The notes beneath the pieces were generated by a model that was not told where the DNA came from, ran no database searches, and worked only from the letters and a program-made list of their open reading frames with translations. From Candidatus Mediterraneibacter merdavium (GTDB taxonomy: Bacteria; Bacillota; Clostridia; Lachnospirales; Lachnospiraceae), in the NCBI GenBank assembly GCA_019118545.1, contig DWYT01000148.1, forward strand, positions 1 to 44,228: 44,228 nt of DNA, given 5' to 3'. Of this stretch, positions 1-44,228 are shown one piece after another; the stretch's first letter is position 1; every line of letters starts with the position of its first letter. Made by a program: the position numbers and the translations under genes.

Positions 1-13
1 TCTTTCGTGCCAT
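1..13 (-). CDS. Start of a probable type II toxin (partial, cut by window edge)
   Basis: Only the first codons (M-A-R-K) are inside the window. The ATG at 13-11 is preceded on the minus strand by GGAGG and a 9-nt spacer, so it is a well-placed start 23 nt after the stop of the upstream Phd/YefM antitoxin. Antitoxin-then-toxin with such spacing is the usual order for Phd/YefM-type operons, whose partners are often RelE/YoeB/Txe-like mRNA interferases or Doc/PIN proteins. The family cannot be told from four residues; the toxin assignment is inference from position. Confidence 0.45.
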
Positions 14-36
14 TCAGGCAGCCTCCATTTCAAAAT

Positions 37-237
37 TTAATATTCGTTGATATCAATGCCTGCTTTAAGTAGACGCTCATATCGTTCATAAGAAATAACA
101 ACCGCTATGGGCTTTCCGTTTTTTTGTATAAATGCCGCCTTATCATTCTCAACCAGATTGCGAATCAATTTTGACGCCTGTCCCCGGTTGAACTCTCCAA
201 TATTCAAGTGTTCCATCGGAACTAATTCTTTTTTCAT
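37..237 (-). CDS. Phd/YefM-family antitoxin
   Basis: A 66-residue protein with the Phd/YefM pattern: an N-terminal DNA-binding part, a central 'NRGQASKLIRNLVENDKA' segment (few-residue linker before a helix), then 'AAFIQKNGKPIAVVISYERYERL', the conserved strand-helix seen across the family. Such antitoxins bind their own operator and neutralise the toxin encoded next to them. The next gene starts 23 nt downstream with its own ribosome site, consistent with a two-gene toxin-antitoxin operon. It sits beside plasmid-type partition genes, so it may help retain the mobile block. A second, unrelated-in-sequence Phd gene is present at 40217-40444. Confidence 0.8.
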   Translation of the reverse strand: MKKELVPMEHLNIGEFNRGQASKLIRNLVENDKAAFIQKNGKPIAVVISYERYERLLKAGIDINEY

Positions 238-239
238 AT

Positions 240-364
240 CATCCTACTCTCTACTTTTTATATACTAAGCTTGTCGCCTACCTCAACAGAATGATGTTAT
301 CATATATTAATTGTAGTTACAAGACTTTTTAACTCTATTTTTTACTCTGAAATAGTAATTACAA
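240..364. promoter_or_regulatory. AT-rich intergenic region with probable promoter for the Phd operon
   Basis: This gap is much richer in A+T than its surroundings. On the minus strand a TTGTAA box followed 17 nt later by TAACAT lies upstream of the antitoxin gene, and several TTGTA/TACAA half-sites (for example in 310-322 and 352-372) form loose inverted repeats that could be the antitoxin operator. Read by eye only, so promoter and operator are tentative. Confidence 0.3.
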
Positions 365-628
365 TTACAATGTTTTTCTCCCATTCATCTGCCACCTATC
401 ATGCTCCTTAATCCTCCGCAGCGTATCCGCCCTGCCATGCTGGTGATACGGATGTGATGCCCTATGCTTATGAAAAATAACACAGCTGCCTTTCCCCGGA
501 TACTCCGGGTTGTGGATGTACCAGTAATGCCCCGTATTCCAGGACATTACCGTTACATCATATTCGTCCGCCGCAATGACGGCAAAATATTTCCTATCCA
601 GGCTTTTCAATTCTTCTTTACTGAACAA
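365..628 (-). CDS. Small conserved-looking protein translationally coupled to parB, function unknown
   Basis: I start this 87-residue protein at a TTG (628-626), because GGAGG lies 9 nt upstream of it on the minus strand; longer readings are Arg-rich translations of the end of parB. The start overlaps the parB stop by 11 nt, so it is probably translationally coupled. The protein is hydrophilic and has an aromatic segment (SWNTGHYWYIHNPEYPGKG) followed by a His-rich stretch (HKHRASHPYHQHGRADTLRR). The His cluster could bind metal, but I do not recognise a family. It is the last gene of the symE-parA-parB cassette. No terminator is obvious before the next promoter region at 240-364. Confidence 0.6.
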   Translation of the reverse strand: MFSKEELKSLDRKYFAVIAADEYDVTVMSWNTGHYWYIHNPEYPGKGSCVIFHKHRASHPYHQHGRADTLRRIKEHDRWQMNGRKTL

Positions 629-1592
629 TATCCGGCGCCTCCTTTCGGAACCACGCTTCCAGTGCCTTTTCCACAATATCTGCCGCCTCCGCCGTCTTCC
701 GATCCGCAAAATACTTTTGGTACACTGCTGTCGGCAGCTTAATGTTGACCATCTCTTTTTTCTTCTGCCTGTCCGCCGAATCCACTATTTCCTGGATACT
801 CTTCTGCGTAATATTTCCAGACTCCGCCCTGATCGCCGCCGCATTTTTCGGATTCAGCTTCACCTTATCCTCTGACACTGCGGCCGCCACAGCCTTCTGC
901 TCTTTCTCCGATAAATAAGACAGATCCACAGCCGCCACCAAGGACAATGCGCCATTATCCAGTTCCTCTTTAAATTCAGGGATCAGCTTATCCACCCTCA
1001 TATATCTTGCGATATTCCTTCCCGTCATGCCGTACTCGTTTCCCAGTTCATCCCGGCTCCTGGACTTGTGGACATCATGTCCACAAGTTCCGTCCTGGCC
1101 ATTCAGAGCCGCAATCTCCTGAAGGATATCATTGCGCTTGCCCTGGCTGCTGATCTTTTCATAGCGCACCGCCAGAACAGCCGCTTTTTCTGACGGAAGC
1201 AGTTCCGAAAAAGACCGCTGAATCATATTTGTTTCAATCACATAGACAATCGCGTCTTCATCTGAAAGGTTTTCTTTTACAATGGCAGGAATTTTGTCAA
1301 GCCCCGCCAGCATCGCCGCCCTCTGCCGGTTATGGCCGGAGAGCATCTCATACCCGTCTTCCTGTTTCCGGACGATCACCGGATTTAAAACTCCATGTTC
1401 CCGGATGCTTTGGATCATGTCTTCCAGCCGCTCCCCTTCATACATCCGAAAGGGATGGCCGCGAAACGGGCGGATACTCTCTGCCGGCAGCATCCGGACC
1501 GCATTCTCCGGAACCGCCGCGGCTTCTTCCATCTGATCCAGCAAATCGATCGCGTCATTAAAAATTTTTCTCTTTGCCCCATTAGCTTTCAA
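618..1592 (-). CDS. parB: ParB/Spo0J-family partition protein of a mobile element
   Basis: 324 residues. The N-terminal ParB/Srx nuclease-like domain shows the signature G-x-S-G-H-N-R-Q-R-A-A (about residues 84-96), the ENLSDEDA segment and ETNMIQRSFSELLPSEKA, which in ParB proteins forms the CTP/DNA-contact region. A helix-turn-helix follows (SRDELGNEYGMTGRNIARYMR). It would bind a centromere-like parS and work with the ParA ATPase just upstream. The start is TTG at 1592, supported by GGAG 10 nt upstream; it overlaps the end of parA by 11 nt. This plasmid/ICE-type ParB lacks chromosomal neighbours such as gidB or noc. No parS was identified by eye. Confidence 0.88.
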   Translation of the reverse strand: MKANGAKRKIFNDAIDLLDQMEEAAAVPENAVRMLPAESIRPFRGHPFRMYEGERLEDMIQSIREHGVLNPVIVRKQEDGYEMLSGHNRQRAAMLAGLDKIPAIVKENLSDEDAIVYVIETNMIQRSFSELLPSEKAAVLAVRYEKISSQGKRNDILQEIAALNGQDGTCGHDVHKSRSRDELGNEYGMTGRNIARYMRVDKLIPEFKEELDNGALSLVAAVDLSYLSEKEQKAVAAAVSEDKVKLNPKNAAAIRAESGNITQKSIQEIVDSADRQKKKEMVNIKLPTAVYQKYFADRKTAEAADIVEKALEAWFRKEAPDIVQ

Positions 1593-2370
1593 TAGAAATC
1601 AACTCCTCCGCAAATTTTCTGTAAGCAATGCCTGCGCTTGCCTTCGGGCTGTACCGTTCCACTGGCATGCTGTAATAAATGCTTTCCCCCACCTTCACGG
1701 TATGGGGGATCCTCGTATCAAATATCCGGATCTGCCCCTGGAAACTTTCTGTCACCTGCTCCGTCAATGTCCTGCACAGGTTCGTCCTCGCCTCGCACAT
1801 GGTCATCAGGATACCCGCGATCTTGAGTTTGGGATTGATCCGGCGCCGGATCTTCGTCACCGTCCGCAGATAGTCCTGCAGTCCCATCATCGCCAAAAGC
1901 TGCGGATTCACCGCGATAATGACCTCATCAGCCGCCGCAAGCGCATTGATGGTCAGCATTCCCAGCGAAGGGCAGGTATCAATCAGAATATAATCATATT
2001 TCTCCCTGAGTGGATCCAGGATCTCCGACAGGATCTTTTCCGCTCCCATTTCCAGCCGCAGCTTTGCGTCCGCCACAGACAGATAAATAGAAGAAGGAAT
2101 AAAATCTACGCCGTCCTCTGTCCGGATGCACTTCTTCATGGCCGGAAGTTTTTCATCCTCTATCGCTGCCATCATCAGATGACCGATGGTATTTTCCAGT
2201 TCCCCTGTATTTTCAATCCCATAACAGGCCGTCAGATTCGCCTGGCTGTCAAAATCTACAGCCAGCACTTTCTTTCCCTGTTTCCGCAGCGCGTATGCAA
2301 GGTTCAGGGTGGAGGTGGTTTTCCCCACCCCGCCTTTCTGTGATCCGATAACGTAAATCTTTCCCATCAT
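1582..2370 (-). CDS. parA: ParA-family partition ATPase
   Basis: 262 residues with a deviant Walker A near the N-terminus (KGGVGKTTS), a Walker A' aspartate in VDFDSQANLT, and a switch/Walker B strand (DYILIDTCPSLGMLT). This is the ParA/Soj/MinD fold that binds DNA in the ATP state and positions ParB-bound DNA. The ATG at 2370 shares bases with the TGA stop of the SymE-like gene (TGATG) and has AAAGGA 8 nt upstream. The gene therefore belongs to one tightly overlapping transcript: symE-like, parA, parB, small ORF. Sequence and setting point to an integrated plasmid or ICE rather than the chromosomal soj locus. Confidence 0.9.
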   Translation of the reverse strand: MMGKIYVIGSQKGGVGKTTSTLNLAYALRKQGKKVLAVDFDSQANLTACYGIENTGELENTIGHLMMAAIEDEKLPAMKKCIRTEDGVDFIPSSIYLSVADAKLRLEMGAEKILSEILDPLREKYDYILIDTCPSLGMLTINALAAADEVIIAVNPQLLAMMGLQDYLRTVTKIRRRINPKLKIAGILMTMCEARTNLCRTLTEQVTESFQGQIRIFDTRIPHTVKVGESIYYSMPVERYSPKASAGIAYRKFAEELISIES

Positions 2371-2624
2371 CAATACCGTCCTTTCTTTTCCGCGACCTTA
2401 TCCGCCGTTTCCCTGCCGCTTTCCTCAAAAGCATCCACATAGCTTGCTTCTTCTCTTGGAACGATCACCAGACGCCCCTCCTCACAAGTAACAGTAATGG
2501 ATGTCCCGCAGTCAAATCCAGCTTCACGGAGCCACTGCCCTTTCAGCATGATGGCCGGTGTGGATTTATACTGATATCCGCTCTGCTCATAGACTTTCAT
2601 ATTTCTGAATTTTTTCATAGCCAT
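2370..2624 (-). CDS. SymE-like (AbrB-fold) small protein at the head of the partition operon
   Basis: 84 residues containing the SymE-toxin/SpoVT-AbrB-like core 'PAIMLKGQWLREAGFDCG' followed by strands 'ITVTCEEGRLVIVPREE'. In Escherichia coli SymE is an SOS-induced RNA-degrading toxin with an AbrB fold; many clostridial mobile elements carry annotated SymE-like proteins of unknown activity. Here it starts with ATG 7 nt after GGAGG and its stop overlaps parA by one base. That placement suggests a role in regulating or assisting partition (AbrB folds bind DNA) at least as much as a toxin role; this is inference. A palindrome sits just upstream at 2644-2659. Confidence 0.72.
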   Translation of the reverse strand: MAMKKFRNMKVYEQSGYQYKSTPAIMLKGQWLREAGFDCGTSITVTCEEGRLVIVPREEASYVDAFEESGRETADKVAEKKGRY

Positions 2625-2643
2625 AGATGTGCCTCCTTAAACC

Positions 2644-2659
2644 GTAAATGAATATTTAC
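2644..2659. promoter_or_regulatory. Candidate operator palindrome of the symE-par operon
   Basis: GTAAAT-gaat-ATTTAC is a perfect 6-bp inverted repeat 20-35 nt upstream of the SymE-like start codon. Its place between the presumed promoter and ribosome site suits autoregulation by the AbrB-like protein or ParB. Binding is inference. Confidence 0.35.
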
Positions 2660-2735
2660 TTTAGAAATGCCTTTGTCTTCCAGTCATCGGCCGTTAGTCC
2701 AACGGCACCACCTCCCTTAAATCCTTCTGCCGGAA

Positions 2736-2819
2736 ACATCGCTCAACTAACCTCGGCTTCGCCTCGCTAAGGTTCGCGATGTGCGTTCTCACTAAGCTCA
2801 GCTGACGCTTCGCTAAGTG
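2736..2819. repeat. Two tandem related hairpins at the edge of the partition block
   Basis: Hairpin A (2736-2782) has outer arms ACATCGC/GCGATGT, a second stem AACCT/AGGTT and an inner GGC-TTC-GCC tip. Hairpin B (2790-2819) has arms CACTAAGC/GCTAAGTG. On the minus strand the two copies align as CTTAGCGA[G/A]GCG...GAG.TTAG, so they look like a duplication. Neither is followed by a T-run. They lie exactly between the mobile-type operon and the conserved gene rlmD and may mark the end of the integrated element. Confidence 0.5.
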
Positions 2820-2825
2820 TTCACA

Positions 2826-2866
2826 GCAAAAACAGCTGCCAATGCATTTACGCATCAGCAGCTGCC
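2826..2866 (-). terminator. Intrinsic terminator of rlmD
   Basis: On the minus strand a stem of about 15 pairs (GGCAGCTGCTGATGC / GCATTGGCAGCTGTT, including four G-T pairs) is followed by TTTTT. It lies 30 nt after the rlmD stop. Confidence 0.75.
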
Positions 2867-2895
2867 GATTTAAGTTCCGTGTATTATTTATTTGA

Positions 2896-4524
2896 CTATT
2901 TCTCCTGATCCTTGATCCTGTAATAGTCTTCCATATCCAGGGTCAGATCCACATGAGTGTCAGGCTTTGATTTTCGGTTGCTCAAGAGGCACACAGTCTC
3001 AACATGCACCGTCATGGGAAATTGATCCACAGTCCTCACTTTTTTTATCTCATACTCTTTCTCGCACAGGACTTTCAGATCCCGCGCCAGTGTCGCGGAA
3101 TCGCAGCTTACGTACACGACTTTCTCTGGGGCCATCTCCACGATAGTCTCAAGCAGCGCCTCATCGCACCCTTTCCTCGGAGGGTCTACCACGATCACAT
3201 CCGCCCGCAGCGTCCTGCGCCTACTGCACCTATCCGCAGCCGCACCCGTCCTACTACCCTCTGCTTCCGAGACTGCTCCATTTATGCCGCTTTGCGCTCC
3301 CGTCTTACGCATATAATACTCGGGTAGTATCTCTTCCGCCCTGCCTGTGAAGAATTCTGCGTTTTTGATTCCATTGAGCTTTGCGTTCTCTCTTGCATCG
3401 TCGATGGCTTGGGGTACGATCTCCACACCGTATACCTTTCCCGCCTTCTGCGCGAGGAAGAGAGAGATCGTCCCGATACCGCAGTACAGATCCCATACCG
3501 TCTCCCCGCCTTTTAAGTCCGCGTATTCCAATGCAAGGCTGTAAAGTTTCTCCGTCTGTACCGGATTCACCTGATAAAAAGAAAGCGGAGAGATGCGGTA
3601 CTTGATTCCCCCGATATAGTCTGTGATATATCCCTGTCCCCAGAGCACATGGAAAGAATCACCCATAATGACATTGGTCTGCTTTGTATTCACGCTCATG
3701 GCAATACTTGTCATGCCCTGTATACCTGTCAGTTTATTGATCAGCCTGTCCGCACGGGGGATTTTATGGCCATTCACTACGAGGCAGACCATGATCTCTT
3801 TCGTTGTGAATCCGTAGCGGATGAGAACATGACGCACCAGTCCTTTTCCCGTCTTTTCATCGTAAGAGGGAATGTGATTTTCTTTCATAAAATCAAGAAT
3901 AAGCTCTAATATCTCCTTGTTGACCGGCACCCCGAGGGCGCAGTCTGTATTTGCGATGATATCGTGTGTGCGTCCCGCATAGAATCCGGTGAGGGGATTG
4001 CCGTCTTTGCCTGTCCCGAAAGGGAACTGTGCTTTATTGCGATAGAAGAACGGCTCGTCCATACCGACGATTGGCTCTGTCACTTCATCTAAAAGCTCTG
4101 GGGAAAATCCGCCGATGCGCTCCAGATTGCCTCTCACTTTCTGCTCCTTGAATGTAAGTTGTCTTTTATAGGACATTTCCTGAATCTGGCAGCCGCCGCA
4201 TTTGCGGGCAAAGGGGCATTTTGCCTCCACACGGTCAGGGGACGGCTCTATGATCTTCATGAGCCTTGCATACCCATAGCTCTTCTTCGCCTTCATTACT
4301 TTGGCTTCCACTGTATCCCCGATGACGGCATCCTTGATAAAGAGGGTATATCCGTCTACCTTTCCGATCCCCTCTCCGTTCACTCCGATGTCCGTGATCT
4401 TCACGACCGCCGTATCATTTTTGTGCATAACCTTTTCCTGCATATCGCTCTCCTGATCAAATAAGGGACATATCCCGCAATATTTGCCACCGCGTTTTAC
4501 GTCCCCTGCCATTTTAATTTTCAC
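2896..4524 (-). CDS. rlmD: 23S rRNA (uracil-5-)-methyltransferase RlmD/RumA family
   Basis: 542 residues if started at GTG 4524, which has GGGAG 8 nt upstream; the longer reading runs into a repeat and is rejected. A TRAM/OB domain (about 33-92) is followed by the Fe-S cysteines C103, C109 and C112 (CPFARKCGGC) and a SAM-dependent methyltransferase domain with VWDLYCGIGT, VDPPRKG and the catalytic YVSCDS cysteine (C474). It methylates C5 of a uridine in 23S rRNA or tRNA using SAM. Odd feature: about 37 residues rich in Gly, Ala, Arg and Ser (about 404-440, positions 3205-3315) are inserted between the motif after TGRAEEILPE and VDPPRKG. Close paralogues of this family act on different uridines, so the exact target is open. 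Confidence 0.88.
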   Translation of the reverse strand: MKIKMAGDVKRGGKYCGICPLFDQESDMQEKVMHKNDTAVVKITDIGVNGEGIGKVDGYTLFIKDAVIGDTVEAKVMKAKKSYGYARLMKIIEPSPDRVEAKCPFARKCGGCQIQEMSYKRQLTFKEQKVRGNLERIGGFSPELLDEVTEPIVGMDEPFFYRNKAQFPFGTGKDGNPLTGFYAGRTHDIIANTDCALGVPVNKEILELILDFMKENHIPSYDEKTGKGLVRHVLIRYGFTTKEIMVCLVVNGHKIPRADRLINKLTGIQGMTSIAMSVNTKQTNVIMGDSFHVLWGQGYITDYIGGIKYRISPLSFYQVNPVQTEKLYSLALEYADLKGGETVWDLYCGIGTISLFLAQKAGKVYGVEIVPQAIDDARENAKLNGIKNAEFFTGRAEEILPEYYMRKTGAQSGINGAVSEAEGSRTGAAADRCSRRRTLRADVIVVDPPRKGCDEALLETIVEMAPEKVVYVSCDSATLARDLKVLCEKEYEIKKVRTVDQFPMTVHVETVCLLSNRKSKPDTHVDLTLDMEDYYRIKDQEK

Positions 4525-4886
4525 TGTTTTGTCTCCCTGATTAGAGTTCAAAAGATCCTTTTGAATCTTTACTTTAGCGAAATGCACAAAAGCAACTGGG
4601 CGGCGCGACTTTGCGCGCGGTGGAGATGAGACTCAAAAATCGCGGAAGCCTTTGCTGAACACGACTTTTGTTTTAAGAGGCTCATTGGAATGTTTCGTGC
4701 GCCGGAGTGCCGGAAGATGCTTTTGTGCATTTCGCCACATATAGAGATTAAAAAGTAATCTTTTGACACTTTAATCCTCCCGGAAATATGGATTCCCGCC
4801 TTACCGCCTGAAACGGCGATACCCCTGTGCCTTACAGCGCCGTTTCCCAGATTCCCCGCCGATTACATGCCTACGCTCCTGATGGT
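4525..4886. other. Intergenic region rlmD-yhaM: repeat copy 1 plus a cruciform-like hairpin
   Basis: Besides the repeat above, this stretch contains AAACGGCG (4811-4818) pairing with CGCCGTTT (4838-4845), enclosing a smaller CTGT/ACAG stem. It has no T-run and lies just downstream of yhaM. No convincing gene or terminator is visible. Confidence 0.5.
4577..4778. repeat. Dispersed repeat, copy 1, with 18-bp inverted arms
   Basis: GCGAAATGCACAAAAGCA (4577-4594) is perfectly inverted at 4718-4735, enclosing about 120 bp that includes a GCGCGAC/GCGCGC hairpin and CCGGAGTGCCGG. Part of it (4675-4737) matches 31410-31472 at 57 of 63 positions, and 4760-4778 matches 31493-31511 at 18 of 19. The minus strand carries a short ORF (4569-4769) through the whole element with a weak case for translation. 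The repeat ends about 50 nt upstream of the rlmD start. I do not recognise it as a named element. Confidence 0.7.
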
Positions 4887-5831
4887 CTACGCTCCGGATG
4901 TTCTGCGAAGATTTGATTCGAACAGCTTATTATATCCCAGCCAGTCTGTGCCCTGCTTTCCTTTGAAGATTTCCGTCAGGGTCTGCATCTTAGCGTCCGC
5001 GTTGTCCGCCAGATTCAGAGCCAACGCCTCTGCCAGAGCCGGTTTCTTGGGCGATCCGTACTCCAACTCCCCATGGTGGGCGATGACGCAGTGTTTCAGT
5101 TCATTCGCCAGCTTCTCCGGGAAATCCGGTATGGAGCGCAGCGCGTCTCCGATCATCTCCACGCCGATCACGATATGGCCGATGAGCTGGCCTTCATCTG
5201 TATAGTCGTTATCCGGAAATGCGGAGAGCTCCCTTGTCTTTCCGATATCGTGGCACATAGCCGCCGTAAAAAGCAGATCCCTGTTGAGGATGGAATAAGC
5301 TCCCGCGAAATACTCGCACATATGGAGTACGCTCAACGTGTGCTCCAACAGTCCGCCCGCGAAGCCGTGATGCACGGTTTTTGCGGCGGAATGTCCCTTG
5401 AACCGTTTGATGAATTCACTGTCATTTACAAAGAAATATTCTAAAAGCTGCTTAAGGTACGGATTGCCGATCTGACGGATGTAAGCCGTCAGTTCTTCGT
5501 ACATCCCGTCCACGCTCTTTTCTGTGGTCGGCATATAGTCCGCGGGTTCATACTCTCCTTCTCCTACCTTGCGGATTTGTTTGATGTTCATCTGGAGATT
5601 GCCGTTATAGCTGATAATCTCGCCGTACACCTCGATGAAATCCTTCTCCTCATAGTCCGCTATCCCCTGTGAATTCGGATCCCACACCTTTCCGTCCAAT
5701 ACCCCTGTCTTATCCTGTAAGAGTACGTTATCATACGGTTTCCCGTTTCTTGTCTCAGCGGAACGCTTTCCTTTGCATAAGTATACATTCCTGATTGTCT
5801 CGCCTTCGTGTAGTCCGTTGATATATCTCAT
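4887..5831 (-). CDS. yhaM: 3'-5' exoribonuclease YhaM family (OB-fold + HD domain)
   Basis: 314 residues, the normal YhaM length. An N-terminal OB-fold nucleic-acid domain (about 12-90) precedes an HD phosphohydrolase domain with metal ligands visible as H164 (GGLLEHTLSVL), H194-D195 (MCHDIGKTRE), H252-H253 (IAHHGELEYG) and D279 (NLADNADAK). YhaM degrades RNA, and in some species DNA, from the 3' end with Mn/Co. The start has GAGGAAAGAC before ATG. It is followed upstream by the HtrA-like gene with a 46-nt gap, so both may share the promoter at 7183-7211. Confidence 0.92.
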   Translation of the reverse strand: MRYINGLHEGETIRNVYLCKGKRSAETRNGKPYDNVLLQDKTGVLDGKVWDPNSQGIADYEEKDFIEVYGEIISYNGNLQMNIKQIRKVGEGEYEPADYMPTTEKSVDGMYEELTAYIRQIGNPYLKQLLEYFFVNDSEFIKRFKGHSAAKTVHHGFAGGLLEHTLSVLHMCEYFAGAYSILNRDLLFTAAMCHDIGKTRELSAFPDNDYTDEGQLIGHIVIGVEMIGDALRSIPDFPEKLANELKHCVIAHHGELEYGSPKKPALAEALALNLADNADAKMQTLTEIFKGKQGTDWLGYNKLFESNLRRTSGA

Positions 5832-5877
5832 GTCTTTCCTCTTTCTATTTTTAATACTGTTCTTTCCGGAACGGTTG

Positions 5878-7158
5878 CTATTCGCTGCTTCCGACTGTCA
5901 CGGTAAAGTCCACATCCACATACCCTTCCGCGCCCAATCGTTTCCCTTTAAACCTGACTTGTTCTCCGGTCTTTGTCTCGAGGACAGCTCTCTGGTAAGA
6001 CATAATGCTCCCTGTATCCTCACCTGACACGCCGCAGATTACATCTCCGATCTGGATTCCTGCCGCCATCGCCGGAGAATCCGGGTCCACATCCACCACA
6101 TACACCCCCGCTGGTATGCCCTGTTCCTCTGAAATCTGCGCCGTGACCGTCGTTCCGTACACTCCTATATACGGCACACTCTGCCCGTTCGCCAGAAGTT
6201 CAATGGTGGATTTTAAATCCGAGATGGCATATGCGTTTACCATAGAATTCCCGCTCTCTGTCCAAACTGACGAAGAGATGATTCCCACGACTTCCCCATC
6301 TATATTGAAAAGGATACCGGTTCCTCCGCTCTCTGCCGGAATGTCAGTGGCTAAAACATCATATTCGCCGTCAAAAAGCGTAGCCTTATATTCTGTAGAA
6401 CTGATCATTCCGTATGTTATCCCGTCCGCGTACCCGAACATATTGCCGACTGCAATCACTATATCCCCCTGATTTGTCAGATTCGAATTGCCAAGAGTGG
6501 ATACACTGACTGACGCCCATGTGGAGTCCGAAATATTCCCGCGCGGCACACTGAATACTGCCAGACGGGTATTTTTATCTTGTTTTTTCAAAGCAGCGTT
6601 GTACGTCTTCCCGTCCTGAAACGTTGCTGTCCACTTTGATGCCATCTCGCAGACAGAATTGTCCGCAAGGATTAGAAGCTCCTGTCCATTGTCCGCAGTG
6701 ATGACTCCCGTAGCTCCTGCGGATATCCCTGTCATATCCGCCTCCCAGTCCTCTTTTTCTAAAACCGGCTTTACTGTTACAATCCCTTTTCCAGCTTCCT
6801 CGGCGCGTTCTTTCATACTCGCCAGCATTTCCTCATATGTCTTAGCGTCAATCACGGGCGCAGAAACCGCTTCCCCCTCCCCGTCGGCCATATCCTCCTC
6901 AGACGGCTCCTCGTCCTCGGGGATCTCTACTGTCTCTAATTCGCCCCGGAACCAGTTCTGCACCAGCGGTTTAAGCGCATAAAAACCAAGGCAGGCGAAC
7001 GCTCCTAAGATCACTCCGTATATGGCGATCCTCACGAACTGTTTTGCAAGCTGTTCCCTGCTGATCGGTTTTGGCTTTATTGTCTCCCTTAAGAAGGAGT
7101 ATTTTTTTTCTTCTGAGCCTTCTTCCTGACTCAGATCATGGTCTTTGTCGTTCGGCAT
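5878..7158 (-). CDS. Membrane-anchored HtrA/DegP-like protein with a broken catalytic triad (pseudoprotease) and PDZ domain
   Basis: 426 residues: a charged cytoplasmic N-terminus, one membrane segment (about 42-62), an acidic linker (74-97), a trypsin-like HtrA domain (about 125-320) and a C-terminal PDZ (about 328-420, YIGVYGTTV...AGIQIGDVI). Aligned to HtrA motifs, the catalytic His position (usually TNNHVV) reads ADNSV with S168, the Asp position (DxxTDLAVL) reads NTRLAVF with R198, and GNSGGP reads AESGGTG with S277 kept. Two of three triad residues are thus lost, so proteolysis is unlikely. A scaffold or sensor role at the outer membrane face is inference. It has GGAG before ATG and the promoter at 7183-7211. 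Confidence 0.8.
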   Translation of the reverse strand: MPNDKDHDLSQEEGSEEKKYSFLRETIKPKPISREQLAKQFVRIAIYGVILGAFACLGFYALKPLVQNWFRGELETVEIPEDEEPSEEDMADGEGEAVSAPVIDAKTYEEMLASMKERAEEAGKGIVTVKPVLEKEDWEADMTGISAGATGVITADNGQELLILADNSVCEMASKWTATFQDGKTYNAALKKQDKNTRLAVFSVPRGNISDSTWASVSVSTLGNSNLTNQGDIVIAVGNMFGYADGITYGMISSTEYKATLFDGEYDVLATDIPAESGGTGILFNIDGEVVGIISSSVWTESGNSMVNAYAISDLKSTIELLANGQSVPYIGVYGTTVTAQISEEQGIPAGVYVVDVDPDSPAMAAGIQIGDVICGVSGEDTGSIMSYQRAVLETKTGEQVRFKGKRLGAEGYVDVDFTVTVGSSE

Positions 7159-7182
7159 GGCTTTCCTTCTCCTTCGGATTCT

Positions 7183-7211
7183 AGTATAACCGATTCAGGC
7201 TGATTGTTCAA
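7183..7211 (-). promoter_or_regulatory. Sigma-A promoter of the HtrA-like/yhaM transcript
   Basis: TTGAAC (7211-7206) and TATACT (7188-7183) on the minus strand are separated by 17 nt. The start codon follows 24 nt downstream of the -10 box. Confidence 0.7.
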
Positions 7212-7323
7212 TTCCTTTTGGAAAAGCCTTTTCTTTATCTCTGGAATAAGGTAAACTATCTAAAGACAGAACATATACCGTATTATTTTAAACAAACAGA
7301 ACTCTATATTATAAGGAAGTATC

Positions 7324-9699
7324 ATGAATCAGAAAACACTGACCAAACTTGAATTTGACAAAATCATTACTCTTCTTGGGGAAGAAGCAGGCTCTTTCAG
7401 GGGCAGACAGCTCTGCCACCGTTTAAAGCCTATGACAGACCTTGAAAAGATCAATACATTTCAGGAGCAGACAGCAGCCGCATTTACAAGGATCGTAAGA
7501 AAAGGCCGTATCTCTTTTGGAGACGCGGCGCCTGTGGAGGAATCTATGAAGCGTCTGGAGATCGGCGGCGCCTTAAACCGCGCTGAGCTTCTGCGCATCT
7601 GCCGTCTCCTTGCCAACGCCGCCCGTGTGAAATCCTACGGGAGGCATGATACACAGGAGGATTCCTCGGATTGTCTGGACGCTTATTTTGACCAATTAGA
7701 GCCGCTCACAGTGCTTTCTTCGGAAATCGAAAGGTGCATCATCTCCGAGGATGAGATCAGCGACGACGCCAGCAGCACACTGAAGCACATCCGGCGGAGT
7801 ATAGGCAGTATCAACGATAAGGTACACACCACTTTGTCGGGTCTTGTGAACGGTTCTCTGCGGACTTATCTGCAGGATGCGATCATCACCATGAGGGGCG
7901 ACCGCTACTGTGTCCCGGTAAAAGCAGAGTACCGCGGGCAGGTGCAGGGTCTGATCCACGACCAGTCCTCTACAGGCTCTACGCTGTTCATCGAGCCAAT
8001 GGCTGTCGTAAAGCTCAACAACGACTTGAAGGAACTGTATGCCAAAGAGCAGGAGGAGATTCAGGCGATCCTTGCCCGCCTGAGCGAGGATACCGCCCAA
8101 TATATCGAAGAGATCCGTGCTGATTACCGCGCGCTCACTGACTTAGACTTTATCTTTGCCCGGGGTGCGCTGGCTCTCTCCATGCGGGGAAGCCGTCCCG
8201 TCTTTAACGTGGAAGGGCGAATCCGCATCCGCGAGGGACGCCATCCCCTGTTAGACCAAAGGAAGGTTGTGCCCATCACTGTTTCCCTTGGAGAGGATTT
8301 CACCCTCCTTATCATCACCGGGCCAAACACAGGCGGCAAGACAGTTTCTTTAAAAACAGTCGGACTCTTTACCCTGATGGGGCAGGCAGGACTTCACATC
8401 CCTGCCGGGGACCGCTCGGAGCTGGCCGTATTCCATGATGTTTACGCGGACATCGGAGATGAGCAGAGCATTGAGCAGAGCTTAAGTACATTTTCTTCCC
8501 ATATGACAAATATCGTTTCCTTCTTAAAGAAGGTAGATGAACGCTCCCTCGTCCTTTTCGACGAGCTGGGCGCGGGAACCGACCCCACAGAGGGCGCTGC
8601 CCTTGCCATTGCAATTCTCTCCCATCTGCATGAGCGTGGCATTCGCACGATGGCGACCACCCATTACAGCGAGCTGAAAGTATACGCGCTCTCAACTCCC
8701 GGTGTGGAAAACGCCTGCTGTGAATTTGATGTGGAAAGCCTGCGTCCCACTTACCGGCTTCTGATCGGTATTCCCGGAAAGAGTAATGCCTTTGCCATAT
8801 CCGGCAAGCTGGGACTGCCGGAATACATTATTGAGGACGCAAAGAAGCGCTTAAGTGAACAGGACGTTTCTTTTGAAGATCTTCTGACTGATCTTGAGTC
8901 GAGCAGACGGACGATTGAGAAGGAACGCGAGGAGATCGCTTCCTACAGACGGGAGACGGAACGCCTCAAGGAGCAGACGGCAAGACAGCAGGAGAAGTTA
9001 GACGAACAGCGCGACCGCATCCTCCGGGAGGCGAACGAGAAGGCGAACGCCATCCTCCGGGAGGCAAAAGAAGTGGCGGATGAGACAATCCGCAATTTCC
9101 ACAAGTTTGGGAAAGAAAATATTTCCGCCGCTGAGATGGAAAAAGAGAGGGAGCGTCTCCGCAAAAAAATCAAGGATACCTCCTCCGCTTCTGATCTCGG
9201 CTCAAAGAAATCGAAAAAGCGGCACAAACCATCTGATTTCAAACTGGGCGAAACAGTGAGGGTCTTGAGCATGAACCTGACCGGAACAGTCAGCTCCCTG
9301 CCCGACGCCCGGGGCAATGTGACCGTGCAGATGGGGATACTCCGCTCTCAGGTCAACATCTCAGACCTTGAGATCATAGAAGAAGTCTCCCCTTACGCGC
9401 CGAAGAAATTCGCCCGCACATCAAAGGGTAAGATCGGCATGGGAAAATCCTTGTCTGTAAGCACTGAAATCAACCTTCTGGGAAAGACAGTGGACGAGGC
9501 TGTGGCGGAACTGGACAAATACCTTGACGACGCCCTGCTCTCCCACTTAAACACTGTCAGGGTAGTACACGGCAAAGGCACAGGAGCCTTAAGAAAAGGG
9601 ATCCACGAATATTTAAGGCGGCAGAAGCATGTGAAATCTTATCATCTGGCTGAATTTGGGGAAGGCGACGCAGGAGTAACGATCGTAGAGCTTGGATAA
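7324..9699 (+). CDS. mutS2: MutS2 / RqcU: ribosome-collision and recombination-control ATPase with Smr nuclease domain
   Basis: 791 residues, typical length. MutS core and clamp, then an ABC-type ATPase with Walker A GPNTGGKT (about 333-340) and Walker B LVLFDELGAGTDPTEG; a long charged coiled coil (about 520-620); a KOW-like linker; and a C-terminal Smr domain with HGKGTGALR. MutS2 lacks the mismatch-recognition domain of MutS; in Bacillus subtilis it splits collided ribosomes and influences homologous recombination. AAGGAAG stands 6 nt before the ATG. The response regulator follows after 16 nt, so mutS2 and the two-component genes probably share a transcript. Confidence 0.95.
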   Translation: MNQKTLTKLEFDKIITLLGEEAGSFRGRQLCHRLKPMTDLEKINTFQEQTAAAFTRIVRKGRISFGDAAPVEESMKRLEIGGALNRAELLRICRLLANAARVKSYGRHDTQEDSSDCLDAYFDQLEPLTVLSSEIERCIISEDEISDDASSTLKHIRRSIGSINDKVHTTLSGLVNGSLRTYLQDAIITMRGDRYCVPVKAEYRGQVQGLIHDQSSTGSTLFIEPMAVVKLNNDLKELYAKEQEEIQAILARLSEDTAQYIEEIRADYRALTDLDFIFARGALALSMRGSRPVFNVEGRIRIREGRHPLLDQRKVVPITVSLGEDFTLLIITGPNTGGKTVSLKTVGLFTLMGQAGLHIPAGDRSELAVFHDVYADIGDEQSIEQSLSTFSSHMTNIVSFLKKVDERSLVLFDELGAGTDPTEGAALAIAILSHLHERGIRTMATTHYSELKVYALSTPGVENACCEFDVESLRPTYRLLIGIPGKSNAFAISGKLGLPEYIIEDAKKRLSEQDVSFEDLLTDLESSRRTIEKEREEIASYRRETERLKEQTARQQEKLDEQRDRILREANEKANAILREAKEVADETIRNFHKFGKENISAAEMEKERERLRKKIKDTSSASDLGSKKSKKRHKPSDFKLGETVRVLSMNLTGTVSSLPDARGNVTVQMGILRSQVNISDLEIIEEVSPYAPKKFARTSKGKIGMGKSLSVSTEINLLGKTVDEAVAELDKYLDDALLSHLNTVRVVHGKGTGALRKGIHEYLRRQKHVKSYHLAEFGEGDAGVTIVELG

Positions 9700-9715
9700 A
9701 AGGAGGTACTGAAAA

Positions 9716-10417
9716 ATGATCGGAAAACAGAAGATCCTTATCGTGGACGACGATGAAAATATTGCAGAGCTGATCTCTCTCTATCTTGCAAAGGAATGTT
9801 TTGACACGAAAATCGTATATAACGGGGAGGACGCGCTGGCTGCCTTTGATTCATACCAACCCAGCCTGATTCTCTTAGACCTGATGCTCCCGGGCATTGA
9901 CGGGTATCAGGTCTGCCGGGAAATCCGGGCGAAGGCATCCACACCCATCATCATGCTCTCCGCAAAAGGGGAGGTTTTTGACAAGGTGCTGGGACTGGAG
10001 CTTGGAGCCGATGATTATATAATGAAGCCTTTTGATTCAAAAGAAATGGTGGCCCGTGTGCGCGCGGTGCTGCGGCGCTATCAGCCTGCCAGAAACGACA
10101 CGGCGGAGAAGGAAAAGACAAAATGTGTGGAATACGACGGAATCACGATCAATCTGACCAACTATTCCGTGGTATGCGACGGGCAGAATGTAGAAATGCC
10201 GCCCAAAGAGCTGGAGCTTCTCTACTGCCTTGCCGCCTCGCCGAATCAGGTATTCACAAGAGAGCAGCTTCTTGACCGGATATGGGGGTATGAATACATC
10301 GGCGACACAAGAACCGTGGACGTGCACATCAAGCGTCTGAGAGAGAAAATAAAAGACCACCCGCACTGGAGACTGAGCACAGTCTGGGGCATCGGATATA
10401 AGTTTGAGACAAAATAG
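9716..10417 (+). CDS. OmpR/PhoB-family response regulator
   Basis: 233 residues. The receiver domain shows the acidic pocket D11-D13, phospho-acceptor D55 (LLDLMLPG), and K104 (MKPFDS). The C-terminal winged helix (about 135-230) has the OmpR pattern ELELLYCLAASPNQVFTREQLLDRIWG...TVDVHIKRLREKI. It would be phosphorylated by the histidine kinase encoded 11 nt downstream and bind direct repeats in target promoters. AAAGGAGG precedes the ATG. Targets cannot be read from this window. Confidence 0.93.
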   Translation: MIGKQKILIVDDDENIAELISLYLAKECFDTKIVYNGEDALAAFDSYQPSLILLDLMLPGIDGYQVCREIRAKASTPIIMLSAKGEVFDKVLGLELGADDYIMKPFDSKEMVARVRAVLRRYQPARNDTAEKEKTKCVEYDGITINLTNYSVVCDGQNVEMPPKELELLYCLAASPNQVFTREQLLDRIWGYEYIGDTRTVDVHIKRLREKIKDHPHWRLSTVWGIGYKFETK

Positions 10418-10428
10418 CGGAGATACAG

Positions 10429-11835
10429 ATGAAAAGCATACTTCAATTAAAATTTATGGCCTTATACATTATATTCGGCTTCCTCAGTCTTTTCACGACC
10501 GCCACGCTCACCACCCAGCTTGTGGAGGACCGGCTTATGGAGGACACTTCCCGCACACTCTATAAAGAGGCGGCTTTGATTGCCAGCGACTATCTTCCCT
10601 CTTATTTCAGCGAGGAGTCCCCTCTCTACGCGGTCCAGTCCCAGCTTGCCGCCATGCGGCTGTATCTGGAGTCCTCTCTCTGGTTCGTAGACAACACAGG
10701 CACACTGATCACATCCTCCAATATCGAAGGCACCTCTGCTCCCGAGATGATCGAAGACTTCGATCCCGCGGAAATCGGTGGGAGCCAGTATATTTCCGGC
10801 ACCTACCACGATTATTTTAACGAGGATGTCATCACCGTGATGGCTCCGGTAACACAGGGATTTTACACCAGAGGCTACCTGCTGATCCACAGTCCTGTGA
10901 CCAATATAGATGAGCGCTGCGATTCTATCATGACGCCGGTTTACATCACTCTGGCCGTCATTTTTGCGCTCTCCTTTATCTTCCTGCTGGGCGTTCATTT
11001 TATCGTATACCGTCCGATTAAGCAGATCTCCGAAGCGGCAAAGCAATATGCCCTTGGTAATCTGGAGTATGAGATCCCCGTCACGACCCACGACGAGGTG
11101 GGATATCTCTCCGCCTCCTTAAACTATATGGCTGCGCAGCTTAAAGATATGGACGACTATCAGAAAAAAATCGTGGCAAACGTATCCCACGATTTCCGTT
11201 CCCCTCTCACCTCGATCAAAGGTTATGTGGAGGCCATGGCTGACGGGACGATCCCGCCGGAACTGTACGGGAAGTATTTAAGTATCATTCTCTTTGAGAC
11301 AGAGCGCCTGACTGACCTAACCCGGGATCTTCTGACATTGAATGAATTTGACACAAAGAACCTCCTTTTGGACAAGGAGGAGTTTGATATCCAGACAGTT
11401 ATCAAGAGCACAGCGGAATCCTTTGAGGGGGTATGCACCCCTAAGCACATTTCCATCGAGCTGCTCCTCATGCCGGATACGGTTCTTGTATTTGCGGACA
11501 GGCGCAAGATCCAGCAGGTGCTTTACAATCTGCTCGATAATGCGATAAAATTCAGCGAGAACGAATCTTCCGTCACTGTAGAGGTAACTGTAAAAAATGA
11601 TAAAGCATTTATCTCCGTCAAGGATCACGGCATCGGGATTCCCCGGAGGGAGCAGAACAAAATATGGGAGCGTTTTTACAAGTCAGATCTCTCCCGTGGA
11701 AAAGATAAAAAAGGCACCGGACTGGGACTCTCTATCGTAAAGGAGATCATACAGGCGCATGATGAACATATCAATGTTATAAGTACGGAGGGCGTTGGAA
11801 CCGAATTTATCTTCTCCCTAAGCCGTGCGAACTAA
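10429..11835 (+). CDS. Membrane sensor histidine kinase (HAMP, HisKA, HATPase)
   Basis: 468 residues: a membrane segment at about 8-28, an extracytoplasmic sensor region (about 30-165), a second membrane segment (about 170-195), a HAMP linker, then HisKA with phospho-accepting H254 (NVSHDFRSPLTSIKG) and a HATPase domain with N box NLLDNAIKFSE, DHGIGIP and GTGLGLSIV. It pairs with the preceding response regulator. The signal is unknown; the sensor region has a folded single-domain size. The terminator at 11836-11875 ends the transcript. Confidence 0.93.
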   Translation: MKSILQLKFMALYIIFGFLSLFTTATLTTQLVEDRLMEDTSRTLYKEAALIASDYLPSYFSEESPLYAVQSQLAAMRLYLESSLWFVDNTGTLITSSNIEGTSAPEMIEDFDPAEIGGSQYISGTYHDYFNEDVITVMAPVTQGFYTRGYLLIHSPVTNIDERCDSIMTPVYITLAVIFALSFIFLLGVHFIVYRPIKQISEAAKQYALGNLEYEIPVTTHDEVGYLSASLNYMAAQLKDMDDYQKKIVANVSHDFRSPLTSIKGYVEAMADGTIPPELYGKYLSIILFETERLTDLTRDLLTLNEFDTKNLLLDKEEFDIQTVIKSTAESFEGVCTPKHISIELLLMPDTVLVFADRRKIQQVLYNLLDNAIKFSENESSVTVEVTVKNDKAFISVKDHGIGIPRREQNKIWERFYKSDLSRGKDKKGTGLGLSIVKEIIQAHDEHINVISTEGVGTEFIFSLSRAN

Positions 11836-11875
11836 ATGATGCTGCGGAGCAGACTGCCCCGCAGCATCATTTTTT
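11836..11875 (+). terminator. Terminator after the two-component operon
   Basis: ATGATGCTGCGG (11836-11847) pairs perfectly with CCGCAGCATCAT (11859-11870) and is followed by TTTTT. It separates this operon from the convergent binding-protein gene. Confidence 0.85.
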
Positions 11876-11882
11876 CTTAAGC

Positions 11883-13184
11883 TTATTCGTACAGCATAGC
11901 CTGTACTGCTTTATCTTCCATATTATCGCGGTCAACCCACGTATATCCGGTATCCACAACCGCCTCGTTTCCGATCTCCAGAACCGTACGCGCGGCTGCC
12001 ACAACCGTGGCATATCCCATGCCGAACGGGTTCTGCACTACAAGTCCGTCGATGGCTCCGCTCTCCAGACCTGCCATCTGCTCTGCTCCCGCGTCAAATC
12101 CCATCAGAACGATATCTTCTGTCTTTTCCATCTCTTCAAGGGCATCTGCCCCGAGCATGACGGCGTCTGCGTTCGTACCGAAGCACCCTGCCAGATCCGG
12201 GTGCTTTTCCAGATAATAGCTGACCACAGCTTTGTCACTCATTCCCTCCGCGACCGAGTCGATGTCCTCCAGCCTTGTTTTAGCGGACTCTGAAATATCA
12301 GTCTCCTGATCCGGGTTTTCTGTATTCTGCGCATTCTCTGTATCCTCTGTACCTTCCTCTCCACCGGCGCTCTCAAGACCCGCTGCGGCTTGTGTCCACG
12401 CAGCAAGCTCCTCCGCTGTCACACCGAGTTCCTCCGCCGCAACCTGACGCTTCAGCTCATCAAGCCTGTCCATGTAGATCGTCTCAGCAACAGTCACATT
12501 TGGATGTTCTGCCTCAATGGTCTTCTTAAATGCCTCTTCACGCTCTCTGGCATTTGCGGAGACAGAATCCTGAACGATCAGCGCCACCTCGCCGCTATCT
12601 TCAATCGCCGCACAGAGCTTCTGCGCTCCCGTTCCTGCCGCCGCAGCGTTATCGGTCATACAGGTGGACTGAATCCCCTGATAGCTGTTTCCCGAATCAA
12701 ACGCAACGATGTCGATTCCGTTTTCAATGGCAAGATCGAACTGGACGGCAGACGCGTTCTCATCAATACTCGCAATGGCAATCACATCGGGATAGCGCGC
12801 CATCTCTTCATCTAAGATATTCACCTGCTCATCGATATCCTCACTGTCCGACGGAGCGTTAAACAGGACTTTGATCTCATCTCCCCCGGTATATCCAAGT
12901 CTCTCGTTGATATCTTTTGCCGCCTGCGAAACGCCCTTTTTCACCTGCTGCCAGTAAGGGGAATCTGACATTTTCCCAATGACCGAGATATACGTCCCCG
13001 GCTCCAGATCAAGATCTTCGATATCCCCGTAAACCGGCGGGGAAAGCTTGTCAAGGTTTGCCTGCCACGCAGGCCCCTCTACAGTCTCCCCTGTAAATAC
13101 ATTTTCTTCTTTATTGCTGCACGCACAGATACCCACAGCCGCGCACATTGCCAGCGATACAGCCGCCATTGATCTCTTTCGCAT
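11883..13184 (-). CDS. Orphan sugar-type (RbsB-like) substrate-binding lipoprotein with an acidic insertion
   Basis: 433 residues. The N-terminus is a lipoprotein signal: basic start, hydrophobic core, lipobox ending at C22 (GICACS). The rest follows the type I periplasmic-binding fold of the RbsB/Peripla_BP_4 group (VIGKMSDSPYWQQVKKG, VIAIASIDENAS, GIDIVAFDSGN, GCFGTNADAVMLGADAL, VLMGFDAGAEQ, VVQNPFGMGY). An Ala/Glu/Gln/Asn-rich insertion of about 80 residues (about 240-320) interrupts the C-terminal lobe. No ABC permease or ATPase lies nearby, so it either serves a remote transporter or presents ligand to a sensor such as the convergent histidine kinase; that is inference. GGAGG precedes ATG. 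Confidence 0.85.
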   Translation of the reverse strand: MRKRSMAAVSLAMCAAVGICACSNKEENVFTGETVEGPAWQANLDKLSPPVYGDIEDLDLEPGTYISVIGKMSDSPYWQQVKKGVSQAAKDINERLGYTGGDEIKVLFNAPSDSEDIDEQVNILDEEMARYPDVIAIASIDENASAVQFDLAIENGIDIVAFDSGNSYQGIQSTCMTDNAAAAGTGAQKLCAAIEDSGEVALIVQDSVSANAREREEAFKKTIEAEHPNVTVAETIYMDRLDELKRQVAAEELGVTAEELAAWTQAAAGLESAGGEEGTEDTENAQNTENPDQETDISESAKTRLEDIDSVAEGMSDKAVVSYYLEKHPDLAGCFGTNADAVMLGADALEEMEKTEDIVLMGFDAGAEQMAGLESGAIDGLVVQNPFGMGYATVVAAARTVLEIGNEAVVDTGYTWVDRDNMEDKAVQAMLYE

Positions 13185-13265
13185 AGTTTCCCTCCATACA
13201 TATATTCAAAACCTTTTCTATCATACACCAAAGCCATAGAAAAAAAAGTGAATTTTTTATTAAAC

Positions 13266-13294
13266 TTGAACAATCTCCCCCGCTATGATACAAT
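13266..13294 (+). promoter_or_regulatory. Sigma-A promoter of putP
   Basis: TTGAAC (13266-13271), a 17-nt spacer and TACAAT (13289-13294), 34 nt before the start codon. Confidence 0.65.
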
Positions 13295-13327
13295 TTTGCA
13301 ATATATTGCGAAAGGAATGAGTAACAA

Positions 13328-14851
13328 ATGACAACTGAACATATCTGTATTATGATAGCCATTATTGTCTATCTTAGCGCAATGCTCTATGTGGGCTACC
13401 GCTGTTCGAAGAATAACCACGACACTGCCGACTTTTATCTTGGCGGAAGGAAACTCGGGCCGCTTGTGACAGCCATGAGTGCGGAAGCCTCCGACATGAG
13501 TAGTTGGCTTCTTATGGGACTCCCCGGCCTTGCTTACCTGACCGGTATCGCGGACGCAGGCTGGACCGCTATCGGCCTCGCCATCGGAACATATGTCAAC
13601 TGGAAGATCGTGGCAAAGAGGATTCGCCGCTACACCCATGTGGCGGGGAACTCCATCACCCTGCCGTCATTTTTCAGCAACCGCTACCGTGACAGCCGCA
13701 GGATTCTTCAGTCCATCGGCGCGGTCTTTATCGTGATTTTCTTTATCCCGTACACAGCGTCCGGGTTCGCGGCATGCGGGAAGCTGTTCTCCAGCCTGTT
13801 CGGCGTAAACTATGTTGCAGCAATGCTTATCAGCGCTGTGGTCATCGTAGGTTACACCACACTGGGCGGATTTCTTGCCGCGTCTACGACAGACTTTATC
13901 CAGAGTATCATCATGTCCATTGCTCTGGTCATTGTGTTTATCTTTGGGATCAACGTTGCCGGAGGCGTTCCCGCTGTCATTGACAACGCGCAGTCCCTGC
14001 CGGGATATCTGACCATGACGACTACATATGACCCGGTGTCAGGCACCGAGCAACCCTATCCGCTCATCAACATCGTATCCATGATCGCATGGGGACTGGG
14101 ATACTTCGGTATGCCCCACATCCTTCTCCGCTTTATGGCCATCGAGGATGAAAATAAACTTGCCCTCTCCAGAAGAGTGGCTACCACATGGGTCGTGATC
14201 TCGCTGGCTGTCGCTGTGCTGATCGGTGTGATCGGTCTCGCTATGAGCGATGCCGGAGCGCTGGCTGTACTCTCCGGCTCCGATTCTGAGACAATTATTG
14301 TACAGATCTCCGATCTTTTAAGTAAGTACGGGATACTGCCCGCTCTCCTTGCGGGAACGATCCTCGCCGGCATCCTTGCCTCCACGATGTCAACGGCGGA
14401 CTCGCAGCTCCTTGCCGCTTCCTCCGCCGTATCATCTGACCTGCTGGGAAGCATCCTCGCAAAAGCATCTTCCCGGAAGAACAGCATGTTTGCGGACCGC
14501 ATCACACTGATCCTTATCTCCGTGATCGCCGCTTTTCTTGCAAGTGATCCGGACAGCTCCGTATTCAACATCGTGTCCTTTGCATGGGCAGGCTTTGGCG
14601 CTGTATTTGGCCCGGTCGTTCTCTTCGCCCTGTTCTGGAGACGCTCCAACTGGCAGGGCGCACTTGCGGGCATGATCAGCGGCGGCGCGATGGTATTTAT
14701 CTGGAAATATCTTGTCCGTCCGCTGGGCGGCGCGTGGGATATCTATGAACTGCTCCCTGCGTTCCTCGTATCCAGTGCGCTGATCGTGATTGTAAGCCTG
14801 ATCACAGAAGCGCCGCCACAGGAGATTATTGAAGAATTTGACAAGGTCTGA
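13328..14851 (+). CDS. putP: Sodium/proline symporter (SSS family)
   Basis: 507 residues with about 13 hydrophobic segments and the sodium:solute symporter signature: DFYLGGRKLGPLVTAMSAEASDMSSWLLMGLPG near the N-terminus and AGILASTMSTADSQLLAASSAVSSDLL in TM8-9, the latter being the classic PutP sodium-binding region. It imports proline with Na+ for nutrition or osmoprotection. AAGGAATG stands before ATG and a promoter lies at 13266-13294. No proline catabolic genes are adjacent, so it acts as a stand-alone transporter here. Closely related SSS members carry other solutes, but the PutP match is strong. Confidence 0.92.
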   Translation: MTTEHICIMIAIIVYLSAMLYVGYRCSKNNHDTADFYLGGRKLGPLVTAMSAEASDMSSWLLMGLPGLAYLTGIADAGWTAIGLAIGTYVNWKIVAKRIRRYTHVAGNSITLPSFFSNRYRDSRRILQSIGAVFIVIFFIPYTASGFAACGKLFSSLFGVNYVAAMLISAVVIVGYTTLGGFLAASTTDFIQSIIMSIALVIVFIFGINVAGGVPAVIDNAQSLPGYLTMTTTYDPVSGTEQPYPLINIVSMIAWGLGYFGMPHILLRFMAIEDENKLALSRRVATTWVVISLAVAVLIGVIGLAMSDAGALAVLSGSDSETIIVQISDLLSKYGILPALLAGTILAGILASTMSTADSQLLAASSAVSSDLLGSILAKASSRKNSMFADRITLILISVIAAFLASDPDSSVFNIVSFAWAGFGAVFGPVVLFALFWRRSNWQGALAGMISGGAMVFIWKYLVRPLGGAWDIYELLPAFLVSSALIVIVSLITEAPPQEIIEEFDKV

Positions 14852-14885
14852 TATATACGTACTTGATTTAGTACACGCAAATCTC

Positions 14886-14914
14886 TTGTATATTTTCTTT
14901 TATTGTATTAAAAT
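14886..14914 (+). promoter_or_regulatory. Sigma-A promoter of the ferredoxin gene
   Basis: TTGTAT (14886-14891), 17 nt, TAAAAT (14909-14914). Downstream the leader holds a small hairpin (about 14923-14945, CGAAAGGG / CCCCTTTTCG) before the AAAGGAGG ribosome site. Confidence 0.65.
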
Positions 14915-14916
14915 AA

Positions 14917-15141
<225 letters not shown>

Positions 15142-15176
15142 TGATATAAAACCGCAAAGTGATCACAAGCACAAAG

Positions 15177-15220
15177 GGATGTCCTTAAGTTCGGAAACGG
15201 CTTTAGGGCATCCTCTTTTT
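15177..15220 (+). terminator. Terminator of the ferredoxin gene
   Basis: GGATGTCCTTAAG (15177-15189) pairs with CTTTAGGGCATCC (15201-15213), one mismatch and one G-T pair, followed by TCTTTTT. Confidence 0.85.
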
Positions 15221-15288
15221 GCATAAATATAACCGAACTTCTTGTCGGAACTTCACGAACGATTCCCGCGCCTCTGCTGTCCTTCCTA

Positions 15289-15297
15289 TGATATAAT
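15289..15297 (+). promoter_or_regulatory. Extended -10 promoter of the MerR-type gene
   Basis: TG-a-TATAAT; no clear -35 box. The transcript would begin with a leader containing the hairpin CGGAAGGCCTTG (15309-15320) / CAAGGCATTCCG (15335-15346), which lacks a T-run and ends about 20 nt before AGGAGG. Confidence 0.5.
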
Positions 15298-15383
15298 ATG
15301 CCTAAAGCCGGAAGGCCTTGACACGGCTCAACTGCAAGGCATTCCGCCCGATCAACAGATCAGAACAGGAGGTATAAATATTA

Positions 15384-16088
15384 ATGGGTGAAGTCAGATT
15401 CATGATTTCCGAAGCCGCAAAGCAGGTAGATGTAGAATCCCATGTATTAAGATATTGGGAGGAGGAACTCGGCCTTACGATCGGCAGGACGGAAATGGGA
15501 CACCGATTTTATACCAAAGATGATATCCGGCTTTTCTGCTGTATTAAGAAACTAAAAGATGAAGGGATGCTTCTAAGAGATCTTAAACCCCTCATCCCCG
15601 AATTAAAAGAAACACGCTTGAAGCTCATGCCGCCCGAAGCCGCCCCGGAGCGCACCCCCGCTGTTCAGGCTCCGCCGATACGGCCTTCTGCGGGACAGGC
15701 TGGAGAGGGACAGGCTTCTTCCTCACAAGCCGACGCGGCACATCCAACGCCTGTCTCTCTTCCAAAGACAGCCAAAGTTCCCCCGTCAGTTTCTTCCGAA
15801 GCTGTGGAGGTCGTGATCCCCATTGACAAGGTCGAACAGATGCGCGCCCTTGTAGGCGAGGTATTCCGTGAAGCGCTTGCTGAGAATAACGGTATATTAA
15901 AAAATGACATCAGCAGTACAGTGACCACTGACGTCATCCATGAGATGGATTTCCTCTTACAGGCAAAAGAGCGCCAGCAGGAGGAGCATTTCCGTAAGCT
16001 GGACACGCTCATCCGCCAGCAGCAGACTACCCGCAAAGAATCTGCAAAAGGAAACCCTATTATGAAGCTTCGCAGACTTTTTACATAA
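15384..16088 (+). CDS. MerR-type helix-turn-helix protein with a long variable tail
   Basis: 234 residues. The first 70 form a MerR-like winged helix (ISEAAKQVDVESHVLRYWEEELGL, then GHRFYTKDDIRLFCCIKKLKDEGMLLRDLKPLI). A Pro/Ala/Gln/Ser-rich linker (about 88-135) follows, then a charged helical region (VEQMRALVGEVFREALAENN...LLQAKERQQEEHFRKLDTLIRQQQT) able to form a coiled coil. No Cys-based metal site or drug domain is visible, so this resembles RacA-like or YyaN-like cytoplasmic DNA-binding proteins of Firmicutes rather than a metal regulator. AGGAGG precedes ATG. The role is unknown; chromosome or cell-division organisation is a guess from the architecture. Confidence 0.75.
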   Translation: MGEVRFMISEAAKQVDVESHVLRYWEEELGLTIGRTEMGHRFYTKDDIRLFCCIKKLKDEGMLLRDLKPLIPELKETRLKLMPPEAAPERTPAVQAPPIRPSAGQAGEGQASSSQADAAHPTPVSLPKTAKVPPSVSSEAVEVVIPIDKVEQMRALVGEVFREALAENNGILKNDISSTVTTDVIHEMDFLLQAKERQQEEHFRKLDTLIRQQQTTRKESAKGNPIMKLRRLFT

Positions 16089-16129
16089 AAATCCCCGTCG
16101 AAGCTCCTCTTGTAAATGAGCGCCTTTGC

Positions 16130-17473
16130 TTACTGCTGCCGCAGTTCATTCCCGAAACGTGTGTACTGCGGCATCCATGCGAGGCGGACGGTTCCAATCG
16201 GGCCGTTTCTCTGCTTCGCAATAATAATCTCTGCGATATTCTTATCTTCTGTATCCGGGTTATAATAATCGTCTCTGTAAATGAACATGCAGACGTCCGC
16301 GTCCTGCTCAATGGCCCCGGATTCACGGAGATCCGAGAGCATGGGGCGCTTGTCCGTCCTCTGCTCTACCGCACGGGAAAGCTGTGAGAGCGCGATGACA
16401 GGAACATTCAGTTCACGTGCAAGTCCTTTCAGGGAACGCGAAATTTCCGAAATCTCCTGCTGGCGGCTTTCATTCTTTCTGCCGCCGCTGCCGCTCATAA
16501 GCTGCAGATAATCGATGATGATGAGGTCAAGTCCCTGTTCCAGCTTATATTTCCTGCACTTCGAGCGCATCTCTGAGATAGATATACCGGAAGTATCATC
16601 TATGATCATTCTGGAATTTCCAATCGTGCCCGCTCCCTCGATCAGCTTCTCCCAGTCTGTATCCGACAGAGTTCCTGTACGGAGCACCTGCGCGTCCACA
16701 TGGGATTCCAGAGAAAACAGACGGTTCACAAGCTGTTCTTTGGACATCTCAAGACTAAAAATGGCCACAGCAAGATTCTGCCTGAACGCCACATGCTGGG
16801 CAATATTGAGCACAAACGCGGTCTTTCCCATGGACGGGCGCGCTGCGATCAGCACCAGATCCGACCGCTGAAGGCCGGAAAGCTTGTAATCCAAGTCAAT
16901 AAAGCCGGTGGGAATACCGGTGACGGTTCCCTTTGTCTTAGACGCACGTTCAATCACGTCCAGCGCATTTAACACGACCTGCCTGATCGGCACATATTCC
17001 TGAGAGTTGCCGTGCTCCACAAGCTCAAACACCTGCTTCTCTGTCTGTTCTAATATTTCCTCAAGCGGCTTATTTTCCAGATAGCATGTATTCGCGGTCT
17101 CTTCATTTATTTTGATGAGTTTTCTTAAGATCGCCTTGTCCTTTACGATCTCCGCATAGTATTTAATATTCGCTGACGTCTGTGTCCCGGCCAGAAGCTC
17201 CCGGGCATACTCCATGCTGCTGATCTCCGGCGGCACGTCCTTTTCCTTCAAATGTTCCTGAAGAGTGATCAGATCCACCGGGCGCCCTTCTTTAAACAGC
17301 TCCACCACCGCGTCAAAAAGAATCCCATATGCAGACTGGTAAAAATCATCTCCCGTCAGTATCTCCGAAGCCACCATGACAGCGTCTTTATTCATAAGCA
17401 TCGCCCCCAGCACTGCCTGCTCTGCCTCAATGCTGTGGGGCGGTATTCGTTTCATTGCTGCTTCTATATCCAT
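16130..17473 (-). CDS. dnaB: Replicative DNA helicase DnaB
   Basis: 447 residues with the N-terminal DnaB collar domain (PPHSIEAEQAVLGAMLMN at about 11-28) and the RecA-like motor: Walker A ARPSMGKT (211-218), Walker B LDLIIIDYLQLMSG, and the arginine-finger region. It unwinds DNA ahead of the polymerase as a hexamer (called DnaC in Bacillus). It is the last gene of gdpP-rplI-dnaB, starting 14 nt after rplI with GGAG 10 nt before the ATG. No intein is present. Confidence 0.97.
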   Translation of the reverse strand: MDIEAAMKRIPPHSIEAEQAVLGAMLMNKDAVMVASEILTGDDFYQSAYGILFDAVVELFKEGRPVDLITLQEHLKEKDVPPEISSMEYARELLAGTQTSANIKYYAEIVKDKAILRKLIKINEETANTCYLENKPLEEILEQTEKQVFELVEHGNSQEYVPIRQVVLNALDVIERASKTKGTVTGIPTGFIDLDYKLSGLQRSDLVLIAARPSMGKTAFVLNIAQHVAFRQNLAVAIFSLEMSKEQLVNRLFSLESHVDAQVLRTGTLSDTDWEKLIEGAGTIGNSRMIIDDTSGISISEMRSKCRKYKLEQGLDLIIIDYLQLMSGSGGRKNESRQQEISEISRSLKGLARELNVPVIALSQLSRAVEQRTDKRPMLSDLRESGAIEQDADVCMFIYRDDYYNPDTEDKNIAEIIIAKQRNGPIGTVRLAWMPQYTRFGNELRQQ

Positions 17474-17487
17474 GAAGAATGATCTCC

Positions 17488-17937
17488 TTACGCTTCTTCC
17501 TTTACAACCACCTTAAGCTCTGCCGTCACTTCCGGATGAAGCTTCACGGCAACGATGTGTGTGCCAAGAGACTTGATGGCCTCTTTTAGCTGGATCTTCT
17601 TTTTATCCACGTCAAGTCCCATCTGCTCCTTCACCGCCGCGGCGATCTCCTTGCTTGAAACAGAACCGAATGTCCTGCCGCCCTCTCCCACTTTGATGGA
17701 GAGTTCTACCTTTCCCGCTTTGATCTGCTCGCCGAGATTTTTAGCTGCCTCGAGGTTTTCCAAAGCAATCTTTTTCTCATTATTCTTCTGGAGCTTCAAG
17801 TCGTTCAAGTTCTTGCCCGTCGCCTCTACCCCCAGCTTTTTCGGCAGGATGAAATTCCTTGCATACCCGTCGTTTACATTGACAATCTCCCCTTTTTTAC
17901 CGAGAGATTTTACATCTTCTAATAATATTATTTTCAT
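17488..17937 (-). CDS. rplI: 50S ribosomal protein bL9
   Basis: 149 residues with the bL9 signature: [33 protein letters not shown] at the N-terminus, a long central helix and a C-terminal domain ([19 protein letters not shown]). It binds 23S rRNA at the L1 stalk base and helps prevent frameshifting. It starts 2 nt after the gdpP stop, its AAAGGAG lying in the gdpP 3' end, so translation is probably coupled. Confidence 0.97.
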
Positions 17938-17939
17938 TT

Positions 17940-19991
17940 TTAAATATCTCCTTCCTCAATCATCTGATCTATAGTGTCTTTGAGCATTTTTATCGCTTCC
18001 TTAACATTTGTATGGGCAAACTGTGCTCCTGCGGAATTAATATGGCCGCCTCCGCCCAGCTTCTCTGTAATAATCTGGACATTTACCTCATCAATCGAGC
18101 GGGCGCTGAGATAAATTTTACCCTCGTATACTGTCAGGACAAAGGACGCTTTAATCCCGCTGATATCAAGCAGCTCGTTGGCTGTCTGCGCCGCCAGCAC
18201 AGTGGGACTCTCTATATCGCTCGGGCACTCTGCGATGGCATATTCCTTCCGGTAGACCTCCGCCCTGCGCATGGCCTCCGCCTTCGCCCGGTATGACTCC
18301 ATATCGTCGCGGAACATCTTGCGCACACGGGTGATGTCAGCGCCGCATCTGCGCAAAAATGCCGCCGCCTCAAAAGTACGCACCCCTGTGCGGTTCATAA
18401 AGTTCCTTGTATCGATCATGATACCCGCGTACAGACATTCCGCCTCCACAGACGGGATCTTGATGTCATCCGCAATATACTGCAGCATCTCCGCCACCAT
18501 CTCGCAGGTAGAGGAGGAATACGGCTCCACATAGGAAAGCACGGCATTTTCAATGACATTGCTGCTCTGACGGTGATGGTCAAGCACAGCCGTCATGCGG
18601 GAACGCTTAAGCAGCTCCGGGCACTCCGTCATCTGTGGCTTGTTCGTATCCACTACGATCACCATCGTATTGTCCGTGATATAGTCAAGCGCCTGCTCTG
18701 ACGTGAGGAAGATATCATCCTCATATGCAGGACTCTCCGCGATCTCGTCATAGAGCGGATGTACGGATTCTGTCACAGTATTTATGACGATATGTGCTTT
18801 CTTCTCCAGACTGGCCGCCGCCCTGTACAGACCCATGCAGGCTCCGAAGGAATCCGGGTCCGCGATCTTATGTCCCATGATCATGACCTGATCCTTCGCG
18901 GCGATAAATTCCCTGAGCGCCTCTGCTTTCACACGTGCCTTTACTCGGGTATTCTTGGCAGTCTGCTCCTTCTTTCCACCAAAATATTTGATTCCGTTAC
19001 AGTCTTTGATGACCGCCTGATCCCCGCCCCTTGCCAGAGCAAGATCAATAGCCACGCGGGCGTACTGATAACTCAGGGCATAGGTCGCAGTGTTCAGTCC
19101 CAGACCGATACTAAGCGTCGCGGAGCGGGCGTTTCCGATATTGACCTGCTTCACTTCTTCAAGGAGAGAGAACTTATCCTCAGCGATTTTGTTGTAGCTC
19201 TCTTTTCGCAGTACAATAAAGTACTTATCCTTCTCCATCTTCTTCACGATGCCGTCCACATCGTTGATGTATTTATTGATCTTCCTGTCGATCAGCGCCA
19301 CAAGGAGCGACTGACGGACCTCCTCCACGCTTTCCATGACCTCGTCATAATTATCGATGTAAATAAGACCGGAGATCATTCTCTGTTCTTCGTTCTCCTT
19401 GATATATGCGTTCAGCTCTGTGACGTCCTGCATGGACACTGCCACAAAGAACTCCTCTTCCTCAGGGATCTGCAGCAGCTCCTCCTTCTGGCTGAACCCC
19501 TCAAAGTAGACGCGCCTCATCTCAACCTTGTAATCCCTGTCATTGTAAGTTACCTCCAGCTCTGCATGGCCGATATCTCCTCTCGGGAACACACCGGTAT
19601 GCAGTTCGGGTATCATCTTACTTAAATACTTTTCCTTCCTTGGGCCTGTCATCAGGGCATTGAACGCATCATTCCCCCACAGGATGCGCCCGTCCTCCAT
19701 CGCGATAGCATAGGGCACGGCAAGCTCCTTTAGCAGCGCATGCTCGATTCCCTTATACTGTGCGGAAAACTGTATCAGATCAGCCAGAATCAGCGAACGG
19801 TTGTAGAAATACAATCCCCCCGCAATCGCCAGATAGACTAAGATAAACACAGTCATAATGAGGCCTGCTTTCTTATCGGCGGAGTAAACCCATATGTCCA
19901 TTGCCACCAGCAGGACCGTCATAATGAGCGGCCAGTTCATATACATTTTAAGCTGGCCTTTTAAACGCATTTTGTTTTTCTTCTTTTTCAT
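17940..19991 (-). CDS. gdpP: Cyclic-di-AMP phosphodiesterase GdpP
   Basis: 683 residues from the ATG at 19991 (a GTG at 20003 is also possible). Two N-terminal membrane helices, a PAS-like heme/ligand domain ([20 protein letters not shown]), a degenerate GGDEF domain ([15 protein letters not shown]...) and a DHH-DHHA1 phosphoesterase with [28 protein letters not shown] and [12 protein letters not shown]. GdpP hydrolyses c-di-AMP to pApA and so affects potassium, turgor and beta-lactam tolerance. The order gdpP-rplI-dnaB is standard in Firmicutes. A promoter is visible at 20031-20059. Confidence 0.95.
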
Positions 19992-20030
19992 AGTTGATGT
20001 CACTCCATCTGCGGTTTACTGATATGCGAC

Positions 20031-20059
20031 ATTATACCATCTTTTCATACTTTTTACAA
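20031..20059 (-). promoter_or_regulatory. Sigma-A promoter of gdpP-rplI-dnaB
   Basis: Minus-strand TTGTAA (20059-20054), 17 nt, TATAAT (20036-20031), about 30-40 nt before the gdpP start. Confidence 0.7.
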
Positions 20060-20070
20060 AACTTTAGTTC

Positions 20071-20976
20071 TCACCTTTTATCTCTGTCCACAAACTCCAG
20101 ACTGATAACGCAGACTGCGGCATAAATCAGCGTGTACAGGATAAGCAATCCCCAGCGTCTCAGCACCTCCGCCGCCTCATACTCATAGATCTTGCGGTAT
20201 GTATAATCGTGAAGAAACTTCTGGAGTTCCTCCTCCACGGCTGTATCTATCTTCTCTACCGCCTCAGCCGGAAGTATCTCCTTTGCCTCCTGAATGAGCT
20301 CCATCTGTGAAAGCATTTCCAGCTCAGAATCCAGCAGCTCTGAGGGAAGCTCATTTAAGTTCGCCTCAATGCAGAGCACACGCTGTCCCCATTTACTTAT
20401 GGTAAGATCGGAAACTGTTTTCCCAAACCCTGTCAGAGGAAAGATCGACCCAGAGAAAATAAGCTGTATAATCAGGATGAAGGGCATGACCGTCATGGCC
20501 GCTGTCGTCGACTTAACCAACGATGAAACGGCGAGTCCGAGCACATCCGCCGCATATAGGATCAGAAAAAATGTGACAAACAGGTCAATGGCAAAGATGC
20601 CGAACACAAGGCCTTCTTTTGGAAACGGCGTAAAGATGTAATATATCACCACCATCGCCGCCGACTGGACGGCACAGATCGCCGCCTGATAGATGAGGTG
20701 CGCCGCCACATAGGATGTGATATGAAGGCCCGTCCTGTGTTCTCTTTTTATGATCTCCCTCTCACGGCATATTGTCTGGATTGAATTAAATATCCCGATC
20801 CAGATGCAGGACGATACAATGGCAAAAAAACCCTCTCTCGTCCTCTCTTTCACCTGAAACATTGAGCTTCCCAGCACCGCTGACAGGAGAAAAGAGATTA
20901 TCACAGCAAAAATAAGCACCTTCCACCCTTTTTCATGTATGAATATCCGAAAAAACCTCCCGGTATAGACTTTCAT
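20071..20976 (-). CDS. ABC-2/ABCG-type transporter permease, partner of the FHA-ABC ATPase
   Basis: 301 residues with about six hydrophobic segments arranged as in the ABC2 membrane family (first TM near 20-40, a cluster between 85 and 200, last TM near 270-290). A charged extracytoplasmic loop of about 70 residues (about 200-268) precedes the last helix, as in ABCG exporters. Its start overlaps the ATPase stop by 4 nt (ATGA). Together they would form a half-size exporter; the substrate is unknown. Confidence 0.8.
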   Translation of the reverse strand: MKVYTGRFFRIFIHEKGWKVLIFAVIISFLLSAVLGSSMFQVKERTREGFFAIVSSCIWIGIFNSIQTICREREIIKREHRTGLHITSYVAAHLIYQAAICAVQSAAMVVIYYIFTPFPKEGLVFGIFAIDLFVTFFLILYAADVLGLAVSSLVKSTTAAMTVMPFILIIQLIFSGSIFPLTGFGKTVSDLTISKWGQRVLCIEANLNELPSELLDSELEMLSQMELIQEAKEILPAEAVEKIDTAVEEELQKFLHDYTYRKIYEYEAAEVLRRWGLLILYTLIYAAVCVISLEFVDRDKR

Positions 20977-22253
20977 CTGCCCGATCCGCCCTCTCTGCTC
21001 TTTGCCAGCACGATGACCTTATTGAACAGGTCTGACACTCTGTCCGGTGAGTGTGTGATGACAAGGACGATCTTCTTCTCATTGGCAATGCCCCGCAGAT
21101 TTTCCATGAGCGCTCTTGCCATAACGCCGTCCAGTCCTGAATCCGGCTCGTCAAGAAAGAACAGACTGGGGTCGGCTATATATTCCACCGCGATACTGAG
21201 ACGCTTTCTCTGCCCGCCGGACAATTTTGACACAAGGCTCTCCGCCTCCTGCTCCAGACCGAAAAGCTGCATCACCTGCTTTATCCTCGCTGTTCTCTCC
21301 TCATCTGTGGTGGACTTCGGCATCTTTATCTCCGCCGCGTTCTCCAGCGTACTGTATACCTCATCCTCCATGCGGAGCAGATCCTGCTGTGGCACAAAAC
21401 CAATCTCATACTTCATCATGTTATAGTTTTTATAGACATTGATGTCGCCCGAGAGTATCTCGCCTTCCGCTTTCTCATAACCCATAACCGCATTGATGAA
21501 TGTTGTCTTGCCCGCGCCGGAGCCTCCGAGGATCAGTATCATCTCCCCGGGATAAATCTTCATATTGATATCCTCTAAGAGCACCTTTTTGCGGAAAAAG
21601 TTCCAGACGCTTCTCTCCTCTATATGTATGACAAGCGAATTGGATGAAAGATCTTTGTGGTCGTAATAGAGCTTTCCGTCTTTAAAGAGAAAGAGCGTGT
21701 TTCCCACCCGCACGATATCCAGCTCTTTTAAAAGCGTTCTCTCCTCTCTCTTCCGGTTGTTCACATACACGCCCAGCCTTGTGTTATGATCGTTCACATA
21801 CCAGTCCTGCCCTTCGCGGAACAACTCCGCGTAATGATCCGGCAGCTCCGCCACATCCTCAGGCTGCACCTCTTCCGAGGACTTCATTTCTTCGTGGCGG
21901 CTGATATAAAAATGCTTCTGCGTGTCGTCCATTTCCACAGTCCGCCAGACAGTTTCCTCCGAATAAATCCTGTGGAACACATAGACACAGCTCCATTCAT
22001 CCGCATCTGTATCCCTTAGTCCGAGCACGTCTCCTTCCCGGAGTTCGACCGGCTGTATACCCGCTTCCCCGCTGTTCAGCACTTGTCCGTTATAATAGAT
22101 ACGGCTCTTTCCGCTGTCACGGTATTCATAGATCTCCTTATCTTTTACGATCTCCCCGCAGCCTTCTATCACAAACCGCTCCGAAACCCTGTGCTTCTCA
22201 ATCTGGCTGCCCTTTTTACATACAACGAGCATTGCCGAATGTTTCTCTTCCAT
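20973..22253 (-). CDS. FHA-domain ABC transporter ATPase (ABCG/Rv1747-like architecture)
   Basis: 426 residues. Residues about 115-192 read as a forkhead-associated domain (DHYAELFREGQDWYVNDHN...VYVNNRKREERTLLKELDIVRVGNTLFLF); residues 5-95 look like a second, degenerate FHA copy ending in VELREGDVLGLR. The ABC domain has Walker A GGSGAGKT (243-250), signature LSGGQ (344-348) and Walker B LFFLDEPDSGLD. FHA domains bind phosphothreonine, so export is probably gated by Ser/Thr phosphorylation, as known for mycobacterial Rv1747, where FHA, ABC and membrane parts are fused. Here the permease is a separate gene. A promoter lies at 22310-22338. Confidence 0.88.
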   Translation of the reverse strand: MEEKHSAMLVVCKKGSQIEKHRVSERFVIEGCGEIVKDKEIYEYRDSGKSRIYYNGQVLNSGEAGIQPVELREGDVLGLRDTDADEWSCVYVFHRIYSEETVWRTVEMDDTQKHFYISRHEEMKSSEEVQPEDVAELPDHYAELFREGQDWYVNDHNTRLGVYVNNRKREERTLLKELDIVRVGNTLFLFKDGKLYYDHKDLSSNSLVIHIEERSVWNFFRKKVLLEDINMKIYPGEMILILGGSGAGKTTFINAVMGYEKAEGEILSGDINVYKNYNMMKYEIGFVPQQDLLRMEDEVYSTLENAAEIKMPKSTTDEERTARIKQVMQLFGLEQEAESLVSKLSGGQRKRLSIAVEYIADPSLFFLDEPDSGLDGVMARALMENLRGIANEKKIVLVITHSPDRVSDLFNKVIVLAKSREGGSGR

Positions 22254-22309
22254 CGTTTCACCCCCACCATTCTCCTATGCGGTGTCCGCTGAATTATAAT
22301 ATTCGTTTA

Positions 22310-22338
22310 ATTATAGCATGCAGGGCGCATTGTTTCAA
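22310..22338 (-). promoter_or_regulatory. Sigma-A promoter of the FHA-ABC operon
   Basis: Minus-strand TTGAAA (22338-22333), 17 nt, TATAAT (22315-22310), 57 nt before the start codon. Confidence 0.7.
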
Positions 22339-22413
22339 TTCATCTGTTTACTTCAACGCATTTTCCGTGTATACTTCATGGAGAATAACAATTACCCCTT
22401 GGAGGACTTTAAA

Positions 22414-22743
22414 ATGGAGTATAACGAAGACAAAAAAAGGATACATAAAGATATCAGCCATGAGTCTCTTGCGATCCAGCAGGAGCTTTTAAGGATAAAT
22501 AAAAAGCAGTTGTTCCACTCCCGTCTTGTGATGGTATTTCTTCTCTGTCTCACCATCGGACTGGGCGCCTCTATCGTCACTGTCACCCCCAAGCTTAACC
22601 GGATTCTCTCAAATCTGGATGAGATATCAGAAGAGATCAACGTACAGGACCCCATCGATGTGGAAACGCTCAACGACACCTTGCAGGAGTTAAATGATGT
22701 GCTGAACCCGCTCGCGAATCTGTTTAACTCGCTGACGAATTAA
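22414..22743 (+). CDS. Small single-pass membrane protein with coiled coil, function unknown
   Basis: 109 residues. I take the ATG at 22414 because GGAGG lies 8 nt upstream; the longer reading has no ribosome site. A charged N-terminus (MEYNEDKKRIHKDISHESL) leads into one membrane helix (about 41-63, LVMVFLLCLTIGLGASIVTV), followed by a heptad-like acidic stretch (LNRILSNLDEISEEINV...LNDTLQELNDVLNPLANLFNSL). This resembles small DUF-type Lachnospiraceae proteins often near ribosomal genes, but I cannot name the family. Followed by the terminator at 22771-22812. Confidence 0.7.
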   Translation: MEYNEDKKRIHKDISHESLAIQQELLRINKKQLFHSRLVMVFLLCLTIGLGASIVTVTPKLNRILSNLDEISEEINVQDPIDVETLNDTLQELNDVLNPLANLFNSLTN

Positions 22744-22770
22744 TGCTTACATCCGGACATAACAAAACAG

Positions 22771-22812
22771 AAAGCCTTTAAACACTGGTATTCCAGTACT
22801 TAAAGGCTTTTT
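22771..22812. terminator. Bidirectional terminator between the membrane protein and rpsR
   Basis: AAAGCCTTTAA (22771-22781) pairs with TTAAAGGCTTT (about 22800-22810) around an inner CTGG/CCAG stem. The T-run is good on the plus strand; on the minus strand it is TTTCTGTTTTGTT. Confidence 0.8.
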
Positions 22813-22840
22813 GACTTATTCGTATTTTACGCTGTCAGAA

Positions 22841-23107
22841 TTAGTCCTGAACGTAAGGCATAAGAGAAATATGTCTTGCTCTCTTGATCGCTACTGTAAG
22901 CGCTCTCTGATGCTTTGCACAGTTTCCTGTGATTCTTCTCGGGAGGATCTTTCCTCTCTCGGAAACATATTTCTTTAACTTAGCAACGTCCTTGTAATCG
23001 ATCTCGTTATTCTCTTTACCACAGAATACGCACACTTTTTTTCTTCTGCGCGCCGGGCCTCTTCTCTTAAAGCCGCCCTCCGGTCTGCTTCCCTTTTCGT
23101 AAGCCAT
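22841..23107 (-). CDS. rpsR: 30S ribosomal protein bS18
   Basis: 88 residues from the ATG at 23107, which has AAAGGAGAACC upstream; a longer reading overlapping ssb is rejected. The signature [57 protein letters not shown] is complete in outline. The Cys pair CxxC plus the later C suggests a zinc-binding (C+) version. bS18 pairs with bS6 on the 30S platform. Last gene of rpsF-ssb-rpsR. Confidence 0.97.
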
Positions 23108-23123
23108 GATGGTTCTCCTTTCC

Positions 23124-23567
23124 TTAATTGAACGGTAACTCCTCATCAATGCCATCCGGGATATTCATAAATCCGTCTCCTGCAGGTGCGCTCGGTGCCG
23201 GAGCGGGAGCGCTCTGCTGATAGGAGCTTCTGTTTGCCTCGCTCTCAGCTCTGCTCTCCGCAAATTCCTGCTCCTCCACGATCACTTCCGTCGTGTATAC
23301 CTTCACGCCGTCCTTGTTCGTGTAGCTGCCTGTCTGGATGCGTCCTGAGATGGAAACACGCATCCCCTGACGGAAATATTTCTCTGCGAACTCAGCGGAA
23401 CGTCCAAACACAACGCACGGAATAAAATCCGCCGTCGGCTCATTGTCCCTCTTGAATCTGCGGTCAACCGCAACCGTATATCTTGCGACTGCCGTGGCAT
23501 TCTCGCCCTGTGAATATCTCACTTCAGGATCTCTCGTCAACCGTCCTACTAAAATCGCTTTATTCAT
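23124..23567 (-). CDS. ssb: Single-stranded DNA-binding protein
   Basis: 147 residues: N-terminal OB fold beginning [20 protein letters not shown], a Gln/Ala/Pro-rich flexible linker (about 108-132) and the acidic tip [10 protein letters not shown] that recruits partner proteins. It coats single-stranded DNA as a tetramer in replication and repair. It lies between rpsF and rpsR, the standard Firmicutes arrangement. Confidence 0.97.
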
Positions 23568-23583
23568 ATATACCTCTTTCCGC

Positions 23584-23871
23584 TTATGCTTCCTGTTTCA
23601 CGCATAAATATCTGAGCACGTTGTCCATAATGCGGATACGCTGTTCCACTTCACCCGGAACAGCAGCCTCAGCCTCGAAGTGTACGAAGTAGTAATATCC
23701 TTCTGTCATCTTCTGGATCTCGTAAGCGAATCTTCTCTTGCCCCACTCATCCACGTCTGTCACGTTGCCGCCGAAACGTGTGATAAGAGCTTTTACCTTC
23801 TCGATTACGTCCGCTCTCGCTTCGTCTTCGAGTTTAGCGCTCACAACAACAGCTAATTCATACTTATTCAT
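23584..23871 (-). CDS. rpsF: 30S ribosomal protein bS6
   Basis: 95 residues with the bS6 ferredoxin-like fold pattern: MNKYELAVVVSAKLEDEARAD, then VTDVDEWGKRRFAYEIQKMTEGYYYFVHFEAE and RIMDNVLRYLCVK. It forms a dimer with bS18 and can bind its own mRNA leader in many bacteria. First gene of the operon, with AAGGAGG before the ATG and a structured leader upstream. Confidence 0.97.
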   Translation of the reverse strand: MNKYELAVVVSAKLEDEARADVIEKVKALITRFGGNVTDVDEWGKRRFAYEIQKMTEGYYYFVHFEAEAAVPGEVEQRIRIMDNVLRYLCVKQEA

Positions 23872-23884
23872 GTTCTTGCACCTC

Positions 23885-23950
23885 CTTATGGTCTCTGGCC
23901 CCCGGTTCAGACCGGGAACAAGGAATTATGATCTCTGCGGAATTATTTCC
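23885..23950 (-). ncRNA. Candidate autoregulatory leader of rpsF-ssb-rpsR
   Basis: The minus-strand leader forms a hairpin with CTCUCGGAA/UUCCGCAGAG-type arms (about 23928-23951) and a second CCGG-rich hairpin (about 23890-23922; CCCGGT/ACCGGG, alternatively GGTCT/AGACC) close to the ribosome site. bS6:bS18 leader regulators contain a CCG-bearing stem-loop in this position; whether this one fits the consensus was not tested. Confidence 0.4.
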
Positions 23951-23971
23951 GAGAGTATGTCACGGTTATAC

Positions 23972-24000
23972 ATGTTACCATAAAGGAGTCCCTGTTTCAA
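23972..24000 (-). promoter_or_regulatory. Sigma-A promoter of rpsF-ssb-rpsR
   Basis: Minus-strand TTGAAA (24000-23995), 17 nt, TAACAT (23977-23972), about 100 nt before rpsF. It overlaps the end of the DUF951 gene. Confidence 0.55.
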
Positions 24001-24185
24001 GCTTTTTTTACAATGTTCCGCGTGTTTTTTTCAACCAGTCTGCGGGGCACCATAATCTGATGCCCGCATCCCGCGCACTTCAGCCGGAAATCCGCGCCCA
24101 CGCGCAGCACTTCCCAGTCCTTGCTCCCGCATGGGTGCGGTTTTTTCATTGTAATGATATCTCCCACATCGAATCTGTCTGCCAT
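23997..24185 (-). CDS. DUF951 family protein
   Basis: 62 residues: FDVGDIITMKKPHPCGSKDWEVLRVGADFRLKCAGCGHQIMVPRRLVEKNTRNIV. This matches the DUF951 pattern, a small Firmicutes-specific protein with three cysteines (one in HPCG, two in CAGCG) likely to hold a metal. It is usually near rpsF in clostridia and Bacillus, as here. Function unknown; a link with translation is only suggested by position. AAAGGAACC precedes the ATG. Confidence 0.88.
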   Translation of the reverse strand: MADRFDVGDIITMKKPHPCGSKDWEVLRVGADFRLKCAGCGHQIMVPRRLVEKNTRNIVKKA

Positions 24186-24250
24186 TTCCCCGGTTCCTTT
24201 CTCCTGCCTCTCTGTGTCTGTCTATCTCTTGTATACACGAACAAAGATGC

Positions 24251-25153
24251 TCAATCCGTGGCCGTCAGCACCCCCTGCACGATGAAACGTTCGTCATCCC
24301 TTACATTTGTACAGGTTGACAGTGTCACGATCTTGGACTGCGCGTCCACCTGCACATCCACCGGATAGGCAGAACCTTCCCGGCAGACTTCTATGTAATT
24401 TGCAAACGATTCATCCGATGCAAACCCAACCGTATACTGCTCAGCCGTATCCTTTACCACTCCTGCCGCAAATATTGTGTACGTCCTCACGCTCCCGTCC
24501 GGCGTATAGATGTAGAAATACGGATTCTCCCTGCAAAAGCTCTCATCCTCATACTTAAGAAGTTCGGAAAACATCTCCCCTCCCGTATTAAGGTGATGGC
24601 CGTATATGATTGTATTCCGGTCGGAAAGATCAGCATTGTTGTCAACATTCATAAAGATCGCCCCGAGTTTATTGTCGCTGGCGGAAAACGTCTTTGTCAG
24701 ATATTCCTCGTTGTCGCTTCCTTTCACTACAGGATAGCTGATGACTGACGGTTCGTCAAACCTGATCCACGCCACTGTATCCGGATTTTCCGCTGACAGT
24801 GCGTCAAAATCTATCCGGAAACCACTTCCGTCCTCATCCGCCGTAATCGCCAGTTCCTTGATCTCGCTGTACTCCTTCCCCCCGGCGAAATACGGCGCCA
24901 GCGCCAAAACAAGCTGATAAAGGGAAAACACAAACACACAGACCGCAATGATAAGCACAGCTCCTGACAGCACGTCGAACGCTGCCTTTTTCTGCCTTCG
25001 TTTCTGTCTGCTCTGCCCCTGCGCATTGACCTTACGCTTGCTCTGCTCCTGCACATTCACCTTACGACTGCCCGGCTCCTGTGCACTCCGCTTCCTTCTG
25101 CTCTGCTCCTGCCTTCTCTTTGCTGTATGCCTATGCCTTCTTTTTCTGTCCAT
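24251..25153 (-). CDS. srtB: Class B sortase with a repetitive basic N-terminal tail
   Basis: 300 residues. After a cytoplasmic tail and one membrane helix (about 58-88) comes a sortase B domain with catalytic H186 or H187 (IIYGHHLN), C281 (TLSTCTN) and R289 (DERFIVQG). Such transpeptidases join surface proteins to peptidoglycan at a C-terminal LPXTG-like signal. The tail (residues 15-54) is four 10-residue repeats with consensus Q-E-Q-S-R-K-R-K-V-N-A, highly basic. No substrate gene is adjacent, but a protein ending in a PGTG anchor lies at the right edge of the window (44105-44228). It is a housekeeping-type single sortase rather than part of a pilus cluster, judging by neighbours. Confidence 0.9.
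   Translation of the reverse strand: MDRKRRHRHTAKRRQEQSRRKRSAQEPGSRKVNVQEQSKRKVNAQGQSRQKRRQKKAAFDVLSGAVLIIAVCVFVFSLYQLVLALAPYFAGGKEYSEIKELAITADEDGSGFRIDFDALSAENPDTVAWIRFDEPSVISYPVVKGSDNEEYLTKTFSASDNKLGAIFMNVDNNADLSDRNTIIYGHHLNTGGEMFSELLKYEDESFCRENPYFYIYTPDGSVRTYTIFAAGVVKDTAEQYTVGFASDESFANYIEVCREGSAYPVDVQVDAQSKIVTLSTCTNVRDDERFIVQGVLTATD
24992..25111 (-). repeat. 30-bp minisatellite (about four units) inside the sortase gene
   Basis: Encodes QEQSRRKRSA, QEPGSRKVNV, QEQSKRKVNA and QGQSRQKRRQ in succession, in frame. Unit length is divisible by three, so copy-number change would keep the sortase in frame. Confidence 0.75.
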
Positions 25154-25176
25154 CCGTAATGTTCCCTTCCGGTATT

Positions 25177-25812
25177 TTAGAATCCAAGATCTTCATCCAC
25201 AAGAATGATTTTGAACCTCCTCGGTATCCTGCTGAATCTGGTAACCATGATCTGACAGCAGATACAGTCCGGACTCTTGCAGTCAAAGCAGCTTCCGTTT
25301 TTCACGCAGGGCGTATCAATACCGAATCTCTGCGTATTGATCGGAGCCGCCTCGTTCCTTGCCCTGCTCATGGCGTCTTTCTCTGTCTTGACAACCTTGT
25401 TCATCCCCACGATGAGAAGAACATTTTTCGGACCGAAAGCATACGCGGCCACGCGGTTTGCATTGCCGTCAATATTAATAAATACGCCGTCCTCACTCAT
25501 GGCGTTGACGCTCCCTAAAAACCAATCGCAGGTAAATGCTTTCAGCGCGATCTCGTTTTTCTCTTCCGGCGTAGCCGCTTTATCCCTGTCATAAAACTCA
25601 TAGTTTCCCGAACAGACCGCGTCTAAAAGTCCCACCTCACGCACAGACATCGAGCCGCCCATATTGATACTGCTGCCCTCCGGGATCAGTTCGAGCGCCT
25701 TCTTCACAGCTTCTTCCTTTGTCGCCGCATAATAGGCTTCCATGTTTCTCGATTCCAGCGCTTTCACAACACGCTTTCCAAGCGCTTCATTTCTTTTCTG
25801 TCTTACATCCAT
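25177..25812 (-). CDS. LUD-domain (lactate utilisation LutC-like) protein with a Cys-rich tail
   Basis: 211 residues from the ATG at 25812 (GAGG 8 nt upstream; a TTG 30 nt earlier is possible). The body follows the LUD family: ALESRNMEAYYAATKEEAVKKALELIPEGSSINMGGSMSVREVGL, VFINIDGNANRVAAYAFGPKNVLLIVGMNKVV. A terminal cluster GSCFDCKSPDCICCQI could bind an iron-sulfur cluster or metal. Related proteins work with LutA/LutB in lactate oxidation, but no such partners are here, and stand-alone members like this are common in clostridia with unknown substrate. Confidence 0.8.
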   Translation of the reverse strand: MDVRQKRNEALGKRVVKALESRNMEAYYAATKEEAVKKALELIPEGSSINMGGSMSVREVGLLDAVCSGNYEFYDRDKAATPEEKNEIALKAFTCDWFLGSVNAMSEDGVFINIDGNANRVAAYAFGPKNVLLIVGMNKVVKTEKDAMSRARNEAAPINTQRFGIDTPCVKNGSCFDCKSPDCICCQIMVTRFSRIPRRFKIILVDEDLGF

Positions 25813-25870
25813 CTTGATAACCTCGCTTTCTTTCCTTCCCAATAAAATTACTTTAAAGATAGTCTATCAT

Positions 25871-25897
25871 AAAAGACACCCTGTCCGGATGTCTTTT
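25871..25897. terminator. Terminator-like hairpin after the MoxR/VWA cluster
   Basis: AAAAGACA (25871-25878) pairs with TGTCTTTT (25890-25897). Symmetrical, so it may work in both directions; on the minus strand it lies between the foldback element and the LUD gene. Confidence 0.55.
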
Positions 25898-25982
25898 ATT
25901 ATTCACTGATTCCTATACTATTCTATAGCATTTCCTCTATTTTAGCAATGTTCTTCTGAACCATTTACCTTTCCCGCAGCAG

Positions 25983-26337
25983 CTCAGCCATTTGATTCGG
26001 CAGCTTTCCGCTTTATACAGTACGGGAAGCGGTCAATAAATTGGAAGAAAGAAGCCGTCAGCGGCGGGGAGGGTTGAGCTGTGACTTGGAAGGAATCTGA
26101 CGGAATATCTTACCGGACTGAGGAGTGGTTGTTAGGCAGTGTGAGGGGATTGTCTGAGGCGAAGCCAAGTTGCCCCTCACACTGCTTCGCTTTTAAACAA
26201 CTTCTCAGTCCGTTAGATATTCCCAGATTCCGGAACGGAACAGCGAGACCTCTCCCTGACCGCTGACCGCTTCTTCAAATTTATCGGAGGCTTCCAGACG
26301 TTACTACAAAGAACTGCCATCGAATCAAATGGCTGAG
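25983..26337. repeat. Foldback element E1 (355 bp, near-palindromic)
   Basis: Perfect 17-bp terminal inverted repeats (25983-25999 and 26321-26337; core CAGCCATTTGATTCG) enclose arms that pair imperfectly along their whole length (for example CGGACTGAG...CTCAGTCCG, GAATCTG...CAGATTC) up to a perfect 13-bp stem (26136-26148 / 26173-26185). The 24-nt tip contains TTGTCTGA, GGC-GAA-GCC and AAGTTG. A 4-bp GCAG is present on both flanks (25979-25982, 26338-26341). The element ends 4 nt from the MoxR stop codon. Related elements occur at 43151-43505 and 43489-43790. It encodes no convincing protein. Not a family I can name. Confidence 0.8.
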
Positions 26338-26341
26338 GCAG

Positions 26342-27853
26342 TCAGCGTATCCCGGTATTAAGCATGGACTCCACTTCATCCATCTGTCTTATGACATCCT
26401 TCCGCCTCTCGTCAAAGAGAAGTCCTTTATTGTACCTGTAATATAGATCGCATCCGTTTTCCTTAATGAACCACACACTGTAATAGTTGGCGTTGAGTTC
26501 TGTGACAAAGGCCACCATCTCCTGACTTTCTCCGAAAGCATCCTCAAGGAATAAAAAGGCGTTTTCCAGCATCTTTGAGGTGCGCTCTGTCAAGGCGTCA
26601 AGCTCTTCTTTCTCCTTTTGGAACAGCGCTCTCACCCGTTCAAATGCTTCGCCCTCCGCAAAGAGTTCTCCCTTAAGCTCTGATACAAACCGTGTCAGCG
26701 TATCGGTCACGCGCATCCATATCTTTTCCTCTTCTTTAGTCAGCAGTTCCGCGCGCTTCTGTTCTTCCATCTCCCTCTCCGCCGTCTCACGCACATCTTC
26801 CAGCATCAGATTCGTCTGGTTATCGCGGTAACGGACAAGATATTCATACAGCTTCGCCACGTACATATCCTGACTGCTGCAGTCCCGGAACATCCCGCCG
26901 AGACTTCCGTTTAAAAGACTGATAATACTCAGATGCTCGTCAAAGGCGGCGCTGCGTATCTTTTGCAGCGTGAGGGCGTCCCATTTACCTTCTAAAATAT
27001 CCTCCACCTTGTAGTCTGTCTTATATTTATAGTAGAGTTCCAGATAATTGGCGAAATCCTTTGCTGCGGCCCTGTGCTGGATATACTGGTACACCACGTC
27101 ACGATCCACTGTTTTCCCCAACTCTTCGTACACCTGTATGATCTGAGACAGATCCTCCCATCCTCTCGCCGTGGCGAACAGCCTGCCGTCCACTGTATTT
27201 TCCACGCGGTAAAAGTTCTCCCTGCGCAGCTCCAGATATGAAATGACCGCCGGGTGGACGCCCTGTCGGTAAGCATACTCCTTCCACACCGGGAAGTCCG
27301 CCTCCACGTCGATCTTCTTCAAACGGTCAAGTGTGACCACGTCAAACTCCCTGACAGACTTGTTATATTCCGGCGGATTGCCCGCCGCCACGATGATCCA
27401 TCCTTCCGGCACCTTGTGCGTACCGAATGTTTTCCCCTGAAGAAACTGGAGCATGGCGGGCGCCAGTGTCTCTGACACACAGTTGATCTCATCGATAAAC
27501 AGGATTCCCTCCCGCATCCCGGTCTGCTCCATCTTGTCATATACAGAGGCAATGATCTCGCTCATGGTATACTCTGTCACCGAGTACATTTTCCCGCCAT
27601 ATTCCTTCTCCTTGATAAAGGGCAGTCCCACCGCACTCTGCCTTGTGTGATGGGTGATGGTGTACGCCACCAGACCGATCTTTAATTCCTTCGCGATCTG
27701 CTCCATGACCTGAGTCTTCCCAATCCCCGGCGGCCCCATGAGAAGCACCGGGCGCTGCCGGATAACCGGAATCTTATATTCCCCGAAAGCATCCTTTAAA
27801 AGATATGCCTCTACTGCATCTTTAATCTCTTGTTTCGCACGTTTGATATCCAA
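26342..27853 (-). CDS. MoxR-type AAA+ ATPase (module 1)
   Basis: 503 residues. An AAA+ domain with Walker A GPPGIGKT (40-47), Walker B ILFIDEIN (about 115-122) and sensor-1 WIIVAAGNPPEYNKS, plus a second half of about 230 residues that is helical and charged (EERE/AEREMEEQKRAELLTKEEEK). MoxR ATPases act as chaperones that remodel or load cofactors into partner complexes together with VWA-domain proteins. The VWA gene (27879-29390) lies 25 nt upstream on the same strand, forming an operon. The extra C-terminal half is longer than the 300-330 residues of plain MoxR proteins. The foldback element E1 directly follows the stop codon. Confidence 0.85.
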   Translation of the reverse strand: MDIKRAKQEIKDAVEAYLLKDAFGEYKIPVIRQRPVLLMGPPGIGKTQVMEQIAKELKIGLVAYTITHHTRQSAVGLPFIKEKEYGGKMYSVTEYTMSEIIASVYDKMEQTGMREGILFIDEINCVSETLAPAMLQFLQGKTFGTHKVPEGWIIVAAGNPPEYNKSVREFDVVTLDRLKKIDVEADFPVWKEYAYRQGVHPAVISYLELRRENFYRVENTVDGRLFATARGWEDLSQIIQVYEELGKTVDRDVVYQYIQHRAAAKDFANYLELYYKYKTDYKVEDILEGKWDALTLQKIRSAAFDEHLSIISLLNGSLGGMFRDCSSQDMYVAKLYEYLVRYRDNQTNLMLEDVRETAEREMEEQKRAELLTKEEEKIWMRVTDTLTRFVSELKGELFAEGEAFERVRALFQKEKEELDALTERTSKMLENAFLFLEDAFGESQEMVAFVTELNANYYSVWFIKENGCDLYYRYNKGLLFDERRKDVIRQMDEVESMLNTGIR

Positions 27854-27878
27854 ACTGTCTTCCTCCTGAATCTATTTT

Positions 27879-29390
27879 CTAAAATTTCCGCCTCTGGATG
27901 TCCTCTTCCCGCAGGATCAGCTTAATGGCCCACGGCGGCACATCCACATCCCTGTAATCCTGCTCCAGAAACACAAACGCACTCCTGTAAAGCGGCATTT
28001 TATTCGGGTATGTCCCGTATCCGTCCGTGAAATAGAGCAGTCCTTTCAGGTTCGTAAACTCTCCCCTTCTGACCAGTTCATCCACGTATTCAAACGCGGG
28101 TCTGAAATCCGTCCCGCCCTCGCCGTATAGCTGAAAATGCTCCATATAATCCTGAAGCTCTTCTTCTGATGTGATCTTCACATCCTGATGCACCTTTTCA
28201 TCGCACTGAATGATATGGATGTTCACCTTATGAAAGAAGCTCTCACTTTCCCTAAGGACACTGTATGTCTCCTCAAGAAACCTGCGCACCAGCTCCCCGG
28301 AGCACGACATGGACGTGTCTACAATGACGGCAAACTCCTCGATCTTCCGCACCTCTCTCGTCTCCTGCGGTTCGATCAGCGGAAGATTGCCGTACAGGGA
28401 CAACCCGTAGCTGTAAAAGCCGTAATCAAATGTATCCATATCCGCCTTAAGCTCCTCTCGGAACACGGAGAATTTTTTCAAAAACTCCCGGTAATCATGG
28501 CGTTCCCTGTTCTCCACCTTAAGCTCTCCAAGAAGACGGCCGCTCTGTTCTGAGGCTTCCTTTGAGAAGGTCTCCATATCCGTCTCCATCTTCCCGTCAA
28601 TATCCTTCCATTTATTGTTGAGCTGCTCATCCGGCGGACGGTTTTCATCCCTGCTCTCCCAGTACCTGTGATCGTCCACATAGAATTCCTGTTCCAGCAT
28701 CGCCAGCTCTTTCTCCGTCAGATTCCATTTCGCCAGCTCAGAGAAAATCCTTTCCGCGTTGAGCGTATGTCCGCTCCCTTCCAGTTTACGGTATGTCTCC
28801 CGCCTTAACAAGCTCCTCGACCAACGCACCGGGCGCAGGTCGCATCCGTCGATGATATGCTCCGCCGCGATATCACAGCTCAAGTCCCAACAGCGCTGTG
28901 CCTTGTCCTCAGCTCTTTGTTCCTCTTCCTTCTGCGCGGGAACACCGTTCTGTTCCCGCTCAATGTCCCGGCTGAATGCACGGCGCCCCGGCGGCCGCTT
29001 CACGATATGCCGGAACACACAGTGAAGCACCATGTGGAGATACCCCCGGTTTGCAAGGATTCTGTTTTCCTTATAAAGTCCGCCCAGCTCGCGCGGATGA
29101 AAATACATCGTATGCCCGTCCGTCCCAAAAGGACTGATCCCAACGTCCATCCGGTAAACAAAGCTGCTCAGCGCCACGTCCATGAACCGCATGGAAAAAT
29201 ACAGCTCGTCCCGGCACACAGACAAAATCTGCTTTCCCAGCCGTTCCATGGCCTCTGCCGCTTCCGCCGCCTCTGCTGTTTCCACTATTTCTGATCTTTT
29301 CGCTGTTTCCACTGTTTCTCTTCTTTCCACTCTTCCCACTATTTTTGCTGTTCCTATTATTTCTGCCGCTTTCCGCTCTTCCTGTGCCAT
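27879..29390 (-). CDS. VWA-like protein with putative metallopeptidase N-domain (DUF2201 type), module 1 partner
   Basis: 503 residues. The central N-part has HMVLHCVFRH (H119-x3-H123-x4-H128), the pattern of the putative metallopeptidase domain that accompanies this VWA family; the C-part is a VWA-like domain with an intact MIDAS: DTSMS (358-362), the Thr in GGTDFRPAFEY and Asp in LLYFTDGYG. A likely metal-dependent substrate adaptor for the MoxR ATPase encoded next. Residues 8-47 are 9-residue repeats (IVETAEAAE-like) coded by a 27-bp minisatellite; no clear ribosome site precedes the ATG at 29390, so the true start could be inside or after the repeats (for example M48). Confidence 0.82.
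   Translation of the reverse strand: MAQEERKAAEIIGTAKIVGRVERRETVETAKRSEIVETAEAAEAAEAMERLGKQILSVCRDELYFSMRFMDVALSSFVYRMDVGISPFGTDGHTMYFHPRELGGLYKENRILANRGYLHMVLHCVFRHIVKRPPGRRAFSRDIEREQNGVPAQKEEEQRAEDKAQRCWDLSCDIAAEHIIDGCDLRPVRWSRSLLRRETYRKLEGSGHTLNAERIFSELAKWNLTEKELAMLEQEFYVDDHRYWESRDENRPPDEQLNNKWKDIDGKMETDMETFSKEASEQSGRLLGELKVENRERHDYREFLKKFSVFREELKADMDTFDYGFYSYGLSLYGNLPLIEPQETREVRKIEEFAVIVDTSMSCSGELVRRFLEETYSVLRESESFFHKVNIHIIQCDEKVHQDVKITSEEELQDYMEHFQLYGEGGTDFRPAFEYVDELVRRGEFTNLKGLLYFTDGYGTYPNKMPLYRSAFVFLEQDYRDVDVPPWAIKLILREEDIQRRKF
29250..29369 (-). repeat. 27-bp minisatellite at the 5' end of the VWA gene
   Basis: Four to five degenerate units encoding 9-residue blocks such as IVGRVERRE, TVETAKRSE and IVETAEAAE. 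Two units share GAAA(C/T)AGTGGAAACAGC exactly or with one change. The unit is a multiple of three. Confidence 0.7.
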
Positions 29391-29404
29391 CGCTCTGTGC
29401 GCGC

Positions 29405-29480
29405 TGATATGCTAGGCGCTGCCCCTGCGTCGGTGTACGAGGGGCAACACGGTCGTTGTACACCGACGCTACAGTTCATA
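29405..29480. other. Hairpin between the LRR and VWA genes
   Basis: GCGTCGGTGTAC (about 29428-29439) is perfectly inverted as GTACACCGACGC (about 29458-29469), with about 18 nt between. It spans the LRR stop codon and has no T-run on either strand, so it is not a normal terminator; it might stabilise or process the polycistronic mRNA. Confidence 0.5.
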
Positions 29481-30455
29481 TTTGCCTTTCTTCGCCGGGA
29501 AGATCCTCTGCTTCTCATTCATAAGAAAGGAAAGCGCCTCTCTTTTCCCTGTCCGCGCCGCATAATCAACAGTCCCGCCAAGCGTCTGTTCTGTCCACAA
29601 ATCTCTCCCTGACATTGCCCGCAGCGCCTCCATATTATCTGTATCCACTAAGTGGCAACTAATCTTTGCTCCATGTTCTTTTACATAGGCTTCATAAGCG
29701 TCCCTTGCCCCCTGCGCCAGCTCCACCGGATATAAAAGTCTTGAGAAGATCAGGTCAGCGAGCACGTCTGTGTCGTCCCACGCCCTTGCCACAGCAAAGA
29801 GGTCGTCATATTTCCTGTAATCCATCTCTTTATTATAGAAGCACTGTCGGTAATTATTGCCCGATCCATGGTGCTGTGTAAATAATATCCGCGCCGGAGT
29901 GTTCTCCACCGCCTCCTCATAGTGTTCGGGAAAGACAAGCCTTGCCTCCCCCGCCTCTCTTAAAAACACCACATCAATCCTCTGCCACAGATCTCCCAAT
30001 ATCTCCGGCACAGAGGATCGCTCTCCTTTTAACAAACGCACACTCAGACGCTCAAGCGCCCGGCACCCGGTAAACGCGCCGCTCCCCACATCTGTAAGGC
30101 TGTCCGAAAAATGCAGCTCCCGCAGATTCTGGCATCCATAGAAAATATAACGGCCGATCTTCTCCATGCTGTCCGGGAACACAATGCTTTCTACGCTGTC
30201 CCCGGCCAACAGGACTTCCTGCTGCCGGAACAGACGGCTTTCTTCCGCCTCATAGACAAGAACATCCTCCTCTTCCTTATCCTTCCTCGCTGAAAACGCA
30301 TACGCCGCCGCGCGGACAACAGGCATCCCCTGTATCTCTCCCGGGATCTCCACATGGGAGTCAGACCCAAAGCAGCGCACGATCTCCACGCCATTTTCCG
30401 TTTTCCTGTAATGTATCCTCACCTTTTGACTGTCCTTTCCCACTCTGTCTGACAT
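29469..30455 (-). CDS. Leucine-rich-repeat (BspA/LRR_5-like) protein in the MoxR-VWA operon
   Basis: 328 residues. The middle (about 75-145) contains BspA-type repeats: ESIVFPDSMEKIGRYIFYGCQNLRELHFSDSLTDVGSGAFTGCRALERLSV. The rest is a mixed alpha/beta region without a family I recognise, and there is no signal peptide, so it is cytoplasmic, unlike most BspA proteins, which are secreted. It precedes the VWA gene by 78 nt and follows the HAD gene by 38 nt on the same strand. Similar cytoplasmic LRR proteins may act as substrate-recognition partners of the MoxR-VWA pair; that is inference. Confidence 0.72.
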   Translation of the reverse strand: MSDRVGKDSQKVRIHYRKTENGVEIVRCFGSDSHVEIPGEIQGMPVVRAAAYAFSARKDKEEEDVLVYEAEESRLFRQQEVLLAGDSVESIVFPDSMEKIGRYIFYGCQNLRELHFSDSLTDVGSGAFTGCRALERLSVRLLKGERSSVPEILGDLWQRIDVVFLREAGEARLVFPEHYEEAVENTPARILFTQHHGSGNNYRQCFYNKEMDYRKYDDLFAVARAWDDTDVLADLIFSRLLYPVELAQGARDAYEAYVKEHGAKISCHLVDTDNMEALRAMSGRDLWTEQTLGGTVDYAARTGKREALSFLMNEKQRIFPAKKGKYEL

Positions 30456-30493
30456 TTAAAAAATCTTCTGTACCGCCTGAACTTCATAAGCCG

Positions 30494-31369
30494 TTACATT
30501 TTCTTCCGCCGTCTGAGCAGCTCACGGACAGCATAAGCCACGCCATGCTCATTGTTGGACTTTGTCACATATTTTGACGCGGCTTTTACCTCAGGCGACG
30601 CATTCCCCATTGCCACGGTCGCCCCGAAATCCATGGACAACATAGAGAGATCGTTCTGGCTGTCTCCGAACACCATAACCTCCTCCATAGCATACCCAAG
30701 CCTCTCGATATAATCCTTTAGCACCGGGCCTTTCTGCGCCCGCACATCCGTGATCTCCAGATTAGTCGGGAAAGACGACGCCACGGCGATACCCGGATCG
30801 CCCGCCAGCGCAGTGTTGATCTGGGACAGCATGTCCGTATCATCTGAAAATAAAAATATCTTATATACAGGTATCCCTGTCTTCTCCATTTCCTCAAACC
30901 CAGAGATAACCTTTGAGTTTTCCCTGATCCTGCGGTATACCGCTGTACCCAGTATTTCTTCCCGGGTCATATTCTCATGGAAAAGCTGAAGCTCAAGGAT
31001 CAGGCTTTCCTCCACCTCTTCTGCCGTCCCTACCCGGTAGTCGTACCCGTCCGTACAGAAGATCACTGACACCGGAAATCCTTTTATCTTCTCATACACC
31101 TTCCGGCATGTATCAGCATTTAAGGCACTTGTCACAATCACTTTCTGCTCCGGGTCTCTGACCTCTGCGCCGCTTCCCACGATATAATCGCAGACAAGTC
31201 CCGTATCCTTAAGCTCCGCCATCGCACCGTTGAAATTCCGCCCCGTGGCAATCATAAAGCGGATTCCCGCCTTTTGCGCCTCTTTTATTGCCTCGAGAGT
31301 TTCCGGGGCAATCCTGTGATCATCCCCCAGAAGCGTCCCGTCCATATCACTTGCTATAACTTTTATCAT
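30494..31369 (-). CDS. HAD-IIB (Cof-type) phosphatase
   Basis: 291 residues from ATG 31369; the longer reading enters a dispersed repeat. HAD motif I is DMDGTLLG (nucleophile D8, acid D10), motif II is in FMIATGRNF, and motif III/IV is MVFGDSQNDLSML. The cap matches the Cof/YkrA type IIB group, which dephosphorylates sugar phosphates or pyridoxal phosphate-like metabolites. The substrate cannot be inferred here. It is the first gene of the minus-strand cluster HAD-LRR-VWA-MoxR, although it may simply be an unrelated neighbour. Confidence 0.88.
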   Translation of the reverse strand: MIKVIASDMDGTLLGDDHRIAPETLEAIKEAQKAGIRFMIATGRNFNGAMAELKDTGLVCDYIVGSGAEVRDPEQKVIVTSALNADTCRKVYEKIKGFPVSVIFCTDGYDYRVGTAEEVEESLILELQLFHENMTREEILGTAVYRRIRENSKVISGFEEMEKTGIPVYKIFLFSDDTDMLSQINTALAGDPGIAVASSFPTNLEITDVRAQKGPVLKDYIERLGYAMEEVMVFGDSQNDLSMLSMDFGATVAMGNASPEVKAASKYVTKSNNEHGVAYAVRELLRRRKKM

Positions 31370-31409
31370 TTTCCATACCCCTACCGTTATTGTCAAGCTG
31401 TAAAAAGTC

Positions 31410-31511
31410 AAAAGGCTCATTGAAATGTTTCATGCGCCGGAGTGCCGGAAGATACTTCTGTGTATTTCGCCAGATAAAAATGCAAAATGAGACTTTTCAC
31501 ACTTTAATCCT
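31410..31511. repeat. Dispersed repeat, copy 2
   Basis: 31410-31472 is 57/63 identical to 4675-4737 in the same orientation, and 31493-31511 is 18/19 identical to 4760-4778; the 20-22 nt between them differ. Unlike copy 1, the distal inverted arm is missing. It sits about 41 nt upstream of the HAD start, as copy 1 sits about 50 nt upstream of rlmD. Confidence 0.7.
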
Positions 31512-31568
31512 ATTATAAATACTTTCCCGCCCTTCTTTCAAGTGATTGTTTCCTATTCCCGTTTCAGG

Positions 31569-31577
31569 TGATATACT
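31569..31577 (+). promoter_or_regulatory. Extended -10 promoter of MoxR-VWA module 2
   Basis: TGATATACT about 105 nt upstream of the MoxR start; no convincing -35 box. Confidence 0.4.
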
Positions 31578-31682
31578 GTTGTTACAACTTACACGCTGCA
31601 TAAGGTGCGGCTGCTTTATGCCTCCATAAGGAGCAGGCGTACTTTTATATAGTGCACAGAAAAAAATACGAGGTACATAGCC

Positions 31683-32588
31683 ATGCTTGATTTTTTAAGA
31701 GAAGAACAGGTAAATGAACACATTATCAGGGGGATTGAAGATTTTCGCAGAAAATATCCTTCTGACAGGACTTTAGAAGGAGTCCGCCCCCGCTACATGT
31801 ATTATGGAAAGGAAGTGTGGGAACAGGCAGCTGAGGCCCTGCTCTGCGGGGAAAATCTCCTGCTTGCCGGCTCCAAAGCCACAGGAAAAAACGTGCTGGC
31901 CGAGAACCTCGCCGCACTCTTCGGCCGCCCCTCCTACAACGTGTCCTTCCACATCAACATGGACGCCTCTTTTATGATCGGGACAGACACATTCCGGGAC
32001 GGGCAGGTCAGCTTCCGCCCCGGCCCGGTGTATCAGAGCGCATCCTCCGGCGGCTTCTGTATTCTGGACGAGATTAATATGGCGCGAAACGAAGCTCTGG
32101 CAGTTCTCCATTCGGCGCTGGATTTCCGCCGTGTCATCAATGTTCCCGGCTATGACGCTGTCGCAGTTCACGGCGCGGCCCGTTTTATCGCCACCATGAA
32201 CTACGGCTATGCGGGAACTCGGGAATTAAATGAAGCCCTTGCCTCCCGCTTCATGGTCATACACATGCCGGAGATCACAAAAGAGAATCTGGAAAAACTG
32301 CTCCGTCGGGAATTTCCTGATATGAAAGACAGCTTTGCAGGGCAGTTCTCCGGCCTTTTCATGGACATTGAGAAGAAATGCAGAAGCGGCGAGCTCACAC
32401 CAAAGGTACTGGATCTGCGCGGACTTCTGGATGCAATCCGCCTCATGCGAAACGGCCTTGCTCCGTATCTGGCGCTGGATATGGGTGTCACCAACAAAAC
32501 ATTTGACAGCTATGAGCAGTCGCTTGTGCGGGATATCATCTCCTCGAGGATATCAGAGAGTACAGAAGCCGCTTCCTTATTTGACTAA
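31683..32588 (+). CDS. MoxR/CbbQ-type AAA+ ATPase (module 2)
   Basis: 301 residues. The Walker A motif is GSKATGKN (63-70), with Asn where Thr or Ser normally follows the lysine; Walker B is GGFCILDEIN (123-132), sensor 1 is FIATMNYGYAGTRELNEALASRF with the arginine finger at its end. It resembles the NorQ/CbbQ/GpvN branch rather than module 1. It pairs with the VWA gene 23 nt downstream, like CbbQ-CbbO or NorQ-NorD pairs that insert metals or remodel enzymes. Client unknown; no rubisco or nitric-oxide reductase genes are here. Confidence 0.85.
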   Translation: MLDFLREEQVNEHIIRGIEDFRRKYPSDRTLEGVRPRYMYYGKEVWEQAAEALLCGENLLLAGSKATGKNVLAENLAALFGRPSYNVSFHINMDASFMIGTDTFRDGQVSFRPGPVYQSASSGGFCILDEINMARNEALAVLHSALDFRRVINVPGYDAVAVHGAARFIATMNYGYAGTRELNEALASRFMVIHMPEITKENLEKLLRREFPDMKDSFAGQFSGLFMDIEKKCRSGELTPKVLDLRGLLDAIRLMRNGLAPYLALDMGVTNKTFDSYEQSLVRDIISSRISESTEAASLFD

Positions 32589-32611
32589 GAGACCGCTAAA
32601 GGAGTAACACC

Positions 32612-34363
32612 ATGACTGATACAGACCACAGCCTTTCCGCCCGGCGCAGGGCGCTCAATATGGTATGGACCGCTGCCGGCGAATACGGATTCGAGCCGGT
32701 CTTTCTGGCGTTTACACAGGACTCCCTGCCGGACTTTTATCTCAATTCAATCATCGGATATGTACATAAATGGTACGATCAGGATATAATGAACGACCTG
32801 TTTGACACAATCGAGAATTCACTTTTAAAAGAAACTCTGGACGGACTGCTCTGGATCGGACTGGAAAACTGCGCGTTTCTAAAAGAAGTCAGGGAACGGC
32901 CTGTGCTCTTTGAAATGCGCCGCGCCTGCGCAGAACAGTTCTTTGAACAGCAGCTTACCAAGTCCCGCCAGCAGTGGATGGCGCAGAACAGCCTTGTCTA
33001 CGCTCTCCAGTCCGCGCGCTGGCGCACGGTGCTCGGGAAAGAACCCGGCCTTGTAAATCCATGGGAGAGAAAGCTTTTTGGAGAACTTTCCTTCAGCGGA
33101 GACTGGGACGCGCGGCAGGTCGCAGACCATGCCATAGACGTGTTCCACCGCTATTTCCGTCTCGGAGGAAGCGGCCTTTCACTCTCCCTTCTCACAAAAT
33201 TCCGCGCAAGGGCAGGGCGCTTTATGAAGAAAACACTCCCTCACCGCGTCATTCGCTCTGAGGATCTGACTTTCGCCAGAGATACCTCGGGAAACGGCGT
33301 CATCACTGCGAGAAAAACCCGCTCCGGCGGCCTGATCTCAGCCGCACAGGAAGAGAGGGACCGCCTCTACATCGAGAGCTGCTTCGGACTGCCCCTGTTC
33401 GGGCGGGATGAAAATGCAAGAATCGAAGAAGCCTTCTGTACAGGACATCACGCAGGCTGCCATCTGTATTTTGCCCTCGGGCAGTATTCCGTACAGGAGA
33501 CAAAGGATTCCCTTGCCAGACGAACTATTCTGGACGCGCAGATACAGGCAGACCGCAACCGTTCCCATTATCAGGATAAGCTGCACTTCTATCAGAACAG
33601 TATCGCACGGCTTGCAGAGCAGCTAAGAAACGCCCTGCTTTCATACCCCCAACCCTCCCGCGTACTAAGCCGCACCGGCACACTGGCTCCGGCGGAGCTC
33701 TGGCGGGCACTCTATCTGAACGATGAGCGGATCTTCACTGACACTTTTCAGGAGGAACAGCCAGACTTCTCCGTGGATCTTATGCTGGATGCCTCCGCCT
33801 CCCGGCTTCAGAATCAGGAAGCCATCGCCTCACAGGCGTACGTCATCGCAAGGAGCCTGCGTCTGTGCCATATCCCGGTGCAGATTTTCTCCTTCCTGAG
33901 TCTGCGGGGGCATACCGTGATGCGCCTTCACTGCGGATACACAGATAAGGATGAAGACGGAAATATCTTCGATTATTTCGCCGCAGGATGGAACCGGGAC
34001 GGTCTTGCCCTGCGGGCGGCGCGCCGCCTGATGGAAGCTTCCCCCGCAAAGAAACGCCTCCTCATCGTGCTGACCGACGCCAGTCCCAACGACGACAGAC
34101 GGATGCCGCCTGACGGCAAGGACGGACACCGCCTGAGCCGGAATTACTCCGAGGAAGCTGGCATAGAAGACACCGCCGCAGAGGTACGCGCGCTTCTGCA
34201 GTCCGGTATCCATGTGATGGCCGTCTTAAACGGGGAAGACGGCTCGGCTCACGCCGTGCGGAAAATCTATGGGGACGACTTCGTGCGGATCGAGAACATC
34301 CGAAGCCTTTCTGACGCAGTGGGAACCCTGCTGCAAAAGCAGATAGAAAAAATGCGGTTCTAA
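32612..34363 (+). CDS. Large VWA-domain protein (NorD/CobT-like), module 2 partner
   Basis: 583 residues. A helical N-terminal two thirds of unknown fold is followed by a C-terminal VWA domain with MIDAS DASAS (D393: VDLMLDASASRLQNQE), the strand VQIFSFLSLRGHTVMR, and LLIVLTDASPNDDRRMP with the second metal-loop Asp. VWA proteins of this class act with MoxR ATPases as adaptors in complex assembly. AGGAG stands before the ATG, and the stop is followed by the terminator at 34346-34380. Distinct in sequence from the module 1 VWA protein: no metallopeptidase-like HxxxH. Confidence 0.84.
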   Translation: MTDTDHSLSARRRALNMVWTAAGEYGFEPVFLAFTQDSLPDFYLNSIIGYVHKWYDQDIMNDLFDTIENSLLKETLDGLLWIGLENCAFLKEVRERPVLFEMRRACAEQFFEQQLTKSRQQWMAQNSLVYALQSARWRTVLGKEPGLVNPWERKLFGELSFSGDWDARQVADHAIDVFHRYFRLGGSGLSLSLLTKFRARAGRFMKKTLPHRVIRSEDLTFARDTSGNGVITARKTRSGGLISAAQEERDRLYIESCFGLPLFGRDENARIEEAFCTGHHAGCHLYFALGQYSVQETKDSLARRTILDAQIQADRNRSHYQDKLHFYQNSIARLAEQLRNALLSYPQPSRVLSRTGTLAPAELWRALYLNDERIFTDTFQEEQPDFSVDLMLDASASRLQNQEAIASQAYVIARSLRLCHIPVQIFSFLSLRGHTVMRLHCGYTDKDEDGNIFDYFAAGWNRDGLALRAARRLMEASPAKKRLLIVLTDASPNDDRRMPPDGKDGHRLSRNYSEEAGIEDTAAEVRALLQSGIHVMAVLNGEDGSAHAVRKIYGDDFVRIENIRSLSDAVGTLLQKQIEKMRF

Positions 34364-34380
34364 AAAAGGCCGCATTTTCT
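34346..34380. terminator. Bidirectional terminator between VWA module 2 and MATE
   Basis: AAAATGCGG pairs with CCGCATTTT, with T-rich or A-rich flanks on both sides; overlaps the VWA stop codon. Confidence 0.7.
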
Positions 34381-34390
34381 TTCTATATTT

Positions 34391-35764
34391 CTATATTTTA
34401 ATATCCTTTAGCCTGCCCTCTCCGCGCAGATATTTCCTGTATATAAAGAAGAACACCGTGCTCGATATACACGCCGCAGCAGCGTCTGCCACCGGCTCCG
34501 CGTAGAACGCCGTCTTCGCTGTGAAGAACAGCGGGAAAAGACAGGTGGACACAAAGTAGATGGTCTTTCTTGTTACAGACAGGCTCAGGGACAGCCGCGT
34601 CATTCCAAGCGCCGTCAGTCCATCCACAATCACGTACTGAAAGCTTAATGGTATGATCATCAGTGTAAACGCCTTGATCCCCCATACGGACAGGTCTCTG
34701 TACTCCGGGTTGTCCGTAAAGATACGGACAAAATACTGAGGCGCTGCCCGTGAGATCAGAAACATGGCAGAAGTAAACGCAACACACAGGAGCAGCACAC
34801 AGAATAACGTCTTGCGGATACGATCCGGCCGGTTCGCCCCGTAATTGTAGCTGATCAACGGCTGGGAGCCGCCCGTCACCCCAAGCATGGGCGAGGTGAT
34901 AAGGAGCATATAGCTCTGCACTATGGTGGCTGCTGTGATCAGCGTATCCCCCTGAGCTTCCCCGCCGTAATACTGGAGCACCGCGTTGAGCGCGATAATG
35001 ATAATACTGTCCGACGCGAGGATAAGAAAAGGGGAAAGACCGATCTTCATGATACGCTTTCCCGTCTCTCTTTCCGGTTTCACAATTCCCAGTTCAACAG
35101 GCATCTTCCCGCTCTTTAATGTACAGAGCACAAAAATACAGGAGGACATCTGTGCGATCACAGTCGCCACTGCCGCCCCCGCGATATTCATGTCAAGCAC
35201 AAAGATGAACACCGGGTCAAGGGCGATGTTCACCACCGCACCGATCAGCGTCGTCGCCATCCCAAGTCCCGGGTATCCCTGCGCTGTGATAAAATAATTC
35301 ATCCCCATGGACACAAGGGCGAAAAAAGTGCCCAATGTGTAGATCGTCATATAGGAATTTGCATAAGGGAACGTCACTGCGCTGGCGCCAAACCAGTTCA
35401 GCAGATATCCCTTGACCAGCAGGAAAAGCACGGTAAGGATCGCTGAAAAAATAAGGAGCATGGAAAAACTGTTCGCTAAGATATTCTTCGCGCCCTTCTT
35501 ATCTCCTGCTCCCAGACGCACAGAAAAAAGGACAGAGCCGCCGATACCGACCAGCGTCCCAAAAGAGGATAACAGCGTAATGATCGGCGCACAGACCCCG
35601 GCTCCCGCCAGAGAATCCACACCGATCACAGGGATGTTTCCTATGTAAATCCTGTCCACGATGCTGTAAAGTACATTGACAAACTGCGCGAACATAAAGG
35701 GGATCGATATCTTTAATACAAGGCGCGGGATCGGATCCCTGCCGAAATCATTGGTCTTTTTCAT
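34391..35764 (-). CDS. MATE-family efflux transporter
   Basis: 457 residues from the ATG at 35764 (GGGAG 8 nt upstream; a start 21 nt earlier has none). About 12 hydrophobic segments in two related halves; MATE landmarks are PIPRLVLKISIPFMFAQFVNVLYSIVDRIYIG at the N-terminus and GGSQPLISYNYGANRPDRIRK at the start of the second half. It exports cationic drugs or metabolites with Na+ or H+. A palindrome at 35795-35814 lies in its promoter region. No regulator gene is adjacent, so control is from elsewhere. Confidence 0.93.
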   Translation of the reverse strand: MKKTNDFGRDPIPRLVLKISIPFMFAQFVNVLYSIVDRIYIGNIPVIGVDSLAGAGVCAPIITLLSSFGTLVGIGGSVLFSVRLGAGDKKGAKNILANSFSMLLIFSAILTVLFLLVKGYLLNWFGASAVTFPYANSYMTIYTLGTFFALVSMGMNYFITAQGYPGLGMATTLIGAVVNIALDPVFIFVLDMNIAGAAVATVIAQMSSCIFVLCTLKSGKMPVELGIVKPERETGKRIMKIGLSPFLILASDSIIIIALNAVLQYYGGEAQGDTLITAATIVQSYMLLITSPMLGVTGGSQPLISYNYGANRPDRIRKTLFCVLLLCVAFTSAMFLISRAAPQYFVRIFTDNPEYRDLSVWGIKAFTLMIIPLSFQYVIVDGLTALGMTRLSLSLSVTRKTIYFVSTCLFPLFFTAKTAFYAEPVADAAAACISSTVFFFIYRKYLRGEGRLKDIKI

Positions 35765-35794
35765 CTGCTGTTCTCCCATATCCATAACATATGT

Positions 35795-35814
35795 TTTATC
35801 TTAATTGAGATAAA
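35795..35814. promoter_or_regulatory. Candidate MarR/TetR-type operator upstream of the MATE gene
   Basis: TTTATCT-taattg-AGATAAA, 7-bp arms with a 6-nt centre, 31-50 nt before the MATE start. Size and symmetry suit a winged-helix dimer such as MarR; the regulator is not in the window. Confidence 0.4.
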
Positions 35815-35890
35815 CTCTGTTTTCTAGGATATCACAGACGCTGACCGCTGTGCAATAATAATCGGCTTCCTGCCAAGATCAAAAAAGATG

Positions 35891-35923
35891 AAAAAATCCC
35901 CGCTGCCGTTATCCGGCAGCGGG
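35891..35923 (-). terminator. Terminator of hsp20
   Basis: CCCGCTGCCG (35899-35908) pairs with CGGCAGCGGG (35914-35923); the minus strand then reads GGATTTTTT. Confidence 0.85.
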
Positions 35924-35948
35924 AGGTGTGAGGTGCTGTATGTCAACG

Positions 35949-36401
35949 CTATCCTTCGATAGCGATCGTTTTTTTCGTCTCAATGGCTTTCGCATCCTTC
36001 TTCGGAATACTCAGTCTCAGGATACCGTCCTCGAACTTCGCTTTGATATCCTCATGTGTCACAACGTCTCCTACATAGAAACTCCTCTGCATCGCGCCCG
36101 CGTAACGCTCCCTGCGGATATACTTGCCTTCCTGATCCTTTTCATCCTTATCAAGTCCCTTGGCTGCGGAGATCGTCAGATATCCGTTTTCCAGATCAAC
36201 ATTGATCTCGTCCTTCTTAAAACCCGGCAGGTCGATATCCAACTCATATCCGGCGTCATGCTCGCGGATGTCCGTCTTCATCATGTTCTTTGCGTTCTTC
36301 CCGTACAGCGGGTTCTTGCGTCCCCAGAACTCTCTCTCAAACGGGAAATCCATCCAGTTATCATCAAATAAATTCTCTCCAAAAATACTAGGCATTAACA
36401 T
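35949..36401 (-). CDS. hsp20: Hsp20/alpha-crystallin small heat-shock protein
   Basis: 150 residues with the alpha-crystallin domain (about 40-138): KTDIREHDAGYELDIDLPGFKKDEINVDLENGYLTISAAKG and the C-terminal strand FEDGILRLSIPKKD, ending in a short extension. It holds unfolding proteins for refolding by DnaK. The ATG at 36401 has GGAG 9 nt upstream. It has a CIRCE operator within its sigma-A promoter, so HrcA control is expected. The mRNA leader is about 130 nt and begins with a hairpin. Confidence 0.95.
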   Translation of the reverse strand: MLMPSIFGENLFDDNWMDFPFEREFWGRKNPLYGKNAKNMMKTDIREHDAGYELDIDLPGFKKDEINVDLENGYLTISAAKGLDKDEKDQEGKYIRRERYAGAMQRSFYVGDVVTHEDIKAKFEDGILRLSIPKKDAKAIETKKTIAIEG

Positions 36402-36492
36402 AAGTCATATCTCCTTTCATTTAAACAACCTTTTGTTATCTATCTATAAGTATAAAGCACTTCCGGAAAACTATCCGGGGTGTTGAGTTTTG

Positions 36493-36532
36493 GAACAAAG
36501 GATCATATCTGAATTTTACCTCTCCTTTGTTC
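36493..36532 (-). promoter_or_regulatory. 5'-end stem-loop of the hsp20 mRNA
   Basis: GAACAAAGGA and TCCTTTGTTC form a perfect 10-bp stem at 36493-36502/36523-36532. The predicted transcription start is about 36533, so the hairpin would be the first structure of the mRNA and could protect it from decay or respond to temperature. Confidence 0.5.
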
Positions 36533-36539
36533 TATCTGT

Positions 36540-36568
36540 AATATAGCACTTGTTGTTAGCACTGTCAA
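36540..36568 (-). promoter_or_regulatory. Sigma-A promoter of hsp20
   Basis: Minus-strand TTGACA (36568-36563), exactly 17 nt, TATATT (36545-36540). Confidence 0.85.
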
Positions 36569-36582
36569 TAGGTGAGTGCTAA
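36556..36582. promoter_or_regulatory. CIRCE operator (HrcA site)
   Basis: TTAGCACTG-N9-GAGTGCTAA matches the CIRCE consensus TTAGCACTC-N9-GAGTGCTAA with one mismatch. It covers the -35 box, so HrcA binding should block polymerase. HrcA loses activity on heat stress when GroE is occupied. Confidence 0.92.
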
Positions 36583-36625
36583 TTTTGTGAAAAATGCGGT
36601 TAAATCCTATATTACTTTCTCTGCA

Positions 36626-37042
36626 TCAGTCTACTTCAAGAATAAATTTTTCTGGACTGTCAAGGAAATTGTAAGTCCCTGTTTCCTCTGCCTTCTGAAT
36701 ATAACGAAATGTAAACACAGGGGCATGATCCGCTACATCACTTTGGAATCGATATACCGCTCCGTAAAGGACTGTCGGTTTCACCAAGTCATAGCTGAGC
36801 AGGACGGACCGGAAACTGTTTTCACGGCATTTCCTGACAAGTTCCTCTGCACAAGCTTCTTTGTCTCCAATAAAAAGCCTGTTTGCCACAAAGATGATAT
36901 GTTCCTCATGGCTGTTCTCTGATAAAGTGGAGTGTGTGCTGTACACACCCATGTCCCGTCCCCATTGAAGATAGACAAATTTACCTGTCAGCAAAGATAC
37001 GATAAGGACAGCAAGCGTAAATTTTACCCTTTTCATGCACAT
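36626..37042 (-). CDS. Small membrane-anchored or exported protein, function unknown
   Basis: 138 residues. The N-terminus is a signal anchor (KRVKFTLAVLIVSLLTGKFVYL) with no lipobox or obvious cleavage site; the rest is a mixed alpha/beta domain with no family I recognise. Start at ATG 37042 is set by GGGGG 10 nt upstream. It is divergent from a Cro-like regulator and shares with it the operator region at 37066-37096, so it is probably controlled by that regulator. Confidence 0.65.
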   Translation of the reverse strand: MCMKRVKFTLAVLIVSLLTGKFVYLQWGRDMGVYSTHSTLSENSHEEHIIFVANRLFIGDKEACAEELVRKCRENSFRSVLLSYDLVKPTVLYGAVYRFQSDVADHAPVFTFRYIQKAEETGTYNFLDSPEKFILEVD

Positions 37043-37065
37043 ACTGATAATACCCCCTTTTAAGA

Positions 37066-37096
37066 ACTGTATTTTAATACAGTGTATTAGAATACA
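37066..37096. promoter_or_regulatory. Two tandem operators in the divergent promoter region
   Basis: TGTATT-NN-AATACA occurs twice, at 37068-37081 and 37083-37096, centred 15 bp apart; the first extends to ACTGTATT-tt-AATACAGT. A further half site (TACAATACAGTTGTA) follows at about 37106-37119. They overlap a minus-strand promoter (TTGTAA-17-TACACT) and lie upstream of a plus-strand TATAAT (37122-37127). Confidence 0.6.
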
Positions 37097-37152
37097 TCTT
37101 ATTTTACAATACAGTTGTACTTATAATGCAAAAAAAGGCAGAGGTACGGGAT

Positions 37153-37353
37153 ATGTATGTTTACATTGATTTGGATAATCTCCTCAAAGAGAAGAACATT
37201 AGTAAAAATAAAGTTTGTGAAGCATGCAGGCTACAACGGACACAGTTTAATAACTACTGCAAGAACAAAGTTACAAGGATTGACCTCTCCATTCTTGCAA
37301 AACTCTGCGAATATCTGGACTGTACGCCCAATGATATATTGAAACTGAAATAA
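37153..37353 (+). CDS. Cro/CI-like helix-turn-helix regulator
   Basis: 66 residues, started at ATG 37153 (GAGG 8 nt upstream). Nearly the whole protein is an HTH of the HTH_26/Xre type: LDNLLKEKNISKNKVCEACRLQRTQFNNYCKNKVTRIDLSILAKLCEYLDCTPNDIL. It probably binds the TGTATTNNAATACA pair just upstream and represses itself and the divergent gene. No toxin partner is adjacent on the same strand. Terminator at 37353-37387. Confidence 0.82.
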   Translation: MYVYIDLDNLLKEKNISKNKVCEACRLQRTQFNNYCKNKVTRIDLSILAKLCEYLDCTPNDILKLK

Positions 37354-37387
37354 GCTGCCAGTGTTCTTCGCTGCAGCTCTTTTTTTA
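37353..37387 (+). terminator. Terminator of the Cro-like gene
   Basis: AGCTGC (37353-37358) and GCAGCT (37373-37378), then seven Ts. Confidence 0.7.
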
Positions 37388-37426
37388 ATACAGCAAAAGC
37401 CGTCCATTTCTGAACGGCCGGAGATA

Positions 37427-37453
37427 GAAAAGGAACGTCAATACAGGCGTTCC
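37427..37453 (-). terminator. Terminator of the PadR-CPBP operon
   Basis: Minus strand: GGAACG (37453-37448), loop, CGTTCC (37437-37432), then TTTTC. Confidence 0.55.
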
Positions 37454-37468
37454 GCAATTTTGTGGTAT

Positions 37469-38317
37469 TCAATTTTTAAGTTTGCGATAAACCGCTATCC
37501 CTGTAAACAGCAGATAAGCAAAAATGGATATAACCGATGCTTCAATGCCAAAGTCCCCGCCGGAGATTAAAAACGAATCATTTTTTAGAACGAAGCTGAA
37601 TATGGATTCACTGTCTGCGTAATTTCCGATATGTAAAATACCCGTACCCATAAAGATATTCCAGATTCCATGAACAAGAGCATTGTTCCATATAGAATTG
37701 CTCTCATACGCTATGGCAGAGAATAAAATTCCCACGACGCTTCCGGCTATTATAAGCTGGATAATGCTGATAAAATCCAGTTCATTGCCGATAATGTGCA
37801 GAAGTCCAAAAAGAACGGACGGCACTGCCACAGCAATTCCACGCCCGAAGCGTTTTTCAAGACAGCTCATGATAATACCGCGGAAGACCATTTCCTCGAC
37901 GATCCCGGTTGCCAGTCCATAGAAGAACACCGCGCCTGTCACAACCGCAAATGTCGTCGCCCCATCAAACCGGCTAACTGCCCATTCTCCGCCCGATAAT
38001 ACGGAAAGAAGCAGCACTAGCGCGGGCATTAAAAACGCAGTAATCACCCACGTCGCTTTTATTCTGATCGGTTTTATTCTCATTTCTTCCACAGAGATTT
38101 TTAAAAATTTGTCCGCCAAAATCTTAGTTCCCCCAAAGGCAAATGCCACATACAAAGCTCCGGCTATGATATTGCAAACAGCAGATGGCAGTCCCATCTC
38201 AGCAAGCAAAGTACTGAGCAGTATGGCAAGGCCTTGGGCAATAATCAGAACGATAACCGCCAGTACAATGCCCGCAACCGTTTTAGGCGCGGATAGTTTC
38301 TTTGTATAATCATTCAT
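37469..38317 (-). CDS. CPBP-family intramembrane glutamic protease (CAAX-like)
   Basis: 282 residues with about eight membrane segments. The family motifs are seen as E141-E142-x3-R146 (GIVEEMVFRGI), H174 (GLLHIIGNEL) and a later HxxxN (LVHGIWN). Bacterial CPBP proteins cleave signal or bacteriocin precursors in the membrane or give self-immunity. It lies 46 nt downstream of the DUF1700 gene, probably in the PadR operon. Substrate unknown; no bacteriocin precursor was found nearby. Confidence 0.9.
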   Translation of the reverse strand: MNDYTKKLSAPKTVAGIVLAVIVLIIAQGLAILLSTLLAEMGLPSAVCNIIAGALYVAFAFGGTKILADKFLKISVEEMRIKPIRIKATWVITAFLMPALVLLLSVLSGGEWAVSRFDGATTFAVVTGAVFFYGLATGIVEEMVFRGIIMSCLEKRFGRGIAVAVPSVLFGLLHIIGNELDFISIIQLIIAGSVVGILFSAIAYESNSIWNNALVHGIWNIFMGTGILHIGNYADSESIFSFVLKNDSFLISGGDFGIEASVISIFAYLLFTGIAVYRKLKN

Positions 38318-38362
38318 TGGAAATACTTCCTCTCATAATTAGTCTTATATAGATAATTATTT

Positions 38363-38920
38363 TTATATAGATAACCTTGTTTTTGTGGTACTTACTTTTT
38401 TGATATAGGCCAGCAGCAGTTTCCATAAAAACCATCCTGCCACGATCAAAAGCGCTCCCATAATCAGTGAAGCGACAAAAGCCAGAGCCGGCGACAGGCT
38501 AACCGGGCCTAGTTGGAACACAATATACGGCATGTCATATCCCAAAATAGCGCCTACAAGTTTAACCAGACCGAAAATCGGCGTTATAATTCCAGTGATG
38601 AGCAGCACAGGAGCCATGATCCCAAGTGTAGGGATCACAAACAGTCCAGAAAAACCCGCAACACTGTAGAAGGCGCATATCGTTAATATGCGTTTCCACC
38701 CCAAGCCGGAGCTGTTGGCCAGCAGATCGCCGAGATATGCTTTAGCCAGTTCTTTTGGATTTCCAAGGCGTTCCTCTATCTGCTCCGCAGACACTCCTGC
38801 ATTTTCCATCTCCAATATGGAGCTTTTAATTTCTTTTACAATATCTACCCGTTCAGAAACAGGCAGCGGCCTTAAATATTTATCCACTGTATCAAGATAC
38901 TTTTCTAACTTTGTATTCAT
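38363..38920 (-). CDS. DUF1700 (HAAS-domain) membrane protein
   Basis: 185 residues. An N-terminal helical HAAS domain (LEKYLDTVDKYLRPLPVSERVDIVKEIKSSILEMENAGVSAEQIEERLGNPKELAKAYLGD) followed by three or four membrane segments. It typically follows a PadR regulator, here with a 3-nt gap to it. The family is thought to act with PadR in envelope-stress or transport control; detailed function unknown. Confidence 0.88.
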   Translation of the reverse strand: MNTKLEKYLDTVDKYLRPLPVSERVDIVKEIKSSILEMENAGVSAEQIEERLGNPKELAKAYLGDLLANSSGLGWKRILTICAFYSVAGFSGLFVIPTLGIMAPVLLITGIITPIFGLVKLVGAILGYDMPYIVFQLGPVSLSPALAFVASLIMGALLIVAGWFLWKLLLAYIKKVSTTKTRLSI

Positions 38921-38923
38921 CCT

Positions 38924-39256
38924 TTATTCCCCTTTCAAATTTGACATAGCTGTCAGTAAATTCTGCCACTCTTTGTTCATGGCGTTCAGATACTCTCTGC
39001 CCTGATCAGTGAGCGAATAGTATTTCCTTGGCGGAAGTCCCTCCGCAGAATCCTGCCAGCTAGATTCCAAAAAGTTTTCCTTCTGCAATCTTCTAAGCAG
39101 CGGATAAACCGTGCTTTCCGTGGAAGCTATGATCGGGTATCTGCTTAATTCCTGCAAAAGCTCATACCCGTAATACGTCCTGTTATCCAACATAAGCAGA
39201 ATACAGTATTCCAATGTTCCCCGGACAATCTGCGATCTCCATTTATCCAAATTCAC
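38924..39256 (-). CDS. PadR-family transcriptional regulator
   Basis: 110 residues of PadR winged helix: QIVRGTLEYCILLMLDNRTYYGYELLQELSRYPIIASTESTVYPLLRRLQKENFLESSW, with a C-terminal dimer helix. The start is GTG 39256 with GGAGG 8-9 nt upstream. It is first in PadR-DUF1700-CPBP and likely represses this operon through the palindrome over its -10 box. Confidence 0.93.
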   Translation of the reverse strand: MNLDKWRSQIVRGTLEYCILLMLDNRTYYGYELLQELSRYPIIASTESTVYPLLRRLQKENFLESSWQDSAEGLPPRKYYSLTDQGREYLNAMNKEWQNLLTAMSNLKGE

Positions 39257-39285
39257 GATGTATCACCTCCACTGTTTTTGGCTAT

Positions 39286-39318
39286 GTACATCGTACTACA
39301 CAGTATATGTTTTGTCAA
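39286..39318 (-). promoter_or_regulatory. Promoter and probable PadR operator
   Basis: Minus-strand TTGACA (39318-39313), 17 nt, TACGAT (39295-39290). GTAC-atc-GTAC (39286-39296) covers the -10 box, consistent with autorepression. Confidence 0.6.
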
Positions 39319-39426
39319 TAGTATTGTTTTTTTATTCTTCTAATTTACACCACATATCTAAAGCTGATATAATAACCCAAAGAAACCTAAAAAGACCGCC
39401 CCTCGGCGGCAGAATGGAGAATCCCC

Positions 39427-40050
39427 ATGAGATATTCACATATTGTTTTTGACGTTGACGGTACGCTCCTTGACACTGCGCGTTGCATCCTCGTCTCCCT
39501 TCAGGACGCTTTGAAGGAGACGGACGGCATCTCCGTGGAATACAATGACCTCGTCTTTGCGCTTGGCTGTACCTCTCTTGTCGTGCTTGACCGTCTTGAG
39601 GTCAAAGACCCGCAGGCTACTTTGAAGCTATGGGTAGAAAATGAAGATAAATACAGTGACATGATCCGCCTTTTTGACGGTGTCCGCGAGCTTCTGGAAC
39701 AGTTGAAAGAGAATGGCTGTGAGCTTGGGATCGTAACCTCAAGGACACGGGAAGAGTTTGACCTTATCTTCCGCCGCCAGCCTGTCCGCGATATGTTTTC
39801 CACAACCATCTGCGCCACCGATACAGACGAGCACAAACCCTCTCCCGCCCCGCTTTTAAAATACATGGAGCAAACCGGCACGTCTGCCGGGGAACTTCTC
39901 TATGTCGGCGACAGTCCGGGAGATGAGAGATGCGCGTCCGCGGCAGGCGTTGATTTCGCCCTTGCCGTGTGGGGAATACACGCGGACGGTATCCCTGCAA
40001 AATATTTTCCCAAAACGCCGCAGGAGCTTTATAAAGAGATCACAAAATAA
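39427..40050 (+). CDS. HAD-IA phosphatase (phosphoglycolate-phosphatase-like)
   Basis: 207 residues with motif I FDVDGTLLDTA, motif II IVTSR, and motif III/IV LLYVGDSPGDERCASAAG, plus a small helical cap (type IA). Likely a phosphatase of a small phosphorylated metabolite; phosphoglycolate or pyrophosphate are typical for relatives. GGAG stands 7 nt before the ATG. Monocistronic. Confidence 0.88.
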   Translation: MRYSHIVFDVDGTLLDTARCILVSLQDALKETDGISVEYNDLVFALGCTSLVVLDRLEVKDPQATLKLWVENEDKYSDMIRLFDGVRELLEQLKENGCELGIVTSRTREEFDLIFRRQPVRDMFSTTICATDTDEHKPSPAPLLKYMEQTGTSAGELLYVGDSPGDERCASAAGVDFALAVWGIHADGIPAKYFPKTPQELYKEITK

Positions 40051-40109
40051 GTATCCAGATTGATACAATTTATACTTGTCTGCTGTTGATTCTATATTCG
40101 CTCTTTTTA

Positions 40110-40183
40110 TCGCACGATTTTTATGGATTTTTCTTATTATTTCGCACAATTTTATAGATTTTCATTCAGAAATCACATATAAT
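40110..40183 (+). promoter_or_regulatory. Direct repeats and -10 box before the Phd-PIN operon
   Basis: Two direct repeats, about TCGCACGATTTTTATGGATT (40110-40133) and TCGCACAATTTTATAGATT (40142-40163), 32 nt apart, precede TATAAT (40178-40183). They may be operator sites for the antitoxin complex. Confidence 0.45.
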
Positions 40184-40216
40184 AAAGGTGACAGCAAATG
40201 AAAGGAGACATCAGCT

Positions 40217-40444
40217 ATGATCGTTACAGCAACCGAATTTAAAACTAATTTCGGCAAATACCTAGACATGATTGCCAAAGAGGACATTTTTATTACACGC
40301 AATGGCAAAACCATTGCAAAGGTCGTCAATCCACAAATTTCTGCCGTGGATTCTCTCCGTGGGATGCTGAAAGATATCCCATCCGACATTGATGTTGATT
40401 CTTTACGAGAGGAGCGCTTATCCAAATATGAAGATCATGTGTGA
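40217..40444 (+). CDS. Phd/YefM-family antitoxin of a PIN toxin
   Basis: 75 residues: MIVTATEFKTNFGKYLDMIAKEDIFITRNGKTIAKVVNP is the typical Phd N-terminus, followed by an acidic, flexible C-terminal toxin-binding part. AAAGGAG before the ATG. It overlaps the downstream PIN gene by 17 nt. The antitoxin represses the operon and blocks the RNase active site. Confidence 0.9.
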   Translation: MIVTATEFKTNFGKYLDMIAKEDIFITRNGKTIAKVVNPQISAVDSLRGMLKDIPSDIDVDSLREERLSKYEDHV

Positions 40445-40841
40445 TACAAACGTTATCATTGATGTCCTGTTAGAACGGGAACCTTTTGCGGAAAATTCCT
40501 GCAAGATCTTAAGCCTGTGTGAGGAACACCGGATCGACGGGTTTATTTCCGCATCTTCTGTGACTGACATCTACTATCTGGTCAGAAAACATACCCATAG
40601 TACTGACCTTGCATATAAAGCAGTCGGGAAACTGTTGGAAATCGTCAAAGTGTGCAGTGTTACCAATAATGATGTACTCACTGCTTTCCAACGAAAGGCA
40701 AGGGACTTTGAGGACTGTCTTATGGCCACCTGCGCCAAATCAATCCGCTGTGATTACATCATTACCCGCAACAAAAAAGATTTTGAAGAATTTGACATTC
40801 CGCTGCTTACCCCGACAGAATTTCTGCAGCAGCTTTTATGA
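40428..40841 (+). CDS. PIN-domain toxin (VapC-like endoribonuclease)
   Basis: 137 residues from ATG 40428, placed 13 nt after GGAG. Acidic PIN residues are visible: D6 or so in CDTNVIIDVLL, E and D in RDFEDCLMATCAKSIRCDYIITRNKKDF. A magnesium-dependent RNase that cleaves tRNA or rRNA in the VapC group. Partner of the antitoxin just upstream. Pairing a PIN toxin with a Phd rather than a VapB antitoxin is common in clostridia. Confidence 0.88.
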   Translation: MKIMCDTNVIIDVLLEREPFAENSCKILSLCEEHRIDGFISASSVTDIYYLVRKHTHSTDLAYKAVGKLLEIVKVCSVTNNDVLTAFQRKARDFEDCLMATCAKSIRCDYIITRNKKDFEEFDIPLLTPTEFLQQLL

Positions 40842-40873
40842 TCATGCACAGCTTTCTGTGGGATTTCTGTTCG

Positions 40874-43048
40874 TCATACTCCCCGCATGGTAAGCTGTAT
40901 CCTTTTCTTTTTCAAATCCACGCTTATAACCTTTACATCCACAATGTCGCCCACGCTGACCGCTTCCAGCGGATGCCTGATATAGCGGTCCGTGATCTGG
41001 GAGATATGCACCAGTCCGTCCTGATGGACACCGATATCCACGAACACACCGAAGTCAATTACATTTCTCACTGTGCCTTTCAGTATCATTCCCTCTTTCA
41101 AGTCCTTCATCTCAAGGACGTCCGTGCGCAGGATGGGTTTCGGCATCTCTTCCCTCGGGTCGCGCGCCGGTTTCTCCAGCTCTTTCACGATATCTCTTAA
41201 TGTGATGTCTCCCACGCCCAGCTCCTCTGCCAGCTTCTTATAATCCTTGATCGTAAGGGAAAGTCCGGTCAGGTTATGCTGCGCCACGTCTTCCGTAGTA
41301 TATCCCTGCTTTTTCAGAAGCTTCTCCGCCGCGTCATAGCTCTCCGGATGAACGCCCGTCGCGTCCAGAGGGTTCTTTCCTCCCGTGATCCGCATGAAAC
41401 CCGCGCACTGCTCATATGCTTTCGGCCCCAGCTTCGGCACTTTGAGAAGCTCCCGCCTGTCTGCGAACCGCCCGTTCTCCTCGCGGTATGTCACGATATT
41501 TTTCGCCACTGCGGCGCTGATGCCCGATATATAGGACAACAACGGCGCTGACGCTGTATTTAAGTCCACGCCCACTTTGTTCACACAGTCCTCCACAACA
41601 CCGTTTAGCGACTCTCCCAATTTTTTCTGGTTCATGTCATGCTGGTACTGCCCCACACCGATGGATTTCGGATCGATCTTCACCAGTTCCGCCAACGGAT
41701 CCTGAAGACGGCGCGCGATGGACGCCGCGCTCCTCTGTCCCACATCGAACTTCGGGAACTCCTCGCTTGCCAGCTTGCTCGCGGAATAGACGGACGCACC
41801 CGCCTCGTTGACAATCACATACTGCACCTTCTCCTCGGGAATTTCTTTTAACAGCTCTACGATGAACTGCTCGGACTCTCTGGAAGCAGTTCCGTTTCCA
41901 AGGGAAATCAGCGAGATGTGGTACTTGGGGATGATCTTTTTGAGCAGGTCTTTGCTCGCCTTAATCTTCTGCGGTGTGGTCGGAGCGGTCGGATAAATGA
42001 CTGTCGTGCCGAGAACCTTACCCGTCGGGTCAACCACCGCCAGCTTACACCCGGTACGGAACGCAGGGTCCCAGCCGAGCACGACTCTCCCCGCGATCGG
42101 CGGCTGCATAAGAAGCTGGTGCAGATTCTTCCCGAACACCTCGATAGCGCCGTCCTCCGCTTTTTCCGTCAGCTCATTTCTGATCTCTCTTTCAATCGCT
42201 GGAGCAATAAGCCTCTGATAACTGTCCGCCACAGTTTCCTTTAACACAGGCGTTGTATAAGGATTGTCCTTGTGAATCGTCTGTTTTTCCAGATAACGCA
42301 GAATATCCTCCTCGGGCGCCTCCACCTTCACGGTCAGAAACTTCTCCTTCTCTCCTCTGTTCAGGGCAAGGATACGGTGTCCTGCCAGCTTTGCCACCGA
42401 TTCCTCGAACTCATAATACATCTCATACACAGACTCAGCGTCCGCGTCCTTTGCCGCAGAGAGGATCTTTCCCTTCTGCATGGTCACTTTACGGATATGG
42501 CTGCGGTAGTCCGCATTGTCCGAAATGCTCTCCGCGATAATGTCAAGAGCGCCCTGTATTGCGTCCTGCGCAGTCTTTACTTCCTTTTCCTCTGAAACGC
42601 CTTCCTTTCCTGCCGTAATGTATTCCTTCGCCGTCTCTTCGAGAGGCTCCTTCGCCTGCTGAAGCAGGATGAAAGCGGCAAAAGGCTCCAGTCCCTTCTC
42701 CTTGGCGATCGTTGCCCTTGTTCGCCGTTTCGGACGGTACGGGCGGTACAGATCCTCCACTGCCACCTGCGTCTCAGCCGCAAGGATCTGCGCCTTTAGC
42801 TCCTCTGTCATCTTCCCCTGCTCCTCAATACTGGAGATGACCTGCTCCTTTTTCTCCTCCAGATTGCGCAGATATACAAGACGCTCGTGGAGCTTTCTAA
42901 GCTGCTCGTCATTGAGCGATCCGGTCGCCTCTTTCCGGTATCTTGAAATAAAGGGGATCGTATTTCCCTCGTCGATCAGATTCACCGCTGCGTCTGTCTG
43001 CCAGCGTTTTACATTAAGCTCTTCTGTCAGTTTTTGGTTGATATCCAT
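40874..43048 (-). CDS. tex: Tex-family RNA-binding transcription accessory protein
   Basis: 724 residues from the ATG at 43048 (GAGG about 10 nt upstream). Domains in order: N-terminal helical Tex part, YqgF/RNase H-like domain (VVLGWDPAFRTGCKLAVVDPTGKVLG), helix-hairpin-helix pair (LLSYISGISAAVAKNIV...LLKVPKLGPKAYEQCAG) and a C-terminal S1 RNA-binding domain (GMILKGTVRNVIDFGVFVDIGVHQDGLVHISQI). Tex is conserved in bacteria and associates with transcription and RNA turnover. It converges on the PIN toxin gene with a gap of 32 nt and no clear terminator. A -10 box lies at 43090-43098. Confidence 0.95.
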   Translation of the reverse strand: MDINQKLTEELNVKRWQTDAAVNLIDEGNTIPFISRYRKEATGSLNDEQLRKLHERLVYLRNLEEKKEQVISSIEEQGKMTEELKAQILAAETQVAVEDLYRPYRPKRRTRATIAKEKGLEPFAAFILLQQAKEPLEETAKEYITAGKEGVSEEKEVKTAQDAIQGALDIIAESISDNADYRSHIRKVTMQKGKILSAAKDADAESVYEMYYEFEESVAKLAGHRILALNRGEKEKFLTVKVEAPEEDILRYLEKQTIHKDNPYTTPVLKETVADSYQRLIAPAIEREIRNELTEKAEDGAIEVFGKNLHQLLMQPPIAGRVVLGWDPAFRTGCKLAVVDPTGKVLGTTVIYPTAPTTPQKIKASKDLLKKIIPKYHISLISLGNGTASRESEQFIVELLKEIPEEKVQYVIVNEAGASVYSASKLASEEFPKFDVGQRSAASIARRLQDPLAELVKIDPKSIGVGQYQHDMNQKKLGESLNGVVEDCVNKVGVDLNTASAPLLSYISGISAAVAKNIVTYREENGRFADRRELLKVPKLGPKAYEQCAGFMRITGGKNPLDATGVHPESYDAAEKLLKKQGYTTEDVAQHNLTGLSLTIKDYKKLAEELGVGDITLRDIVKELEKPARDPREEMPKPILRTDVLEMKDLKEGMILKGTVRNVIDFGVFVDIGVHQDGLVHISQITDRYIRHPLEAVSVGDIVDVKVISVDLKKKRIQLTMRGV

Positions 43049-43089
43049 AACCCATATTCCTCTCATTGTTTTTGCACTGTACGCCGTCC

Positions 43090-43098
43090 ATTATATCA
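43090..43098 (-). promoter_or_regulatory. Extended -10 promoter of tex
   Basis: Minus-strand TGATATAAT, about 42 nt before the ATG; the -35 region is weak. Confidence 0.45.
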
Positions 43099-43150
43099 AA
43101 ATGCCGCCCCAAACGCCAGACCGACTTCTGAAACACCTTTGCAACTATCC

Positions 43151-43505
43151 GCCATTTAATTCAGGGATATTTCTTTATAAGAATATCCGGAAGCGGAGAA
43201 TCATTTTAGAAGTGCAGTTAGCGGTCAGGGGTGGGGATGCGCGTTTCTGTTCCGAGCCGGAATCCGGGAGCGGACTAAAGGACTGCGGGACTGTTTAAGG
43301 ACAAAGCGGCACAATGGGGAACTCATTTCATTCAGACAACCCCATTATGCCGCTTAACAACATTCCCTTATCCCTAAGCCGCTCCAACAGATTCCTCTAA
43401 GTCACAGAAACCCCGCATCCCCACCCCTAACCGCTGACTGCTTTCTAAAATTTATCGACTGCTTCCTACTACTATACAAAGCGAAAATGCCCCAATCAAA
43501 TAGGC
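43151..43505. repeat. Foldback element E2 (355 bp)
   Basis: Same length as E1 (355 bp) and alignable with it along both arms: the 3' arm shares CCTxACCGCTGAC, AAATTTATCG, GCTTCC, ACAAAG and AATCAAAT-G with E1. The ends are GCCATTTAATTC (43151-43162) and AATCAAATAGGC (43494-43505). The apical stem is AAGCGGCACAATGGGG (43304-43319) / CCCCATTATGCCGCTT (43340-43355), 15 of 16 pairs. The tip is the reverse complement of the E1/E3 tip form: AACTCA...TTCAGACAA. No credible ORF. Confidence 0.75.
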
Positions 43506-43790
43506 ACAAATACAGCCTGTTTCGAAAGTCTTTCGGAGAGGAGTGCAGTACCGGGCAGGCGACTTCGCAGGGGTAATAGTAAAACTTAAGATCCCGGATT
43601 CGGCCCTTAGGGATTTTGGTGGAATTGTCTGAGGCGAAGCCGAGTTGTCCGCCGAAATCCCTGTTTTTCGGACGGATTCGGGATCATTAGTTTTTCTTGT
43701 GCCCCGAAGCGGAACCAGACTGGCATCGCACTCCTTGTAGAATAGATCTTCGTAAATAGAGCCTGTTTTCGTCTATTTGACTTAGAGGGC
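43489..43790. repeat. Foldback element E3 (about 300 bp), abutting E2
   Basis: Ends are TCAAATAG (43496-43503) and CTATTTGA (43773-43780); the left end is shared with the right end of E2. The apical stem AGGGATTTTGGTGGA (43609-43623) / TCCGCCGAAATCCCT (43648-43662) has two T-G (U-G) pairs and no mismatches. The tip (43624-43647) is 23/24 identical to that of E1. The lower arms diverge from E1 and E2. A fragment AATCAAATGGCTGA of the E1 end type follows at 43798-43811. Confidence 0.7.
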
Positions 43791-43848
43791 GTTAGTGAAT
43801 CAAATGGCTGACTGTTACCACTTTTTCAATAAAATCTTCGACAACCCA

Positions 43849-43877
43849 TTGACATAACGAAAAAAGTATTATATAAT
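43849..43877 (+). promoter_or_regulatory. Consensus sigma-A promoter of the tRNA
   Basis: TTGACA (43849-43854), 17 nt, TATAAT (43872-43877): a perfect consensus. Starts about 30 nt before the tRNA. Confidence 0.9.
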
Positions 43878-43912
43878 TACTTTCGCTGTGAACGAAACAG
43901 CAAATATATTAT

Positions 43913-43986
43913 GTGCGATTAGCTCAGCTGGATAGAGCGTCTGGCTACGGACCAGAAGGTCGGGAGTTCGAATCTTCTATCGCACG
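43913..43986 (+). tRNA. tRNA-Arg (ACG)
   Basis: 74 nt cloverleaf: acceptor GTGCGAT/ATCGCAC, D arm GCTC...GAGC, anticodon stem TCTGG/CCAGA with loop CTACGGA (anticodon ACG, reads CGU and, after A-to-I editing by TadA, CGC/CGA), and T loop TTCGAAT. No CCA is encoded. It is alone, with its own promoter and terminator. Confidence 0.95.
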
Positions 43987-43991
43987 TAGAG

Positions 43992-44022
43992 AAAGGACGT
44001 CGCTACGCGGCGTCTTTGTTTA
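43992..44022 (+). terminator. Terminator of tRNA-Arg
   Basis: GACGTCGC (43996-44003) / GCGGCGTC (44007-44014), one mismatch, then TTTGTTT. Confidence 0.8.
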
Positions 44023-44039
44023 TATCATTTTAAGACCAT

Positions 44040-44085
44040 AATGACGCCCGCAGCAGGGAAATGTTTTATTCCCTACTGCGGGCGT
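44040..44085 (-). terminator. Terminator of the wall-anchored protein gene
   Basis: ATGACGCCCGCAG-AGGGAA pairs with TTCCCT-CTGCGGGCGTCAT over about 20 bp; on the minus strand it lies after the stop at 44105. The T-run is poor, so this is a likely rather than certain terminator. Confidence 0.6.
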
Positions 44086-44104
44086 CATTGTCCTACAGGA
44101 CAGT

Positions 44105-44228
44105 TTATCTGGTTTTTCTTCGTCTCACGAGCACGATCTTGGCACTGCATACGCCCGCGAACAATGCCAGCATTCCCCACAGAGCCGCGCGGCTGTCGTC
44201 GCCCGTTCCCGGAGCTTTACCGCTTGTG
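44105..44228 (-). CDS. C-terminus of a wall-anchored surface protein (partial)
   Basis: The last 41 residues are in the window. They form a sortase-sorting signal: a PGTGDDS motif (LPXTG variant, x-P-x-T-G), the hydrophobic stretch LWGMLALFAGVCSAKIVLV and a basic end RRRKTR. Such proteins are cleaved after Thr and joined to peptidoglycan by sortase; the class B sortase of this window is a candidate enzyme. The body and function of the protein lie outside. Confidence 0.85.
   Translation of the reverse strand, partial: TSGKAPGTGDDSRAALWGMLALFAGVCSAKIVLVRRRKTR

Follow-up and report, generated by a model that had tools for sequence, protein, structure and literature searches.

MITEs and foldback elements of bacteria (e.g., RUP, BOX, NEMIS, and ERIC) are dispersed, non-autonomous repeats with terminal inverted repeats (TIRs) and target duplications. 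Integron attC sites and the subterminal hairpins of IS200/IS605 elements are recognized as folded single-stranded DNA (ssDNA) by extrahelical features and not by the sequence of their stems. In PMC3733652, REPs are described as intergenic repeats that form inverted dimers, lie near the 3' ends of genes, and supply stop codons. REP proteins read folded ssDNA in a strand-specific manner via single-stranded features, according to part of PMC8266576; attC and IS200/IS605 hairpins are mentioned in excerpts of PMC8266576 and PMC6006769.

The family of long hairpins described here shares TIRs, target duplication, non-autonomy, and dispersal with bacterial MITEs and foldbacks; unlike these, it has covarying stems, constant internal loops, and a tip that is common beyond the genus. 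The likeness to attC and IS200/IS605 hairpins is putative and concerns the recognition of folded ssDNA; no integrase or tnpA is linked to the family. With the REP/REPIN systems, as portrayed in portions of PMC3733652, PMC8266576, PMC6006769, and PMC3116915, it shares high-copy intergenic imperfect palindromes, inverted dimers, a location near 3' gene ends to which the repeats supply stop codons, and bulge or loop single-strand features that could tell strands apart. REPs as outlined in these portions measure 20 to 40 bp and carry a GTAG/CGTC foot, whereas the present elements are 300-bp foldbacks with their constant feature at the tip; in addition, their stems are fully variable between subfamilies, no RAYT is linked, and one subfamily has TIRs with an 8-bp duplication. 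By analogy, the family may work like a REP. That one tip recurs on otherwise unrelated hairpins of distant bacteria suggests an unnamed family of mobile hairpin elements with a putative reader protein; no Rfam family matches it.

Foldback elements of the window and their paired stems

The window (i.e., the whole stretch of 44,228 nucleotides analyzed) contains the following features (coordinates, strand, description).

About 25976-26344, +: E1, single A-type foldback including TIR-like ends (inverted repeats, fold, and related own-genome copies over most of its length)
25983-25999, +: left arm end of E1, CTCAGCCATTTGATTCG, 100% complementary to 26321-26337
26321-26337, -: right arm end of E1, partner of the left arm end 25983-25999
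26098-26227, +: core of E1 matching covariance model R1 (96.8 bits, E 5e-22; E1 lies outside the seed)
26150-26172, +: constant tip of E1, mini-stem GGC/GCC (pattern match)
About 43141-43818, no single strand: composite E2+E3, a divergent pair of hairpins (first tip on -, second on +; outer TIR-like ends; divergent pairs occur elsewhere)
43148-43505, -: E2, C-type hairpin (z -13.0; R1 99.6 bits at 43264-43389, -; seed member)
43320-43339, -: tip of E2, mini-stem AT/AT (tip pattern)
43489-43811, +: E3, B-like hairpin (z -8.0; R1 107.8 bits at 43574-43701, +; seed member)
43625-43647, +: tip of E3, mini-stem GGC/GCC (tip pattern)
43797-43818, -: outer TIR of the composite E2+E3, GAATCAAATGGCTGACTGTTAC (inverted-repeat ends)

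A sequence-only reading of this DNA had reported three long imperfect palindromes at these places, and the folds bear it out: the ssDNA fold of E1 (-99.5 kcal/mol) has a z score of -11.1, the RNA fold of E2 one of -13.0, and the fold of E3 one of -8.0, with none of 100 shuffled sequences equally stable in each case. E1 has a perfect 17-bp terminal inverted repeat and nested arms. The limits had to be redrawn, since the ends of E1 extend to about 25976-26344, and E2 and E3, which had been taken as separate elements, overlap and are better read as a single composite sharing a TIR-like stretch. The tips of E1 and E3 fit TTGTCTGA..GAA..AGTTG, which matched 0 of 100 shuffled sequences, and the proposed constancy of the tip around a covarying short stem holds for all three elements (GGC/GCC in E1 and E3; AT/AT in E2, on the - strand). 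Model R1 recovers E1, E2, and E3, of which E2 and E3 are seed members and E1 is not. Elsewhere in the window, a near-perfect hairpin, GACGCCCGCAG..CTGCGGGCGTC, at 44040-44095 just past a tRNA gene resembles an ordinary terminator.

That the arms differ between copies and yet remain paired is supported by an alignment of 30 copies, hand-picked across subfamilies, in which 93.7% of the cells at 36 pairs were standard pairs, compared with 61.6% in shuffled and 37 to 42% in slid controls, the pairing score being somewhat favored because the structure was taken from the same alignment. Cells changed on both sides numbered 392 (116 shuffled; 73 to 93 slid), and the covariation score was 0.896 (0.261 shuffled; 0.14 to 0.17 slid), both far above the two controls. 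Within the six subfamilies with five or more copies (81 of the 107 gathered copies), both sides had changed to another Watson-Crick pair in 375 cells; the other cells comprised 300 G.T, 199 A.C, and 340 other single changes. Constant blocks lie between the stems (i.e., TTAG..CTTA, GTTA opposite TGCTTTTAG, and the tip), and RNAalifold pairs TC with GA beneath a TGA bulge at the tip. The constancy of the tip arises partly by selection of the copies, because the tip served to gather and align them; the stems played no part in this step. The earlier reading had seen selection on RNA or ssDNA structure. Covariation, the copies in other genomes, the occurrence of the tip on unrelated stems outside the genus, and the absence of an Rfam match strongly support that a single-strand fold with constant loops is maintained; the RNA nature of the folded molecule stays putative. 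With dozens of copies per genome, the family offers natural material for asking whether it is selection or correction between the arms that keeps long palindromes paired.

Copies, arrangement, and ends in the genus

Copies in other genomes, to which the sequence-only reading had looked for support, were found with R1 in 48 of the 58 genomes of the genus, its own included, under strict filters that drop weak matches; with the same filters, none were found in the remaining 10, including the one-contig genomes G017 and G027. In the own genome (G000), which has at least 60 copies, R1 matched all 60 candidates scored, and the same was true of G025 and G081 (60/60 scored, at least 60 each). Of 398 genomes sampled from the phylum, each with eight candidates scored, only five passed R1 at E 1e-5, the own genome being one of them. 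Used as a blastn query against the own genome, E1 gave 68 rows of matches, a count that covers both strands because the query is palindromic; a BLAST search of E1 against plasmids gave no match. The tip pattern matched 45 times in the own genome (21 + 24), at least one match (on C111) being without a complementary mini-stem, and the reversed pattern matched 0 times. In G025, a contig starts less than about 160 bases from 14 of the 39 tips, which suggests that the hairpins probably break assemblies and are therefore undercounted.

Many copies are single. Among neighboring tips within 1.2 kb in the loci analyzed, 18 of 19 are inverted, as the close units of REPs are, and all 18 of these are divergent; 1 of 19 is on the same strand. 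The model also reveals divergent pairs in Sedimenticola, Polaromonas, and Ralstonia loci and in two viral contigs. A filter requiring at least 16 of 23 bases at both ends retained 13 TIR-bounded stretches in G000 and dropped other copies. Of the eight single A-type copies in this set, six show a target duplication at exactly 8 bp, in which at least 7 of the 8 bases match; across all eight, mean identity at 8 bp was 0.81 versus 0.23 for cross pairs, and it was 0.34 at 7 bp and 0.35 at 9 bp. The duplication was not seen in E1 (4/8 bases), in L003 (2/8, with ends apparently out of register), or in the five longer TIR-bounded stretches of G000, and the TIR plus duplication expected of a MITE is thus found for A-type singles only. 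Singles measure 358 to 369 bp and four composites 753 to 861 bp.

The A-type TIR is GTAACAGTTCAGC, and the ends of G036-type elements differ from it. The ends of the eight singles of the genus begin with GCAG, GTAA, GTAT, GTGA, etc., and none with the GTAG or CGTC foot of REPs. At one orthologous gene end, G036 carries an element, G004, G002, and G025 carry other sequence, and G000 has none by eye. All examined copies are intergenic and at least some stand directly behind a stop codon; one G036 element begins immediately past it. The elements are thus also mobile repeats, one subfamily having the MITE hallmarks of TIRs and an 8-bp duplication, which goes beyond what had been claimed; their copies are dispersed and patchily distributed, form divergent pairs, and keep constant loops on changing paired stems.

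Several composites, such as L014 and L022, have a G+C-rich mini-hairpin, GCGCGGC..GCCGCGCC, between their two hairpins, which is absent from E2/E3. A count of tip orientation against flanking genes in 81 copies (right flank inward in 29 and outward in 20; left inward in 14 and outward in 16) was set aside, as it relied on boundaries that proved misplaced toward the inside of longer elements.

The constant tip beyond the genus

The tip follows the formula TTGTCTGA-NN-GAA-N'N'-GAGTT, in which the mini-stem of 2 to 3 bp covaries. Scanning public genomes (among the matches listed) and viral contigs with this pattern yielded tips in many groups. Among the matches listed, 138 non-redundant sites outside the genus had 30 bases on each side, and 61 of these had a complementary mini-stem. 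A flanking stem score of at least 8 was reached by 33 of the 61 (shuffled mean 1.4, maximum 5 in 200), as opposed to 0 of the 77 sites, among the same matches, lacking a complementary mini-stem (shuffled 0.7); by eye, several of the 28 complementary sites below the cut resemble bulged hairpins and were left uncounted. The tip-bearing records include Herbaspirillum, Polaromonas, Undibacterium, Ralstonia, Sedimenticola, Sphingobacterium, Bacteroides, Selenomonas, and Clostridium, which we take to represent Firmicutes, Proteobacteria, and Bacteroidota. In two Polaromonas loci (L118 and L135), identical 15-base flanks enclose the mini-stem GCC/GGC at one site and GGC/GCC at the other, so that only the stem of the tip has been cleanly exchanged. 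Of 48 non-redundant viral pattern matches with enough flank, 46 had no complementary mini-stem and were taken as chance.

In all 142 complementary tips (76 in the genus and 66 others, the latter among the matches listed), the pair that closes the GAA loop is pyrimidine-purine, and GC-GAA-GC is the commonest form outside the genus (40/66 among the matches listed). The oligonucleotide d(GCGAAGC), described in an excerpt of PMC6582339 as an extraordinarily stable DNA hairpin, has the same pyrimidine-purine closing pair on its GAA loop. GCGAAGC is absent from passages of a 2008 stem-loop survey (PMC2267715). In open-licence PMC, neither the tip string nor the outer palindrome occurs in any paper, a 12-base tip string occurs in three papers that seem unrelated by title and the start of the abstract, and nothing relevant appeared on MITEs with Mediterraneibacter or Lachnospiraceae or on structured RNA.

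It is possible, and we propose it tentatively, that these repeats form a pan-bacterial, undescribed class of mobile ssDNA hairpins whose defining feature is a single tip, TTGTCTGA-(stem)-GAA-(stem)-GAGTT, read by a widely conserved putative protein, with the stems and ends beneath it free to diverge; repeats of Firmicutes, Proteobacteria, and Bacteroidota that look unrelated would then be one system. If one tip does label hairpin repeats in several phyla, many intergenic palindromes that are now anonymous would belong to a single family, and the missing recognition protein would become a concrete target.

Hairpins outside the genus are bounded by short palindromes of the TTTGCTTACTTTC..GAAAGTAAGCAAA type (L206 7100-7700, L237 6380-6900, and L173 303-339), apparently a second shared module. 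The Herbaspirillum hairpin had no BLAST match in phages; in plasmids it matched seven records, through the neighboring palindrome only.

Candidate partners and competing explanations

We lean slightly toward regarding the family as non-autonomous, REP/MITE-like mobile hairpin elements ("giant REP-like foldbacks") whose folded single strand is recognized at the tip by a putative protein. A single strand exposed by replication, repair, or cruciform extrusion would fold by its arms into a rod capped by the compact YGAAR mini-hairpin, and a putative trans-acting protein would recognize the constant internal loop TTGTCTGA/GAGTT beside it and thereby copy, insert, or protect the element. Arms would stay paired because unpaired copies go unrecognized, perhaps with the help of arm-to-arm DNA correction. 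Flank GC skew indicated no replication-strand bias (positive in 12/29, 12/28, and 11/27).

Covariation around constant internal loops would also be expected of a structured non-coding RNA or 3'-UTR element, in which the tip-sense strand is transcribed, folded into a rod, and bound by protein at the tip, with dispersal being secondary. On the tip-sense strand, pooled isolated mismatches were G.T in 349 and A.C in 143 cases, which favors one strand acting as a single strand, and the excess recurs in the own genome (108:55), in genus relatives (174:53), and in public genome and viral loci (67:35, including some of the genus), as it does within subfamilies (300:199). However, it shrinks to 183:145 (p 0.04) when distinct events are counted and to 126:104 (p 0.17) among singletons, some of which may be old because subfamilies span species; another 68 singletons are double Watson-Crick changes. 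G.T accounts for just 4.8% of standard pairs; RNA compensation via G.U predicts more, and arm co-correction or selection on a DNA hairpin therefore fits better. Judging from these substitutions, the folded form is more likely to be DNA than RNA. The genes beside 36 hairpin loci outside the genus are diverse and ordinary, with any one Pfam family limited to at most 2 of 71 scanned proteins (124 in the loci); they reveal no protein partner, which counts against the favored reading, and no recurring neighbor, which counts against an RNA. None of the 4,227 Rfam families matches the elements: the window yields only a tRNA, in keeping with the claim that no named family fits, and 18 loci outside the genus yield only a 5_ureB_sRNA elsewhere in L181. 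When E values as high as 10 were admitted for two stretches, the miRNA, lncRNA, and sRNA matches fell far under thresholds; ROOL, GOLLD, and HEARO are among the families that did not reach the gathering threshold. We therefore regard the RNA explanation as unlikely. Two specific candidates were discarded: Skipping-rope RNA (no Rfam match, one unrelated paper) and a kink-turn at the tip, whose flanks, by eye, are without the pairing that k-turns need.

Much less still can be said for membership in the known REP/REPIN system, in which RAYT tyrosine transposases move the repeats. We consider it very improbable even though the elements are intergenic, imperfect hairpins that form inverted dimers and adjoin stop codons, and although, outside the genus, 17 of 24 host genomes or records contain a Y1 gene. 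No GTAG foot exists in the eight single copies with both ends, the elements span 300 to 860 bp instead of 20 to 40, and no RAYT gene flanked by the repeat was found: the pattern and the model detected a tip at 0 of 20 loci with a long Y1 gene in the genus (about 2 kb on each side where the contig allows), and outside it a tip is near 1 of 24 Y1 loci, 1.2 kb away (L507). With foot, size, and partner all failing, the family is not a GTAG-REP. Moreover, G072 has 40 copies of the element and no Y1 match at E 1e-5. Across 58 genomes, the element was present in 32 of 37 with a Y1_Tnp frame (at least 240 codons) and in 16 of 21 without (p 0.47), and 20 Y1 loci of mostly IS200 size had no convincing tip. 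Eleven of the 24 loci outside the genus (L495, L497-L500, L502-L506, and L510) have a frame of 240 to 270 codons, a RAYT-like size, and tipless fetched flanks.

A further explanation is that the elements are ordinary MITEs of a DDE transposon, their hairpins being a by-product of long TIRs and their arms changing together by template switching without selection. The TIR GTAACAGTTCAGC with its 8-bp duplications, the recurrence of this TIR on further short palindromes in the genus, and the clustering of double changes on adjacent pairs (48 versus 19.6 shuffled) agree with it; single changes cluster as well (182 versus 113), however, and clustering thus does not decide. This explanation, which we hold to be improbable, leaves the non-palindromic constant loops and the same tip on other stems outside the genus unexplained, and the ends of related hairpins differ in other genomes. 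IS66, the only DDE family sought, was chosen because the ends begin with GTAA and the duplication is 8 bp, as in IS66 elements; no IS66 (PF03050) transposase was found in G000, whose genome is 89.6% complete.

Two candidates for an autonomous element were rejected. A search for TIR pairs 1 to 3 kb apart gave one 1.5-kb candidate in G004 with no evident transposase inside (by eye), and the half copy at the C2 locus of G000 is decayed and adjoins a frame that is AraC-like by eye. A 68-codon repeated frame beside a G036 element falls within a module that is palindromic (50 rows of matches in G036) and was judged non-coding. The short genus palindromes that carry GTAACAGTTCAGC without the tip hairpin include L373 326-490 (G036:C15:20225-20389), and several of their end pairs are about 163 bp apart.
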